Source: Owenia fusiformis (taxonomy: Eukaryota > Annelida > Polychaeta > Sabellida > Oweniidae). Taken from it: 64,000 nucleotides of DNA. The notes under the pieces were generated by a model. That model did no database searches. It saw only the letters and a list, made by a program, of their open reading frames with translations, and had not been told where the DNA came from. Where the stretch lies: the NCBI GenBank assembly GCA_903813345.2, contig CAIIXF020000001.1, positions 37,543,366 through 37,607,365 of the forward strand. Reading direction: 5' to 3'. Made by a program: the position numbers and the translations under genes. Positions 1 through 64,000 of the stretch are shown here, piece by piece; positions within the stretch are counted from its first letter, which is position 1, and every line of letters begins with the position of its first letter.

Positions 1-1737
1 AATGTGTTACCCCAGATTATGTTGCAATAATTTAATTGAGAGTGTATCAATGTGTAGTAAATTGTTTTGAAACTGTCTATTTGAAGTAGATGTTTAATGT
101 GATAAAGAGAACCAATAACATGAGAAATCTTTGTTTCAACAGATTTTATGTGCTCTTTAAATTTCAGGTTTTATCAATAATAATTCCAAGAAAGTCAATT
201 TTTTCCCGGAAATTTATGTTCTCATTGCGTATTTTAAGATTCAGATTTGTTTGATTTCTTTTGGGTCCAAATAGAATAGCATATGTTTTGCCAATATTAA
301 GTGAAAGTTTGTTTGCTTTTATCCAGTCATCTATTGAATTCAAGTTTGCATTAGTTCTAGTCATAAGTTCATTTCAATTATAATCACTATCAAGAAGATT
401 GGTGTCATCAGCAAACATAATACATTTTAGATTAGGGGCAACAATAGGCAGATCATTTATGTAAAGAATGAATAACAGTGGTCCAAGTACCGAGCCCTGT
501 GGAACGCCACAATTTAGAGATGATTGTCTAGATTCATCATTGTTAATGGTGACATATTGTTTGCGATCTTTTAAATAACTTTCAAACCAGGACTTAGCTA
601 TTCCTCTGATGCAATAATATTCAAGTTTATGTATCAAAATGTCATGATTAATTGTGTCAAAGGTCTTGGAAAAATCTAATGTTATGCCAATGCTTGTTTT
701 TCCCAAATCAGTTGATTTTCGAATTTGTTCAATGAAATATAAAATGGCCATGTAGGTTGAATTGAATTTCTGAAATCCAAATTGATAAGTGAAATTAATT
801 TCAAAACGTTCTAAAAACCAGTGAGTTTGGCATGCGTGAGCTTTTCTAACAATTTAGAAAATACCGATAAAACTGAAATTGGTCTATAGTTAGAAGGATT
901 TGTAGTGACACCTTTTTTAAATACAGGTGTTACTTTGGCCAATTTGAGGGCATCTGGGAAAATACCAGATTTAAGAGATAAGTTAAATATATACAAGAGT
1001 GGATCAATTAAAAGCTGTCTTGCAAACTTAATAAGTGATGGTAGAATCCCATCAGGTCCAGGCGAGGAAGATTTTAGAAGACACATTTCTTATTCAAGCT
1101 CAGTTTTTGAGGTCTTTTTGAGATAAATAGATGATTGAACCATTTGAACTCTTGCTAGGTATTCATTGAAGCATTTTTTTGGATTTTGGAATCTCCTTGG
1201 CTAGATTTTTACCAATATTGGTAAAAAAAGATATAAAATCCATTAGAAATGGTTTCATGATCTGTTGTTTCCTTTCCATTTATAGTGAATTTAGATGGCA
1301 GTGCAGCTCTTTTGTTTTTTTCAAGTAGTTCATTAATGATAGAAAAAGACTTTTTAATGTTACCACTAACTTGGGCAAACTTATTTTGATAATATGTACC
1401 TTTTGAATATTTGATTATGTGCTTAAGTTTATGGTTGAAGGACTTGTAAGCTTTCCCTGTTTTGCAACAGGGATTTTTCAAATATTTGGTATACAGCTTA
1501 TTTTTAGTTTTGGCAAAAGTTAAGATGCCAGAAGTCAACCAGGGTCTATTTGGATCATAATTAACCTTGATAAATTTAGATTTGAGTGGAAATGAAGAAT
1601 CATATTGTTCCATTAACAAGTTAATGAAGATATTAAATGCTATGTTTACATCTTGACTTTTATAGCAAGGAGTCCAGTCAACATTTGAGAGTTTCTCAAG
1701 AAATAATTGCTTATTAGAGTCATTAAAATTACGATAA
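1..1737 (-). mobile_element. Non-LTR retrotransposon, RT region, frame-broken
   Basis: Minus-strand pieces at 1209-1619, 811-1086, 374-751 and 164-364 form one reverse transcriptase in several frames. Visible in order: the linker after the endonuclease (YDPNRPWLTSGILTFAK), PGPDGILPSLIKF, KVTPVFKKG, NYRPISVLSVFSKLLEK, LDFSKTFDTINHDIL, GVPQGSVLGPLLFILYINDL, the catalytic FADDTN, and WIKANKLSLNIGKT near the end. This order and wording fit a Jockey/CR1-type element. Frame changes between pieces mean it is dead. The 3' end is at or beyond the window start; the 5' end is truncated at about 1737. Confidence 0.88.
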
Positions 1738-3610
1738 CTGCTTAATGTTTTTTAGATGATATTTATGATATTTATCTGATAAAGTGTGTTTTGCTGTTGG
1801 ATATTCTGCTATAGCTTCCAGCAATATTTTATAAAATTCTCTAGATGTACATTTTAAAAAGTTGACTTCTGTATCGCTTTTTATTACCATTATATTCTCT
1901 AGAGATACCTGGTCATTCATATTTCCATTCGGTACTCTTAACCAATCTGATGGTATTGCCTGAATGAGGCCAAACCATTTTAGCATATGATTATGTGAGA
2001 GTCCAGTTTGTATTTTGACCTGATTCCATGATTTAACCATTCCATTAAGCATAACATCTTTGATTCTTAGAAAACCTTTATCATAAAATTCCTTCCAAAA
2101 TATTGATTTATTTCTGATAACAATGTTCTCATTATTCCAAATTATTTCATCCAATGCATTTTTCTTTGGTCTCCTTATAAGCATATATGCCTTTAAAAAT
2201 ATTATGATAAAATCTTGGGCTAATTGCATTTAGCTTATTTATGTCAAAATTGCAGTTTAGTAAAAGTAAAAGCCCGCCATATTTATGGAGATAATGATTT
2301 GGAATAATTGTCCTGTGATTCCTTTTTAGTATCATTTAAAAGTTTTTGGGCCCATCTTAATTGAGAGGTTTGAATTTTGGTTTTGAGGTCGCTCATATTG
2401 AGTCCTCCTTTTTTAATTGTTGAAATAGGTGCTTTTCTTTTAATCTTGTCATTTCCGTTCCAAATAAATTTAAAGACAATTCCGTTTATTTCCTTTACAT
2501 AACAATCATCTGTTTCAATAACCCCCCTATCACACCAAACTAGTTCTTACCCGTTCTTGCCAGTCCTACGAAAACGTCGTCAAACGGGCTCAATCTGGCT
2601 GTGGTCGGGAAATATGTCTGAAATAATTAGCTTCTTCGTTCTTAAACAGTCTTCAATACGTCCATCTCGTTCGCAGTTCGTTCAGGTCGCACCACGTCGG
2701 AGTGCAACGTCGTAGAACGCGTCCCTTAGTCTAGAAGGTCAACATGACCTGATTACAGAACGGTATGGTCGTCGTCGAATTTTGAATCGATTCAAAATTC
2801 TAAAATCACATTCCCGTCTGAGAACGTTCATAAAGTTCGTAAATAGACCTTAGGAAGTTGCAGCTACGTTCATTCCGTTCGCACACAGTTTAAAACCAGT
2901 TTTGAAGAACGCAGTGGCAACTTGTTTGGTGTGATAGCTATATTTTTGCTAACTCGTTCATAAGCAGTGTTAAATACGTTCTTAATCAGTTTAAACCCGT
3001 TTGCAATTAGTTCTACCTCGTTCTCAACACGTCCGCAGACAGTTCAACTCGTTGTTAAAACGTCCCTAGTAGGATTGAAGTACGACGGTTCCGTTCGTAG
3101 TACGTCCAGCTCGTAGTTAGTACGTTGTCACTCGTTCTAATTGTAGAACGTGACGACCACGAGAACATTTTGAGCATTGTCTAAGTTCTAGAGGACCTAC
3201 CCGTTCGAGTACGTTCGATGAAGTTTGTAAATAGATCCCAAACGGTTTTTAGTAGGTCCAGTCCGTTCGTATACAGTTGAAGCCCGTTTTCGAGAACGCA
3301 CTGAGAACTAGTTTGGTGTGATAGTAGGGTTAAATGTTCTGAAGCTGAACAGCCATCTACTTCTCAATACACTTACATAGTAAACTAAATACTGAACTAA
3401 TAAAGCTAAATTTTGACAGCCCAAAAGTTTTTACGATCTGTATTTTACCTAAAATTGTCAAATTTCTACTTTGCCATAGGCTAAATACCTGCTTAAGGTG
3501 ATTAATTGTCGACTTAAAATTTTTCTCTGCTTTGAGCTTTCTATCATAATTAAAATACACTCCAAGAATTTTAATTTCTTGAACTTGTTTCAAATGTTCT
3601 CTCAATCAAA
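1738..3610 (-). mobile_element. L1/Tx1-like non-LTR fragment split by a DNA transposon
   Basis: Minus-strand frames give IKILGVYFNYDRKLKAEKNF and LWQSRNLTILGKIQIVKTFG (about 3400-3605). After the insertion at 2524-3379 come EINGIVFKFIWNGNDKIKRK and KGGLNMSDLKTKI (about 2400-2500), then IIWNNENIVIRNKSIFWKEF and WFGLIQAIPSDW (1729-2229). This is the C-terminal region after the RT of L1/Tx1-type elements; the RT catalytic part is absent. Several frameshifts show decay. Confidence 0.75.
2524..3379. mobile_element. TIR DNA transposon copy 1 (CTATCACACC ends), nested in L1-like fragment
   Basis: Starts CTATCACACCAAACTAGTTC. The complement of this terminus occurs at about 3300-3326 and, internally, at about 2915-2940, so the unit looks like two half-elements joined. 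The interior is rich in short words such as GTTCGT, ACGTCC and CAGTTC. About 53 bases past the outer TIR (to 3379) are shared with the 9165-9979 copy, so the mobile unit extends that far. No transposase seen. Confidence 0.75.
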
Positions 3611-3942
3611 TTGTCACTAACACTGAAAGCATCACCATTAACAATGTTAATTGTCAAAACGTATTTAAAGTTAACAATTAGCAAAGATAAGAACTTCATC
3701 AATGTGTTAATATTTGCACCCAGCAGTACATTTGATCCTAGATTTCCTACAGGAGTAATACATTGGCACTGACTAATAAGCTTTGCATTATATTGGACAG
3801 TGCATGCCTGGTATGAATGTACACTGTGTAGATAAATAAATTTGACATATATTTTAATGTGATTTTCACCTCCATCTTCTATTTCATAATTATTTTCATT
3901 TATTTATTGACTGTAATTTCATCGGTACTATCAATTAAGAAA

Positions 3943-4110
3943 TATAGACCGAAAAGCAGGGGTTATATCGTCGAATACACCCCGCAGGGCTAGGCACAAA
4001 CGTTTTCTGTACCCCAAACGACAGAAGGGAGTGAGGGGTTCGAAAGCTTTTGTGCCTAGCCCTAAGGGGTGTTTTCGACGATATTACCCCTGCTCTGAGG
4101 TCTATATTAC
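3943..4110. repeat. Hairpin MITE
   Basis: Two arms of about 60 bases, near-perfect reverse complements (ATAGACC...GCAGGGGT...ATCGTCGAA...GGGCTAGGCACAAA), enclose about 45 bases. The whole folds into one long hairpin. Confidence 0.75.
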
Positions 4111-5271
4111 GATTCGAACATGAAAACTCACCAAATTGTTTCGAATATTCATCATGGTCCGCCATTACTACGACCCACCGTTATGACGTCACACATTACA
4201 CGTGTTAACTGGGTTATTGATCTCGAATATAACCCAGCTGAAGCATTGACTTTGTTCACAGTTTATAGAAGGCGTGAATACAGTCATGTTTGAATTAAAT
4301 ATCAAGCATGTTACGAAAACTCTTTGTGAAACCCTTAGCACACGAGTCATGATCAAGACCGAGTGTCTTCTAAGCGTGGTACATCAAAATATGTGTGTGT
4401 AAAATGTTGTGTGTCTAGCTACAGGCTCTGTGTGAGAAGATGTTTACTCAAGTTGAGGGGCTTGTAGCTAGACTACCTTAATTAAAAAATAATACAACGT
4501 GACTTGATTATGGGTTACTTACAGTACAGTATAGTAAAAATAACCATTTGGTATATCAAATAAGCATGTACTTTTATGTGATAACAGACTTATAGTAGCT
4601 TCCTTATGAGAGAATCTAAGGAGAGACAATGCTGCAATGCTGTAGTGTGATTATGATTGGTTTAGTAGTTCATTAAAATCAATCAAAGCAGATTGAGTAC
4701 TGTAATCTATGGATTTTTCAAAACACTGTTGCACATGTCCAGCATGAAACAATTGTCACGTTGACCATGCTGTTTTGGTATTTATGTGGTGATCAACACT
4801 GGTTGTATTGATTGAACTAGTTAAGAAATGAGGAATTTTATATTAATTAATCGTCTAATTAATGCCTTTCGACACCTCGTTCGCCTTTGCAAATCTCACA
4901 AATCGTTTGTAAGATATATAGGATTATATTGATACAGGTATCTAGGCTTCTCGCCAAAATGTAAAAAACTCTCTCTTTCTAGAGGCTTTTATGTAATAAA
5001 ATTCTAGACTATAGCTCATATAACGACGCATCACAATTCCTTTTTATCTAAAGCTGAACAATCAACAATGACGTTTCCAAGTAATCAGTGCGACACTAGG
5101 ATGAACTAATACAGAAATTAATTATTGCCATTAGGAACATATGTGTTCATTTCCCCCTTTGTTTGTGAGCTTTATTGTATTACAACGATTACTGTTTCCC
5201 TGTGGATGTAGACTGCAGAGGTCAAGTCTATGGGCTGGGTGTTGAAGTCGCTCGGCTTACAATCTCACAGC

Positions 5272-5581
5272 AGGGGCGGATCTGGGAACCAACAAGGGGG
5301 GGGGGGGGGGGGGGGTGGGGTTGAAAATTTCAGGTCAGAGGAAAAAACGTCCGCGTTTGCGCGGAAGAAAATTTTGGGCCTAAAACCCAAAAGTTGGCCC
5401 AAATTTTGAAACTTTGAGGGCCATTTTCTTCAAAATATGGCCTAAAATTAAAAAATAAGGCCTTCAAAGGCCCAGTAATGACCAAAAAGGCCCACTTTTT
5501 GGGGCCCGAAGGCCTTTTTTGGCCCAAAACTTTTTTTGGGCCCAATTAATTTTTCTGGGCCCACCCAAGGGGGGGGGGGCT
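5272..5581. mobile_element. MITE with GGGCGGATCTGGG end, GGCCC-rich
   Basis: Starts CAGGGGCGGATCTGGGAACC, has a long G run, then repeated GGGCCCAAAA words. It aligns with 55588-55910. The right terminus is missing at the second G run, where the possible tail exon begins. Confidence 0.7.
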
Positions 5582-5777
5582 TAGGAAGTGAAGTTGAACG
5601 TTGATGTGGAGAAGAAATGCTAAATTGGTTGCCCGAATAATCCTTTGTATCATCTTGCCTCATATCTCCACCGATATCGTATCCAGCAGCTAGTCTCCTC
5701 CTCTCAATGGCAAGCATGCCCTTAATCCCTCCTACCAGATTCAGCGGTGAGGTGGGCGTTGGTGGACCATGATAGTA
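5448..5777 (-). CDS. Possible cytoplasmic-tail exon running into a transposon
   Basis: Open frame of 109 codons plus stop, in the phase left by exon 20. The first two thirds look like ordinary coding sequence: HGPPTPTSPLNLVGGIKGM, LAIERRRLAAGYDIGGD, FSISSPHQRSTSLPK. The last third is translated MITE sequence (GPKKSFGPKKAFGPQKVG). The upstream edge abuts another TIR element at 5777, and acceptor AGs are available at the junction or inside. It is either the gene A tail with an exonised transposon end or a decayed exon trapped between two insertions. Confidence 0.35.
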   Translation of the reverse strand, partial: YYHGPPTPTSPLNLVGGIKGMLAIERRRLAAGYDIGGDMRQDDTKDYSGNQFSISSPHQRSTSLPKPPPPWVGPEKLIGPKKSFGPKKAFGPQKVGLFGHYWAFEGLIF

Positions 5778-6460
5778 CTAACCCTACTATCACACCTAGT
5801 TCTCACTACGTTCTCGACAACGGGCTTAAACTGTGCAAAAACGGATTTGACGTACTTAGAACCGTTTCAAATTACCCGAACAAGTAGGCCATCCTGAACT
5901 TAAAGCATGCTCAAAATTTTCTGATGACGTTTCTGGTGACGTCACGTTCTGCAATCAGAACGAGTGACAACGTATTTAAAACGACATGGACGCACTGGGG
6001 ACACACTTATTCGAACTGAACTGTCGTATTTTAGGTTACTAAGGACGTATTACGATGTTGTGTAGTCAGGCGTAAATTGCAGTCTTGAGTACACCGTTTG
6101 TATCTTATGAATGAATTAACAAAAATAGCTACCACACCAAACAAGTTGTCATTGCGTTCTTTAACACATTGCCGAACTGGTTTTAAACTGTGTGCGAACT
6201 GCGTGGACGTAGCTACAACGTTTTACGGTCTATTTACGAACTTCCTGGACTTGCCCGGACGGGGAAGGTGATTGGGAATTTTGAATCAATTCAAAATCCG
6301 ATGGCGACATGGGGGTTCTGTTATCAGATCGTCTGACAACGTACTTCAAACGAGATGACCTCCCAGACCAGGAACGTGATTATCGTACATCAACCATACT
6401 ACAGATGCGTTATACGACATTGTGCAATCGGATATCGATTGCAATACTTTATAATTGATC
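5777..6460. mobile_element. TIR DNA transposon copy 2, opposite orientation
   Basis: Starts AACCCTACTATCACACCTAG at 5780. It continues as a diverged reverse-complement version of the 2524-3326 unit, including the internal CCACACCAAACAAGTTG junction at about 6130. The right end is not sharply defined. Confidence 0.6.
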
Positions 6461-6789
6461 AATTCATGGTAATATCACCGGTCCATAGATACAAATGAAC
6501 CTACTGTTAATAGCTGTTGTTTTGATATGGCTATAGCATATACGACTTAACACAACTTTATGCGTTGGTGTATGGATTATGTGGGCCACGGGCGCATAAA
6601 CGCATTAAACTGAGGGGACAGAGAAACGTTTTAACTTCCCTACTTCCTAAAAAGAGTTAAAAATTAAGAAAAATGGTACAAAAAGTGTTGTTTTGAGTTA
6701 TCATCTATACACAATTTTTGTTCTCTTTGCATAATGTTTTCAGGATCATTTTATTCACCTAAAATATGATGTCCGTGTCAAGAAACACA

Positions 6790-7604
6790 AATATCGGGTG
6801 TCCCAAAAATGAGCCACTTTTTGACAAGTATTTTCTCGGCAACTTATAAACTAAGTTCACTGAAAATTTTTACCACGTAGCCTTAGAGTATCATAAGCAA
6901 GTTGTAAAAATATAAAAAAGATCAGGTTAATATTCTGTGAGTACTTGGAAATTCAAAAATTCAAAAATTCAGCTCTGTGATGAGACCTCTATTGTGCTTG
7001 TCCCAGCTATCAGGTGACAGCATCTCTCAATCAATCAAAATAGCTCGTCTGTGTGGCATGTCTAGTAATTAATTCATTTCATTCTTCCCAAATATCCAGA
7101 ATCCATTCATTCTCAAAATTCATTGAAGGTGATATTGTTGGAATAAATATGGAGAAGTATTTTTGCTTGGAATGGATTAATAAGTGGCTTTTACAATGAC
7201 ATTTTTTATTTAACATACTTTCTTTAATTCAAAAATACACGTACATAGTACGTATTATATGAGACCAATCTCTAACATACTCATAGCACTAGCAGAAGAT
7301 ACCCTGTAATGCCCCAAGTAAAGTTTTTAAAGAATTTGGCTAATTTATTGCTGAGAAATTACTTCCATTTTTGAAACAAACGTTATGAAGTTCTCGTTGC
7401 GTTGCTCCGGTATGGGATCTTTTGAAATGCCATCTTGAATTTCTTATTGCTCACATTACATTTACTTGATCTTTTCATTTTTTATATTTTTATTTTATAC
7501 CTTGCTAACGATACTCTTGGGCTACTTTGTACGAATTTTCAGTTGCCGAGAATTTACAAATGCTAAATGTCAAAAGTGTCTCCTTTTTTGGGACACCCGA
7601 TATA
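6790..7604. mobile_element. Tc1/mariner-like TIR element without transposase
   Basis: Ends ATATCGGGTGTCCCAAAAA and its complement TTTTTGGGACACCCGATAT, with TTCTCGGCAAC repeated inside both ends. About 815 bp, no coding frame. Its inner right part (GCGTTGCTCCGGTATGGGAT) resembles the palindrome at 48238-48411. Confidence 0.7.
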
Positions 7605-7688
7605 CAATGTACAAAAGCGAATAATTTCAATCTATCATCGCATGTCACTACATACGAGTTCAAAAATAAATAAGGGAAGTGAATTTAC

Positions 7689-7867
7689 CTTATCTCCGTA
7701 TATGTGCTTTCTAATCAAGTTGAAGATCTTCGATATTACTCCAACAAAAACTCCAAGCACTAAAACAGTAACTACTAGATGCCACGATTCCAAACTCTTT
7801 TGAATTCCTATACCACTATTCGTTCCATTCAAGTTGCCATTCCATAATGCAGATACATTCATACAAT
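7689..7867 (-). CDS. Gene A exon 20: probable transmembrane exon
   Basis: 179 nt, acceptor CACACAG|AT, donor GATAAG|GTAAAT. It starts in the phase left by exon 19 and ends in phase 0. Encodes a short luminal part with an N-glycosylation site (NGT), the hydrophobic run [17 protein letters not shown], then the basic stop-transfer [15 protein letters not shown]. The acceptor has a poor pyrimidine tract and the intron would be 5.6 kb. The exon could also be the start of an unrelated small gene (ATG at 7889 in frame). Confidence 0.5.
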
Positions 7868-10800
7868 CTGTGTGATTCCTTAGCTTCATTTTTATAGTTA
7901 CATAAAATGTTACTATTTACCGAATAATATTGCGTCTTATTGGTGCATGTGAATATTATATACTGGCATATCACATTAACTAATTATAACAACGTGATTC
8001 ATGTCACATCCGTAGCCATCTATTTCTGTAATACTTACCCACCTATCAGACCAGACTAGTTCTCGACCGTTCTTTTAAGTCCTACAAAAAATGTAGTAAA
8101 ACGGGCTAAATCTGGCTGTGGTCGGGAAATGTGTCAAAAATAGTTAGTTATTTCGTTCATAAACAGTTCTCAATACGTCCATCTCATTCGCAGTTCGTTC
8201 AGATCGCACAATGTCGGTGTGAACACGTACTGTAATTGATATCCGTCGTTAACGCGTCCCTAGTAGGGCAAAAGTAAGACAATTACGTTTCTAGTCTAAT
8301 AGGTCATCTCGTTTCAAGTACGCTGCCACACGATCTAATCACAGAACAGTAGAGTCGCAATCGAATTTTGAAATGATTAAAACTTCTTAATCACCTTCTC
8401 GTCGGTCCGCGTCCATGATGTTCGTAAATAGACCGTAGATAATTGCAGTTACGTTCGTTCCGTTCGTACACAGTTTAAAACCAGTTCGGCGACGTTTTGA
8501 AGAACGCAATGGCAGCTAGTTTGGTGTGATAGCTATTTTATTTTATTCTATTTTTATTAGTCTTTTATCTAAGCAGTCTTTAATTAGTCCTTAATACGTT
8601 TAAACCCGTTTGCAATTAGTCCTACCTAATAAACGTCCTCAAAACGTCCAAAGAAAGTTCAACTAGTTCGAAATTTCCAAAATATTTTAGTTATTTTTAA
8701 TGGATTATTAGATAATCTCTTTCTTGTTTTGTTATTTTTTTCTTTTTGGTGATCAATTATGTAATATCTCCCAATCTTTTTGTACATTAACCATATCAAA
8801 AAATGTTGCTTTTGGGCCAGATATTAGACCTAATTGTTTTTCGGATTATCATAATCCCAAGGAGACTCATGTTTCCTTTTCAGAGGTAAATCATGACTTA
8901 TAGTAGATTTCAATTTAGTCGTAAAAATTGGAATAAAATGCTGCAATTTTGGTGAAAATGGGCTCATAATTGGGGAAATTGGTGATGATGGGTGGATTAA
9001 TGACAGCTAAAGACTTTATTTTCATTCTATTGTCCCTTATTAAAAATAACAGACAACACATTTGTTTTTGTGGTCAAATAATTATTAGAACTTACGTAAG
9101 AGCTATCAAAAAAAGCATGCAATAACGTACCTGCCTTTTTTAACCGTACATGCCTTGTTACCCCTCTATCACACCAAACTAGTTCTTACCCGTTCTTGCC
9201 AGTCCTACGAAAACGTCGTAAAACGGGCTCAATCTGGCTGTGGTCGGGAAATATGTCTAAAATAATTAGCTACTTCGTTCATAAACAGTCTTCAATAAGT
9301 CCATCTCATTCGCAGTTCGTCCGGGTCGCACCACGTCGGTGTGCAACGTCGTATAACGCGTCCCTTAGTCTAGAAGGTCATCGTGACCTGATTAAAGAAC
9401 GGTATGGTCGCCATCGAATTTTGAATCATTTCAAAATTCTAAAATCACCTTCCCGTCTAAGAACGTTCATGAAGCTCGTAAATAGTCCTTATAAAGTTTC
9501 AGCTACGTCATTCCGTTCGCACACAGTTTAAAACCAGTTTTAAAGAACGCAGTGGCAACTTGTTTGGTGTGATAGCTATATTTTTGCTAACTCGTTCATA
9601 AGCAGTCTTTAATACGTTCTTAATCAGTTTAAACCCGTATGCAATTAGTTCTACCTCGTTCTCAATATGTCCTCAGACAGTTCAACTAGTTGTAAAATCG
9701 TCCCTAGTAGGATTGAAGTACGACGGTTCCGTTTGTGGTACGTACAGCTCGTCGTTAGTACGTTGTCACTCCTTCTAAATGTAGAACGTGACGACCACAA
9801 GAGCATTTTGAGCATGTTCTAAGTTCTAGAGGACCTACCCGTTCAAGTACGTTCGATGAAGTTTGTAAATAGAATTGAAGCCCGTTTTCGAGAACGTAGT
9901 GAGAAGTAGTTTGGTGTGATAGTAGGGTTAAATGTACTGAAGCTGAACACCCATCTACTTCTCAATACACTTACATAGTACCTCCTAGTCAATACAAAAG
10001 AAATCAATTTTTCCTAAAATTGGTTCATGGACCATTCACCTTTCATTGGAGTCAGTGCCCAGGGTGAGGTTTAAGTTAGATAAACAATTCTTATTGGACC
10101 TACAGTAGAGGCCTCGGCTATCATTTCTCCTAAAACTAAATACCCATAGTATTTCCCTAACGTATTGATCTTTTTAAAAAAATGTATATTTTGTATGACC
10201 CCAATTTTGTTGGATTGAGACAATTTTAATGGCATGTGGGGAGGGGAACGGGAAGGAAGGGCTGTTTAACAGTGTTCCTGTGTACAAGTTTGATTCGTCC
10301 TCTTCTTCTCAAAATCTCAAATTTTCCAAAATATTTTAATTATTTTTACGCATATTCCATTTTATCTTAGATTTAACCCCACTAAGGTAACAGTAGAACG
10401 AGATTTCAAAGAATGTACGGTTATACAAATAGGAAAGTACGTTCTTTTTTATAGTTTTTAAAGAATGTACACTTGGCAAGCTATCCTAAACCAGTGCGGC
10501 ATATTGTGCTAATGTTATATTTAAATTGAGAAAGTACTCATAAATGGTAAAAGATATGACTTTCTAAAATCACTTGCCATACTCTTCCTCGTTCTTTTGA
10601 CGAAGGGAGAAAATTTGAAAGATGAGATTAAAGTATATACATGTATACACGTAACGTTTAAGACTTGCGGCCATGTACCGTGAGATCTTCACATATTTGT
10701 ACTAATAATAATTATGATTAACAAGTGACTAATTATTAACATTATGGCATTGTGCTTAAATTAATTTGTGAGATATAATGCAGTCCGTAGCTATTTTCAT

Positions 10801-13800
10801 CTTTCATGATATATCGTATATTTTTTGAAAGTTTTCTAAAAATCACTGTTATGTAATGGTAACGCGTACAGCGGTACCCTGGAGCAGAACAAAATCTGTA
10901 AATGAAAGTTTAATATAAAATTGTGTTATTAACCTGTTTTTGTAGTTGTTTACACACATATTTAATGATTTTTCAATAACAACTGTTACAGCATTAATGA
11001 ATATAGCTTCCACCAGCTGTCCAATATAAGTAATACTAATAAATCACTATGATGTCATAATAAAATATTAAGTGCATTGCTTGATTCTTTGGTGGGAGAC
11101 TGGAGATCAGATTCCCATATGGGACCATTATCCCGTTCTACCTTACGTATTTTTCATTAACGAGCAGTATCCACGTTTAGTGCAACATACCACTGTGATA
11201 CTTAACAATATCATTAGTTGTCCACCAAATATTTGAGAAAAATAAACTCGAAGACAACCTTCAATCTGTCTGTTATGGAAAACAACTGAAATAGTCTGCT
11301 ATAAGTAGTCTTGGATATTTTTCAGATAGATGGACTATAAAAGTGATCCTTATTCCATCCAACAAACGCAAACTGGGCTTCGACAGTGCAAGAAGAGGGA
11401 ACGTGTTTTATTTTCGCAAAACCGCATCAGCTTATATTCAGAGTGTTTTGAGCTTCTTAAAAACTGGCTTAAACCACAATAGACTACAAACTTGTACATT
11501 TCATAGTTTTTGATTATTTACTTTCTATGAATAGAACTCACGCATATTCTCCGCTGTCTCTACTATGCATTTATCATCCCAAGGAACAAAGTTCGCAAGC
11601 GATATAGTGAAGCCTTTCGTCCGTTCGTCCGTTCGTCCATTCGTCTGTTCGGACGATAACTCAAATAGCAGTTGGCAGAACGCGATTTGGTTCAAATTTT
11701 GATGGCTGATGCCTTATTTGCACAAGACCTCTACTCAAGAAGCAATTTTAAATCACTTTTCAATTAAATGTTTCCACGTTTGTTAAAATGAAGTTTTTGA
11801 TAGTTTAAATACCAAAAGTGTCCAGATAGCCAGATGTGTCCTCCTGGGACCTGTTGAGTCATTTTGGAACATGTTGAGTCCTGTAGAGTCCTGTCAAGTG
11901 CAACAACGTTCTGCTGAGTCCTCTGGAATCCTGCGAAGTCATGCAAGAGCCTCTATCTGTTGCAATGGGATATGTAGCATTTAGCAAAAAGTCTGATGAA
12001 GACCGATGAATTAATGAAACTGCTCATTCAACAAGTCCGGCGTTTTCTTCATCGCGGTCGGCATTGCGAACTCAATCGGACTTCTAGGACTCAACAGGAT
12101 ATCATAAGAACTCAACAGGATATCATAAGGACTCAATAGGCAAAAGTCCTTCGACGTCCGATTTTGAAATATTATCAAAACCGGCAAAACCGGTGGTCTT
12201 TTCTTCTATTAGAAACGCACAGGACATAAAAAACGCTCAGTGTAAACCGGGCTTAGTATTCAAACAAATAGTCTTTGATATTCCATTTTCGCTGCTGAAT
12301 ATGGCTCAATACAACATATTCAGGATATAAAAAATCAGTCTTTAATCATAATTTTCTTGTAAGATACAGTGATGCTGCAACAAAAGGCTTATTATACCAC
12401 TTAAAGTTTATCCCTAGAGGCTATTCTTATACCTTTCAAAACGAGGCACATGTAACTTTAATTGAGGTAAAGTGCAATAAAAGCCAAATGCATTCGCATT
12501 GTGTATGGAATTTCATTCCGCGATGAATACATTCCATAACCAACAAGAATTAATACTCCTTATTATATCATTCAGCGTTCTATGACCAGAAAATGTCTTG
12601 GTTTATCTAATTTTGGTATATACACCTCTCTCCGGAAGAATGTTATATGCTATCTACGTTGTGTTTGTCTCCTGTTGCTATATATTTCTCCAAGGTTCTC
12701 TGAAATCAAAGAGCAATTTATTAGAATGAAGAAACTATTTTTAACGGTTTGGTGACAAATAAATCAGTGGCGGATCCGCCCCCCCCCACCCTCTCCCGTG
12801 GGCGTGATTTGGCCTTTTGGGCCAATTTATCAAAAAATTGGCCTTAATTTTTTTCCAATATAAACCCAATTTTAGGTTTTAAGGGGCCCAAAATTTATTT
12901 TCGCAGGCTCAAACCCCACCCTCCTTAGTTAATATCTGGATCCGCCACTGAATAATAAACCCTTAATATACCATTTCCATGTACGTAATATAACATGTAA
13001 CTGGTCCTAATTACTCTCCTCTATTGTGCTGCGCGTGCAATGTCTAAACTACTATTAATAAAGATAAAAATCACAATTTATCACGATCACAAGACAAAAA
13101 ACAACATTAGTCTAATGTGGCATTTTTCTTTCTACAGAGGAATCATACTTTAAACGTTAAAGCATATAATCGATGTCATCTTTCAATTGCTTTCATGCAT
13201 ATTATCAAATAACTGATATGTTCTATTTGCAGACGTTTCTGGAAAGTTCTCAATATGTTGAATCGACTTAGCTCTTTGACAAAAGATTGGCAAATGCAGA
13301 TTTCTGTGAGAGCAATCACTTGATTTCTCTGCATCTCAGAGACGCAATGCATACAATCATATATGAATGTTTGATCCATTTAACATGCTGACCACACTAT
13401 GATAGTTTTAATTTAAATTAACATGTTCAAATCCAAAATAACTGAAAATATATTTTCTCGAATAACCCCGATTTTAGACATCACCTTGTACATGCATATC
13501 ATAGCTCATACCTTTTTCCAGTGGGGTTAATACTAAATCGTCATCATCTACAGATGGTATTATGTCATCGGATTCACTCATTAAAAGCGGGGACTCTAGT
13601 TGCATGATGATTGGATCATCCCCGGCTTTTAAGACACACTGACCATTCACTCCAGTGTATTTCTTGCAACACGGCTTACAACGTCTGCAAATTATTATGC
13701 AAACTATTGGTAGATGCTCATGCAGTGAAAATCGTTAGTCGTAATATTACCATTTTTCAAATTTTAGTCCATATCTTCTTTATGAAAAGTTAGATTTCAA

Positions 13801-16800
13801 TTGTTCTCTCTAATTTAAGGACTTACCGTTCGCATAAAGGGCTCCATGGTATACGGAAGAAGCATCTAAATTTCTCCGTACAGTCGGGTCCACAAACCTG
13901 TGTATTACATACACGCACTTCTTTTCGTAAAAAGTCTTTCCTGGAAAAAGAAAATTGCAAATATTTGTGATTTTATGATTCAGTCGGGTTGTATATCCGA
14001 GATGTATGTTTAAGATGCATGGTTTACTAAGTAGAAAGTACTAGATATATGTTTACTTATTCTATACTCAAATTATCATCAAACTATCAACGTATTTTTA
14101 ATATTTTTAATTTTGGTATCATATCAGTTGCAGTTACAATAATCTTGGACGTCAGGATGAATTTTCATATTAATTTGCATACCATGGTCCTCTATAGGAA
14201 CATTTCCTGTATCTCACTTGCGTTCCACAGGCACCACACTCCTTTGTGCATATTGACCAAGGATCCCATTCTTCACATGTGGGTGCTAAAAAAAATACAG
14301 CACACTTGAAATTAGCAACAGAATATTTATAAGCGAAACAAAGTCTGTTTGACTTAGTTCATTTATGACAGGTAAAAAAAAACTGATACAGTGCCAATTC
14401 ACATATTTTCCTACAAGTCAATTTCAACTCCGCTGTCGTACGTTTGATCATTATGACAAAATATATCATGCCTTTCGGAATTAGAAGTTGTATTAATCAC
14501 AGTGCAATACTGATTTGAAGTATTCAATTAATCATACATACAGATAAGGACACCATCCAAACGTTGGTTTTTTTCAATCGAGAGTTAATGTTCGGACAAA
14601 AAAGCGCCGTCAACTTTATTTCTACCCAGAAATACCAATGTGCTCATTCTATACTGACCTTGGCAATGGGTGCTGTTGAATTCAATAACATTTTCACAAC
14701 ATGACGCTTTCTCCTTTATACAGGGAATCTTTTGACCATTAGGCTGTCTGCATTTCGATTCTATCTGAATATTGAAAACGGCATCATGATATCTTTGTAC
14801 TTATATTATATTTTATAATCTTGACGTTACCAATTAATTAATCTGTTAAAAACACTATAGATGTTTAGTGAGTTATTCCTGAAGCCTCGCTTACATTTGC
14901 TCGATATCTACGGCGGCTGTAGCTTCACGAAATCGATATAGAAAATCGTAATTGTATTGCATTGTATCTTGTTCACCACCAACGAAGGTGAGCAATACCT
15001 CTTAGGTTTATCTACGGTCGTTTATCTACGGTCGTTTATGTACGGTCGTAATTAACGCATGTAATCATGAAAGGCAGACCCAGGAACCCCTCCTTGGAGG
15101 AGCCCTGTAATGCTTATCCCAATATTTTATGCTGCATATTTCTCTCGATTTGGGGAAGCTACGGTCGCCGTATGGTTGCTGTAGATCAAATGTGAATGAG
15201 GCATTATAGGTAGGTATAGGTGCGCCGATACAAATGTGTGCATACTTTGGCCACACATTTAGGTTGAATTGAGTTCGGAGAACCGGTACAACCCCCACAC
15301 GGTGGTCCATCTTCGGGAGGCGATGGTGTTGGTTTTTCCCTAGGTTTCGTAGAAGGGGTTCTTTCAGAAGTGCTCATAGTAGTAGGCGTTTCAAAGGGCG
15401 CTGTAAAATTTAAGAAATTTAATGTTTGATAAATGGATAAACATGAACAAAACATAGATGTATATGACAAGTTATTTAATACGGTTGCAACTTACTTATC
15501 GTTTCATCCATGTGGGTTGACATGTCTGGCAATGTTGGGGCAGAAGTTGTTGTAGTTGTTGTGGTTGTTGAAGTTGTTGTCATACCAAGTGCAGCTTCAC
15601 AAGCTGGATCTGTAAAAGACCACCACATTTTAACCAATTGATTTGACAATGGAATATCTGGGTAACTCATTCAAAACGCACTATGATAATCGTCTGTAGA
15701 AAATGTTCCTGATGCAGCGAACGCAAACGGAAAACTCAATATTATTATAAGATATTTAAAACAACTGTATTAAGATATCCAACTCAATCAACTAAGCTAG
15801 CATTAGCGAAATCATCTGATAGCTGTCGACTGGCGACTTGACCGTCATGTCATGGCTAACTTATTTAAATATGAATAGGAGCATATATGTTCTATTCATA
15901 TTTGAACGAATTGGACACAAAATAGCGATTAAATCGCGGTCAAATCGTTAGCCGACAGCTCACAATCATTCGCCTCTCAAAGATTTAAATTTATTTCAAT
16001 ATCTCAAAGATGGAAGATTTAGATGTCGACTGACGGGTGTCGATTTGATTGCTAGTTTGTGGCCAACTCATTTAGATATGAATACTTACAAATGAGTTGG
16101 TACAATTTAAATGAGTTGGCCACAAAATAAAAGTTAAGCTTGAATTCGAAAAATGCACCTTTCGGCTGTTGGCTATTATATCGTGATTAACCTATTATTT
16201 TTTGTGCAACTCAACTCAACTCACACAATTCCATTAGGTTTTAAATGAGTTGGTCATAAAATAATAGTATTAATAGTATTATAATCCGGTAGCCGATAGT
16301 TACATTGGCGAATATAAGCTTGACTATACAGGGTGGTAAAAAAATGGAAACCCTTGCACCATATGCATTTTCCTCATATATTTGTCATTTTAAGAAATAA
16401 CTTACTCCTGGTATTTTGCACATTTGTACATCATTCAATTTCCTACCAACCTACTTTATTTCATGTCCATCAGATTGATAGTCACAATGTTACAGCACTT
16501 TACAGAATATGCACTAGTGGCCACTATTGAGCTGCCGGGCCACCTGCACTCGCCGTCCAAAATGTCCCTACCTGTAGGGATATGGCAAGGAAAAAGTGTA
16601 TGAGAATGACCTCAGGACAATCAAAAACCTCAAAAGTGAGATCATCCGTATCATTCAGGCCATACCTGCTGAGAAATGCATTGGCAAGTGTGCAGGTTTG
16701 CCTACAGCGCGATGATGACCAAACTTGAAGCATGTTATTCAAAATGCTGTAAAATTGTGACTATCAGTCTGACGGTCATGAAATTTAGTAGGGTGGTAGG

Positions 16801-19800
16801 AAATTGAATGATGCACAAATGTGTGAAATATCAGGGAGTAATTATTTAGAATGACAAAGATATTAGGAAAATGCAGGGTTTCCAGTTTTTTTGACCACCC
16901 TGTATATACTAATCTAGTAGTCTTTCTCCTGAGATGAATGCAATGAGTTCTTAGTCCTTGGTAGTACTGTCCTTATTATATGAACACTAGAATTGTCAAA
17001 AGAATGACGCTATTTGCCACAGGTATTGGATGATTAAAAATGTACTACATACTATTGAAGGCATGTTCTATTTTCACGTGTCAAATCACTTTTGAAATTG
17101 AAATAGAATTCAAAAGCAGGCATGCAGGTGTTTTTGTAATCTGACCTATTTCCTAAATCAATTTCACCGAACCTAAACTTAACCAGTGATGAGTGACTTT
17201 TCATAAAGGAAAGGACTCGTTTTTCTCAGCAAACAGTAAGATTTACCTGGCAAATTCAAAGTATATTCCAACTTAAATCCTTTACGACGAGTTTGACCAC
17301 TAGCATAGTCACTTCTGAATAGTACAACGGCCTCATTGTCCTCAGATATCATAGGTTTTGGATTTTTGTCTAGTTCACAACAGAACCTTAAATAACAGTA
17401 TTATCATGTCATTTGATGCACATAAATACCGGATATTGCTGTTGTCGTTACCTCTTTCTCATCAAAATAAAACTAAGATTACAATAAAAAATGTATTGTC
17501 TATGCTTCCATTCACTTATACCAATGGATTGTTGTATGGTTAGGATAAATTATAGTATCTCTTATTTGTTATGGTCCATTCGTTACCTTGGGCCTGCGAG
17601 ACCCAGCTCTTTATTGTATTTTATCTCGACCCAATGATAACAAACATCACGTAAGCAATAGACGTTGAAGTCGTCCACGAATCGCAAAACAATTTTGCAG
17701 CCTTTTGGTGCCTGTAAGTAAAAGTAAGAATATACCCGTAAGTAGCTTGGTCGTTAATTAAATATTCAATGGTAAAACATTAAAATTAATAAACTGAAGT
17801 ACACCATGCGTCATTTTAGTACAGCCCTGGCTGCATACAGGGTGGGAAAAACGTCAATATTTTTTATTTGGCAATTTCTTTTCATTAGCAAGAACCGCTA
17901 TCCATCTACATATATCGATATACATATGAGCTGATATCAATGACATTTAATGTGTGGTGTTTTGATGACATCGCAGCTAGAAATCATGACCATGCGCGCG
18001 GTATACATTGATGAAATGGCTTGCTTATTCTTAAAAACACCTTAATGATTGGATTTTCAATATGAACTCGAATTACAGCACATTTCGATTCAAATTCAGC
18101 ATCTTCTATCCTGTACTCAGGATGAACAGACCAAGTTCAGAAGCTTCAAAATTGTTTGAAATAAAGAGGTGTTTTGAGAAGTAATAACTAGGTTTTTATG
18201 TCTGTAAGTGCATTATACATTTATACCATCTGGATCAAATAGGAACCATAAATACCTATAAATGAAATTGATCTCCGCGTTAAAATTGCATATCTCAATA
18301 AAAGTTTTGCGCTGGGACTTGAAAATCTGTTCAGATCTACGCCAACACGCATGCACAACTTTTCAACAGTGTCAAAATTTGGATTTGGATTGTAATGAAA
18401 TAGACTGTACACGCTTTTTTCTTATTTACTTGATTTACGTGATTAAAATGTAATATTTCCACTAAGCCAGATTATATTAGAATGATGACTATATATTTTG
18501 AAGGCATTCTATTATGAGGCATTTTAAAAGTTTATTTCATCCAATGAGAATCATTACAATGTTATTTTTCTTCGATTTCTCCCAAACATTTTCAAAATCG
18601 ATTTCATTCGCCACAATCTTGGCTCAGAAGCATTTTACAATTTCAACACATCCAATGGGAATCATTAATGTTATTTTTCTTCAATTATTTTCACAAATAT
18701 CTTCAAAGTCGATTTCATATATGTGTTATCCATGTAATGAAATACTTTGCATAACTATATATGCATATACGATATAACACATAGCTGTATCCTCCAACAC
18801 AGAGATTTAATTAACACTGTAGAAGCATCACATTTTTGAAACTGCACCAAAATGCTTCGATTACCTTTTAAATGACAGACAACAAAAATGTCATACAAAA
18901 TATTGTTATTTCGATGTTTAAGTCGGACCCGCAAATATTTGGTATCCTCCAAATATTCAAATATCATCTATGCACATATCTGATTTTGTATTGTTGAAAT
19001 CCAATGTAGTATTCAAATGATTGTCATATGAATTCTGAATTACATCTAATGTGTTTGTAAATTGCATCATGCGTTAATTATGTGTCGGAGGATACACATA
19101 TTTGACAAATCGTAAAACCATTATAAAACGTATCCTACTTTATTTATACGAGATATTAACAACCCCCCTTTCGAATGTTCACATACATATCTTATTACAT
19201 GTTACCGAATATCGACGCAGTTGATGTATTATGTTATGTAGTCCGAATTTATAGGTTAAAAATAAGCATTGTTTTCAAAATATATCTCATTATCATGTTT
19301 AGCAGTTGTGTTAGCAACAAAATGTCGTTAATGTAAACAAACATGTTGCAGTCTTGAGTACATTAACAACATTTGATGTCAATTATCGTAAAAAGACCCA
19401 GATACACTCACAATGATTCTCCAATTACAGTGCTGAAAATCTTGATAATGGATTGGATAGTTTGGTGAGGTTATTGTCTGGACATCTGCGGTAGCATGTA
19501 AGAAGCCACTGCATTCCGCTGCCGTAAACAATAAAGATGCATGTTAGTTCAAGATAAGCTTACAAATTATCAAAAGAATAGAAAATGTTTGATTTACTTA
19601 TTGTTATCATATCTTATTTATATTCCATCGTTTTACCTGGTATTCCGCTCTCGACACCATTACAATACCTCCCTCCAAAACCATCAGGACACACACACTG
19701 TTGACAGTTATTCGGATCAACATAACCGCCCCATTTACAACTCTTACCAACAGGCAATGGTCTGCAAACCACTACAATGTGAATTTTGATATTCGTTTGA

Positions 19801-22800
19801 TATCCAAATTATTGAATATGACATCATTCCGTAACTGAAGACAACATGGATCTACTCAAATCTTGAAGATGTAAATCGCCTTGCATATTGTAAATGACCA
19901 ATGACTCATTTCTAAACTATATTATGGACTGTTTAAACATCGAGTTTCAGTTTAACAAGATTAGATATCTTGAGAACGATCTGTCAAACATTTAAAAATG
20001 AAGAGTTTTACTAGGGCCGATCAAATAGTTTCTTACCGTTGGCTCTCGATTTTATAATAAGAGGAGATGGATTCTCAAACCTAAACATGAGAAAGGATAA
20101 TACGTTTGCTTGAAACTGTACGAGTTTCATATAAATTGGTTTATTGGTAGTGACACAGAGTCAATGCATATTTTCAATGACTAGGTCAGGTGGAGCAGCG
20201 TTATATATAAAATATCAGCTGAGTTGTGGTTCTGGAAATTTACTGACATCGTTTACAACCTCTCATACGAAGGCCTTGAACTTGTGTTTTGGATTGGGTA
20301 GACATATATATAGGAAGTGCATTGCAACTGCATTGCATTGCAACTGCATGCATATTTTGAAGGAAAATGAATATTAGCATAACAACTACTTTAACATGAT
20401 TACTACTACAGTCCATTGACAGATGACACTACTTAGTGTTAGAAATTTCCAAAACAGCTTTTAGTACAATTCTTATATGAAAAACGCTGCTCCACCTAAC
20501 TTAATCATTGAAAATGTGTTTTGTCTCTGTGTCACTACCAATGAACCAATCTAAATGAAATTCAGACAGTTTCAAGCAAACTTATTACCCTGTCTCATGT
20601 TAAAGTTTGAACACGTTCAAAGTTATGACCTCTGCCACACGGGCTAACTTAATTCAGATTTGAGCTGTACTGTAATTAGAACAAAATAGAACTTTTGTTT
20701 AATCTTACATCCGCAATATGCAGTATTTGCAGTTTTAATATCAGCGAATGACAGCCCCGTCCTCTGTCCCATAGAGCTCTGGTAAAGGTCGTCTAATGCT
20801 TTTATTGTAATGCCCTCATTTTTACTAAACGCCTAGGAAATGTTAATTGAAAGATTAATGGTATTATTTGTATTATGTATTGCGTCAAATCATTGATGTC
20901 ATCATACATCCATACGCGACTCGCTTTTAATGTATTGTTTTTGCTTCGTAGTGGGCATCGAGGGTAGTTTTGCAGTGATACCATTTTTGGGACATTTCCA
21001 TTTTCTACGTCGGGCTACTTTGATTCAAACATCAATGATTCCATCATCAATGAAAAATACTACAATAAATATAGATTCAAAGTCATCATACTATTCCGCT
21101 AGAGGTGTGTCATCGACTCTATTGTGAAATATTAGATTTCATTAAATCTATATTCACACATTACATAGATAGGCAAGGTGTGTCTGATTCAAGCCAATCC
21201 GAACAGAGTATTCACATAATGAACAGTGTGTGAAAAGAATTTAAGTCCAAGACTCAATGCACTGTAGCTGCTTCATTCCACTCAGATGTTGTTTCCTAAA
21301 CTTTGCATTATTTCCCCTGCGGGGTCATGCAAAGATATGGAAACAACATCTTCGTGGAATGGTTCAGCACATAATGCATGGAGTCCGAAGCTTAAATCTT
21401 TAAGCATCTATAGCACTAACGTACTAAAATTGACTCTGTATCAATTAATTTGTGCTATACATTTATGAATTGCATATCTAAGAATACTAGAATATAGAAT
21501 TTCACTAATTAATTGCACCTGTCCAAGCATCTATTCCTTCTACGAATCTAAACAGGGGACAATTTATCATATTAATATCTGACTTTTGTAATGATTTAAT
21601 TGTATTCTATTGTATTCGACATTACGCAATAAATAGTATTGAAAAGGGAGACATGTGAGACAAAATGTCAAATGCTGTAATGCCCTTAATTGTAATTTCT
21701 AATCACATGAATGTTCATAGAAGGTGGTACAATTATTTGTAAGCAAATCTAGAACAAAGACAATTATATGAATTTTTGAATTCAAATATAGCAAAACTTC
21801 TTTCAGGCCCATGAACAAACGAATGACTCATGCGATATATTCTACCGACGAGGACAATGTCAATCGACAACAAGTTATAATTCATGCAAATCATGCGAAG
21901 TGTATTTCAAAAGTGAATGTGGTACCTTGCCATGATAATGCATCACAGACGAATAATCATACTCGACACCATATGCCTCACTTTGAATATCCGGCACCTT
22001 TAGGAAATTATTTTCTTTCATAGCCTCTATGTTGCCAGTGTTTATCCTCACCTAAACACAATGAATGACAATGCAAAGGCAATACAGTCCAACAAAAATG
22101 CGTTCAAATTACAACATATTACAGCATATGCACATATGGCCAATACTCATTAGCAACATTTAATTTGTATGAGTGTGCCTGCCCTGCAAACTCTCCAAAA
22201 ACAGCATACTTCTGTCTTCCAAGCCAGGCAGCGTCAAATATATGGTACAAGCAAGCAAATACAAGGACACACAGCATCATCAATCACTTATGACATGCAT
22301 GTCTTGGCATATGCTTCTGCATGTCTGCCCAATATGATACCTTCTGATGGTAGTGCATCACTGATCCATAATCGTAAGGAACAACTAATGGTGCTACAAA
22401 CTTTGACGGGGTCTTCTCAAAGTTAGAAACAAATTTCTGCTCTACATTTCCTAATCTTATCTCTACCTGTAATGGTAAACGATTATTTTGCAACGTTGGT
22501 ATCCAGCTTTGAAAAGTAACTTATTCTAAAAGGATAATGTGTTGTTAAAAGGAAAAGATGAGTACAATCAAATTGTCATTAATGTTTTATAATGCTTTTT
22601 TACATAATTAGTACTATGCCTTGATCATTATGATAATTAACTAATACATAACTGTTTGCTCATTTGATATTTGACATATAATGTTTTATAATGCTTTTTT
22701 ACATAATTAGTACTATGCCTTGATCATTATGATAATTAACTAATACATAACTGTTTGCTCATTTGATATTTGACATTAAACATACTTTATGTATTTGCAA

Positions 22801-25800
22801 TGAATATGCATCATTTACATGTAGGTCCACATTATTTCAATTTTATAGTTTTATAAGTATAGTACTACGACCAAGGCCATTTGTGTCCAAAACACCTAGA
22901 TTCAATTTGACTTTAGATTCGTGTAGGGGACCCCATCTAGTATTGGTTAAGTTATGCGTTAAACTGTGAGCTGTGCTTCTCTATTTTTTATTTGTTTAAA
23001 CAGTGTTATGGTTTATGTTGGTGTCATCAAATTATGTAATAGATATGTTATTCACGATTTGCATTTACTTACAAAATGATCTCGATCAGGTCGCGCTTGT
23101 TCATGCCAAAATCCCAAAGCGTGTCCTATCTCATGCTCCAATGTACCTGGCTTAAAACATAGGATAAAGATATTCAATCTATTTTCAGTTAATTTCTAAA
23201 TCGTATTACGTTCATGATTAGAATTCTTACTTTCTCTATTAATATAGCCTAAACAGCTTGTTAACCTTTCCATAATGTTTTCCATATAGACCCATTACCA
23301 TTCTTATCACCTGGTTTCATGCTTCAAATCACCATTACGTGATAATATCACATTACCATCAATATTTAAAGACATAAACAAGTAGTCGTCAGAAAATAAA
23401 AACAACAGCCCATTCGTTTCTCTCCAAAAATTAATTTAGACAATAAACTAAGATAACTAATAAATATAAACAAATAATAAGAAAATTGAATGAACGACCA
23501 CTTTAACATTATTCATAAAATCATTATTTCTTAAATCGTTATTTAAAAAATTGGAGGTGCGCATACATTCATACTTATACTCATATTCAAAATTATCCTC
23601 GAATAGAACTATTGTATCGCGTGCACTGCGTATTGCATGATATGTATATTATTTGAAAGTTAATTTGTTCTCATAATATGTACCAATATAAACTGATTGG
23701 ATATGATTATTCCAAACCTGCTGATATGATGTAAACTATTTATATATATACAGGGTATGCCAAAAAAGTACCATTCATAACATTATGGTATTGACATAAA
23801 AAGATTTAAAGAAACTTGAGGAGAGGTATATTTTACCATTCAAATACTTAAGCTAATACTGACTTCAATTTTTTTCATTAGATCTTTGAATATCAATGGT
23901 AAATGGTTCATGTGTCCTAAGATTTACTTACTACAACATGCGATCAACAATAGCACATTCATTATATTCACTTTCGAGTGCAAGCGCTAATTTAGCTGCC
24001 ATTTTAATTTAAGACATTTATGATATTTTTTATAATTTGTCAGGATCGACTAAAATCTAGATTTTGCCTACTAAGTTTTGACCATGGAATTCATGTATAT
24101 TGCTTTGATTTGTATTTATAAAACTGATGTAAACCAAACCTTATCATTCAAAATTAAACTTTTTAAAAATCTTTACTTGATTTGTCGTGTTGATTGTTTG
24201 AAATTGTTGATTGGAGGCTAAGATGGAATAACAGAGAAACAGCCTTGTAATTAACATTCTGTAATATCCTCTTAACTTTCTTCATTCATTTCACCACTCT
24301 GTTCAAATCTTTGTCCACTTTGTGTTTTCAACATTCATATCTATTTAAAGAGGACAGCACCTTACAGATAGTCAAGAAATCATTTTTACTCTAATAAACT
24401 CAAATTCGATCCAATTGCCATGAACGTTCAACTTACCATGCTACCTTTTGTTTGTTGGTTCGGACTTGTTTGTTGGTTGTACGGGTTGCTTTGTTGTAGT
24501 TAATAAGTTAATAATGTAGTTGATCGTATTAATTGATTGATTGGGTAGCCTGTACGTGGCAGTTTCAGAATTGAAGCTCCGAACTTTTACAGTTTACAGT
24601 ACACATCGATAGGAAGCAAAATCACATTACTCTAAATGTGTTTTGTTTTACTTTGGTACGTTTGAAAAACTAAAAAGCATAAAATAAAAGCGGAAGCCTA
24701 ATATAAATTACATAAATCAACATTAAACGTCCATTCCTAATAGGGACAATAACTTCGCTTAGTTATAGGAAATAAATATAACTTTTTGAAAGATATTAGA
24801 ATATATAAAGCAAGATATTATCTCCTGACCTGTTCAATGCAACTTTCTGCAAAATTGACAGGTTGCGGAATTGTAATCCGTTGTCGTCCTATGTATGAGA
24901 AGCACTGCCTGTGTAAGTAAACACAACTCTAGAATTAGAGACCGGGGCTTATTGTCGGAAGAACAACATCATGTTAGCAGCCCCCCCATCTTAAATATAA
25001 ACCATGTCTTAACAATGGCACACATTGTTTTCGTTTTTGTCAAGTTACGCATATCATACACCATCAGACAACACAACATAGAGTCAATTTAGACAACAGT
25101 ATACACATTGTACATACTATATGGTTTGTATTCGAGAGCCAATGTGTTATTTTAAAATCATTCTGCTATGGCACGGTGTCCAACCCAAACGCTCTTAAAC
25201 GCTCCGTCGTGCATGTAAGAGCGTTTGGGTTGGACACCGTGTATGTGCTATTCTAATGTCGATGTATACTCCTGCTGATCAATTCAAAATATATGTAAAC
25301 AACATACTTTTAAATACATGATGCGAAACATCATGGCTCTCACACACAGTTTTGTTATATTGGTCTAGAAAACATGAACTACGAAAGAGCCACGGACAAA
25401 TGATCAACTCATCACCAATGGGTGGAGGGGGGGGGGGGTATATCCATATGGTTACACCTTGAATATATTTTGTGCCAATATAACATAACGTACGACGATG
25501 TAGACTACAATATCAAGAAGCCTAAGATTATTGCATACGATGATAACATCATACCGCTGCTATGCACCTATCTTCAAAATTAATTGGTTGTGGAACGAAT
25601 CGTCTTTGACGCCCAATGTATGAAAAACAACCCCTGAAAATCACAATACATCTAAACGTTCTGGCAACGAATTCAGGATTCATTGACATGAGTATTAGAC
25701 AGAGTTGGCCAATGTGTATATCTTCCATCCACACTGACTAATACAGAAAGAATACAATATGATCTATGGCAACTTACGGATCTAGATTAGTAAACGATAT

Positions 25801-28800
25801 AAATGGTGACTTGGGATCATCATCTCCAACGGATAACTCTTTAAATCGTACACATGTTGTATTTTCCCATTTATAGATGGCCTTACGAATAGCTGCCTTC
25901 CACCTCTCACCTAGATAAATGTAACATGAACATTCATTGGGACTATCAAGGCTCCGCTGACATCGTGAGCAATGAGCTCATGTTAGAAGCGGGGCCTTGA
26001 GAGATATGATAAAATTGAAATATTAAATTTACTATTGAACTTTACTATGTGAAACTCAGTACAACTTTATTTCATAGTACACCGACTATTTCATTTGTAG
26101 GGCAGCGACGTTTTTCAACTATAACTATTTTTTATCATAGCTCTCAAGCCCCTCTTCTAACATGAGCTAATTGCTCGAGATGTCAGCGGGAACTTGCTCG
26201 CGATATACGGGGTCTGGATAGTCACAGTGACATTGAACTATACTTTAGTCAGTTGAACACTGTCTACCAAAAAGAACGACAGCAAAATTCTTGATTTAAG
26301 AATTTTTCACCAAATCTCAAAGGACTGCGAATTGTTTGTAGAATGAATCTATGAGATTTTTCATGCATTTCGCTTGTGTTTTTCATCTAAAAACATCAAT
26401 ACACTTTAAAACATTACAAGAATAGAACTTCGCCACCGAATAACGCATTTAATGAGAAAAGAACGCAGTTCAAAACTTCAAACGTCTTAAAATAACGTTT
26501 GAAAACACACTTGACTTTAACTTGTATGATGCATTATTGCAAGGTGCGAAGTTAGTGATCACAACAAACGGCGTGCAAAATAGACTAAATGCGAGTAGAA
26601 AATATCTTGATTTATGTCATTAAATATTCAAATGTAGTCAAAGTGATATCATATTTGAAAACTACATATACACATCATGTGTATATGTAGTTTTCATGTC
26701 ATGATACATGTTAAATTACATCTAGAAATGTGGTTCTAAGAAGTGTTTATCAACTTTGAAAACTTAAAATGTTCTTTGAAAATGTGACTTCGAGGTTGGG
26801 GAGATTCCCCTATATACCATGTTATAAAATTGCAAAAGTGAAATATATATATATTTTATATTGGACAGATAATATTTTCTTTTACTGAAAAGTGAACCAC
26901 TAAAACTGAATAATATTCAATTTTAATTGAACTTTCTATATAATACCATGCTAATACTACCCCAAATTATCCACCTGGTGGTGGTTTTGTGCAGATTATT
27001 CAAACATTTTAATGGTTATTGATAACCACAGTGTCGAACTAGAAAAAGCATGTCCATAGTTTGAGACCTGCAAACCGTTCCCTTAGAAATATGAAATGAT
27101 TGATATCAAGGTTGTGTACGATTGGCATCAATGATAATTAATACATTATATTATTTATATTAATATACATCACAATGATTACCTGTTTTCCTGCCTGCTG
27201 TACTTACCGCCGTTTTCTGGCATATAGTTGAACTTATATTTTATTGGAAACGTCCATTTACTCTGTTTGAATATCTTAAAAGGTATAACTTTTCTTTTTG
27301 GTCTGTTTCGATGTTTGCTTGATTTGAGTGTTTCTTCTATCATTGTAGCTTGCTCTAGGCTCAGGAGAATATCTCCGTCATACATCATATTGTCCTTATC
27401 CAATGCATCCTAGACAAAGCCATATTTTTACAAAAAGACCTGTACTGTGTAGCAAATGCCATATTGGATTAGAAGATTGAGGTCGCACAATACACAAAAC
27501 TACACATCGTCCAAATCAGTCTAAGCTATCGTCATAAAAAATACAATCAGATAACAAAGGAAGGATTAAAACGGCGAAGAATCTCAAGATTTCACACCTG
27601 AGATGCCAATCTATTTCTGAAAATTATCAATTATCCTAAAAGCTAGGCATTTTGTATGACAAGAAGAGTACAATACAAAGTACAGTTTTCTTTCCTACGC
27701 CATCTTTTAAATATTGAAATTCTCATTTTATTTTATGTACCATCATAACGATCACAAAGGTTTTTTCATTATGAAGTTATTAAAATAATGCAATTGATGC
27801 TAATGAGGCATATGAGATTATCCAATATTGGATATAGACTTTTTATATGCACTTTTAAAACCATATTCCCTCTGAATTTTCATCATAATGAGAGTTTTTC
27901 ATGTGATTTTAAGAGATTTGCACTTTTTACCTCGAACGACTAACTTTTCTTTCTTTTTAATAGCATATTTGAATTCAATTTTCCACAATAATAATTTCCC
28001 ATAAATTAAAAAAAACTTTGGCAAATCTCTGGCATTGATGGAATGATTACATCAATTCACTTCAATGTTAAAAGCTTGCAATAGTCACTTACAGGGTGTC
28101 CGGAAAGTAAAGATACAAATACTCTAATTTTAAGAGATTTAGTGTTTTGGTAATGAAAACGCTACAGATTGTAGAGGAACTACATTACAATACATCTACC
28201 AACTTTTATAACATATAGTCTAAATCTGTTAAAGTTACGGTTGTCATGGTTATGATGGTGAGGGGTATGCGGAGCAGTTCCAGGATATCGCTAAATTGTG
28301 ATAAATTGCTCAAATATAACCATTTGAAAGAGTGTTTATTATTGTATTTCTTATCAGTTTTTTGTTTTGTTCAATACTGTATTTTTACTGCCATAGTATT
28401 CTCTTTAGTATAACGATATCATTGATACATATCAGAACTATGTAATGTCACAAGTATAATCAAAGAAAAAGAGCATATAAGTGCTTAGAAAAAGGGTCCC
28501 TGGATTAATAGGAAAGTCAATAGTGCATCTCCACAGTCAATGCACAAAGCAAAGAAAACAAATCTTACAATTGAATGTCTTGACATTAACCTTTTTGTAC
28601 AATGGTCCACATTTCCCTGATAATGTCCCGTTGAACTTCTACATTAATGAATATGTTCCTCAAATATGCAATATTTGTGAGAAGTTCAACATAAAAATGA
28701 GACTCGGCTGGAAGCCAATGTTATCAGCAATCTTAGAGACTGACAGCAAAGGTTTTGTCAGGTCTTTGAATCTCCGGTCAAAATACAAAAAGAATGTTTA

Positions 28801-31800
28801 GATAAAGGTGGAAAATATATATACTGGATAACAGTAGTAATGTCAAATGATTAAATAATATTACAGTTCTAATCATTTTGCTGTTGTGGTACACAATTTG
28901 ATGCATAATACCAACAGACGGCAGAGTGTCAAGATGATATGAACAGGAGAAAAGAATTATAAAACATAATTGTGACGTTGCTCCACATACCCGCGACTCC
29001 TGTTACCATAGCAACCATAACTTTTTTATTTTTAAATAATTTGTCATGACAGTTGCAGGATAAATTGTTACAATGTCATTCTACAATCTGTAGCAATTAG
29101 ATCTCACAACATGTAAACCCTATGAAATTAGAGCATTTGTATCTTTACTTTCCGGACACCCTGTAATTCCATGATTTCTCAAAAAGTAATGGTTTAATCT
29201 GTCTAAACTCGAATGAGATACTTTGGGATGACCCTGTCAATGTACCTGTTGTGGTTAATCATGAAATTTTTGATTGACAAACCCAAAAATCAAGGTTTTA
29301 AGAATCTTAGCATTCCATCAATAAGAGCAAATCAATGTACTCACGGGAGAAATTGGGGTTAAGCCATACTTTGCATTGGCTAATATTTCTATTTCTTTCA
29401 GTTTCTTCTTCAAAGCTTTTCTTTCTTGTGGAGACATACCTGTAGATAAAGATTCGATAATATTAAACACGTATTTTAGTATATATATTTTCCAGTAGTT
29501 TCTTATTTCATTAATTACAGTTTTAAATGGAATGAATTGAAATGACAACAAACATGTTACGTTATTGAAAACTGCATATTTCAAACATAACGTCGCGTGA
29601 GAACCAGTGTTTCCAAACTGCAAATTTGAAGATTTTGAGATTTCATCACTTTTACATAAAAAAGCATGCTGAATCGAATGGTGATGTCCATATTGCTCTG
29701 GACTGGAAATAGGTGCATTTCAGTGGAAGTACCTCGTATCTGCAAAGAAGATAAATTACAAAACGTCAACCTGGTATCTCAAGTGAGATCCCCAACTAAA
29801 GGCAAACAAGATCTGAAACACGAGAAATGGAAACATGTGGCATTGAGGCATTCCCCAAGAATAGGAAACTGTTCAATACCCACCTCTGCACAATATGCCT
29901 AAGAAACTATATAAAGACTTTATACATTACTTTAAAAAAGAACCCTAAGGAAATGTTGATGAAAAAGAGAGCTGGGGACTCAACAAGATAAAGATAAAAA
30001 TACATTTAAAGCCAGAGGATAAGTGGCAGGTTGGAGAAAATCTAAAAATAGAATCCCAACAACTCTCTTTGTTTCAAATCATGTCAGTCTTCAAGACAGT
30101 AGTCTGTCTCACCGGCAGAATAGAAAGGATGTTTCATCTAGTAGTTTGTGATGAGAGATTATCAAGCAAAGAATCTGCAAATAATGAGCCAACAAAAGCC
30201 ACCAAGGGCAATCAAACTGTTAAGTAATGTCAATTTTAAAAGTCACAATCTGATTCTGATAAGTAATAACTTAAGCATGTATGTCGTGGATACACTGATG
30301 TTAATGTCAATGGTGATGAAACCTCCATGCCAGTGGTCCTAACACTCGTAGACACCAGTATAGATGCCAATGGTTATAAAAGCACCGATAAAAATGCCAA
30401 GGGTGATGAAAGCACCAATGGAGATGCCAACTTTGAAAGCACCAATGTAGATAGCTTGTGTACCAATTACACAATATTTCCCGAACTCGATCCCCGGCAA
30501 ATCAGGCAAGACTTAATTGCTTGTTTGCATATACAAGTATTACTTCAAGGGTTGTCCAAAATGAGTACAAACGGCTGTGGAGTGTACTTGTATGCCTATG
30601 TATGAGTGAACATAAAATAACACAGGGCCCCCTCAAGGAGGGGCTCCTTGGTCTGCCTTCCATGATTATATGCATTGATTACGACCATATAATGGATCCC
30701 GGGGGATATACCCAAGACGTATTCCTCACCTTCATTGGTGGTAAACAAAATACAATACAATATGATATTGAAGATTAAAAGAGCAATAGCCAGGATATTT
30801 CTAATTCCAACCTTACAAAACATATGGACAGCCGAACTGACAAAGAAATCATATCTAATAAGGCTTATGATGCTCTAAATGACCATACCTATGGAGCCAA
30901 TGAATCACTGTCTCCTGTTGTACCGCCATAAAAACACTGGAAATTAAGTACACTGTAAGCTATGTAAATGGCATTGAGAAACAGCTCATTGATACCACTC
31001 TAAATGACTATACCTACTTAACCAGTCAAACACTGTCTACAACTTTACCGCATGGTGAAATGCTGGATACTCACAATACGAAAGAGGTCATTGATGCTAC
31101 TCAGTCTTACACCTACTGAAACCATTAAACCTGATATTGAGAATCAGCCCTTTGGTGAGACTCACTGTCTGACACCTACTGGAACTCTTGAAACTGAAGT
31201 TGGGAAACATCCATTTGGTTGGACTCACTGTTTAACACCTATTGAAATTATTGAAACAGTCTTAAAACAACTCAAGTCATTGGAACCAAAGTTGTAAGAG
31301 CTAATTGATTCTACTCACACTAGTCAAACTACTTAAACCATGTAAGATAAAGTTAAGTTTCAACAAGAAAAATATCAACGCACAATACCAACTTTAACAT
31401 CTAATGATGAAATAATTAATACAGGAGAAAGCATTAAGAGTGAGACTTCCAAAACAGTGGTATGTGGTTCAATTGGTGACAGAAACACTGCACAAGTTAC
31501 AAGTGAGCCTGGTAGAATCAATATGCAACGAGTAGAACACGACGGCACATCTTTAGGTATTCTCTCTCCAGGACTAGATTTTGAAAATTCATACTGTATA
31601 TCATATCTCTTTTTTTAATCCATTTACCATTGCAACATCATTGTTTGAAATCATGCACATAAACTTCACAATAATATAAGATGGTATAAAAATCAGTTTT
31701 GTATCATAAATGGTTCAGAAGATACAGATGTTTGAACTCTAAACGCCGGTCATTTTCTCAAAACCACAAAGTGTTAGTAAGGAAACACTGGTTCTCCCGC

Positions 31801-34800
31801 GACGATGGGCAAGCTATCAAGCCAACCAGAATTCAGTATTTCCATTTAATTGCATTATGCTACTCTAATGCACTCGCCTTTTTAGATTCTAGAGAGTTTT
31901 AGACTCTATTTTAGATTTCATCAATTGCACAATTTGAAGTTGACTGTCAAGTTTGCTGACCTATTCACTCCCCTCCACGTTTTGTCAGCTTACTTAAATC
32001 TTTGAATATATGGAGTCTTAAAACTCACCTGATCAAATTTCAGCGAAATTGGTCAACGTTTAGATCAACCCCTACCGAAGTTCCCGATGTGTATTCGCTG
32101 CCATGTTAATGCTACTCTGAAAATTGCAGAAAGTGTCAATTTCATCATGTTTGAGACTAGACACATGTTCTACCAAAGGCGCTAACGTGAGTCCCATCAA
32201 ATTGACCTAAAATGTAGTTCAATATGTTTTTGATCTATGACAAAGATACCGAGATGGTTATTTGGCGATCAATGAGAAAATAATTGTTTTACATGGTGAT
32301 TAATAAAACTTTAGGTTTAGCTGGATCCAAACGTTGTTATAATCATTTCATGAAATTTATGACCCTCCAAAATGCAAATGTAGGAGATCAGGTTTTACCT
32401 CATGAAAGCCAAGGATCCTTTATGTCCATAGAGTTATGGTCACCTATAAATGGCAAAATTCCATTGTACATGAGACAATTTACAATTTCTGCCATTTTGA
32501 GGGGAGCATAATTCGATGATAAAGATATACGTATAGAGGTCTGATCTTTATCTAGTAGTGACCTGGCATTATATCTAGCACGTGCTTCTCTTCGGTTAAA
32601 AATTATTTGTAGAAATTCTAGGGTACCTAAATCAAGACTTGGTGGCAATAAACCAATTCCTTCCTATACAATGAATCACCGTTGAAACAATTATTTTTTT
32701 TCAAAAATAAAGAACCTACCATTTCAGCGTTTTATGTAACACATCTAAGATAAATTCAACTGCATTATAGGTGAATTTAATGAAAATCACTGAAGTGCCT
32801 TGGTCAAAACATGGGTCTCAAACATGATGAAATTCACACCCCCTGCAATTTTCTCATTTATCTCATAACATGGCAGAGAATGCACGTCAGAAATGGCGGT
32901 ATGAGTTGAGCAAAGCGTTGACATTTTTTCTGAAATTTGGTCAGCTAGTTCTTAAGACTATAGATTTAATTATTCTATTATATAAGCAAGCTGACAAAAT
33001 GTCTGTTTTTGAGGTACCCTAAACAAGTCTGTTTTTGGGACACGTTATTATGGCTTCAAATATTATCAAGACCACTATATATTTCTGTTGGGACACCCTA
33101 GACTAGAGGTCTAAACAAAAATACATAATGGTCCGGATACTTGATTGGGTTTTGGTGAATTAAATGTATTCGATCGAGAAAGCATGCATATCTCAGACAC
33201 TGCTATATCTGTGCATGTGTCTCTAATCTTGAGAGGTTGACTTGTAAACTATCAGTGCAATACAAACCAATATAATAGAACAAGATAGAAGTATCTCCTG
33301 TATATCAAACATGTGTCAAGAATGATAAATTACCTTTGTCTTTCATCCATTGTCTGAAATCTTTTTTATATCTCTTTAAGCTATCTTCAATTTCTTTACT
33401 GTCCACCGAGTCCTGAAATATATATAGTTATTCCATAATAACATGTTTTCCCTGGGAAAATAACAGGGAATAAAAGTGTTATTTGAAAAATCCCGTATCA
33501 GATCCCGTATCAGCCAAAATCCCGTATCAGATCCCGTATTGGATCCCGTATCAGCAAAAATCCCGTATCAGATCCCGTATCAGAAATATTCCCGGTAATT
33601 TCTCTGATGATGACATACAAAAATTGAAAAAAAATATTATGAAATAAATAGGTTATTGATGGTCGTGATGGAATATGGATTTATTCCTTGAGAAAATATG
33701 ATATTGGCCTCAGAAAATATCATATTGACACTCGGGCTATCGCCCTCGGTCAATATGATATTTTCCTTGGCCAATATCATATTTTCCCTCGGAATAAAAT
33801 CCATATTCCATCCCTCCCATTAAATAACCTCTATATATGTATACATATAATGACGATCATGCTTGTTTTTGTTATTTACATCTTTTGATATTATATTAAC
33901 GCCTACTCCGACCCATAGTTTTCTGAAATGCATTTTTATATTTCATAACATTAATAGCATTTTTATTTTAGATCAAAGGGAGGCGGGGTGCTTAAAATGA
34001 TCTAAAAATATGAACAGAACAAGAATCTGGTTTTTAACAGGTTTATATACAAATGTGTTCGTCCGTTTTTTAAATAAGTTACTGCAAAGCGTTTACTTAT
34101 TATGCGGTATAATACAGAAAAGGCTAGCTATGTATATGTGATTAATGTTGAACTCCTGCGAAGTGACCCAAGTGATGTCATTAGCATATTACTACAAGCA
34201 TATTAATGTCAAACCATTATTTGCTCTTGCACTACCTGATAAACGTTTTATTCTTTAAATAAAGCTAATTCACAACTAAGAAGCAAATTTTTAACAAGGT
34301 CACGGGGGAGAATTTTCCTGATGAATTGAACATCTACAGGGAGAAAGTGGGGAAGTATGACTGTATTAAACACTTTACTTTGAAATTTGACCTGTCTTTG
34401 AACTTTAAATAAATTTGATTGACATTGTCAAATTTTCTCCGAATTCATTTTTTAAGTGTGTTAACAATGCAACATAGTTTGTACCATTTAGAAGAAAATT
34501 GAATTATGTATATAATAATAATATAACTAAAATCAAAAAATGCATTGATGGATATACTGAACGTCGACTATTTACCTTTTCAAGATTCAAGAAATCAATC
34601 TGTATTCATATTGCTCATACTTATTTGCATACCGCATGTCTTGTTAGTCTATGAGGTTACATTAAATTCATTGAAATAAAGTACAAAGTAATTGCTGACG
34701 TTCTTCAGCTGATATGGCATAACTCAAGCACATTGACGCTTCCTATTAGTCCAAAGCTTTAATATAGATTGTGTTCTTAATTATATCGAAGTAAAACCAC

Positions 34801-37800
34801 AGTAACATGAAGGAGACAGATAATGATTGAATATGCGTCAACTAATAAACAATCAGAATATATTCAATTTTTATTACGTATACTTGTATGTAGTTATCCA
34901 TACTATACTAGTCCATTATTTCTTCCAAACGCTACTTATATGATTGTCTATTCTTTATTTTTCATATGTGATTTGATGTTGGACTGGTGTAATCATGACA
35001 GATATGGAGGTTCAGCTACACGCATGTTTTCAAGATAATTTGTACGTGAACGTTTCGTAACATGGTCCTCCAAGGATTCGTTTTCCCTTCCTTGTATATA
35101 TTTTGGGATGAATATATTAAGAAATTAATCGTACTGTTCCTTAATAATTGGTGGGACCAGTATCCCAGGGGTCATAATAGTTTACGTACTAGTGAAATTA
35201 TTAAACTACAAGGTGTGCCAAAAATTTGCAACTTTTTTAGAAGGCTAGAAAAGTATCATAACATTATGATATTGACATAAATCTTTTTTTACAGAAACTT
35301 AAAGATGCATTATACCATAGGTTTCTCCCTCAGACAATCTGATGTCCTATTGTTATTGCTCATATAACATCTTACATACCATTGATATATCTTGAGAATA
35401 ACTTTTGGGTATATTATTGTCTCTTTAAGGATAGGCATATTTTACCATTCAAATAATTAAGCTAATACTGACTTTTTGTCAGATGTTTGAATATTAATGC
35501 TAAATTGTTCATGTGTCCGAGATTTACCATTTTCCTAGAAAATGTGACTTTCTATGATTTTATGCGCAATAAATGTATTTAAAGCACATTAGTAACAACC
35601 ATTTGATTTACAGCATAAGCACTTTTCAACTCAAATATAAATATTTGTACTTATTTCGAACTTAAATGTATCATTGTTGTATTACCAATGGCATTGAGCG
35701 AGAATCGTGGTTTTGTAATTCTTCTTGATTTATTTTCCAGGAACAGAAGACTGACGCCATCGAATAAAAGACGTGAGAATGCATAATTTGAGCGTAAGAT
35801 ATATACGTACTTAGTAGAATCTTATAAGTAGAATCTAAAAAGCGAGAGCCTAGAGAGAATCGCCCAATGTGACTTGATATGACTACAATTTAAAACTTGC
35901 TAACGTATGACTTAATTATTGTATTAAAATATATAATTTACACCAAAACGTGTTGTCCATGTGGCAACTGTGAATTGTGCCTCTACTATCTTGTCGGAAT
36001 AGCCTTTCAAATGTTAGATTCTGAAAAAGGGAATGATTAAAGTATAAAGACATACTGACACTTTTATATTGTACAATTGCACAAATATATTCAAAACGAA
36101 TATTGGTTTGTGAACACTTTTGATTAAATAAGCCATACGTTTACGTGTTAGTGTATTTTTGAAGCAAGTTGAGAAAAGTCAGCTCGACACTCTGGCAAGC
36201 ACAATCACTATGATGGTAAACATTTTTTTATAATCTATATTTATAATTGTATTATATTGGTTTAGTTTTTTCTTGAAAGGTTTAACGCAAGTGAGATGAG
36301 AATGTAACTGGCGACATACATTCTTAGGAAACAATGCTTATAATGACATAATAACAGGAACAATGTATTGTAATTAATTTTGTTATTTATTTTCTCACAT
36401 TGAACATGATGTCTTATTGCAATTACTATTCTGAATATGACACAGAAGGCGGTAGTATAGCGAATTCCCATGACACAATATTACATCAACATTGCGAAAG
36501 ATTTTTGCGAACGATTTTTTATCAACGCATAGTGTCCACTTAATCCAGCTAAACCTAATTTTACGAAAATCAAAAATCTGTACTTATCTAGTTCATGATT
36601 GAAACAAAGAAGATGATAAAATTTATTTGATTAATGTCATGAATCTACAACTATCTTGACATCATTTGAAATAAAATATATCATGTTTTTTTTATTATGA
36701 TGGCATTACTGTTTGGTCGTTCTCCTTATTTGGCACATACATGCATTCTTTAATTTTCTTCGGTGTGTACTACACAGCACATTATAAAAAGGGGTCCACC
36801 ACTAAAGCTAAGTTCACACCAATGGCGCTTTGATGACGCTTTCAAGCGGTGTGCAAAGCGGCTTTGCACAAAGCGCCGTTGGTGTGAACTTAGCTTTAAC
36901 TACTTTCAACGAAACCTTTATAAACTGTCATAAGGATCATAGTAGTCACAACTCTTGATGATTGATATATACCTTAGTTTGAACTTTTAACAGGCGAGTC
37001 TGCAGCTGAAGAGCAATTCGAACTTATGACAAAAGCATATTAATCAATTATCTCCAGCATGGTTGTTTTCTCTTGTCGGAATCTGTAAGGTGAAAATTCA
37101 CCGAGGTATTCATTATTTTCATCGAACTAGAAATTAACATCAACGAGGTGGAAAGCAAAGTAATGAAATCTAAGTGAAGAATGAAAAATCTTAATTCTAA
37201 CGATGAATACTTGTACCTTATCCATGTGATTCTTCATCAGGTTTGGTGCTACCCATGTAAGATTATATAGTACCATTGTTCAAGAATATATTATATTATT
37301 TTAGCACTGTATATTTATAGGTTTATTGTTTGAAGTAATATGACGCCAGTTTGACCTAGATATAGATTATGGATTAAAACGATAATGGTCAGTCTTCACC
37401 TACAATTGCTTTTATCTAATTAGTGATTTTAAAATAACTTATGTGATGTGGAAAATAAATGAACTATGATATACAATGCAAAAATATGGAAAACTCATGC
37501 GATAATTCATAAAATGAGAAGAAATATATTATATTTAGTTTTAAGAAGACAGTTTACTCATAAGTTCCATATAATAAAAATTGTATGAAAAAGATTTAGG
37601 ACATACAGGGTGTTCCAAAAGTAACAGGACTGGTGCTGGCAATTTGTCAATCCTGCTTCAAGCCTAGTGTCTTCAAATTTTCACAAAATGTAAGTTGAGG
37701 TATTGCAACTATGACTGTAAAGCTACAGAAAAAAGTATTACATGTAGCTAGAGTTATGGTTACTATAGTAACATGACATCACAATACCTGGGGAAACTTT

Positions 37801-40711
37801 CCCATGAAAATGTGTTATCTGACATTTTTAAATTACAAAAGAAAGTATCTAATTCACCTACTACAATACAATATGTCTTGTTTGTTTTATTAAAAGTTTT
37901 ATATTGCTTTTTTGTAATAGTGTTGCTATACAACTCGGATTTAAGTTTGATTTCATAATAACAATATTTATTCAGTTTCCTGGAATATCACATAACAGTC
38001 TGCACAATTCACGGTTGAGTCTTTGAAAATACCCAATTTGAAGCCATCATCCACCTTGATAACGCGCATGCCCGCAAGTCAGCTAAAGAAACCACTGCGG
38101 CTATAGAGGAGTTGAAGTCTAGGATCATGCACCATATTCTTTCGAGCATGCCAGGCCCGTAGCCAGAATTTGCCAAGGGGGGGGGGGGGTTCATTTTTAC
38201 AAAAATTTCCAGGGGGGGTTCACATTTGACAATTTTGGCCCAAATATTGCTAAAATCACTTGAGAAGTGCTCAAAATGGTGAAAAACTGCATGATTTTGA
38301 AAGAATTTTTGGCCGGGGGGGGGGTCCCCCGAACCCTGCAACCCCCCCCCCTGGCTACGGGCCTGCATGCAATATCTAATTTTGACATGTATTGAGAATG
38401 GAATGTTAATCAGTGTGGTAGGACCTTAATACATGAGTACATATCATCATTATGGATATCAAATGATTGAAAGCAAACGAAATTCCCAACAGTTGTTGCA
38501 TTTCAACATGATATATGGAATGTACAAAATGCTATAAGTCTCTGTAACGTTCTGCCCGTTGCCCCGGGTATTGTGATGTCATTTCACCATAGCAACCCTA
38601 ACTCTATAAGAGTTTCATGATTTTCGTAGAAACTTTGCAATTTTAGTTACTATAATTATCATGTAAATTTTTTAAGGCAATCGGTGCATATTTCACAGAA
38701 TGTCAGCACCAGCCCGCGGTTACTTTTGGAACATACTGTATTTACGAGATTAAGAGGTACGTACGTGATTGTAAGGATTCGTCACTATAAGTGTCACTAT
38801 AAATAAGGTATATCCAATGTACGATCATATGTTAAATTCTTATGAAATAATAGAGGTAATAGTCTTAACCCACTGATGCCATACTTATTTTGAAATTAAA
38901 TCACCCCAAGAATATATGTTTCCGGCAATTCCAAGAGTGACCCACATCTCTGCCAAAAGTGTGTGTTTTTCTCTTGAAAATCATTTTTCTGAGGTTTAAG
39001 AATATATTCACATTCAATATTCTAACAATATCAAGCTTAATGTATGCCTTATAGTTTGGAGACACTCTAATCCATATTCATTAGATGCAATCAAATGTGA
39101 CCTCCTTTTTTATAGCATGCTGTGTGTGTTTTTCTAGATTCAAACGATTTATTGCTTCCGCAGGCCACGCCCACTCTTATTTATGCCTCAATGTAAACAT
39201 TATGACAGGGGGCACAGTTTAGTGATAAAATTAGTGTGGACCAGGCCTACGGAAGCACTGTAAATGTGAAGTTGAACTGAACAAAAAATATAGAACATGA
39301 TTAGGGCAGCCATTTTGAATGTTGACTATACTAGTGCTGTATAGATTCAAAGTGGATTATGAATTTACCTATACTATTGAATAATGACTAAAAGGGCATT
39401 TGGTAACCTGCCTAGATGTCAAAATGTGAGTGTCCCCATGGTTAGAAGGAGCATTACCCCGAGCTCAGTTGAAATTTTGAATAATTGACTTAACACAAGG
39501 ATATCATCATAAATCAATATTTACCCGATGGTAAATCAACGGACCCAAATAAAAAAATATGAAATTTGAAAGTTTGACCTACTTTTGAAAGTTCAAAGGT
39601 TGAGGTCAAAACATTCGTTACCATATTTTTACATTTTAGATTTCATAAATGATGATTTTGCACACAAGAATGTTTGATTTGCAAATATACACCGACTTGA
39701 CCTTTACAAGGTCACGATGACCTCAATAACACTCGGGATGTACCTAAACACTATGTCATCAATAATTTATTTTGCCAATATGACATACTTCACCGGAACA
39801 CCGTGTAAAGATGTGTATTTGTAAAGAATGAACGGCTGTTCTTTTAAACAATAACACGATCACAAATGATTCAAATCAGAGACAAGCAATAAAACGTCAA
39901 GAACCAGAACATTTGACACCAATATCAGGTATCAAATGTATTTTACTTTGTGTAATATAATATAAAGCTTAAGGGGAACAGTCTCTATCTCGCGCGACTA
40001 CTAAAACAAACTTATTAAAGATAATGCAGCACTATGACGAACAGACTACACTTCTTGGGGGTCCGGTCATCTTGGGGGTCGCGAAATCATTTTGATCTAC
40101 GATGGTTTACATTGTTTATTTCTAAACAACTATTTCATAACAGAGTAAATGTCATTAAAGATCAACAACTTATAGACCTTGAAGTTGAATCAGGTTGTTT
40201 GTGTACATTTGTAATGACATTAAGTATCACTTAAGGCAACGTCAAAGTAGAACATCATCTTAATCACATTCATACAGAGAAAATACCATATAATCTGTGG
40301 TTTGTTTTAAACTGCGTTAAGTTTCAATTCGTTTGAAATGTCACTTGACTCTATAAAACACTTGTTTTCTTTTGTTCTCTAGAAGATCGTCTCCGATAAA
40401 TTACTATACCAACGATTTCAAATCCATATTGCATATCTATTTATGTTTTAAATATTATCTAGATAATAATTAACACTGTATATTGGACGTTAATAAGTGA
40501 CCTTGACAATATGTTTGCCCCAAAAAGATATCGAAGAGGAATATTAGGTAATTTCGTCTCAATTACTAAAAAATAAACATTCATCAAATAATAATTCTGT
40601 TCGCTGTATCTATTAATATAAAACATTAAGAAATTCATATCTTACCTGATGTGTGACATGAAAACCTAATATACCTATCAGCAGTAGAAGTGTATATCCC
40701 TGATATTTCAT
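7689..40711 (-). CDS. Gene A: astacin metalloprotease with EGF, CUB, TSP1 and probable membrane anchor (multi-exon)
   Basis: Zinc endopeptidase of the astacin family (M12A). I joined 20 exon positions by GT-AG sites and continuous phase, which gives 811 codons through the TM exon when one copy of each alternative exon is used. Order: signal peptide (22 aa), propeptide with YDGDI aspartate switch, RPKR furin-type site, astacin domain with [12 protein letters not shown] and SVMHY and the four usual disulfide cysteines, EGF, CUB, Thr-rich linker, Cys-rich segment, TSP1, acidic tail, TM helix. All exon boundaries up to the Thr-rich exon match gene B in phase. Astacin-EGF-CUB-TSP1 is a known nas-type architecture; the membrane anchor is unusual. 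Exons 6 and 8 each exist in two copies. The last exons are the least certain: a read-through stop at 13474-13476 would give a secreted form of 763 aa. Substrate unknown. Confidence 0.9.
8040..8535. mobile_element. TIR DNA transposon copy 3
   Basis: Runs from CTATCAGACCAGACTAGTTC to GCTAGTTTGGTGTGATAG and aligns with the left half of copy 1, with extra internal sequence. A partial second half follows to about 8680. Confidence 0.65.
9165..9979. mobile_element. TIR DNA transposon copy 4
   Basis: Close copy of 2524-3379 in the same orientation with the same internal CTATCACACC-type junction (about 9570) and the same 3' extension ending CACTTACATAGTA. Similarity to copy 1 is high enough to suggest recent spread. 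The plus-strand frame at 9196-9531 is incidental. Confidence 0.72.
9980..12760. other. Region with no gene seen
   Basis: AT-rich, no convincing exon on either strand. Short repeats only: CGTTCGTC x4 near 11622-11650, a GAGTCCTG-rich patch at 11840-11940, and GGATATCATAAG doubled at 12088-12140. A poly-purine GGGGAGGGGAACGGGAAGG patch lies near 10238. Confidence 0.6.
12764..12952. mobile_element. hAT-like MITE (CAGTGGCGGATCC)
   Basis: Perfect 13-bp terminal inverted repeats CAGTGGCGGATCC / GGATCCGCCACTG around 160 bases, flanked by AATAA-type repeats on both sides. The ends are like those of the 55588 element. Confidence 0.75.
13512..13684 (-). CDS. Gene A exon 19: Cys cluster and acidic stretch
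   Basis: 173 nt, acceptor TTTGCAG|ACG, donor AAAAAG|GTATGA, phase 2 to 1. Encodes [17 protein letters not shown] then an acidic juxtamembrane-like stretch ([18 protein letters not shown]). If the donor is not used the frame reads on for 11 more codons to a TAA at 13474-13476, giving a secreted end. Confidence 0.72.
13827..13940 (-). CDS. Gene A exon 18: TSP1 repeat part 2
   Basis: 114 nt, acceptor TTTTCCAG|GAAA, donor AACG|GTAAGT, phase 2 to 2. Encodes [20 protein letters not shown] then [19 protein letters not shown]. Cys spacing closes the TSP1 repeat. A second frame is also open across the exon but has one Cys and fits neither neighbour. Confidence 0.8.
14183..14285 (-). CDS. Gene A exon 17: TSP1 repeat part 1
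   Basis: 103 nt, acceptor TTTTTTTAG|CACC, donor CCATG|GTATGC, phase 1 to 2. Encodes [20 protein letters not shown] and RKCSYRGP, matching the thrombospondin type 1 pattern WxxW...C...CG...R.R.C. An earlier possible donor (CAA|GTGAGA) would put exon 18 out of frame, so I chose the later one. Confidence 0.82.
14659..14764 (-). CDS. Gene A exon 16: Cys-rich segment
   Basis: 106 nt, acceptor TATTCAG|ATAG, donor CCAAG|GTCAGT, phase 0 to 1. Encodes [20 protein letters not shown] then [15 protein letters not shown] with five Cys. No named domain recognised; it leads straight into the TSP1 exon. Confidence 0.75.
14955..15110. repeat. Dispersed repeat, copy 1
   Basis: TGTATTGCATTGTATCTTG, CACCAACGAAGGTGAGCAAT and CTCCTTGGAGGAGCCCTG recur in reverse complement at 30618-30765. 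Includes three TTTATCTACGGTCG units at 15008-15050. Confidence 0.6.
15246..15400 (-). CDS. Gene A exon 15: Ser/Thr/Pro linker with Cys cluster
   Basis: 155 nt, acceptor TTTTACAG|CGCC, donor CCAAA|GTATGC, phase 1 to 0. Encodes a mucin-like stretch ([20 protein letters not shown]) followed by PPCGGCTG and a last Cys in KCVAK. The donor is weaker than the others but gives the only phase that joins exon 16. Confidence 0.7.
15496..15609 (-). CDS. Gene A exon 14: Thr-rich linker
   Basis: 114 nt, acceptor TTTACAG|ATCC, donor ATAA|GTAAG, phase 1 to 1. Encodes [10 protein letters not shown], then a run of 12 residues that is all Thr except one Ser, SAPTLPDM and MDETI. A likely O-glycosylated spacer after CUB. 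Gene B has a shorter, less pure Thr run. Confidence 0.85.
15790..16312. repeat. Cluster of GTAGCCGACAG-type palindromic repeats
   Basis: Several short inverted units with AGCTGTCGACTGGCG, GTTAGCCGACAGCTCAC, ATGAGTTGGCCACAAAATAA and CCGGTAGCCGATAG. Related to the hairpin at 59705-59822. No coding potential. Confidence 0.5.
16326..16913. mobile_element. Palindromic TACAGGGTGGT element
   Basis: Ends TACAGGGTGGTAAAAAAATG and its complement near 16912. Both arms share about 180 bases in inverted order (ATGCATTTTCCT, TCATTCAATTTCCTACCA, GTCACAATGTTACAGC), so it folds almost completely. Mariner-type TA ends, no transposase. Confidence 0.75.
17247..17386 (-). CDS. Gene A exon 13: CUB domain part 3
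   Basis: 140 nt, acceptor TTTAAG|GTTC, donor GCCAG|GTAAAT, phase 2 to 1. Encodes [21 protein letters not shown] and [11 protein letters not shown], the final CUB strands ending in the usual FxxxY pattern. Confidence 0.88.
17587..17711 (-). CDS. Gene A exon 12: CUB domain part 2
   Basis: 125 nt, acceptor TTACAG|GCACC, donor CCAAG|GTAAC, phase 0 to 2. Encodes [19 protein letters not shown] and [12 protein letters not shown]. It adds a Cys pair characteristic of this subfamily and shared with gene B. Confidence 0.88.
17836..17880. repeat. Solo mariner-like end
   Basis: TACAGGGTGGGAAAAACGTC resembles the TIR starts elsewhere in the window; no partner end found nearby. Confidence 0.3.
18540..18720. 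repeat. Direct duplication of about 72 bp
   Basis: CATCCAATGAGAATCATTA and TGTTATTTTTCTTC recur at about 18540-18612 and 18648-18720 with moderate divergence. Confidence 0.6.
19412..19518 (-). CDS. Gene A exon 11: CUB domain part 1
   Basis: 107 nt, acceptor GGCAG|CGG, donor ATCATT|GTGAGT, phase 1 to 0. Encodes [27 protein letters not shown]: the typical CUB opening (C...SPNYP...Y...C.W.I). Confidence 0.9.
19637..19771 (-). CDS. Gene A exon 10: EGF-like domain
   Basis: 135 nt, acceptor TTGTAG|TGG, donor CCAG|GTAAAA, phase 1 to 1. Six Cys in EGF order: [35 protein letters not shown]. Nearly identical to gene B exon 10 at the DNA level, far more so than the adjoining exons. Confidence 0.92.
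20105..20585. repeat. Long inverted repeat in gene A intron 9
   Basis: TTTGCTTGAAACTGT...GGTAGTGACACAGAG...AGGTGGAGCAGCG on the left is mirrored by CGCTGCTCCACCT...CTCTGTGTCACTACC...ACAGTTTCAAGCAAA on the right. Arms about 110 bases, total about 480. Confidence 0.75.
20709..20832 (-). CDS. Gene A exon 9: end of astacin domain
   Basis: 124 nt, acceptor CCTAG|GCG, donor GGAT|GTAAG, phase 0 to 1. Encodes [18 protein letters not shown] then [20 protein letters not shown]; the last Cys closes the long astacin disulfide. Same length and phase as gene B exon 9. Confidence 0.9.
21270..21362. repeat. Hairpin between gene A exons 8 and 9
   Basis: CCACTCAGATGTTGTTTCC...ACTTTGCAT pairs with ATGCAAAG...GGAAACAACATCTTCGTGG; arms about 33 bases with few mismatches. 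Confidence 0.6.
21926..22051 (-). CDS. Gene A exon 8b: second alternative Met-turn exon
   Basis: 126 nt, acceptor GTTTAG|GTGAGG, donor GGCAAG|GTACC, phase 0 to 0. Encodes [20 protein letters not shown] and ends [14 protein letters not shown]. Close to gene B exon 8 ([10 protein letters not shown]... [16 protein letters not shown]), so this is the ancestral-type copy. It lies 289 nt after exon 8a. Using both would keep the frame but duplicate the Met-turn strand. Confidence 0.86.
22341..22466 (-). CDS. Gene A exon 8a: Met-turn exon, alternative copy
   Basis: 126 nt (42 codons), acceptor TTACAG|GTAGAG, donor CAGAAG|GTATC, phase 0 to 0. Encodes [18 protein letters not shown] and ends [13 protein letters not shown], with the Met-turn and the zinc-ligand Tyr of astacins. 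The middle part ([11 protein letters not shown]) differs strongly from exon 8b and from gene B. Confidence 0.87.
22582..22778. repeat. Tandem duplication, 2 x 99 bp
   Basis: ATGTTTTATAATGCTTTTTT through GATATTTGACAT occurs twice back to back with no visible difference, in the intron between exons 7 and 8a. Very recent. Confidence 0.9.
23073..23150 (-). CDS. Gene A exon 7: zinc-binding active site
   Basis: 78 nt, acceptor TTAAG|CCAGG, donor TTTT|GTAAG, phase 0 to 0. Encodes [20 protein letters not shown] then PDRDHF, the full astacin signature HExxHxxGxxHE: three zinc His and the catalytic Glu are present. Only one copy exists, so every isoform would keep the same zinc site. Confidence 0.95.
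23752..23900. repeat. TACAGGGTATGCC repeat, copy 1
   Basis: ACAGGGTATGCCAAAAAAGT, then CATAACATTATGGTATTGAC and ATATTTTACCATTCAAATA. The same order recurs at 35212-35530. A mariner-like end without a clear partner. Confidence 0.5.
24830..24908 (-). CDS. Gene A exon 6b: second alternative copy of exon 6
   Basis: 79 nt, acceptor TTACACAG|GC, donor ACAG|GTCAGG, phase 2 to 0, exactly as exon 6a. Encodes [19 protein letters not shown] then AESCIEQ. Both Cys and the SYIGRQ and PQP motifs are kept, while the variable loop differs. Including both copies (158 nt) would shift the frame before the zinc motif, so only one can be used per transcript. Confidence 0.85.
25172..25241. repeat. Perfect 26-bp-stem hairpin between exons 6a and 6b
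   Basis: Left arm 25172-25197 and right arm 25216-25241 are exact reverse complements (CACGGTGTCCAACCCAAACG then CTCTTA) around an 18-base loop. It sits in the intron separating the two alternative exons. Confidence 0.85.
25555..25633 (-). CDS. Gene A exon 6a: astacin domain, alternative copy
   Basis: 79 nt, acceptor TTTTCAG|GG, donor GCG|GTATGA, phase 2 to 0. Encodes [19 protein letters not shown] then EDRCIAA, the segment before the zinc helix with the Cys pair of the second astacin disulfide. Closest to gene B exon 6 (shared PQPINFxDxC). A second copy of the same length and phase follows at 24830-24908. Confidence 0.88.
25778..25910 (-). CDS. Gene A exon 5: astacin domain, N-terminal lobe
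   Basis: 133 nt, acceptor CTAG|GT, donor GATCC|GTAAG, phase 1 to 2. Encodes [20 protein letters not shown] then VRFKEL and SPFISFTN, the helix A and strand region of astacins. The Cys is the usual partner of the Cys near the domain end. Same length and phase as gene B exon 5. Confidence 0.92.
25950..26212. repeat. Inverted repeat in gene A intron 4
   Basis: CCGCTGACATC, GAGCAATGAGCTCATGTTAG, CTTGAGAG and ATGATAAAA on the left are mirrored by TTTTTATCAT, CTCTCAAG, CTAACATGAGCTAATTGCTC and GATGTCAGCGG on the right. Total about 260 bases. Confidence 0.7.
26583..26815. repeat. Dispersed repeat shared with gene B intron 6
   Basis: ATGCGAGTAGAAAATA, TAATATTCAA-type and GTTTATCAACTTTGAAAA blocks recur in reverse complement at 57190-57360. 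Includes the palindrome ACTACATATACACATCATGT at about 26660. The host introns differ, so this is an insertion, not ancestral intron. Confidence 0.5.
27208..27409 (-). CDS. Gene A exon 4: aspartate switch, furin site, start of mature protease
   Basis: 202 nt, acceptor GTCTAG|GA, donor GGCG|GTAAGT, phase 0 to 1. Contains MMYDGDILL, which matches the astacin FxGD aspartate switch whose Asp caps the active-site zinc in the zymogen. RPKRKVIPF follows, a furin-like RxKR maturation site, then [11 protein letters not shown], the first strand of the astacin fold. Gene B has the same layout with HEGDIIL and RSKRK. Confidence 0.9.
28090..29164. mobile_element. Tc1/mariner-like element with unidentified ORF
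   Basis: TIRs ACAGGGTGTCCGGAAAGTAA at 28091 and its complement ending 29163, bounded by TA, with about 35 matching bases and an inner CTACAGATTGTAG mirror. The plus-strand frame 28481-28801 (106 codons, Lys/Arg-rich, [20 protein letters not shown]) shows no mariner catalytic motif; it may be a decayed transposase part or captured sequence. Confidence 0.7.
29345..29439 (-). CDS. Gene A exon 3: propeptide
   Basis: 95 nt, acceptor CTACAG|GT, donor CCC|GTGAGT, phase 1 to 0. Encodes [20 protein letters not shown] and on to LTPISP, a charged amphipathic helix. A decayed relic of the same exon sits in gene B intron 1 at 50589-50625. Confidence 0.8.
29591..31804. mobile_element. 2.2-kb TIR DNA transposon with degenerate coding region
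   Basis: CGTCGCGTGAGAACCAGTGT then TTCC (29591-29614) and its complement (31781-31804) match at 23 of 24 bases. The interior on the plus strand has broken coding-like frames: Lys-rich with Cys/His pairs ([17 protein letters not shown] near 29870), Ser/Thr/Asn/Asp repeats (30355-30440), and a 24-residue repeat with THCLTPT and HPFGWTHC (31100-31230). A dispersed repeat is inserted at 30618-30765. No known transposase recognised. Confidence 0.5.
30618..30765. repeat. Dispersed repeat, copy 2
   Basis: Reverse complement of the 14955-15110 repeat (CTCAAGGAGGGGCTCC, CACCTTCATTGGTGGT, AAAATACAATACAATA). Confidence 0.6.
31960..33010. repeat. 1-kb palindromic element in gene A intron 2
   Basis: Left-arm words TTTTGTCAGCTTACTTA, GTCTTAAAACTC, TTTCATCATGTTTGAGAC and TGGTCAACGTTT are mirrored on the right by AAGCAAGCTGACAAAA, GTTCTTAAGAC, GTCTCAAACATGATGAAA and AAAGCGTTGAC. 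The centre is near 32488. No coding frame that spans it. Confidence 0.65.
33334..33412 (-). CDS. Gene A exon 2: propeptide, charged helix
   Basis: 79 nt, acceptor TTTCAG|GA, donor AAAG|GTAAT, phase 0 to 1. Encodes a Lys/Glu/Asp-rich helical segment ([19 protein letters not shown]...). I could not find a counterpart in gene B. Confidence 0.8.
33489..33590. repeat. Tandem ATCCCGTATCAG array
   Basis: Eight or so copies of the 12-mer ATCCCGTATCAG, some separated by CAAAA or GG, about 75 bases upstream of exon 2 in the gene A direction. Confidence 0.85.
33671..33808. repeat. Palindrome centred on CGGGCTATCGCCCTCG
   Basis: GGAATATGGATTTATTCC...AAAATATGATATTG mirrors CAATATGATATTTT...GGAATAAAATCCATATTCC around a short GC-rich centre; about 60-base arms. 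Confidence 0.75.
35212..35530. repeat. AGGTGTGCC repeat, copy 2
   Basis: Shares CATAACATTATGATATTGAC and ATATTTTACCATTCAAATAA with 23752-23900, expanded by internal sequence. The frame at 35062-35280 crosses its edge and is incidental. Confidence 0.5.
36805..36900. mobile_element. Hairpin MITE (TAAAGCTAAGTTCACACCAA), copy 1
   Basis: TAAAGCTAAGTTCACACCAA and its complement bound a core of GCGCTTT and GCAAAGCGGCTTTGC; the whole is one hairpin of about 95 bases. Three related copies lie at 48125-48712. Confidence 0.85.
37604..38742 (+). mobile_element. Mariner element with transposase remnant
   Basis: TIRs TACAGGGTGTTCCAAAAGTA (left) and its imperfect complement ending TACTGTA, with inner GGTGCTG match. 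At 38032-38151 the plus strand reads [20 protein letters not shown] then AIEELKSR, matching the HxDNAxxH segment with the second catalytic Asp of mariner transposases. The frame is cut at 38152 by a nested hAT-like MITE. Confidence 0.78.
38152..38366. mobile_element. hAT-like MITE (CAGGCCCGTAGCCAG) nested in mariner element
   Basis: Perfect 15-bp TIRs CAGGCCCGTAGCCAG / CTGGCTACGGGCCTG, flanked by CATGC on both sides, with poly-G near the left and poly-C near the right end. Younger than the mariner copy it interrupts. Confidence 0.88.
39490..39740. repeat. GACCT-rich dispersed repeat, copy 1 (gene A intron 1)
   Basis: GTTGACTTAA-like, AAGTAGGTCAAAC and GTTATTGAGGTCAT blocks (reverse strand) recur at 60345-60570. 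Contains AGGTCACGATGACCT at 39709-39723, a perfect AGGTCAnnnTGACCT palindrome. Confidence 0.55.
39709..39723 (-). promoter_or_regulatory. AGGTCAtcgTGACCT palindrome in gene A intron 1
   Basis: Same perfect palindrome class, about 0.9 kb past the exon 1 donor, as in gene B. It lies inside a dispersed repeat, so its presence may be passive. Confidence 0.3.
40646..40711 (-). CDS. Gene A exon 1: start and signal peptide
   Basis: Encodes [19 protein letters not shown] then THQ: a short polar start, a hydrophobic core of about 13 residues and a likely cleavage site near the exon end. The donor is CAG|GTAAG, phase 0. It aligns with exon 1 of gene B ([20 protein letters not shown]...), which fixes the start. 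An in-frame ATG six codons upstream (40729) is possible but has no counterpart in gene B. Confidence 0.88.
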
Positions 40712-40741
40712 GATGGTCTCAATCAACATGCCTGCTTCCAC

Positions 40742-40748
40742 TTATATC
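40742..40748 (-). promoter_or_regulatory. TATA-like box upstream of gene A
   Basis: GATATAA lies about 30 bases before the gene A start codon and is followed by GGAAGCAGGC. Gene B has GATATAA about 35 bases before its ATG, followed by GGAAGCTGGC. The shared spacing and flank suggest a core promoter inherited from the ancestral gene. Because it is so close to the ATG the 5' UTR would be very short, so the role is inferred. Confidence 0.35.
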
Positions 40749-41425
40749 GTGTACTGTCTTCATCTCACCAGTCCTAGGATGGGGATGAAGTTAATGAGGT
40801 GACGGAATAGAATGAGTTACTGGTACATACGCAAGTGCTCTACTCACTCCTACACGTCAGCTGGCCACGAAGCTAACGTTCTGTCAACAAACATGTGACA
40901 AATAATTGCAGAACTTTATTCCTAACAAGGACACCGACAATGGACTTCACTTGTTGATTATTAAGTTGTACGACAACCAGAGGTTGGAGAAGGAGAATGA
41001 ATCATGAGACGTATATAATATTTTCTCGTATTAATTCAGTAAATGTGACATGATGATTGGGAAAATATTGGCTACATTTACAAATCTTTTCTCTCATACT
41101 TAAAACGCAGGAAGTTAAGAGTAACAATGTGTTACTGTATTGTTACAAAGTGCTGAACACTTTCAATAACGCTTTTGCTTACACTGTACACTGGCCGTGC
41201 ACTGTCTGTGCGCATTGGCGTAAACATGTCATATGATAGTTCATATTTAGCAAAAGCAAGTTATTAGTATTGAATATTTTTTCCAAGGGGATATCCTGTC
41301 GACTGACATGTTCCCTCGACTTGCAGCATCGAGGACATGTCAGAGGACAGATTATCCCCAAGGGGAAATTTTTTACACTATTTCCCGAAAATGTGGCAGT
41401 AACTATTTAATGTTTAATTAGGGGT

Positions 41426-42534
41426 AAACCCAGTTGTCCGAAACCCAATTCTCCGAAACCCAGTTGTCCGAAACCCAGTTCTCCGAAAATTACAGCTTAC
41501 AGCTCTATGAACGAGCACTTTTTCATTGATAAAGGGTGTATTTGAGAGTATATTTCATCAACTGAACGATTCCTTTATGGCCTGGCATTTAATAAAACTG
41601 TCAAAAGATGAAAGTACAAGGGCATATACAGTTGATATCGATGTTCAAACAAACAAAGTTAAATTATGTTATTCTCATTGCAATTAAAGTGGCGTTTACA
41701 TAACATATATACAATGTAGGGGTGTACAATTTTTAAACCAATTTTTTATGGTCCGTGGGCCTTTTTTGAGAGGGAACAACATTTTTTTCAATGGTTGATG
41801 GACGTTCATAAAAGGGAAAATAGCTTTCCCAAGCCAGTAGGCAGTTATTTAGTAAAGTTGACGTGTACATCTTTTGGAACCAAAACTTATACTTCACTTA
41901 CGTACTCTGTTCGAGAAATAGAGATTAAATTCAAAAGGATGAAGTGAGTACATGCCGAAAATGAAACTTCTTGCGAATGGGAGAATATCCATTTTGATAC
42001 GAGGACAGCCTGTGATTAAGTTTGGAATGTTTTGTTCTATTACGATTTGATAAGAGACAGAGACTAAGAAATTAAACGCGTCGAAATATTTTGACAACGT
42101 AATACGTATACTGTTTTATTCTTAAAGTTCTATGCTTTAACTTATTTTATCTGTTTCAAAATGTTTCATTTTATTTTACCTATATTAAAGAGATTGAAGA
42201 AGATAGATAAACTGTTCCGTAATATATATTGTGTTTTGATAACCTTTTTAGAATCTCAATGTAAAATAAATCCTCCGTTCCTGCCATTCTGGTAACGCCA
42301 TGCAATGGATGCAATTCAAAGTGTGAGATCTATGAACACCAGAATGCGTCCATGCCATTAATTTGGCCAAATACATGGCATGGAACTGACCTAAGCTTTT
42401 AAAGTACGTCCGCCCTTTCTCTGGTAAATTATGACTTTATTTTTCGGAGTAATGGGTTTCGGACAACTGGAATTCGAACAACTGGGTTTCGGAGAACTGG
42501 GTTTCGGACAACTGGGTTTCGGACAACTGGGATA
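41426..42534. mobile_element. Foldback element with tandem-array inverted ends (CCCAGTTGTCCGAAA)
   Basis: Left end: four 15-base units of CCCAGTTGTCCGAAA or CCAATTCTCCGAAA (41429-41488). Right end: five or six units of the complement TTTCGGACAACTGGG (42441-42534). The interior is AT-rich without a gene. Inverted ends made of tandem subrepeats are typical of foldback (FB/TU-type) elements. Confidence 0.72.
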
Positions 42535-42999
42535 CAATAAAAACAAAATGTGAAATCTTTTAATTACAGTTGTTGATGCTTACATGTTCTTATTGGCATT
42601 TGCTATTCAACTCCTATAAGCCTAGCTAGCATCGCAGGGAATATAAAATGTACTAATGACTGATCACATGACCTAACTAGTGATCAGTACTTTTCATCTT
42701 CCCTGTTAGCAGGGATCTGGGACTTCCCATGGGATTAGTACGGGGATTAACCCCAGAGTAAAGATTATAATGTAGACCTGGATTGAGATCAAGTACACCT
42801 CTGATTGGTCCAAATCGATGAACAAAAATGGCGGATTGAACATTTTCTAATAACAATTCCTGGCGTATTAACCAATATCATATCTTGTTATTTCACATCA
42901 ACATAAAATAAGATGTAAGGAGTATGGGCTTTCCCCCCTCTTGGATTAGTACATCTATTTCCTATCACGTGACCATGAATAATCCGATGAGCATCTAGA

Positions 43000-43110
43000 A
43001 TACATATGGGGTATATGATAATGGCGAATGTTTACTTTCAAAAGGGGACAGGATCTGTTCCATTCAATCGAGGTTGGGCCATGCAGCCGAAGGTAAGCCA
43101 TACAACCGAA
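43000..43110. repeat. Short tandem GTAAGCCATACAACCGAAG
   Basis: Two and a half copies of a 19-base unit at about 43080-43130 in the intergenic region. Overlapping frames on both strands here are products of the repeat. Confidence 0.4.
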
Positions 43111-44732
43111 GGTAAGCCATACAACCGAATTTTGCCGATTCAATCTGACGGAGAATGCCGAACCTCTCTTTTTGACCAATTAGAGACGTCCTCTTCACAT
43201 CCGTGGTACCCTCGGCCAACTTCGTTTGCAAAGAAATTCTTCGGCAATCTCCGGCTTTCTTGAGATATCTTCGGTTGCAAGCCAAAAGTCGACACCCCTT
43301 TCAAAAGTTGCGGGATCTCGCGAGACTTAATATGGCAGCAACTAAGAATAAAAAACCTTGAATCATCCTCCTAAGCAGGTATCCAGAATCCGTACCTCCT
43401 TCTTCCGTAAAAAGAAAGAAGATATTTTGGATTTTGAAACCCTGTGATCGGAGGATGTGAATTCACTGGCTTAAAGCTGTTTTAATTCATTAATTTAGTT
43501 TTCCACTTCAATAATAAACATCCTCGCTTTTCTGTCAAAAGACGTTTCTTTTTTCTTCGTATGGATATATTGATCGTATTATCTACACTAAGCTGTGACA
43601 TGCCTCCTAGACTTCCAACAACGCGAACATAAGATTTCACGTTCGAGTATCGTGGTTCGAGCGCAAGGAACGTAGTTCGCGATGTCAGAACCGATGTTCG
43701 CGTTGATGGCAGTGTAGGAGGCCTGGTGACAGGTTGTGTTTCGATTGATGCATTTTTGTAAATGCATACAATATGATATACTGAAATACATAACAGAAGC
43801 CTGAAATAACATTACCACAATGCTGAAAGATCAAATCTAAACTATATTGATGTTATGTTATGAAAAGAAATTAAAGGTGAACATACATTGTTGTTTCAAA
43901 AGGACGTGGCTCCATCTTACATGTCAACTTTCAATGCCATCTATCTGAGAGAGAATCGTTGTTTTTAATCAAATAATTCCTCCCTTTCCCTTACTTACAA
44001 AGCCTATACATGCATAGCATATTGCCTCGTAAACTTACAAATTAACCACACGATTTCTGAATGAAGTCTATGTCTAAAACGTATAATTCTACCAAGGAAA
44101 GTCGTGGGAAAACTTGATTAGTTAAAAGGTAAATACGGAGGACGGTCAACTTTAAATTTAAATTGATTTAATCATCACTGGTTTTGTGGTTTCATAGTAT
44201 TTTTGCTTGTTGCGTTTTGGGACGAACTGTATATTGCACAATTTAAAGCATGACATTCATTAAGCCGCCGGTTCAATTTAGCGAAGAAATGATTTTACAA
44301 CATATGATAAAGAAACATGTTGGTTTACATAAATAACCAAATGTAAAATTGCCTATTATGTTATTCTTAAATATTTTCTTAAAAGAAGAATTTTATGAAA
44401 CACTCATGATAAATAAATATGTCTTCATCATCATCGGTATGCGTCTTTAAAACGCTAAAAGAGTTTACTGAATAGAATTTATTCTATGATCACATACTTT
44501 TTGAGTCACATTCGCCAGGGCACTTTGGTTTGGACTTGTGGAAACAGGTGACAGGAAACCTGCGATCTTTTCAAGGGATGACGCACGGTCGTCTTATGGC
44601 GTTCTACTTGCGGTCGTATGTTTTTCAATAATACCAAGGCAGACGGGCTAACAGACAACTTATCCCCTAGAAAACTGATCACGATAACCAAAACATTTAA
44701 ATAAAAATCACTTGAATTACTCAAACATGCCA

Positions 44733-45003
44733 AAAGATGAGTTGTCCAGGGAATGAATTGTCCATAGGATGAGTTGTCTAAGGGATGAGATGTCTAGGTG
44801 ATGAGTTGTCCAGGGGATGGGATGTCCAGGGGATGAGTTGTCTAGGGGGTGAGATGTCCAGGGATGAGTTGTCTAGGGGATGAATTGTCCGGTTTCTTAG
44901 ATGGGCTTACTTAACTCATACCCTAGACAATTCACCCCCTGGACATCTCATCCCATGACAACCCATCCCCTGGATTACTCATCCCCTAGACAACTAATCC
45001 TCT
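44733..45003. mobile_element. Inverted tandem arrays of GATGAGTTGTCCAGGGG
   Basis: About nine units of a 16- to 17-base repeat (GATGAGTTGTCCAGGGG) on the plus strand at 44733-44893, then about five units in reverse complement at 44921-45003, separated by only 27 bases. The flank ACTCAAACATGCCAAA recurs before a third array at 46061. Confidence 0.8.
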
Positions 45004-45472
45004 ATTTATTGTACACCTTGGATCATTCTAAATATCATTTTCTCACTTTATTGACGCAAATTAAACAATCAAACGGTGCCATTAGAACTTTCATCTATTG
45101 TCCTTATCGTGTGACATGACTTAATATTTCAAGACAAAAAATAAAGTTTTCTTTTTGCGTAATTTTGAAACATGAACATCAGTTACTTTTGTGAATTCTG
45201 TGAAAAAATAATCATTGGATTAAAGAATATTTGAACTTTGAACAACAAACATATTATGACATCAAAGGAGCTTATGGCATCAAAGGAGCTTTTTCAATCA
45301 ATCTTAATATTATTTAGAAATTGTATACTAAAAGTAAAATTAAAGGTTAACATATACAAAACAAATTACAGATCAATTCATTGGTTGATTATCTCCTTGA
45401 AAATATCATCGTTTTTTAAACAATTCTCTTCCAGAAAGTCTTCGTTCACTTGATTATGCTTTTTACCCAATC

Positions 45473-45912
45473 GGCCGGATCGCTCCGGTCACAAAATGTC
45501 CTTGAAGGTACAATTTTTCTCTTTTCCTTATTTCATGCGCTGTAGGTAGAATTCCCACTACATTTTTATCACAAACGTATGTCAGTATTATGACTTGTCT
45601 AAGAAAATAAACATGTTTGCGATCAAATAGTACAGAAGACAACCGAATTGTCGCTTTAATACCTCACTACTGTAATGTAAATGGATTGAGTTAGACATGC
45701 AGATCTTAACCGCTTTTTGAAGTTCCATTTACATAACAAAAGTGAGGCATTAAATTGACGATCATGTTGTCTTCTGAACTATTTTCTTAGACGCATGATA
45801 CTGACACACATTTGTGATAAAAATGTTGTTAGAATTCTGCCTACAACCAGTGAAATTATGAAAAAAGAAAAATCGTACCGAGGCTCTGACATTTTGTTAC
45901 CGAAACGATCCG
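45473..45912. repeat. 440-bp palindrome with CGGATCG ends
   Basis: CGGATCGCTCCGGTCACAAA...TTTTTCTCTTTTC...GACTTGTCTAAGAAAATA on the left mirrors the right arm, which ends GTTACCGAAACGATCCG; centre near 45693. No coding frame. Confidence 0.75.
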
Positions 45913-46060
45913 TTTACAACGTAATCGAGTAGAGTACCAGTGTTCATGTAATATGGTTTTAAAACGTAAAACTGATCATGATAACCAATAGAAAACATTT
46001 ATAAATAAATTGAATAATATATGTATTGATAATTAATATAACATTAAATTACTCAAACAT

Positions 46061-46208
46061 GCCAAAGGATGAGTTTTCCAGGAGATAAGTTGTCCAGGGG
46101 ATGAGTTGTTCAGGGGATGAGTTGTCTAAGGGATGAGATGTCTAGGGGGCGAGTTGTCCAGGGTATGATATGTCCAGGGGATGAATTGTCTAGAGGATGA
46201 GCTGTCCG
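46061..46208. repeat. Third GATGAGTTGTCCAGGGG array
   Basis: About nine units, same orientation as 44733-44893 and same AAACATGCCAAA flank. No inverted partner found to its right, so it may be one end of a larger element with 44733-45003. Confidence 0.75.
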
Positions 46209-46426
46209 GTTACCGGCAGACGCAAGGCGGCAGTACGTTAACCAAAGAGCGACAATGCGAAAATACTGGAACAAGCCGAAAGGCGACCATAGAAACCGTA
46301 AGTATTTTTCGATTTTCGGAAACTACGGTCGGCGTATCCTAATCGTGATTCAATAGCAAAGACGTTAATCAATCAATGGATAAGTCAACCAAGTAATCAA
46401 TAGAGTTAATCAGTCTTAAAGTCCCC

Positions 46427-47258
46427 GTCTAAAGTTTAAACCACTTTGGCTTATATTGTAGTCTTACCCAATGTTATCAAAGTGTGATATGTGAAACTTT
46501 TTTTTTTAATTTCAAAAAGTGTTTTTTGATAGACTTTTTGTTCCAAAATTTGTGAATTTATTTAAAACTAACTTTTAGAGGTCATACATATCTTTTAATT
46601 AGCAACAACTCATACCAATGCAAAGTATTCATCCTCGCATGTTTTTTGCCGAAAAAATTAAGAAAATCGGTTCATAAATAAGCGAGAAATGAACTTATCA
46701 GTGCATGAAAATGGTTCCGAGAAAAATGCATTTAAAAATTCTAGTTCTCATAGAGACCAATGGTACAATGATATCTAAAACATAATATATTCTTCCTTTT
46801 AACCTGGTTAGACAATCAACATTGGTATATTATTGAAGTCTAGCATAATAAGAAAAGATTGACATCGAAAAAAAAATTTCAATTTTTTTCAAAAAGTTTT
46901 TGGTACCTTAGTGACATCACTAATGGTGCAAAATATTTTTGATATGCTAAAACATTGAAGTGGCCCATTAAATATGGCATTTTATTATTGAAATAGTGTG
47001 TCCTTTGATCAATCTTTGCATTGGTGTTAAAAAGATAATCTTTTTCGAAATGCTTTAAGAAATATTGATGATTAAAAAATTTCAGTTTTTTTTGAAAAAT
47101 GGCGGGAAATTTGAATATTTGAGAAATGAAATGCTCACAACTTTTTTTTCAAAAAAAAATTTTCTTTCAAAAACCTCTAGAATAACTTTTTAAGTCATGA
47201 CAAATAGTAAATGAATGATAAAAAAATATTTTCAAACTTTAGACGGGGACTTTAACGG
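46427..47258. mobile_element. TIR element TTAAAGTCCCCGTCTAAAG
   Basis: Exact 21-base terminal inverted repeats, TAAAGTCCCCGTCTAAAGTT and complement, around about 790 bases of poly-A/T-rich sequence without a gene. A solo relative of its left end (TACTGTATAAGCCAAAGTGG in reverse) lies at 56450-56545. Confidence 0.78.
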
Positions 47259-48124
47259 TGAACAAACAATTAAGCATGGTTTGAAAAATAGTAAATTAGA
47301 ACACGGTAGTGTTTATATCATTCCGTATTAGTCGTTTTGTTTATATTAATACGGAATAAATCGTACCATTTTATGAAAGGTCGTGACCTTATCCTACGGG
47401 AATGGGGATTATGCTTCACATTGCTTCACACAGCAAGTTCTGACGGCGGTACTGTACAGCATCGGTTCCGATAATGGGAGTTTTAAAAAGTTATGACTTT
47501 TCTCATTTTTCACGTTTCTGAAAATGTAAACAAAGGAGGTTGGGACCCTAAGGCTTTTTCATTCTTCGATCGTCAGAAATGTATTTGGCGTCTATAGAAA
47601 ATACAATCAATTCCCTCGAGTATGTCCTATACAGTATCGCCAACCGAACTTGCTGAGAAACATATCCGATATAAATCTGGATACTAGTTGAATCAATGGT
47701 ACATTATGATCAATATTCAATCTTTTACCAAGGGCGACAATGGCTATCTGAGCATAGATCCTGCTATCGATATTAATTAACAAAATAAAATCCATATAAA
47801 CTAAAACATGAAAAGGTGGATTTAGGCCCTACTGCACGTTTTATATTATCTCTATTTCTTTTCTATTCTTTTTCACTGATTTCCTTTGTTCTGAAGGCAT
47901 AGCTGTCAACCCCATGATATTCCTGTACATCAGAAGTCAGAAGGTAATGTTTTACACATCTATAGCAAAGTGGTTTGCATCGTACCTAAATACACTTATT
48001 ACTAGCATACAGACGGTTCCATCCAATTATCCAAACTAAAAGGTATCAAACAAAACACGCTTTTGAGAAGTATTTTCCCGGTAATTGATTTCACTAGTAA
48101 AAAGTAGCCCAGGAGTATCGTTAG

Positions 48125-48237
48125 TAGGAAAAGCTAAGTTCACACCAACGGTGCTTGATTGCGCTTTAAAGCGGCGTGCAAAGCCACTTTCCACGCCGCT
48201 TTAAAGATCAAAGCGCCGTTGGTGTGAACTTAGCTTT
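48125..48237. mobile_element. Hairpin MITE (TAAAGCTAAGTTCACACCAA), copy 2
   Basis: Same termini and core as 36805-36900; perfect outer arms of about 30 bases. Confidence 0.85.
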
Positions 48238-48411
48238 ACAAAAATACAAAAAGACCAAGTAAATATTCATGCGTGTACTAAATTCAAGATAGCATGACAA
48301 AATATCCCATATCATAGAAATTATGCGTTGCTCCGGCATGGGATCTTTCTTCATGCTATCTTGAATTTAGTAATCGCATGAATATTTACTTTGTCTTTTT
48401 CTATTTTTGTA
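48238..48411. repeat. Palindrome wedged between two hairpin MITEs
   Basis: ACAAAAATACAAAAAGACCA...TAAATATTCATGCG...AAATTCAAGATAGCATGA mirrored around 48325. Contains GCGTTGCTCCGGCATGGGAT, as in the element at 6790-7604. Confidence 0.75.
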
Positions 48412-48534
48412 AAGCTAAGTTCAAACCAACGGCGCTTTGATGGCGCATTAAAGCGGCGTGCAAAGCGGCTTTGAAGCATCATGAAACTCGACAATTTCTA
48501 AAGCTAAGTTCACACAAAACTAAGTGTGAACTTA
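48412..48534. mobile_element. Hairpin MITE, copy 3 (rearranged)
   Basis: Left arm and core as in the other copies, then a second TAAAGCTAAGTTCACAC terminus in the same orientation at 48499, so the copy looks partly duplicated or recombined. Confidence 0.65.
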
Positions 48535-48594
48535 GGTTGAGATGTGTTTTATAATATTCCAATCTTACTTCAATGTATGCTTTTGATATATCAC

Positions 48595-48712
48595 TAAAGC
48601 TAAGTTCACGCCAACGGCGCTTTGATGGCGCTTTAAAGCACCGTGCAAAGCGACTTTTCACGCCGCCTTAAAGCGCCATCAAAGCGCCGTTGGTGTGAAC
48701 TTGGCTTTAGAA
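48595..48712. mobile_element. Hairpin MITE, copy 4
   Basis: Complete: AAAGCTAAGTTCACGCCAAC to GTTGGTGTGAACTTGGCTTT, about 118 bases, 380 bases upstream of the gene B start. Confidence 0.85.
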
Positions 48713-49049
48713 GTGCAAAATAGTACACTGTATATGCACACCAAGGGCGCTTTGAGAAAAATATTAGTTTTGCCTACTCATAATTCTATACCCTTGTGCT
48801 ATACCGTTTATTGTTGCAATATTAGTTTAAATACGAAAGAGTTTATTACCGATATATACTACAACTGACAAAACCTAGAATGGAAATGCAAAAGTCTGGA
48901 TACAAATTGAAATTGAAATTAATGACACATTTCGCAATGACAGAACGCGTTCAGCTGACGCGTGAAAGAGCGGACGTTTGACAATCCAATACTGTGATAG
49001 CTCAATCGTTCTACTCCATCTGTCAATTAGTTATCTCGGAGACTATGCA

Positions 49050-49056
49050 GATATAA
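49050..49056 (+). promoter_or_regulatory. TATA-like box upstream of gene B
   Basis: GATATAA about 35 bases before the gene B start, followed by GGAAGCTGGC, as in gene A. Role inferred from this conservation only. Confidence 0.35.
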
Positions 49057-49091
49057 ACAAGCCATATTGGAAGCTGGCATCAACTGCGATA

Positions 49092-49160
49092 ATGATGAAA
49101 TCTCCAGAATGTGCTCTTTTACTGCTGATATGCATTTTCGGGTTCCATAACACGATTCAG
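49092..49160 (+). CDS. Gene B exon 1: start and signal peptide
   Basis: Encodes [20 protein letters not shown] then TIQ. Donor CAG|GTAAAG, phase 0. A hydrophobic core of 10 to 12 residues fits a secretory signal. Two adjacent ATGs are possible starts; the second aligns with the gene A start. Confidence 0.88.
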
Positions 49161-52100
49161 GTAAAGTTATTATTTTATGTTTATATAAACTAAACATTTG
49201 ACCAGGTAATGCTCATTTTATGGCCTGTTCTCTTTACATAAGTGGTGTTATGGATACGAGTTACACGCAGATTTTCCAAATTTGGGATAGTTAGTAAAAT
49301 ATCATTGTTGTCAACATTTGAACAATTCTGCCTGGAATATGCATGCCCATTATTACCAATAGACAAGAGGGAACGTATAAAAATGTATTGAAAACATGTA
49401 ATTTAAATGAATTGAATTTCACCCTATTGTCACTTACCCCTAAAAATGCATAAGACTCTGTTTGTCTAATCGTATTGTTTAGTATATTTTTAAAGTACCT
49501 TATTAACGTCTAACAGTCATCCGATAAACCATTAATAAGGAACAGACAAATAAAAACAAATAACATGACCATTACAAATAAGCCAAATGGGTTGCTCATG
49601 AACACCAAATGCAATGTATAGTAGAATGAATTTAGAAGTGATTGAAATGAGTTATGAGATATATTCCTTACAATCCCAAATAGATTATCTCCTAAAAGAT
49701 CCATGACATGTTTTAAATTGGTGAAGTTATTATAGATTCAAAGTGCCAAATAATTGTTTAAATTTTCCCAAATTATGAAAATGGTTAACCATGAAAATAG
49801 AAAATCAATACATAATGAAATGATATCGAATGCTCGAGCCAAATATATGAAACAATTTTCGTCGAGGTCATGATGAAGTACTTGCAAGATCTGATTCTGC
49901 CTTCAATATACTATGTTGTCAGTCCTTGAAATCTGTCATCAATGCCTTTTAACCCTAATATCTGCAAGGGGTGGAGGGTATCAATCCGTTACTTTTTTAG
50001 CTTTAGGCGCCACAGATATAAGAGCCTATTGCGTAAAAACCAAGGTGATTGGGGACAGAGGGGCAAAGTTATGATAGTTGAAACTTGAGAGTTTATCTCA
50101 AAATGTCAAAAATTTACACATCCTAGGTCACGTTGACCTCGACGTGACCCATGTCGACCTACTTTAAAAAACTTTTCTGAAGAGGCAATTGAATAAGGTT
50201 TACAACAATACCAACAATAATCAAATTAGGCAAGTAATAAAAAATCCCAGAGAGAGGGTCTAAATGATCCCCACCTTGCGACTATTAGGGTTAAAGTGCT
50301 ACAATCTTAATAATCATAATTGATCTGAGACAAGTTGACAAAGTCTAAATCAATGCTGATACAAGAGGTCAATTTTAGGAAATGTTTTGTAAAACTGGTG
50401 TATTTAAAATCCGTATCGATTTTTTGTCAGATACCAACTAGGTTAAAGTGGTAAAATCCGTTATATTTGTACATGGCTGTAGGTTCCATCTCTTCTTAAC
50501 CTGTAGGTTACTTCTACAATACTTCGTTTATCAAGACCACAATCTATTATTCAACTTTATACTAGAAACATGCGTCAGTGTATAGACGGTATGTCAGCTG
50601 AAGAACGTCGACAATTACTTTGAGTAATAATTGGTGGACAATCATTTTTTATGATTTCATATCATCGTATACATAAATAGATGAACATTTGACACAAGAC
50701 AGTTTGATGTCAGAAAACTTGAATAGAACATTAATACACAATTTAACAAAAGCAATAGACCTATCAATAATGCCGATATTGAAGAAAAATAACATGGATA
50801 CTTCCTTCCATAATTCTTTGTAAAAAGTAAAGAGACACAGAGAGAACCATGAAGAGCCTCCAAAACAAAACAATTAACATTCGCATCTAGCTCAGTTCAA
50901 CAAATTCATTGCCGTTTTCTTTGAAAGGTTCAATAGTTGAAATTCTCGTCCTAAATAACCCTAACATATTTCAATTTATTATAATATATAATTTGCAAAA
51001 TATATAGAATGATCGAAGTAGAGTAAACGTCGCTACATTCCCGTCAAATTGAAAGCATAATTTGACCCCTAGGGTGCTTTGAACCAGGTGAAATATGAAC
51101 TACACGAAGGGGATATAATCTTGAACCGCCAGCAAACAAGATTGATAGAGAAAACACTCAAATCAAAGAATCAACGAAACAGATCAAAACGAAAAATTAT
51201 TCCTTTTCGAATATTCAAGGAAAGTAAATGGACATTTCCTATAAAGTACAAGTTCAACTATTATCCACTAAATGGTGGTAAGTACAATGTTTAGTAACTC
51301 CTACCCGAACTCTAACAATGAACTATTACAACGGTTTCATAATTGAAGAAATTGAGTAATTGTAAAAATGTTATTTTTTGTTTGTTACTGTAGTAGTTAA
51401 GTTTGTTTTTTGTATGTACAGGGTGGGCCAAAAAATAATACCCAAGTTTAAATATCATATGATATAACGTTACATCATGCAATGTATTATATATCATTTT
51501 AAAGATATATCATTTCCTAACAATATGACACCATCTGATTGAAAACCCACTGTTTTCGTGTGGAGTAAGGGCCTAAAAATTGACACCAATTTGTCATGAG
51601 CGACGAAAAAAAATTCACTGCGGATTTCCAAATTGTGGAAAATGGAGGTTTTCAACTTTGGCAATACAAGTTTAGTGCAAAAATTACCAATAATACTTAT
51701 ATCTTTTTAATAAATTATAAATTGTGTATTACTCTTAAATAAATTTATGATAATTCAGTCAAGCATATTGAGTGCAGCCGCGACTGCAATATAGAGGGAA
51801 AGTAGGAGGGGAAGTAACGCAACAGATTTCGGACAGTCATATGTTGGCTTTTGGCTATTTTCTGAGGATTTAAATAGATGCATATGTTAGGACAATGCAT
51901 TATCCCTAGGAAAAGCCCTCATACAGATGATAAAAAATTTCGACTTTGAGACAGGGGAGATGCAAACAACCCACCCACATGTTTTTCTGAAATGTTTTCC
52001 TGTTTTCAACCCCTTCCACCCCTGCTTTTTCAATTTCTGTTGCATCAATAACTTGCGTTTTGAGACATAGTTGACCCCATAAAAGGAACAAGTAATTCCT

Positions 52101-55100
52101 CTTCGATAAAGTGGAAAACAAGATTTCCCATGTTATTTTCCCATAGGGAAAACACATGCGATCCATTGCTTTCAGCGAATTTTGGTCACCCATAATGGTT
52201 ATCTTTAAAACCCCTGAAGGAATTACTTGTTCTCTAAAAGTGTTAATTGTAATTAAAAAAGCAGGGGTGGAAGGAGTTGAAAATCAGGACAACATTTCAG
52301 AAAAACATGTGGATGGGTTGTTTGCATCTACCCAGTCTCAAGGTCAAAATTATTTTATCATCCCTATGAGTGCTTTACCTGAATGCATTGGACTAACATA
52401 TGCACCTGTCCGAAATCTGTTGCGATACTTTCCCTCCTCCTTTGGGAAAATCATTTCTTGATTTTTGGTCGCTTATGGCACCCCTGGTGTCAATTTTAGC
52501 CTCAAACTAAACAAATAAACATGATTTTCAATTAGATGGTATTAGATGAATTGTTCATGTTTACACTTGGGTATTATTTTTGGCCCACTCTATATACCCT
52601 ATAAGGGGTGAATTGAGAAATAGATAAATAAAAAAAAATATATATCATATTATAAGAATTACTCGATAGTAAATTGTGGCGCCAACTTGGTTAACGGGAT
52701 GAAATTGTCTTTCTGTTAGAATATAGGCCAAAGGCTTTACGAGATTCTTTTTAATCATACATGCCTATATTTAATATACACTCCCCTCCATAAGTTTGGC
52801 AACCCTTTTCCCCCATTGAACTACGTGTTAAAACCTCTTTACGTTTGAATTTTTATTTACTTAACCCGCGATAAAATAACTTATAATATTGATGGAAACG
52901 TAACTTGACTTTATTTCCAATACATCCAAATTTTCTCAATTTTTTCCTCAATTACAATAGGTCGAAAATTGATGATAAATTTGATGAATTTTTGAAAATC
53001 GTCATTCCCATGTAATCCAACGGGAAATGAAGGGTTCGGGGCAAATCAGAAATCAGGATATCTTTTCAGTAAAAGATTCAGCAAAAATATTTTTATATAG
53101 AAAATTGAATTGTCCAACTTTTTTGAACACTAAGTGTTTAGTTTATTTGATGAATATTAAAAATACAGCGCTTCAAAGTCATTTTTGAAAATAATTTTTC
53201 GCCTCCTGTGTTATTTCAATGGACGAGGTTTTTTGAAAAACAATTTTGACTTTCAAGCCCTATAACTTTGTTGAACCTGAAGAAACATATCAATTTTTGT
53301 TAAATAAAGTTAGCAAATTCAATTGCCTGCCTAACTCGTATTTTTTGCAAGGACTCGGATGGATGGATATTCTGTCATATGACTTGCGGCAAACCAACCA
53401 TTTCCCATTGGTTAACATGGGAATGTCGATTTTCAAAAATTCATTAAATTTATCATCAATTTTCGACCTATTGTAATTGAGGAAAAAAATTGAGAAAATT
53501 TGGAGATATTGGAATTAAAGTCAAATTACGTTTCCATCAATAGTATAAGTATCTTCATCGCAGGTTAAGTAAATAAAAATTCAAAGGTAAAGAGGCTTTA
53601 ACACGTAGTTCAATGGGGGAAAAAAGGTTGTACATCTTTGAAATCATATTTCATATGCTACATCCAAGGATGAATACATTTCGAAAAAGGAATGACGATG
53701 GCGGCCATATTGTTAATTTAGGCGAAAGATGGAAGGCAGCTATTCGTAAGGCAATTTATAAATGGGAGAATACAACATGTATACGCTTTCAAGAAGTACT
53801 CGATCATGAAGAAGAACCAAAGTCACCGTATATTTCATTTACTAATTCACAGAGGTAAGTAACCGTAATATGTTTGGGAATCTAACATATAATAACATTA
53901 TACTCATTCATTCTGTACCCAGGTCTTGTCCTACCAGTTCTTTTTTCTTGATGTTGAACTTGTCTATCTCATATTCGGTACTGCTTAATGTCCAATACGT
54001 ACATGCTTCCATCGTTATCAGAAATATAAATTACAATCGTGTAAATATATCCTAAAACTGATTTGATATAGCCTGTGTTAGTCACAATAACTGAACACTA
54101 TAATATTGTAACGACAAATAAAAAAGTCAGTTGTATAATGATTTGATGCATTTTCTGCAAAGGTATTATAGACAGGTACCAATTTAATTAATTCAAGTTT
54201 TTGAGGCATTATTTTAGAAAAAGCGATAATGTTGATAAAGATATTACAAGATGAAAGCTCAACTAGGTGGGCATGACACTGATTTTTAGCGTTTTTACTC
54301 CCATGGGAAAATATTTTAGGGGGTACTATGATATCAATTCATAAATCAAAAGATATATTACTGTTCTGAAATCTTCAGCATACAATCTTAGTACAATTGC
54401 TAGTAGGCTAATATCTTTGTTGGTCTCAGAAAAATACAATTAATAGTAACAATTTTTGTCACAATGCTTGTCCCATTTTGTCTTGCCAATTTTATATGTG
54501 TAACTTCAAGCAAAATATGACAGCTTTAACAACTCAAAGTAGTATTCTAATAACATTTCGAGCTATATGTGATATTATCAGTTATTATACGTTTCAGCAT
54601 GTGATACCGAAAATATTCCAAGAAAGTAAAAATTGTATCACCACGAAAGTGCAGCTTGAGTATTAAATCAAAACAACAATATGGATGTTTTGGCCCAACA
54701 AAATGATTGTACTGTATATACACTATAAGATAATATTCTTATATTTTTGCAAACACTAGTGTCTTGGAATACCCATCATTTTCAGTGGTTGTTTTTCATA
54801 TGTTGGACGTCAACCTAATGTAGTGCCACAACCAATCAATTTTGACGACGGCTGCTTGAATTCGGTATGATGTTGTTATTATATTTTAGCTTATTTTTTA
54901 ATGTTTTCTGACATCACACTGATTTTTGTCTCTGCAACTTTTTTTGGCAGAAAATATCATTTTTAGTTCAAAAATGCATAAAAACGTCGGAACTGGCTGA
55001 ATATGTGAAAAATTTATCCATTTAGGCTAGAAAGGGTTAATTTGCCCTACCCCAAATACGTCTAACTTTGCCACTGTGTCGTCACAAATCTAACTTGACT

Positions 55101-58100
55101 TTCTCTGAGTTTATTGAAGAAAATGATACGTCTAACAAACAGCTTTCATTCCATATAGGGCACACATTCTACTAAGAATTGCATCATTGACTAAATCTAC
55201 GACAAAGGCCCTATGTCCCGAGGATTTTGACTGAAATTTGGCCATTTTCGCCCAAATCTAAGTAAATAGCAGTTTCCCCCACAGCTGTATCTTGAAATAA
55301 ATATTGCTACAAAGTAACAATTTAAAAATCACACATGCATACTGTTTCTGTTGGCCTGACACGTGTATCTAGCCTGTAAAAATGAAAAATCGCTACATTA
55401 TAGCAATTTCAGTGAGATATGGGCCCTCAAAATCATGTAATTTTAGCAAAATTGAAGAAATAACCTGCAATTTTGACGGAATTTCAGGGGACTTTCTTTC
55501 ATTTATGACCCTCCACGGGCCTCTTATGACTATTCTTATACGCACAGAAGGGTTGAAAGTGATTTTAAATCATTGTTTGCCCTACGCAGCAGGGGCGGAT
55601 CTGGGAACCAACAAGGGGGGGGGGCCCAAACTTGTGGGCTGAGAAAAAAAACGTCCGAAAAAAATTTTGGGCCCCAAAAACCCAAAAGTGGGCCCAAATT
55701 TTGAAATTTTGAGGCCCATTTTCTTCAAAATTTGGCCTAAAATTAACAAATAAGGCCTTACAAGGCCAATTTATGACCAAAAAGGCCTACTTTTTGGGGC
55801 CTTAAAGCCTTTTTTGGCTCAAAATCTTTTTTGGGCACAATTTTTTTTTTCTGGGCCCACCCAAGGGGGGGGGCCCGGGCCCCTGGGCCCCCCCCCCCAT
55901 ATCCGCCAGTGCGCAGAACGAAAAAATCGATTCTGTTCTCAAATTCTGCTAGAATATTGGTCTCTAGCCAACTAGCAGACAATTTTAAGCCTCATATTAA
56001 GGTATGAGTACCGTAATCCAACACCAAATTCGAAAATTCAGAACAATACTTTGCACATATGGCGTTCCTGATCAACTATTAAACGCTTACCCCCATAGTG
56101 TTATACTGTATATCAAAATGTACCTGTTCATATAGGGGTTCGATTGATCCACATCAAATTATAGTGAGTCAGGTTACTTTTTGAGATATCAGCGTCCATT
56201 TATTGTAACTCGCGTTTGCTACCATTTCCTCAATTCTGACATGACAGGCAAACGCGTAGTAAACATGCTCACGTCAGAACTATTTTTGACCTACATCGCT
56301 ATTTTCGTAATTCAAATGAAAGTTGAACTCATCCTCTTTATTTTGATACCCAATTGTGGCATACTAGGTACCCTAGAAGCCAACTATGGCGTTATTTAGA
56401 ACAAAACCACAAGTTTTTAAATGGACCTTTATTTTTCAAATTAAAAAAGCTTCATATTTTTTTTAATTTATTTATTAAAGAAGCTTCACATTTCACATTT
56501 TGATAACATCGGGTAAGACTACAATACTGTATAAGCCAAAGTGGGTTCAACTTAAGTGGCGCAACCAGGATTTTGATAGCAGGTACGCGAGGCAGAAGGC
56601 CTAACAAAACTGCGGGTCCGGGGACATCCCCCTCGGAAAATATTTAATTTTGTGTTTAATTGAATGGACTTTATTTCCATGAAAGTACAAGCCAAAATCA
56701 TTAGTATTTACAAAGTTATTTTACAAAAATTGGGTGGCATTTTTTGTGTAGAATCCATGTCTGTTAATTTAAAGGAATGGACGGCATTTAGACCCAATTT
56801 TGTAACGCTCATAAACTTTAACCAGCTTAAGCTACACATTTGAAATTTCTTGAGATGCTTTTGCATTATATCTACTAATAGACAACAAATAATGTAACGT
56901 AAGGTGGGTGTCATTATCAATAACGCAGATGCGAGTAGGTAGTTACCAGTTTCACCACCAGGTGGCTCGTTCGGGTCAGATAGCATGGCGGGTATAGTAG
57001 AAAGTTCGCTTTAACTTAAATTACATCTGTTTTAGTGGTTCAATTTCCATATAACCTTTATGTATTTAATAGTTAGGCAAGTTAAGATATGTCCAGTAAA
57101 AGAAAATGTTATCTGTCCAATACAAGAAAAGATATTTCACTTTTTGTGATTTTTTAACATTGTGTCTATGGGGAATCAACCCGAACTAGAAGTCACATTC
57201 TCAAAATTATTAAATTTTCAAAGTTGATAAACAATTTCGAAACTATATTTCTAAATGTACATTTACATGTAGATTTCAAATATGACATCACTTTGACTGA
57301 ATTTTTAATATTAAATGACGTAAATCAAGATTATTTCTACTCGCATTTAGTCTATTGATATGTCCATATGTCTATTTAAGTCTGGTACATTGGAACATGA
57401 GATAGCACACGCTTTGGGGTTTTGGCATGAGCATGCTCGACCCGATAGGGATCAATATGTAAGTAATTGTCCGTTATCCTTTTAAATTGCTGAATTACTT
57501 CTTATTCTGTATTACTTACTTCTTAAAATCAACTTCCAATTTTCCGCAATAAAAAATCAAATTTTGAAGAATGGGTTTCTCATTAGTTATAAAAGCGATC
57601 ATTGTGTTTAGGTAAGAATTAATTCCAAGAACATCGTAAAAACGTTAGAAAGCAACTTTCTGAAGGTCCCAGGAGTTCAAAGCGAGACATATGGCGTCGA
57701 ATATGACTATTCGTCTGTAATGCATTATCATGAAAAGGTAACGATAACACACTCTGCGTTTTTATACAGTAGCACAGTCATCTAAAACACTCAATGGTAT
57801 ACATTTGTCCAGAGTATAGCTGGATTGTAATTTTAACACAATATTCTGATATAGTTATTATTTTGTATAGAAAATTGATAAAATATAGGATAAAATGAAG
57901 TTTCCAGTTTCATTCGAGAATATTGCAGCTACGTATTTTCAGTAAGCCATTTAACTAATCGGTTAAATTTCAAACCAATTAATGACTTAAATTACATCCT
58001 GTATTTGACCCTTTGTATTGAAGATACGTTACTAGCGTGTTATTCATCCGTACTTTACAAATGTAAATCATCATTCCTTGACATTCCTGTGAAAAAATGA

Positions 58101-61100
58101 TGTCCTTTACTTTTGTATGGTCTTGTATCTACAAGTAAACCTAATTGACAAACAAAACTAAGCGAAGAATTCGAATTTGTAAATAACGTTTTGTTGAATA
58201 TACAGTACATGTGTTTTAAGTATTTAAAACATGGACAAATGTATACCATCGAGTGTTTTAGATGACTGTGCTACTGTAAAAAACGTCAAACATTGGAAAA
58301 GCAACGTTTGTTGGGCTAGTATCAGTTGATGCTTGACATCACATGAGTTTCTACAAGTGAACAATATTTGTGCAAAACTCGTCCGTTGTGTGTTCCGTTA
58401 AATAATTGAATGCCATCATAATCTCAACTTCTTCAAGAGACCTCTTGATTTCATACTCAACCGATTATAATAAATATGAAATGATATATCCTAGGCATTC
58501 AGTAACCAAGGTGTCACGCTGGTAGCTCTAGACGACCTCTACCAAAGCACCATGGGACAGAGGGTTGGTTTATCGTTTGCTGATATTAAAGTTGCAAATA
58601 TCGCATATAAATGCAATTGTAAGTTATATATATTTCTTAATATTCAACGTATCAAGTTGAAAAGCACAACAGCTCCAAGTTTTCATAGCCACTGGTCAGT
58701 ATCAAGCGAATGTAACGGCCGTTACCTTCGCATCAAAGATGGCGGGTAGCATGTGTCGATTTCGATATTTCTAGTTTTCATCGACTTAAACTTCGTTATA
58801 GGTGACGTAATGCTTGGGTATTTGAACTATATCAGGCATAGATGACATTGTAACTTTGGAATATTATCATTTGTTCATATGCCAAGCGCAGGCAGTTAAC
58901 CGATATTTTCCACCACTAAAGGAAGGTAGCTGGGATTTTGGCTTTACACATGAAAAGATAACTGATATGCGGTGATGCGGTAACGATATGAGAGCTTATA
59001 ATGGAGGGCTAAGATGTCCAGTAATTACCGTGTATTGAAAACGAACATGACCGTTACGGTATCATACGTTTCCAGTTACCTCCCCTTGAAAAATGGAAGA
59101 TATCGTTGAACTGTCGCGCCAGTCGCACAAGATATATGAATAGATCATCATCTTTCAGAGTTTCCATGTCAAATAATTAAGCCTCATTTGGTTCAAAAAT
59201 AAAAGCATAACGAGGACTATGCTTACTGTAATTACTGTCCGTCATCTTATATGCGAAAGTTACGGCCGTTACCTTGATACTGACCAGTGATAGATAGAAC
59301 TATAAACTGGGTCTATTTACTTTCTTTTGAATTTGCACCATTTAGTATAGTGAATTCACTTTCAAACATGGCATATAACAAGGTAATCAGACTTTTATTG
59401 ACGAAGATAGAATGTTTTCAATATCATAATGCGGCGCATTGTAACTGTCCGCGACTTGCGCTTTGATCCAAATAATTTGAGTAAAAAAGTGATTTCTGGA
59501 AACTGGTAGTCATATATACATGAAATATTTTTGGAGTCCCGAAACATGATTGTCAGATGTTTGTCCATATCTTTATTAGTTTTGTAGAAATGATTTTATT
59601 TGTCTCCTCCCCACCTAGATCTTCCCATTTTGCAGCTATTTTTTCATTTTCCCATCTAAATATTCCTATATTTTATAAAATAGTGTATTTATAAAATTCG
59701 CGTATACAAGTAACGGCTGTAGGCTACCAGATAGACATACTATCTAATTGGCAACTCATTAAAATATGATGTGATTTAGTTGGTCATAAAATTAGTAGGT
59801 TAATCTGGTAGCCGACAGTCGTTATTTGCATTCATGCATACAAGCATTATAGTTTACATACAAGTCATCACAATTAACATAATACTTTGGGTGGTCCCGA
59901 TATATACGTACTTTTAGATAATACTTATCATATATATAAAATGTGGCACCTGCATTTTTCAGGGAATTGTAGACCGTTACCTGTTGGTAAGAGTTGTAAA
60001 TGGGGCGGTTATGTTGATCCGAATAACTGTAGCCAGTGTGTGTGTCCTGATGGTTTTGGAGGGAGGTATTGTGATGGTATTGAGAGTGGAAAACCAGGTA
60101 CTCTAAACTACAAATTGTGATAAAATGTGTGTACACTATATATCAATTCTTAGACGAAATGTGCCTTTTATTGTAAGTACTTTCATTTCGATATTACACT
60201 TTATCTAGAGATGGCTTCAAAAAGATCCGTCAATATAAGTCTTTAAAAGTAGACCAGAGCTTTCATAAACAATACCACGTATAAGATAGTATTTTAAATA
60301 TGTTAAGTAATAAGTCCCTTGTGACATAGTGTTCAGTTGCATCCTAAGTGTTATTGAGGTCATTTTGACATTTTAAGGTCAAATCGGTACACATCTTAAA
60401 AGCAATTTTTTTGAGTGCAAAATCAATATGTATAAAACCCAAAATATGAAAATATGTAAACTTTTTAAACGTTTTTAAGAACAATTTGGATGTTGACCTG
60501 GACGTATGAAAGTAGGTCAAACATTTCAAAGTTTTGTTTCCGTTGACTTAACATAAGGATAACCTAAATTATTTAGGCGGATTTTTCAATAGTGTAGTTG
60601 TCTCATCAAAGGGTACGAATCGAGCGTGACAGTTGAACGTACGGTGTACGGTACACCACAGGGGTAATGAAATGTAGGCAAACATATGTTTCATCGTTTC
60701 AGCAAGATGTGGTCTAGTTTCTAGATATTTTTATATGTAAATGTCTGTAACAACATCCTAGACAGTAAGTTTGACGTTATATTTCATAGTTAAACCTACA
60801 CAAACTCCGAATGTAGTATACCAGCAAAAAACGTCCGATAACGGTAAGGAATTCGAACAACACAAGGAATTGGAATTTTCGTTATACCGTATCTTACCAG
60901 CACGTTGCATTGTATTTATACAGGGTGTTCAAAAACAGGACCGTAAGAAAGTTGAATAACTCGCTCAATTTTGCCTTGAAATCTCAGCATTACTTAGTTC
61001 ATTCAATGTGAATTGTGTTATGAAAGTTTGATTACAATATGCCAAAAACTACAGTTCCTTACAAAACATGCACTGTCTTGGTGGCAATGAGCAAAGATGG

Positions 61101-63810
61101 AATCACTAGTCCTTTTTGGTTCGAAGATAACTGGGGACGTGCTATCACCATGAACAAGGACCAGTATATTCTCACTAGTTCTCACTAAATTCGCGTAAGT
61201 GTAACATGCCTATCCTACGACGCTCTTGTATTAGCATGCATACACCTACGTCATATTAACACTGACTTCGTCCTTACCAGGCCTCATTCAATCAATCTTT
61301 GGGGAACGGCGTATCCTATCGTTCACAGAGCTTTTATTTAAACTCCGTTCACGAGTATACTTGTTTTTTGGGCTCTTATCCCAAAGATTAATGATTATAT
61401 AAGGTTGCATAATCATGATTTTGCGCTGTCATTACGTAACATTATCTCATGATTACGTAATCGTTTCTTTGGTATACAATTACGCAAGCTCTGATCGATA
61501 GATAGCCGTCTCCCCATGCCAAAAAGGTTAAATTGTAATATGTTATATTTTATGTAATAAAATCTATAAAACGTACACATGTTCTTTGGATATAAATTGT
61601 GATTTAACAAGTATTTGTTAAATCTGGTTTATATCACAGAGAACGGTGTCTGTCCTACCAGCCCAATTAAAAGTCTGTTGACAGATCCAATTAGGCCGGG
61701 ACAATAACTTATCTTAATGCTATACCAACTGTTCTGTAGTAGTTTGGTTTACACAGTTTTAGCTTTGCATCTTGAGGAAGTCGGACGCTTACCCGCCCCC
61801 ACCCCTTCGCCCCCTTAATAGGGGGTATCGGGTGGCCCGGATTTCGGAGGCGGCTATCTATCTCAGCACTCGGTCCTCTATGGTCTCGCTCTTATCCCAA
61901 AGATTAATGATTATATAAGGTTGCATAATCATGATTTTGCGCTGTCATTACGTAACATTATCTCATGATTACGTAATCGTTTCTTTGGTATACAATTACG
62001 CAAGCTCTGATCGATAGATAGCCGTCTCCCCATGCCAAAAAGGTTAAATTGTAATATGTTATATTTTATGTAATAAAATCTATAAAACGTACACATGTTC
62101 TTTGGATATAAACTAAGTTTTGGAGGTCACTAAGCACCAGAAGGGGCATCTAAGGAGATAGGCAGTGGTTCCAACAAGCTAATACCACCCCAACACAGCA
62201 AATGATATGCTGAAATGGTCTAGGCAATAATTTAGTGGTCAGCTCATCAGTTGCAGAACGCAAACCATATGGGCAGTTTAATTCCCAGATCTTAATCCCC
62301 CAGATTTTTATCTTGTGGATATCGTAAAGCCAATATTTATACTGACAGGCCCCTAACAATATCGATCTTGAGAGGGCAATATCTATGCCAATATGTACCA
62401 TCCACGTTGATGTGTATCGGCCAGGGTCATTAACAAATTTGTTTGCAGTATTCATTTGTGCATAGAGCGGAGAGGTGTCTACTTTGAGCAAGTTTTGTAA
62501 GTAGTTTTTGAAACAATAGACAGATTGTCATCAAACTCTCAGAACATTATTCACATTGAATGAACTAAATAATTCTAAAATGTCAATTAAGGCAGAATAT
62601 GCAAAATTGATCGAATTATTTAAACGTTCTAACGGTCCTGTTTTTGGACACTCTGTACCTTATTTATAATGACGGGTCCTTTGATTCCAGAATAACATGC
62701 TATACATTTGGCTTGATGATATAGTGACTTATTATGAAATTAAATAATATGGGAATTATTCAGTTTTGTGCTTTATAACAGATGAGTGTAGTGGTTTTCT
62801 AAATGCTACCATAGAACCACAGTTGATAACTTCACCAGACTACCCGAGGCATTATCAAGATTTCCAACACTGTAATTGGAGAATTATTGTAAGTGTTCAT
62901 AAAAAGAAACAAAAGACGGACATGCGGCGTCAAAATCCAGCATTCAAAATAATGACAAGTGTAAAAACACAAAATGTAAGATATGAAATGGTGATTTATG
63001 GGATACCAACAATTACATAATAATACCTTTAGTTAATTAAGTTTCATTTTACAGGCACCAAAGGGTTGCAGAATAGTTCTGAGATTCGTTGACTATTTCG
63101 AGATATTTTGCAAAAATGATGTCTGTTATCATTGGTTGGAAATAAAATACACGAAATCACTGGGACTTCCAGGTCCAAGGTAAAGCTTCATAAAACTAAC
63201 CAGTTAAAGGAGAAACAGTGCACTATATTATCAACATATAAACTGGCTATATAAATATTTCATAACATACATTCATTTTATTTTGGATATAAATTGCCAT
63301 TTGTAGGTTTTGCTGTAAACCAGAAAAGATGCCAGAGGCTTTAATATCCAAAACGAATGAGGCTGTTGTCCTTTTTAGAAGCGACTATAAAAGTGAAACG
63401 ACGCATCGCGGAGGATTTAAATTGGAATACTCATTACAATTACCAGGTTAAGTTTCAGCTTAATTAGTTATCGTAATAAAACTGTATTGAAAGGGGCAAA
63501 ACAGCAGAAATACTATACTAGTAATATATTCAATTAATAAAAACATATATATTATGTGTAGAGAATCCTTGACCAATTGGTCATATTTAGAATGATAGCC
63601 CTTGAATGCAGTATATTTGATAATGTTCACCTGCACGGCAAACGATCAAACTGCCATTTGTGTTCCATATTCGATACTTTTTATTTTTGTTTTTGCTGGT
63701 TTGGACAGATTCGTCTTGTGAAGCAGCATTGGGTTTGACCACGACTTTAACAACTAAAACTTCTGCCCCAACAGTTCCAGACATATCTAACCACACGGAT
63801 GGCAATATAA
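49092..63810 (+). CDS. Gene B: paralogous astacin metalloprotease, truncated by window end
   Basis: Head-to-head paralogue of gene A, 12 exons seen, 469 codons. Signal peptide, short propeptide with HEGDI switch, RSKRK furin-type site, astacin domain with [12 protein letters not shown] and SVMHY, EGF, CUB, Thr-rich linker. Exon lengths from exon 5 through the CUB exons equal those of gene A. Exons 2 and 3 of gene A are missing, and exon 1 joins exon 4 in phase 0. Only one copy each of exons 6 and 8 is present. The TSP1 and later exons should lie beyond 64000. All catalytic residues are present, so an active protease is expected. Confidence 0.9.
50125..50139 (+). promoter_or_regulatory. AGGTCAcgtTGACCT palindrome in gene B intron 1
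   Basis: A perfect match to the AGGTCAnnnTGACCT consensus bound by steroid-type nuclear receptors. More GACC half-sites follow (GTGACC, GTCGACC). No test of function is possible here. Confidence 0.3.
50589..50625 (+). pseudogene. Relic of propeptide exon 3 in gene B intron 1
   Basis: Reads [11 protein letters not shown] then a stop, matching the start of gene A exon 3 ([12 protein letters not shown]). The acceptor AG of gene A is CG here, and the rest of the exon cannot be recognised. It suggests gene B once had the longer propeptide and lost it. Confidence 0.45.
51088..51277 (+). CDS. Gene B exon 4: aspartate switch, furin site, mature start
   Basis: 190 nt, acceptor ACCAG|GTG, donor GGTG|GTAAGT, phase 0 to 1. 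Contains [13 protein letters not shown] (switch Asp), [11 protein letters not shown] (furin-type site) and [11 protein letters not shown]. It is four codons shorter than gene A exon 4 at the N-terminal end. Confidence 0.9.
51417..52592. mobile_element. 1.2-kb palindromic TACAGGGTGGGCC element
   Basis: TIRs TACAGGGTGGGCCAAAAAAT and complement at 52592, with AATACCCAAGT inside both. The interior is also inverted: AAAGCCCTCATA, GATGCAAACAACCCA and GGTGGAAGG-type blocks mirror around about 52145. The two overlapping frames (51906-52193 minus, 52156-52461 plus) are therefore the same sequence read from each arm. Confidence 0.8.
52790..53631. mobile_element. 840-bp near-complete palindrome in gene B intron 4
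   Basis: Left arm from CAACCCTTTTCCCCCATTGA through TTAAAACCTCTTTACGTTTG, GATGGAAACGTAACTTGAC and TTGATGATAAATTTGATGAA mirrors the right arm, which ends at CCAACC-type sequence near 53631; centre near 53210. Lies just upstream of exon 5. Confidence 0.8.
53722..53854 (+). CDS. Gene B exon 5: astacin N-terminal lobe
   Basis: 133 nt, acceptor TTTAG|GC, donor AGAG|GTAAGT, phase 1 to 2. Encodes [20 protein letters not shown] then IRFQEV and SPYISFTN. A large palindromic element ends about 90 bases upstream of the acceptor. Confidence 0.92.
54786..54864 (+). CDS. Gene B exon 6 (single copy)
   Basis: 79 nt, acceptor TTTTCAG|T, donor TTCG|GTATGA, phase 2 to 0. Encodes [19 protein letters not shown] then DDGCLNS. 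I looked through the 2.5-kb downstream intron and saw no second copy. Confidence 0.9.
55588..55910. mobile_element. MITE with GGGCGGATCTGGG end, complete copy
   Basis: CAGGGGCGGATCTGG to CCATATCCGCCAGTG with CGCAG on both sides as target duplication. The interior has repeated GGGCCCAAAA words and poly-G near each end. Full-length relative of 5272-5581. Confidence 0.78.
57190..57360. repeat. Dispersed repeat shared with gene A intron 4
   Basis: Reverse-complement relative of 26583-26815; ends about 20 bases before the exon 7 acceptor of gene B. Confidence 0.5.
57381..57458 (+). CDS. Gene B exon 7: zinc-binding active site
   Basis: 78 nt, acceptor TTTAAG|TCTGG, donor ATAT|GTAAG, phase 0 to 0. 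Encodes [20 protein letters not shown] then PDRDQY. All zinc ligands and the catalytic Glu are kept; the usual Gly after HEI is Ala. Confidence 0.95.
57612..57737 (+). CDS. Gene B exon 8: Met-turn exon (single copy)
   Basis: 126 nt, acceptor GTTTAG|GTAAG, donor AAAAG|GTAACG, phase 0 to 0. Encodes [20 protein letters not shown] and ends [14 protein letters not shown]. Closest to gene A exon 8b. Confidence 0.92.
58495..58618 (+). CDS. Gene B exon 9: end of astacin domain
   Basis: 124 nt, acceptor CCTAG|GCA, donor AATT|GTAAG, phase 0 to 1. Encodes [37 protein letters not shown]. Confidence 0.9.
58688..59293. mobile_element. TIR element with CACTGGTCAGTATCAAG ends
   Basis: CACTGGTCAGTATCAAG at 58690 and its complement CTTGATACTGACCAGTG near 59290; both are followed inward by TAACGGCCGTTACC blocks. 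No gene inside. Confidence 0.7.
59705..59822. mobile_element. Hairpin MITE AACGGCTGTAGGCTACCAG
   Basis: AACGGCTGTAGGCTACCAG and its near complement CTGGTAGCCGACAGTCGTT bound about 80 AT-rich bases. Related pieces occur at 15790-16312. Confidence 0.65.
59963..60097 (+). CDS. Gene B exon 10: EGF-like domain
   Basis: 135 nt, acceptor TTTCAG|GG, donor CCAG|GTACT, phase 1 to 1. Six Cys: [35 protein letters not shown]. Nearly identical in DNA to gene A exon 10, synonymous sites included. Confidence 0.93.
60345..60570. repeat. GACCT-rich dispersed repeat, copy 2
   Basis: GTTATTGAGGTCATTTTGAC, AAGTAGGTCAAAC and GTTGACTTAACATAAGGATA match 39490-39740 in inverted orientation. Confidence 0.6.
60920..62657 (+). 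mobile_element. Mariner element with decayed transposase
   Basis: TIRs TACAGGGTGTTCAAAAACAG and complement near 62655, with matching ATTTTG-rich inner segments. On the plus strand at about 62160-62490, frames shifted against each other read [14 protein letters not shown] and [16 protein letters not shown], which match the WFQQDGATPHTA and SPDLNPxDFFLWGYLK blocks of mariner transposases. Several frameshifts and stops. It holds a 225-base direct duplication (61372-61597 and 61888-62112). Confidence 0.8.
61372..62112. repeat. Direct repeat pair of 225 bp inside the mariner element
   Basis: GCTCTTATCCCAAAGATTAA through GTTCTTTGGATATAAA occurs twice, almost unchanged, 516 bases apart. The 290 bases between them are GC-richer (CGCCCCCACCCCTTCGCCCC). 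Confidence 0.85.
62782..62888 (+). CDS. Gene B exon 11: CUB domain part 1
   Basis: 107 nt, acceptor ATAACAG|AT, donor ATTATT|GTAAG, phase 1 to 0. Encodes [34 protein letters not shown] mariner-type insertion of about 1.7 kb fills most of the intron before it. Confidence 0.9.
63055..63179 (+). CDS. Gene B exon 12: CUB domain part 2
   Basis: 125 nt, acceptor TTACAG|GCACC, donor CCAAG|GTAAAG, phase 0 to 2. Encodes [19 protein letters not shown] and [12 protein letters not shown]. Confidence 0.9.
63307..63446 (+). CDS. Gene B exon 13: CUB domain part 3
   Basis: 140 nt, acceptor TTGTAG|GTTT, donor ACCAG|GTTAAG, phase 2 to 1. Encodes [37 protein letters not shown]. Confidence 0.9.
63709..63810 (+). 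CDS. Gene B exon 14: Thr-rich linker
   Basis: 102 nt, acceptor GGACAG|ATT, donor ATAA|GTAGGT, phase 1 to 1. Encodes [20 protein letters not shown] then [14 protein letters not shown]. It is four codons shorter than in gene A. The gene continues past the window. Confidence 0.85.
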
Positions 63811-64000
63811 GTAGGTGACAACTTAAGGGCATAAACCCTTAGTCCCTCCCAAGAAGTAACCGTATGTGATTATTTATGGGATAGATTTCAATTTCCACAA
63901 TTTAACATCTAACATAGTTGACTTCAATGCATGAAATAGTGGCCTTAATGTTAAAGTGTGATGAATACAGTCAGAAAATAGAAGTGGGCGTTGCACACTG

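Follow-up and report, generated by a model that had tools for sequence, protein, structure and literature searches.

The window analyzed here is a 64,000 nucleotide stretch of the Owenia fusiformis genome without a single N. It contains gene A on the minus strand and gene B on the plus strand. Its motifs mark gene A as coding for an astacin (M12A) protease, with predicted activity. The zinc motif HEXXHXXGXXHE with RXDRD is found in exon 7, and the Met-turn SXMHY with its Tyr ligand is found as SVMHY in both copies of exon 8. The zinc motif, the Met-turn and a disulfide of the C64-C84 type are common to gene A, BMP1/tolloid, meprin and crayfish astacin (M12A). The best-scoring solved relatives are BMP1 and TLL1. 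Exon 4 encodes YDGDI, which has Y in place of F in the FXGDI motif that PMC9848320 gives for astacin propeptides. The exons of gene A were re-derived from the sequence and their borders re-checked. They are listed here together with those of gene B.

Gene A, exon 4: 27208..27409, minus strand, end of the propeptide with YDGDI and N-terminus of the mature protease, based on its junctions and the homologous exon in gene B.
Gene A, exon 5: 25778..25910, minus strand, single, N-terminal subdomain, ending in phase 2 with the donor GTAAGT.
Gene A, exon 6a: 25555..25633, minus strand, 79 nt, phase 2 to 0, 26 residues, donor flank matching gene B exon 6.
Gene A, exon 6b: 24830..24908, minus strand, alternative copy, 79 nt, phase 2 to 0, 26 residues.
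Gene A, exon 7: 23073..23150, minus strand, single, 78 nt, with the 12-residue zinc motif.
Gene A, exon 8a: 22341..22466, minus strand, divergent copy, 126 nt, phase 0 to 0, 42 residues.
Gene A, exon 8b: 21926..22051, minus strand, 126 nt, phase 0 to 0, 42 residues, the copy closest to gene B exon 8.
Gene A, exon 9: 20709..20832, minus strand, single, C-terminal portion of the catalytic domain.
Gene B, exon 5: 53722..53854, plus strand.
Gene B, exon 6: 54786..54864, plus strand, single copy.
Gene B, exon 7: 57381..57458, plus strand, single copy, with the 12-residue zinc motif.
Gene B, exon 8: 57612..57737, plus strand, single copy.

The first-pass annotation described two tandem exon pairs around a single zinc exon. 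The re-derived exons, their phases, their open frames and GT-AG at every junction of exons 4, 5, 6a, 6b, 7, 8a, 8b and 9 bear this out. The differing loop sequences it quoted for each pair are correct, and both Cys of exon 6 and SVMHY of exon 8 are intact as it stated. Structural and catalytic residues are thus retained: the Cys pair, the Met-turn, the ligand Tyr and the YD motif all occur in either copy. Exons 8a and 8b share 48% amino acid identity over 42 codons with no indels. At the nucleotide level 49% of bases differ, and 8a has acquired neither an indel nor a stop. Exons 6a and 6b are 62% identical over 26 codons. The members of each pair thus agree in length (79/79 and 126/126 nt), phases, GT-AG sites and homologous sequence, and length, splice sites, frame and homology are the criteria that PMC3228551 sets out for predicting mutually exclusive exons. 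When the window was scanned in all six frames without gaps, three strong matches came up for exon 6 and three for exon 8, in each case two in gene A and one in gene B, with the remainder noise. Exons 4, 5, 7, 9 and 10 and the three CUB exons were found once per gene. Because these eight other segments are single in gene A, the layout is not a tandem gene duplicate.

The four one-of-each combinations (6a or 6b with 8a or 8b) are all open over 181 residues. Against Pfam Astacin (PF01400) the predicted isoforms reached 184.3, 182.3, 181.6 and 179.6 bits, 4/4 above the cut-off of 22.5. With both copies of exon 6 the frame runs into a premature stop after 95 residues, and with neither copy it does so after 52. 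Since both events break the frame, the choice of exon 6 must be exclusive. Both copies of exon 8, or neither, preserve the frame, and exclusivity at exon 8 is therefore something we infer. Of the mutual exclusion proposed for both pairs, the frame enforces that at exon 6 and not that at exon 8.

The extra copies were examined for selection using a family profile built from paralogs outside the window and 10,000 neutral simulations per copy. The exon 8 profile was drawn from 10/13 fetched paralog loci, with L001, L009 and L010 dropped because they were broken or had gaps. The exon 6 profile was drawn from 3/13 loci (L001-L003), and a weaker match at L010 was left out. At full divergence 0/10,000 simulations reached the profile score of 8a, and 0/10,000 reached that of 6b. 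At half divergence 0/10,000 reached the 8a score and 10/10,000 the 6b score. The chance of an open frame alone is 0.08 for 8a and 0.26 for 6b, which is weak evidence by itself. Given the identities within both pairs, the absence of indels between 8a and 8b, and profile scores far above the neutral simulations, the resemblance within the pairs is not due to chance. Both 6b and 8a look like protein-coding sequence under purifying selection.

Matches to the Pfam Astacin profile formed 83 clusters in the genome, with overlaps of 15–28 profile positions counted as alignment spill-over. Among the 83 clusters, only gene A showed the same segment duplicated inside one gene. The second match at C1:11.13 Mb reads as an exon 9 extended through an intron (L011) rather than a duplicated exon, and the candidate at C7:26.56 Mb consists of two whole genes. 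At C6:12.80 Mb and C9:25.86 Mb the matched segments are paired ∼6 kb apart, and these were taken as tandem genes from the match table alone.

Gene B is like gene A in exon layout in the parts compared; it differs in its single exons 6 and 8, and in having HEIAH where gene A has HEIGH. Exons 6a and 8b are the gene A copies closest to gene B in sequence, and each is also tied to the gene B exon by one intron flank. Synonymous divergence is 0.77 for the pairs within gene A versus 0.56 between genes A and B (p = 0.022), or 0.77 versus 0.62 (p = 0.10) with exon 10 left out. Tree tests on six data sets (exon 6, exon 8 and both joined, as protein and as DNA) rejected no topology. The best tree placed 6a or 8b with gene B in 4/6 data sets and paired the gene A copies in 2/6, with small margins and one tie to the fifth decimal. 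Exon 8a forms a long branch in the trees and is only slightly closer to 8b (27.0 bits) than to a paralog on C5 (26.1 bits). The duplications had been considered probably specific to gene A. The single exons 6 and 8 of gene B agree with that, while the flanks and the synonymous divergence also fit an earlier duplication. Since divergence within gene A equals or exceeds that between the genes, and 6a and 8b have flank ties to gene B, the data would fit duplications older than the A/B split, with the additional copies later lost from gene B.

The exons were located relative to the cleft using Limulus proastacin and astacin residue numbers, which are our own count from conserved anchors. Exon 8 corresponds without gaps to Limulus proastacin 160–201, comprising the non-primed cleft floor, the activation domain and the Met-turn. 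Exons 8a and 8b are identical at 10/12 positions of the Met-turn and at 0/8 positions of the activation segment (180–187). Exon 8 also spans astacin D121-D129, which contacts fetuin-B in a published structure; here the copies are identical at 3/9 positions. Differences between 6a and 6b are found at position 63 (G or Q), in the β4-β5 turn and around Cys84. Published structures place the variable residues of exon 8, in the activation segment and the cleft-contact stretch, close to the active site. The first-pass annotation expected different clefts from both pairs. This is plausible for exon 8, but 6a and 6b encode an identical cleft-lining upper-rim strand (CFSYIGRQR), and so the argument for exchanged clefts rests mainly on exon 8.

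The introns were searched for a splicing control. The 6a-6b intron has 646 nt with an AG-free zone of ∼18 nt, and the 8a-8b intron has 289 nt with ∼94 nt free of AG before the acceptor; these lengths and zones do not support steric exclusion. RNA pairing between introns, examined over the first 650 nt of each, was no better than 40 shuffles for 6/6 intron pairs. An inverted repeat with 31-nt arms, 94% complementary, lies between 6a and 6b (25172-25241). It was rejected as a splicing switch, being a dispersed repeat found genome-wide (at least 79 matches, with 40/828 candidates scored). At three of the places listed it occurs as an oppositely oriented pair ∼1.2 kb apart, which suggests that the hairpin is a DNA transposon's terminal repeat. 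Donor strength was not diagnostic: 0/4 variable exons have GTAAGT, but exons 9 and 10 and the CUB exons also lack it. The 8a acceptor is the least pyrimidine-rich of the seven measured (0.50 versus 0.59–0.68), and with this acceptor and its long branch 8a could be a rarely used exon.

We consider it probable that the exon pairs flanking the zinc exon of gene A are tandem duplicates kept as alternative exons, giving up to four enzymes. The exons on both sides of the zinc-helix exon would each have been duplicated in tandem and then retained as alternatives. A transcript would join 6a or 6b to exon 7, and exon 7 to 8a or 8b. The zinc site, the propeptide and the CUB region at the C-terminus would be common to all isoforms. 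The exon 6 choice would alter a turn and the disulfide-bonded loop above the cleft, and the exon 8 choice would alter the non-primed cleft floor and the activation segment below it. A wrong choice at exon 6 would destroy itself by frameshift, and the choice at exon 8 would require a splicing control. From the sequence we infer that each copy is used in splicing, that only one of a pair enters a given transcript, and that the products differ in substrate choice or zymogen activation. More tentatively, and with the odds against it, the two exclusive pairs could form a combinatorial switch of the cleft and activation segment, in which the ancestral-type 6a+8b, as in gene B, and the divergent 6b+8a combination are each co-selected by tissue or stage. 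One locus would then stand in for a small family of proteases.

It is rather unlikely that only 6a and 8b are used, as in gene B, and that 6b and 8a are spare copies still open by chance. Such spare copies would fit the sequence likeness of 6a and 8b to gene B, to which a single intron flank also ties each of them, as well as the long branch of 8a and its acceptor, the least pyrimidine-rich one. However, recent copies would be less divergent, and 8a, at its distance from 8b, has stayed free of indels and stops with a family pattern that no neutral simulation attained at full divergence; 6b behaves likewise. Less probable still is non-exclusive use, in which 8a and 8b together would add a 42-residue tandem repeat to the catalytic domain and 6a with 6b would serve as an off switch through nonsense-mediated decay. 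The early stop from 6a+6b is in keeping with this, and 8a+8b is in frame and retains a match to Pfam Astacin, split into two stretches, but the fold cannot hold two Met-turns and two activation segments at once. We know of no astacin with a tandem-repeated Met-turn and activation segment. It is very improbable that the extra copies are parts of another gene, or of a tandem gene fragment, that lies interleaved with gene A. Tandem clusters of astacin genes do occur at other places in the genome, as at C7:26.56 Mb, but exons 4, 5, 7, 9 and 10 and the CUB exons were each found only once within gene A, and all its exons lie on the same strand, in proper order and in compatible phases.

Alternative exons around the zinc exon, the reading we prefer, belong to a class of mechanism that is already known. 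In C. elegans unc-32, which has two clusters, in insect Dscam and in muscle myosin heavy chain, the published descriptions include tandem internal exons alike in length, frame and sequence, as in gene A. One exon is chosen per transcript in those systems, and genes with several clusters have been described. They encode transporter, adhesion or motor proteins. Gene A differs in that it encodes an extracellular protease, its clusters bracket the zinc-site exon, and their exclusive use is a prediction. The known splice variants of BMP1/mTLD are C-terminal. Among the literature searched, no astacin with mutually exclusive exon pairs was found, nor any variant of BMP1/tolloid, meprin or astacin that exchanges catalytic-domain exons. 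The tandem exon pair of human KHK, as described in PMC9741552, resembles gene A in that the exchanged segment lies beside the enzyme active site and a catalytic residue is present in both copies. KHK has a single pair and is a kinase. According to the survey of human tandem exons in the same paper, exchanged regions generally do not overlap the binding sites of small ligands, whereas exon 8 of gene A itself carries the Met-turn and a zinc-ligand Tyr. If the proposed use is true, gene A would be a contrasting case, with exchanged exons directly bordering the catalytic centre.

Proteases gain new specificities mostly through gene duplication, and astacin matches in this genome form 83 clusters. 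Varying the cleft by exon choice instead, with the zinc site and the other domains held constant, would provide a natural matched set of enzymes. The effects of the cleft floor and the activation segment on specificity and latency would then be measurable segment by segment.

Gene A carries two copies each of exons 6 and 8 (6a/6b and 8a/8b) on either side of a single zinc-motif exon 7. The 64 kb window (C1:37543366-37607365, in a 498 Mb genome of 525 contigs) contains no N and has a GC content of 34.7%. The exon coordinates of the first-pass annotation were upheld by direct reading of the splice junctions, with every border re-checked. The relevant exons of gene A and of the neighbouring astacin gene, gene B, are as follows.

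25555-25633, minus strand, gene A exon 6a (79 nt, GT-AG, junctions read directly)
24830-24908, minus strand, gene A exon 6b (79 nt, GT-AG, junctions read directly)
23073-23150, minus strand, gene A exon 7 (GT-AG, junctions read directly)
22341-22466, minus strand, gene A exon 8a (126 nt, GT-AG, junctions read directly)
21926-22051, minus strand, gene A exon 8b (126 nt, GT-AG, junctions read directly)
54786-54864, plus strand, gene B exon 6, single
57381-57458, plus strand, gene B exon 7, single
57612-57737, plus strand, gene B exon 8, single

The whole window was examined with exon peptides in an ungapped six-frame scan. Exon 6 gave two strong matches in gene A and one in gene B, as did exon 8. 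Exons 4, 5, 7, 9 and 10 and three CUB exons were each found once in gene A and once in gene B, followed by noise. Since these eight segments are single in each gene while exons 6 and 8 are doubled in gene A, the duplication involved two exons and not a gene. A Pfam CUB match (63.6 bits) in its downstream part and a YDGDI propeptide motif in exon 4 make gene A look like an astacin of the zymogen type. The zinc-motif exon of gene B (57381-57458) has Ala in place of gene A's Gly after the zinc-helix Ile.

8a and 8b share 51% DNA and 48% protein identity with no indel over 42 codons, and 6a and 6b share 64% and 62%, respectively. Differences at codon positions 1, 2 and 3 numbered 15, 20 and 27 for the exon 8 pair and 7, 6 and 15 for the exon 6 pair. 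An open frame is weak evidence for coding, since in a separate simulation a stop-free frame by itself arose with a probability of 0.08 (8a) or 0.26 (6b). For the putative function of the extra copies, what counts is the conserved family pattern and not openness. Ten exon 8 paralogs and three exon 6 paralogs, all from outside the window, supplied family profiles, which were then used to score sister copies evolved without selection up to the observed distance (n = 10,000). 8a scored 61.3 (neutral mean -21.9) and 6b scored 63.3 (neutral mean 5.0); 0/10,000 simulations scored as high in either case. When divergence was split equally between the sisters, 0/10,000 reached the 8a score and 10/10,000 the 6b score.

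All four (4/4) one-of-each combinations of exons 6 and 8 are open across 181 residues. The predicted isoforms scored 184.3 (6a+8b), 182.3 (6b+8b), 181.6 (6a+8a) and 179.6 (6b+8a) Pfam Astacin bits. A predicted transcript containing 6a together with 6b would terminate after 95 residues, and one lacking both after 52. Transcripts with both exon 8 copies (223 residues) or neither (139 residues) stay open. Thus the exon 6 choice is policed by the reading frame while the exon 8 choice is not. The pairs are probably real and well-made clusters of alternative exons within the catalytic domain of a protease.

If exon 8 is spliced exclusively, a splicing control is required. The intron separating 6a from 6b is 646 nt long and the one separating 8a from 8b 289 nt; neither these lengths nor the AG-free zones support steric exclusion. 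In the six intron pairs tested, over the first 650 nt of each intron, no duplexes exceeded those of shuffled sequences. A hairpin between 6a and 6b (25172-25241; 31-nt arms, 94% complementary) was rejected as a splicing switch because its arms match the ends of a dispersed repeat. Among the matches listed, three pairs of this repeat elsewhere in the genome face each other ∼1.2 kb apart, and the hairpin looks like a fold-back remnant of DNA transposon terminal repeats. With these options unsupported, what remains is that splicing factors may regulate which copy is chosen and, for exon 6 only, that frameshifted transcripts would decay.

Other repeats were found in the introns. Between exons 7 and 8a, a 98-nt segment occurs twice in tandem at 100% identity (22580-22776), either a very recent duplication or an assembly artefact. 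A larger inverted repeat (25947-26196; 49-nt arms, 86% complementary) lies in the intron preceding gene A exon 5. In the same intron, 26579-26887 is clearly related to 57094-57356, which precedes gene B exon 7 (local score 209, shuffle maximum 33, n = 50). These stretches precede different exons, suggesting either that one of the genes was rearranged or that both contain the same repeat.

For both exon pairs, the simplest reading of position, phase and length is duplication within this gene lineage. For 8a, sequence alone is no proof of this origin; its best peptide match beyond itself is 8b (27.0 bits, 48% identity), narrowly ahead of a C5 paralog (26.1 bits, 36%) and of gene B (25.7 bits, 45%). 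The ancestral-type copies appear to be 6a and 8b, because the 6a donor flank (16/20) and 8b acceptor flank (14/20) resemble gene B, compared with a mean of 7.5/20 over eight comparisons among other pairs. Their opposite flanks are not outstanding (11/20 for 6a, 8/20 for 8b). 6b and 8a each adjoin exon 7.

The duplications had been considered probably specific to gene A. Pooled synonymous differences lean the other way, to a duplication that predates the A/B split and was followed by loss of a copy in gene B: 0.77 within gene A versus 0.56 between A and B (p = 0.022, eight exon segments), or 0.77 versus 0.62 without exon 10 (p = 0.10). Tree tests on the timing rejected no topology. Exon 10 (A 19634-19767; B 59967-60100) has an A/B synonymous difference of 0.15, compared with 0.48-0.73 in the seven other segments, and its local alignment ends about at the exon borders. 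Either local gene conversion or strong constraint at synonymous sites may account for this likeness.

A Pfam Astacin search of the genome generated at least 142 matches (150/211 candidates scored), which formed 83 same-strand clusters (gap <6 kb). Among the matches listed, only the gene A cluster had two same-segment matches inside one gene as read, in a search that detects short exons poorly, so that other small-exon duplications could escape. Large overlaps at two other astacin loci were a spurious extension (L011) and, as checked in sequence, a tandem gene pair (L014). Overlaps at C6:12.80 Mb and C9:25.86 Mb appear to be tandem genes, judged by coordinates alone. The exon-6 peptide had only six matches, the two gene A copies, gene B and three paralogs at C1:9.46-9.49 Mb. 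These paralogs, L001-L003, come closest in their exon-6 motif. The exon 7, 8 and 9 segments of two of them, L002 and L003, match as a single stretch, apparently intronless there, so intron content is strongly different within the family.

Mutually exclusive tandem exons are a known splicing class. Published prediction criteria, applied to the X chromosome of the fly, returned 65 internal exons, of which 26 already had an annotation (PMC3228551). Human exchanged regions are reported to avoid small-ligand binding sites as a tendency, and the KHK region adjoins its ATP site (PMC9741552). In the open-licence literature searched, judged partly by title, we found no mutually exclusive or exchanged catalytic-domain exons in an astacin, and no description of such exons around the astacin cleft.

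Residues were numbered by hand from conserved anchors and not from a computed superposition. Limulus proastacin has its zinc motif at H139-H149, its Met-turn at S194-L197 and its Tyr ligand at Y198. Its strand β4 frames the upper rim, C112-C131 links β4 with the loop preceding the active-site helix, 150-179 forms the bottom of the cleft on the non-primed side, and 180-187 is described as a flexible activation domain (PMC9629494). Counting from H149, exon 8 corresponds to 160-201 without a gap, with its Tyr exactly at 198. By this anchor count, 8a and 8b are identical at 9/20 positions over 160-179, 0/8 over 180-187 and 10/12 over 188-199; the values for 8b and gene B are 13/20, 5/8 and 12/12. 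Crayfish astacin contacts the inhibitor fetuin-B through S62-V68, Q76, G83-C84, Y101, D121-D129, F154-W158 and Y177 (PMC6400186). By anchor count, D121-D129 falls within exon 8, where 8a and 8b share 3/9 residues by either anchor. Within exon 6, positions 64-68, 76 and 84 are the same in both copies while 63 (G/Q) and 83 (R/S) differ. F154-W158 and Y177 lie in exon 9, which is constant. From this distribution of variable and constant contacts, we predict that the choice of copy would change non-primed-side preference and zymogen activation more than P1' preference.
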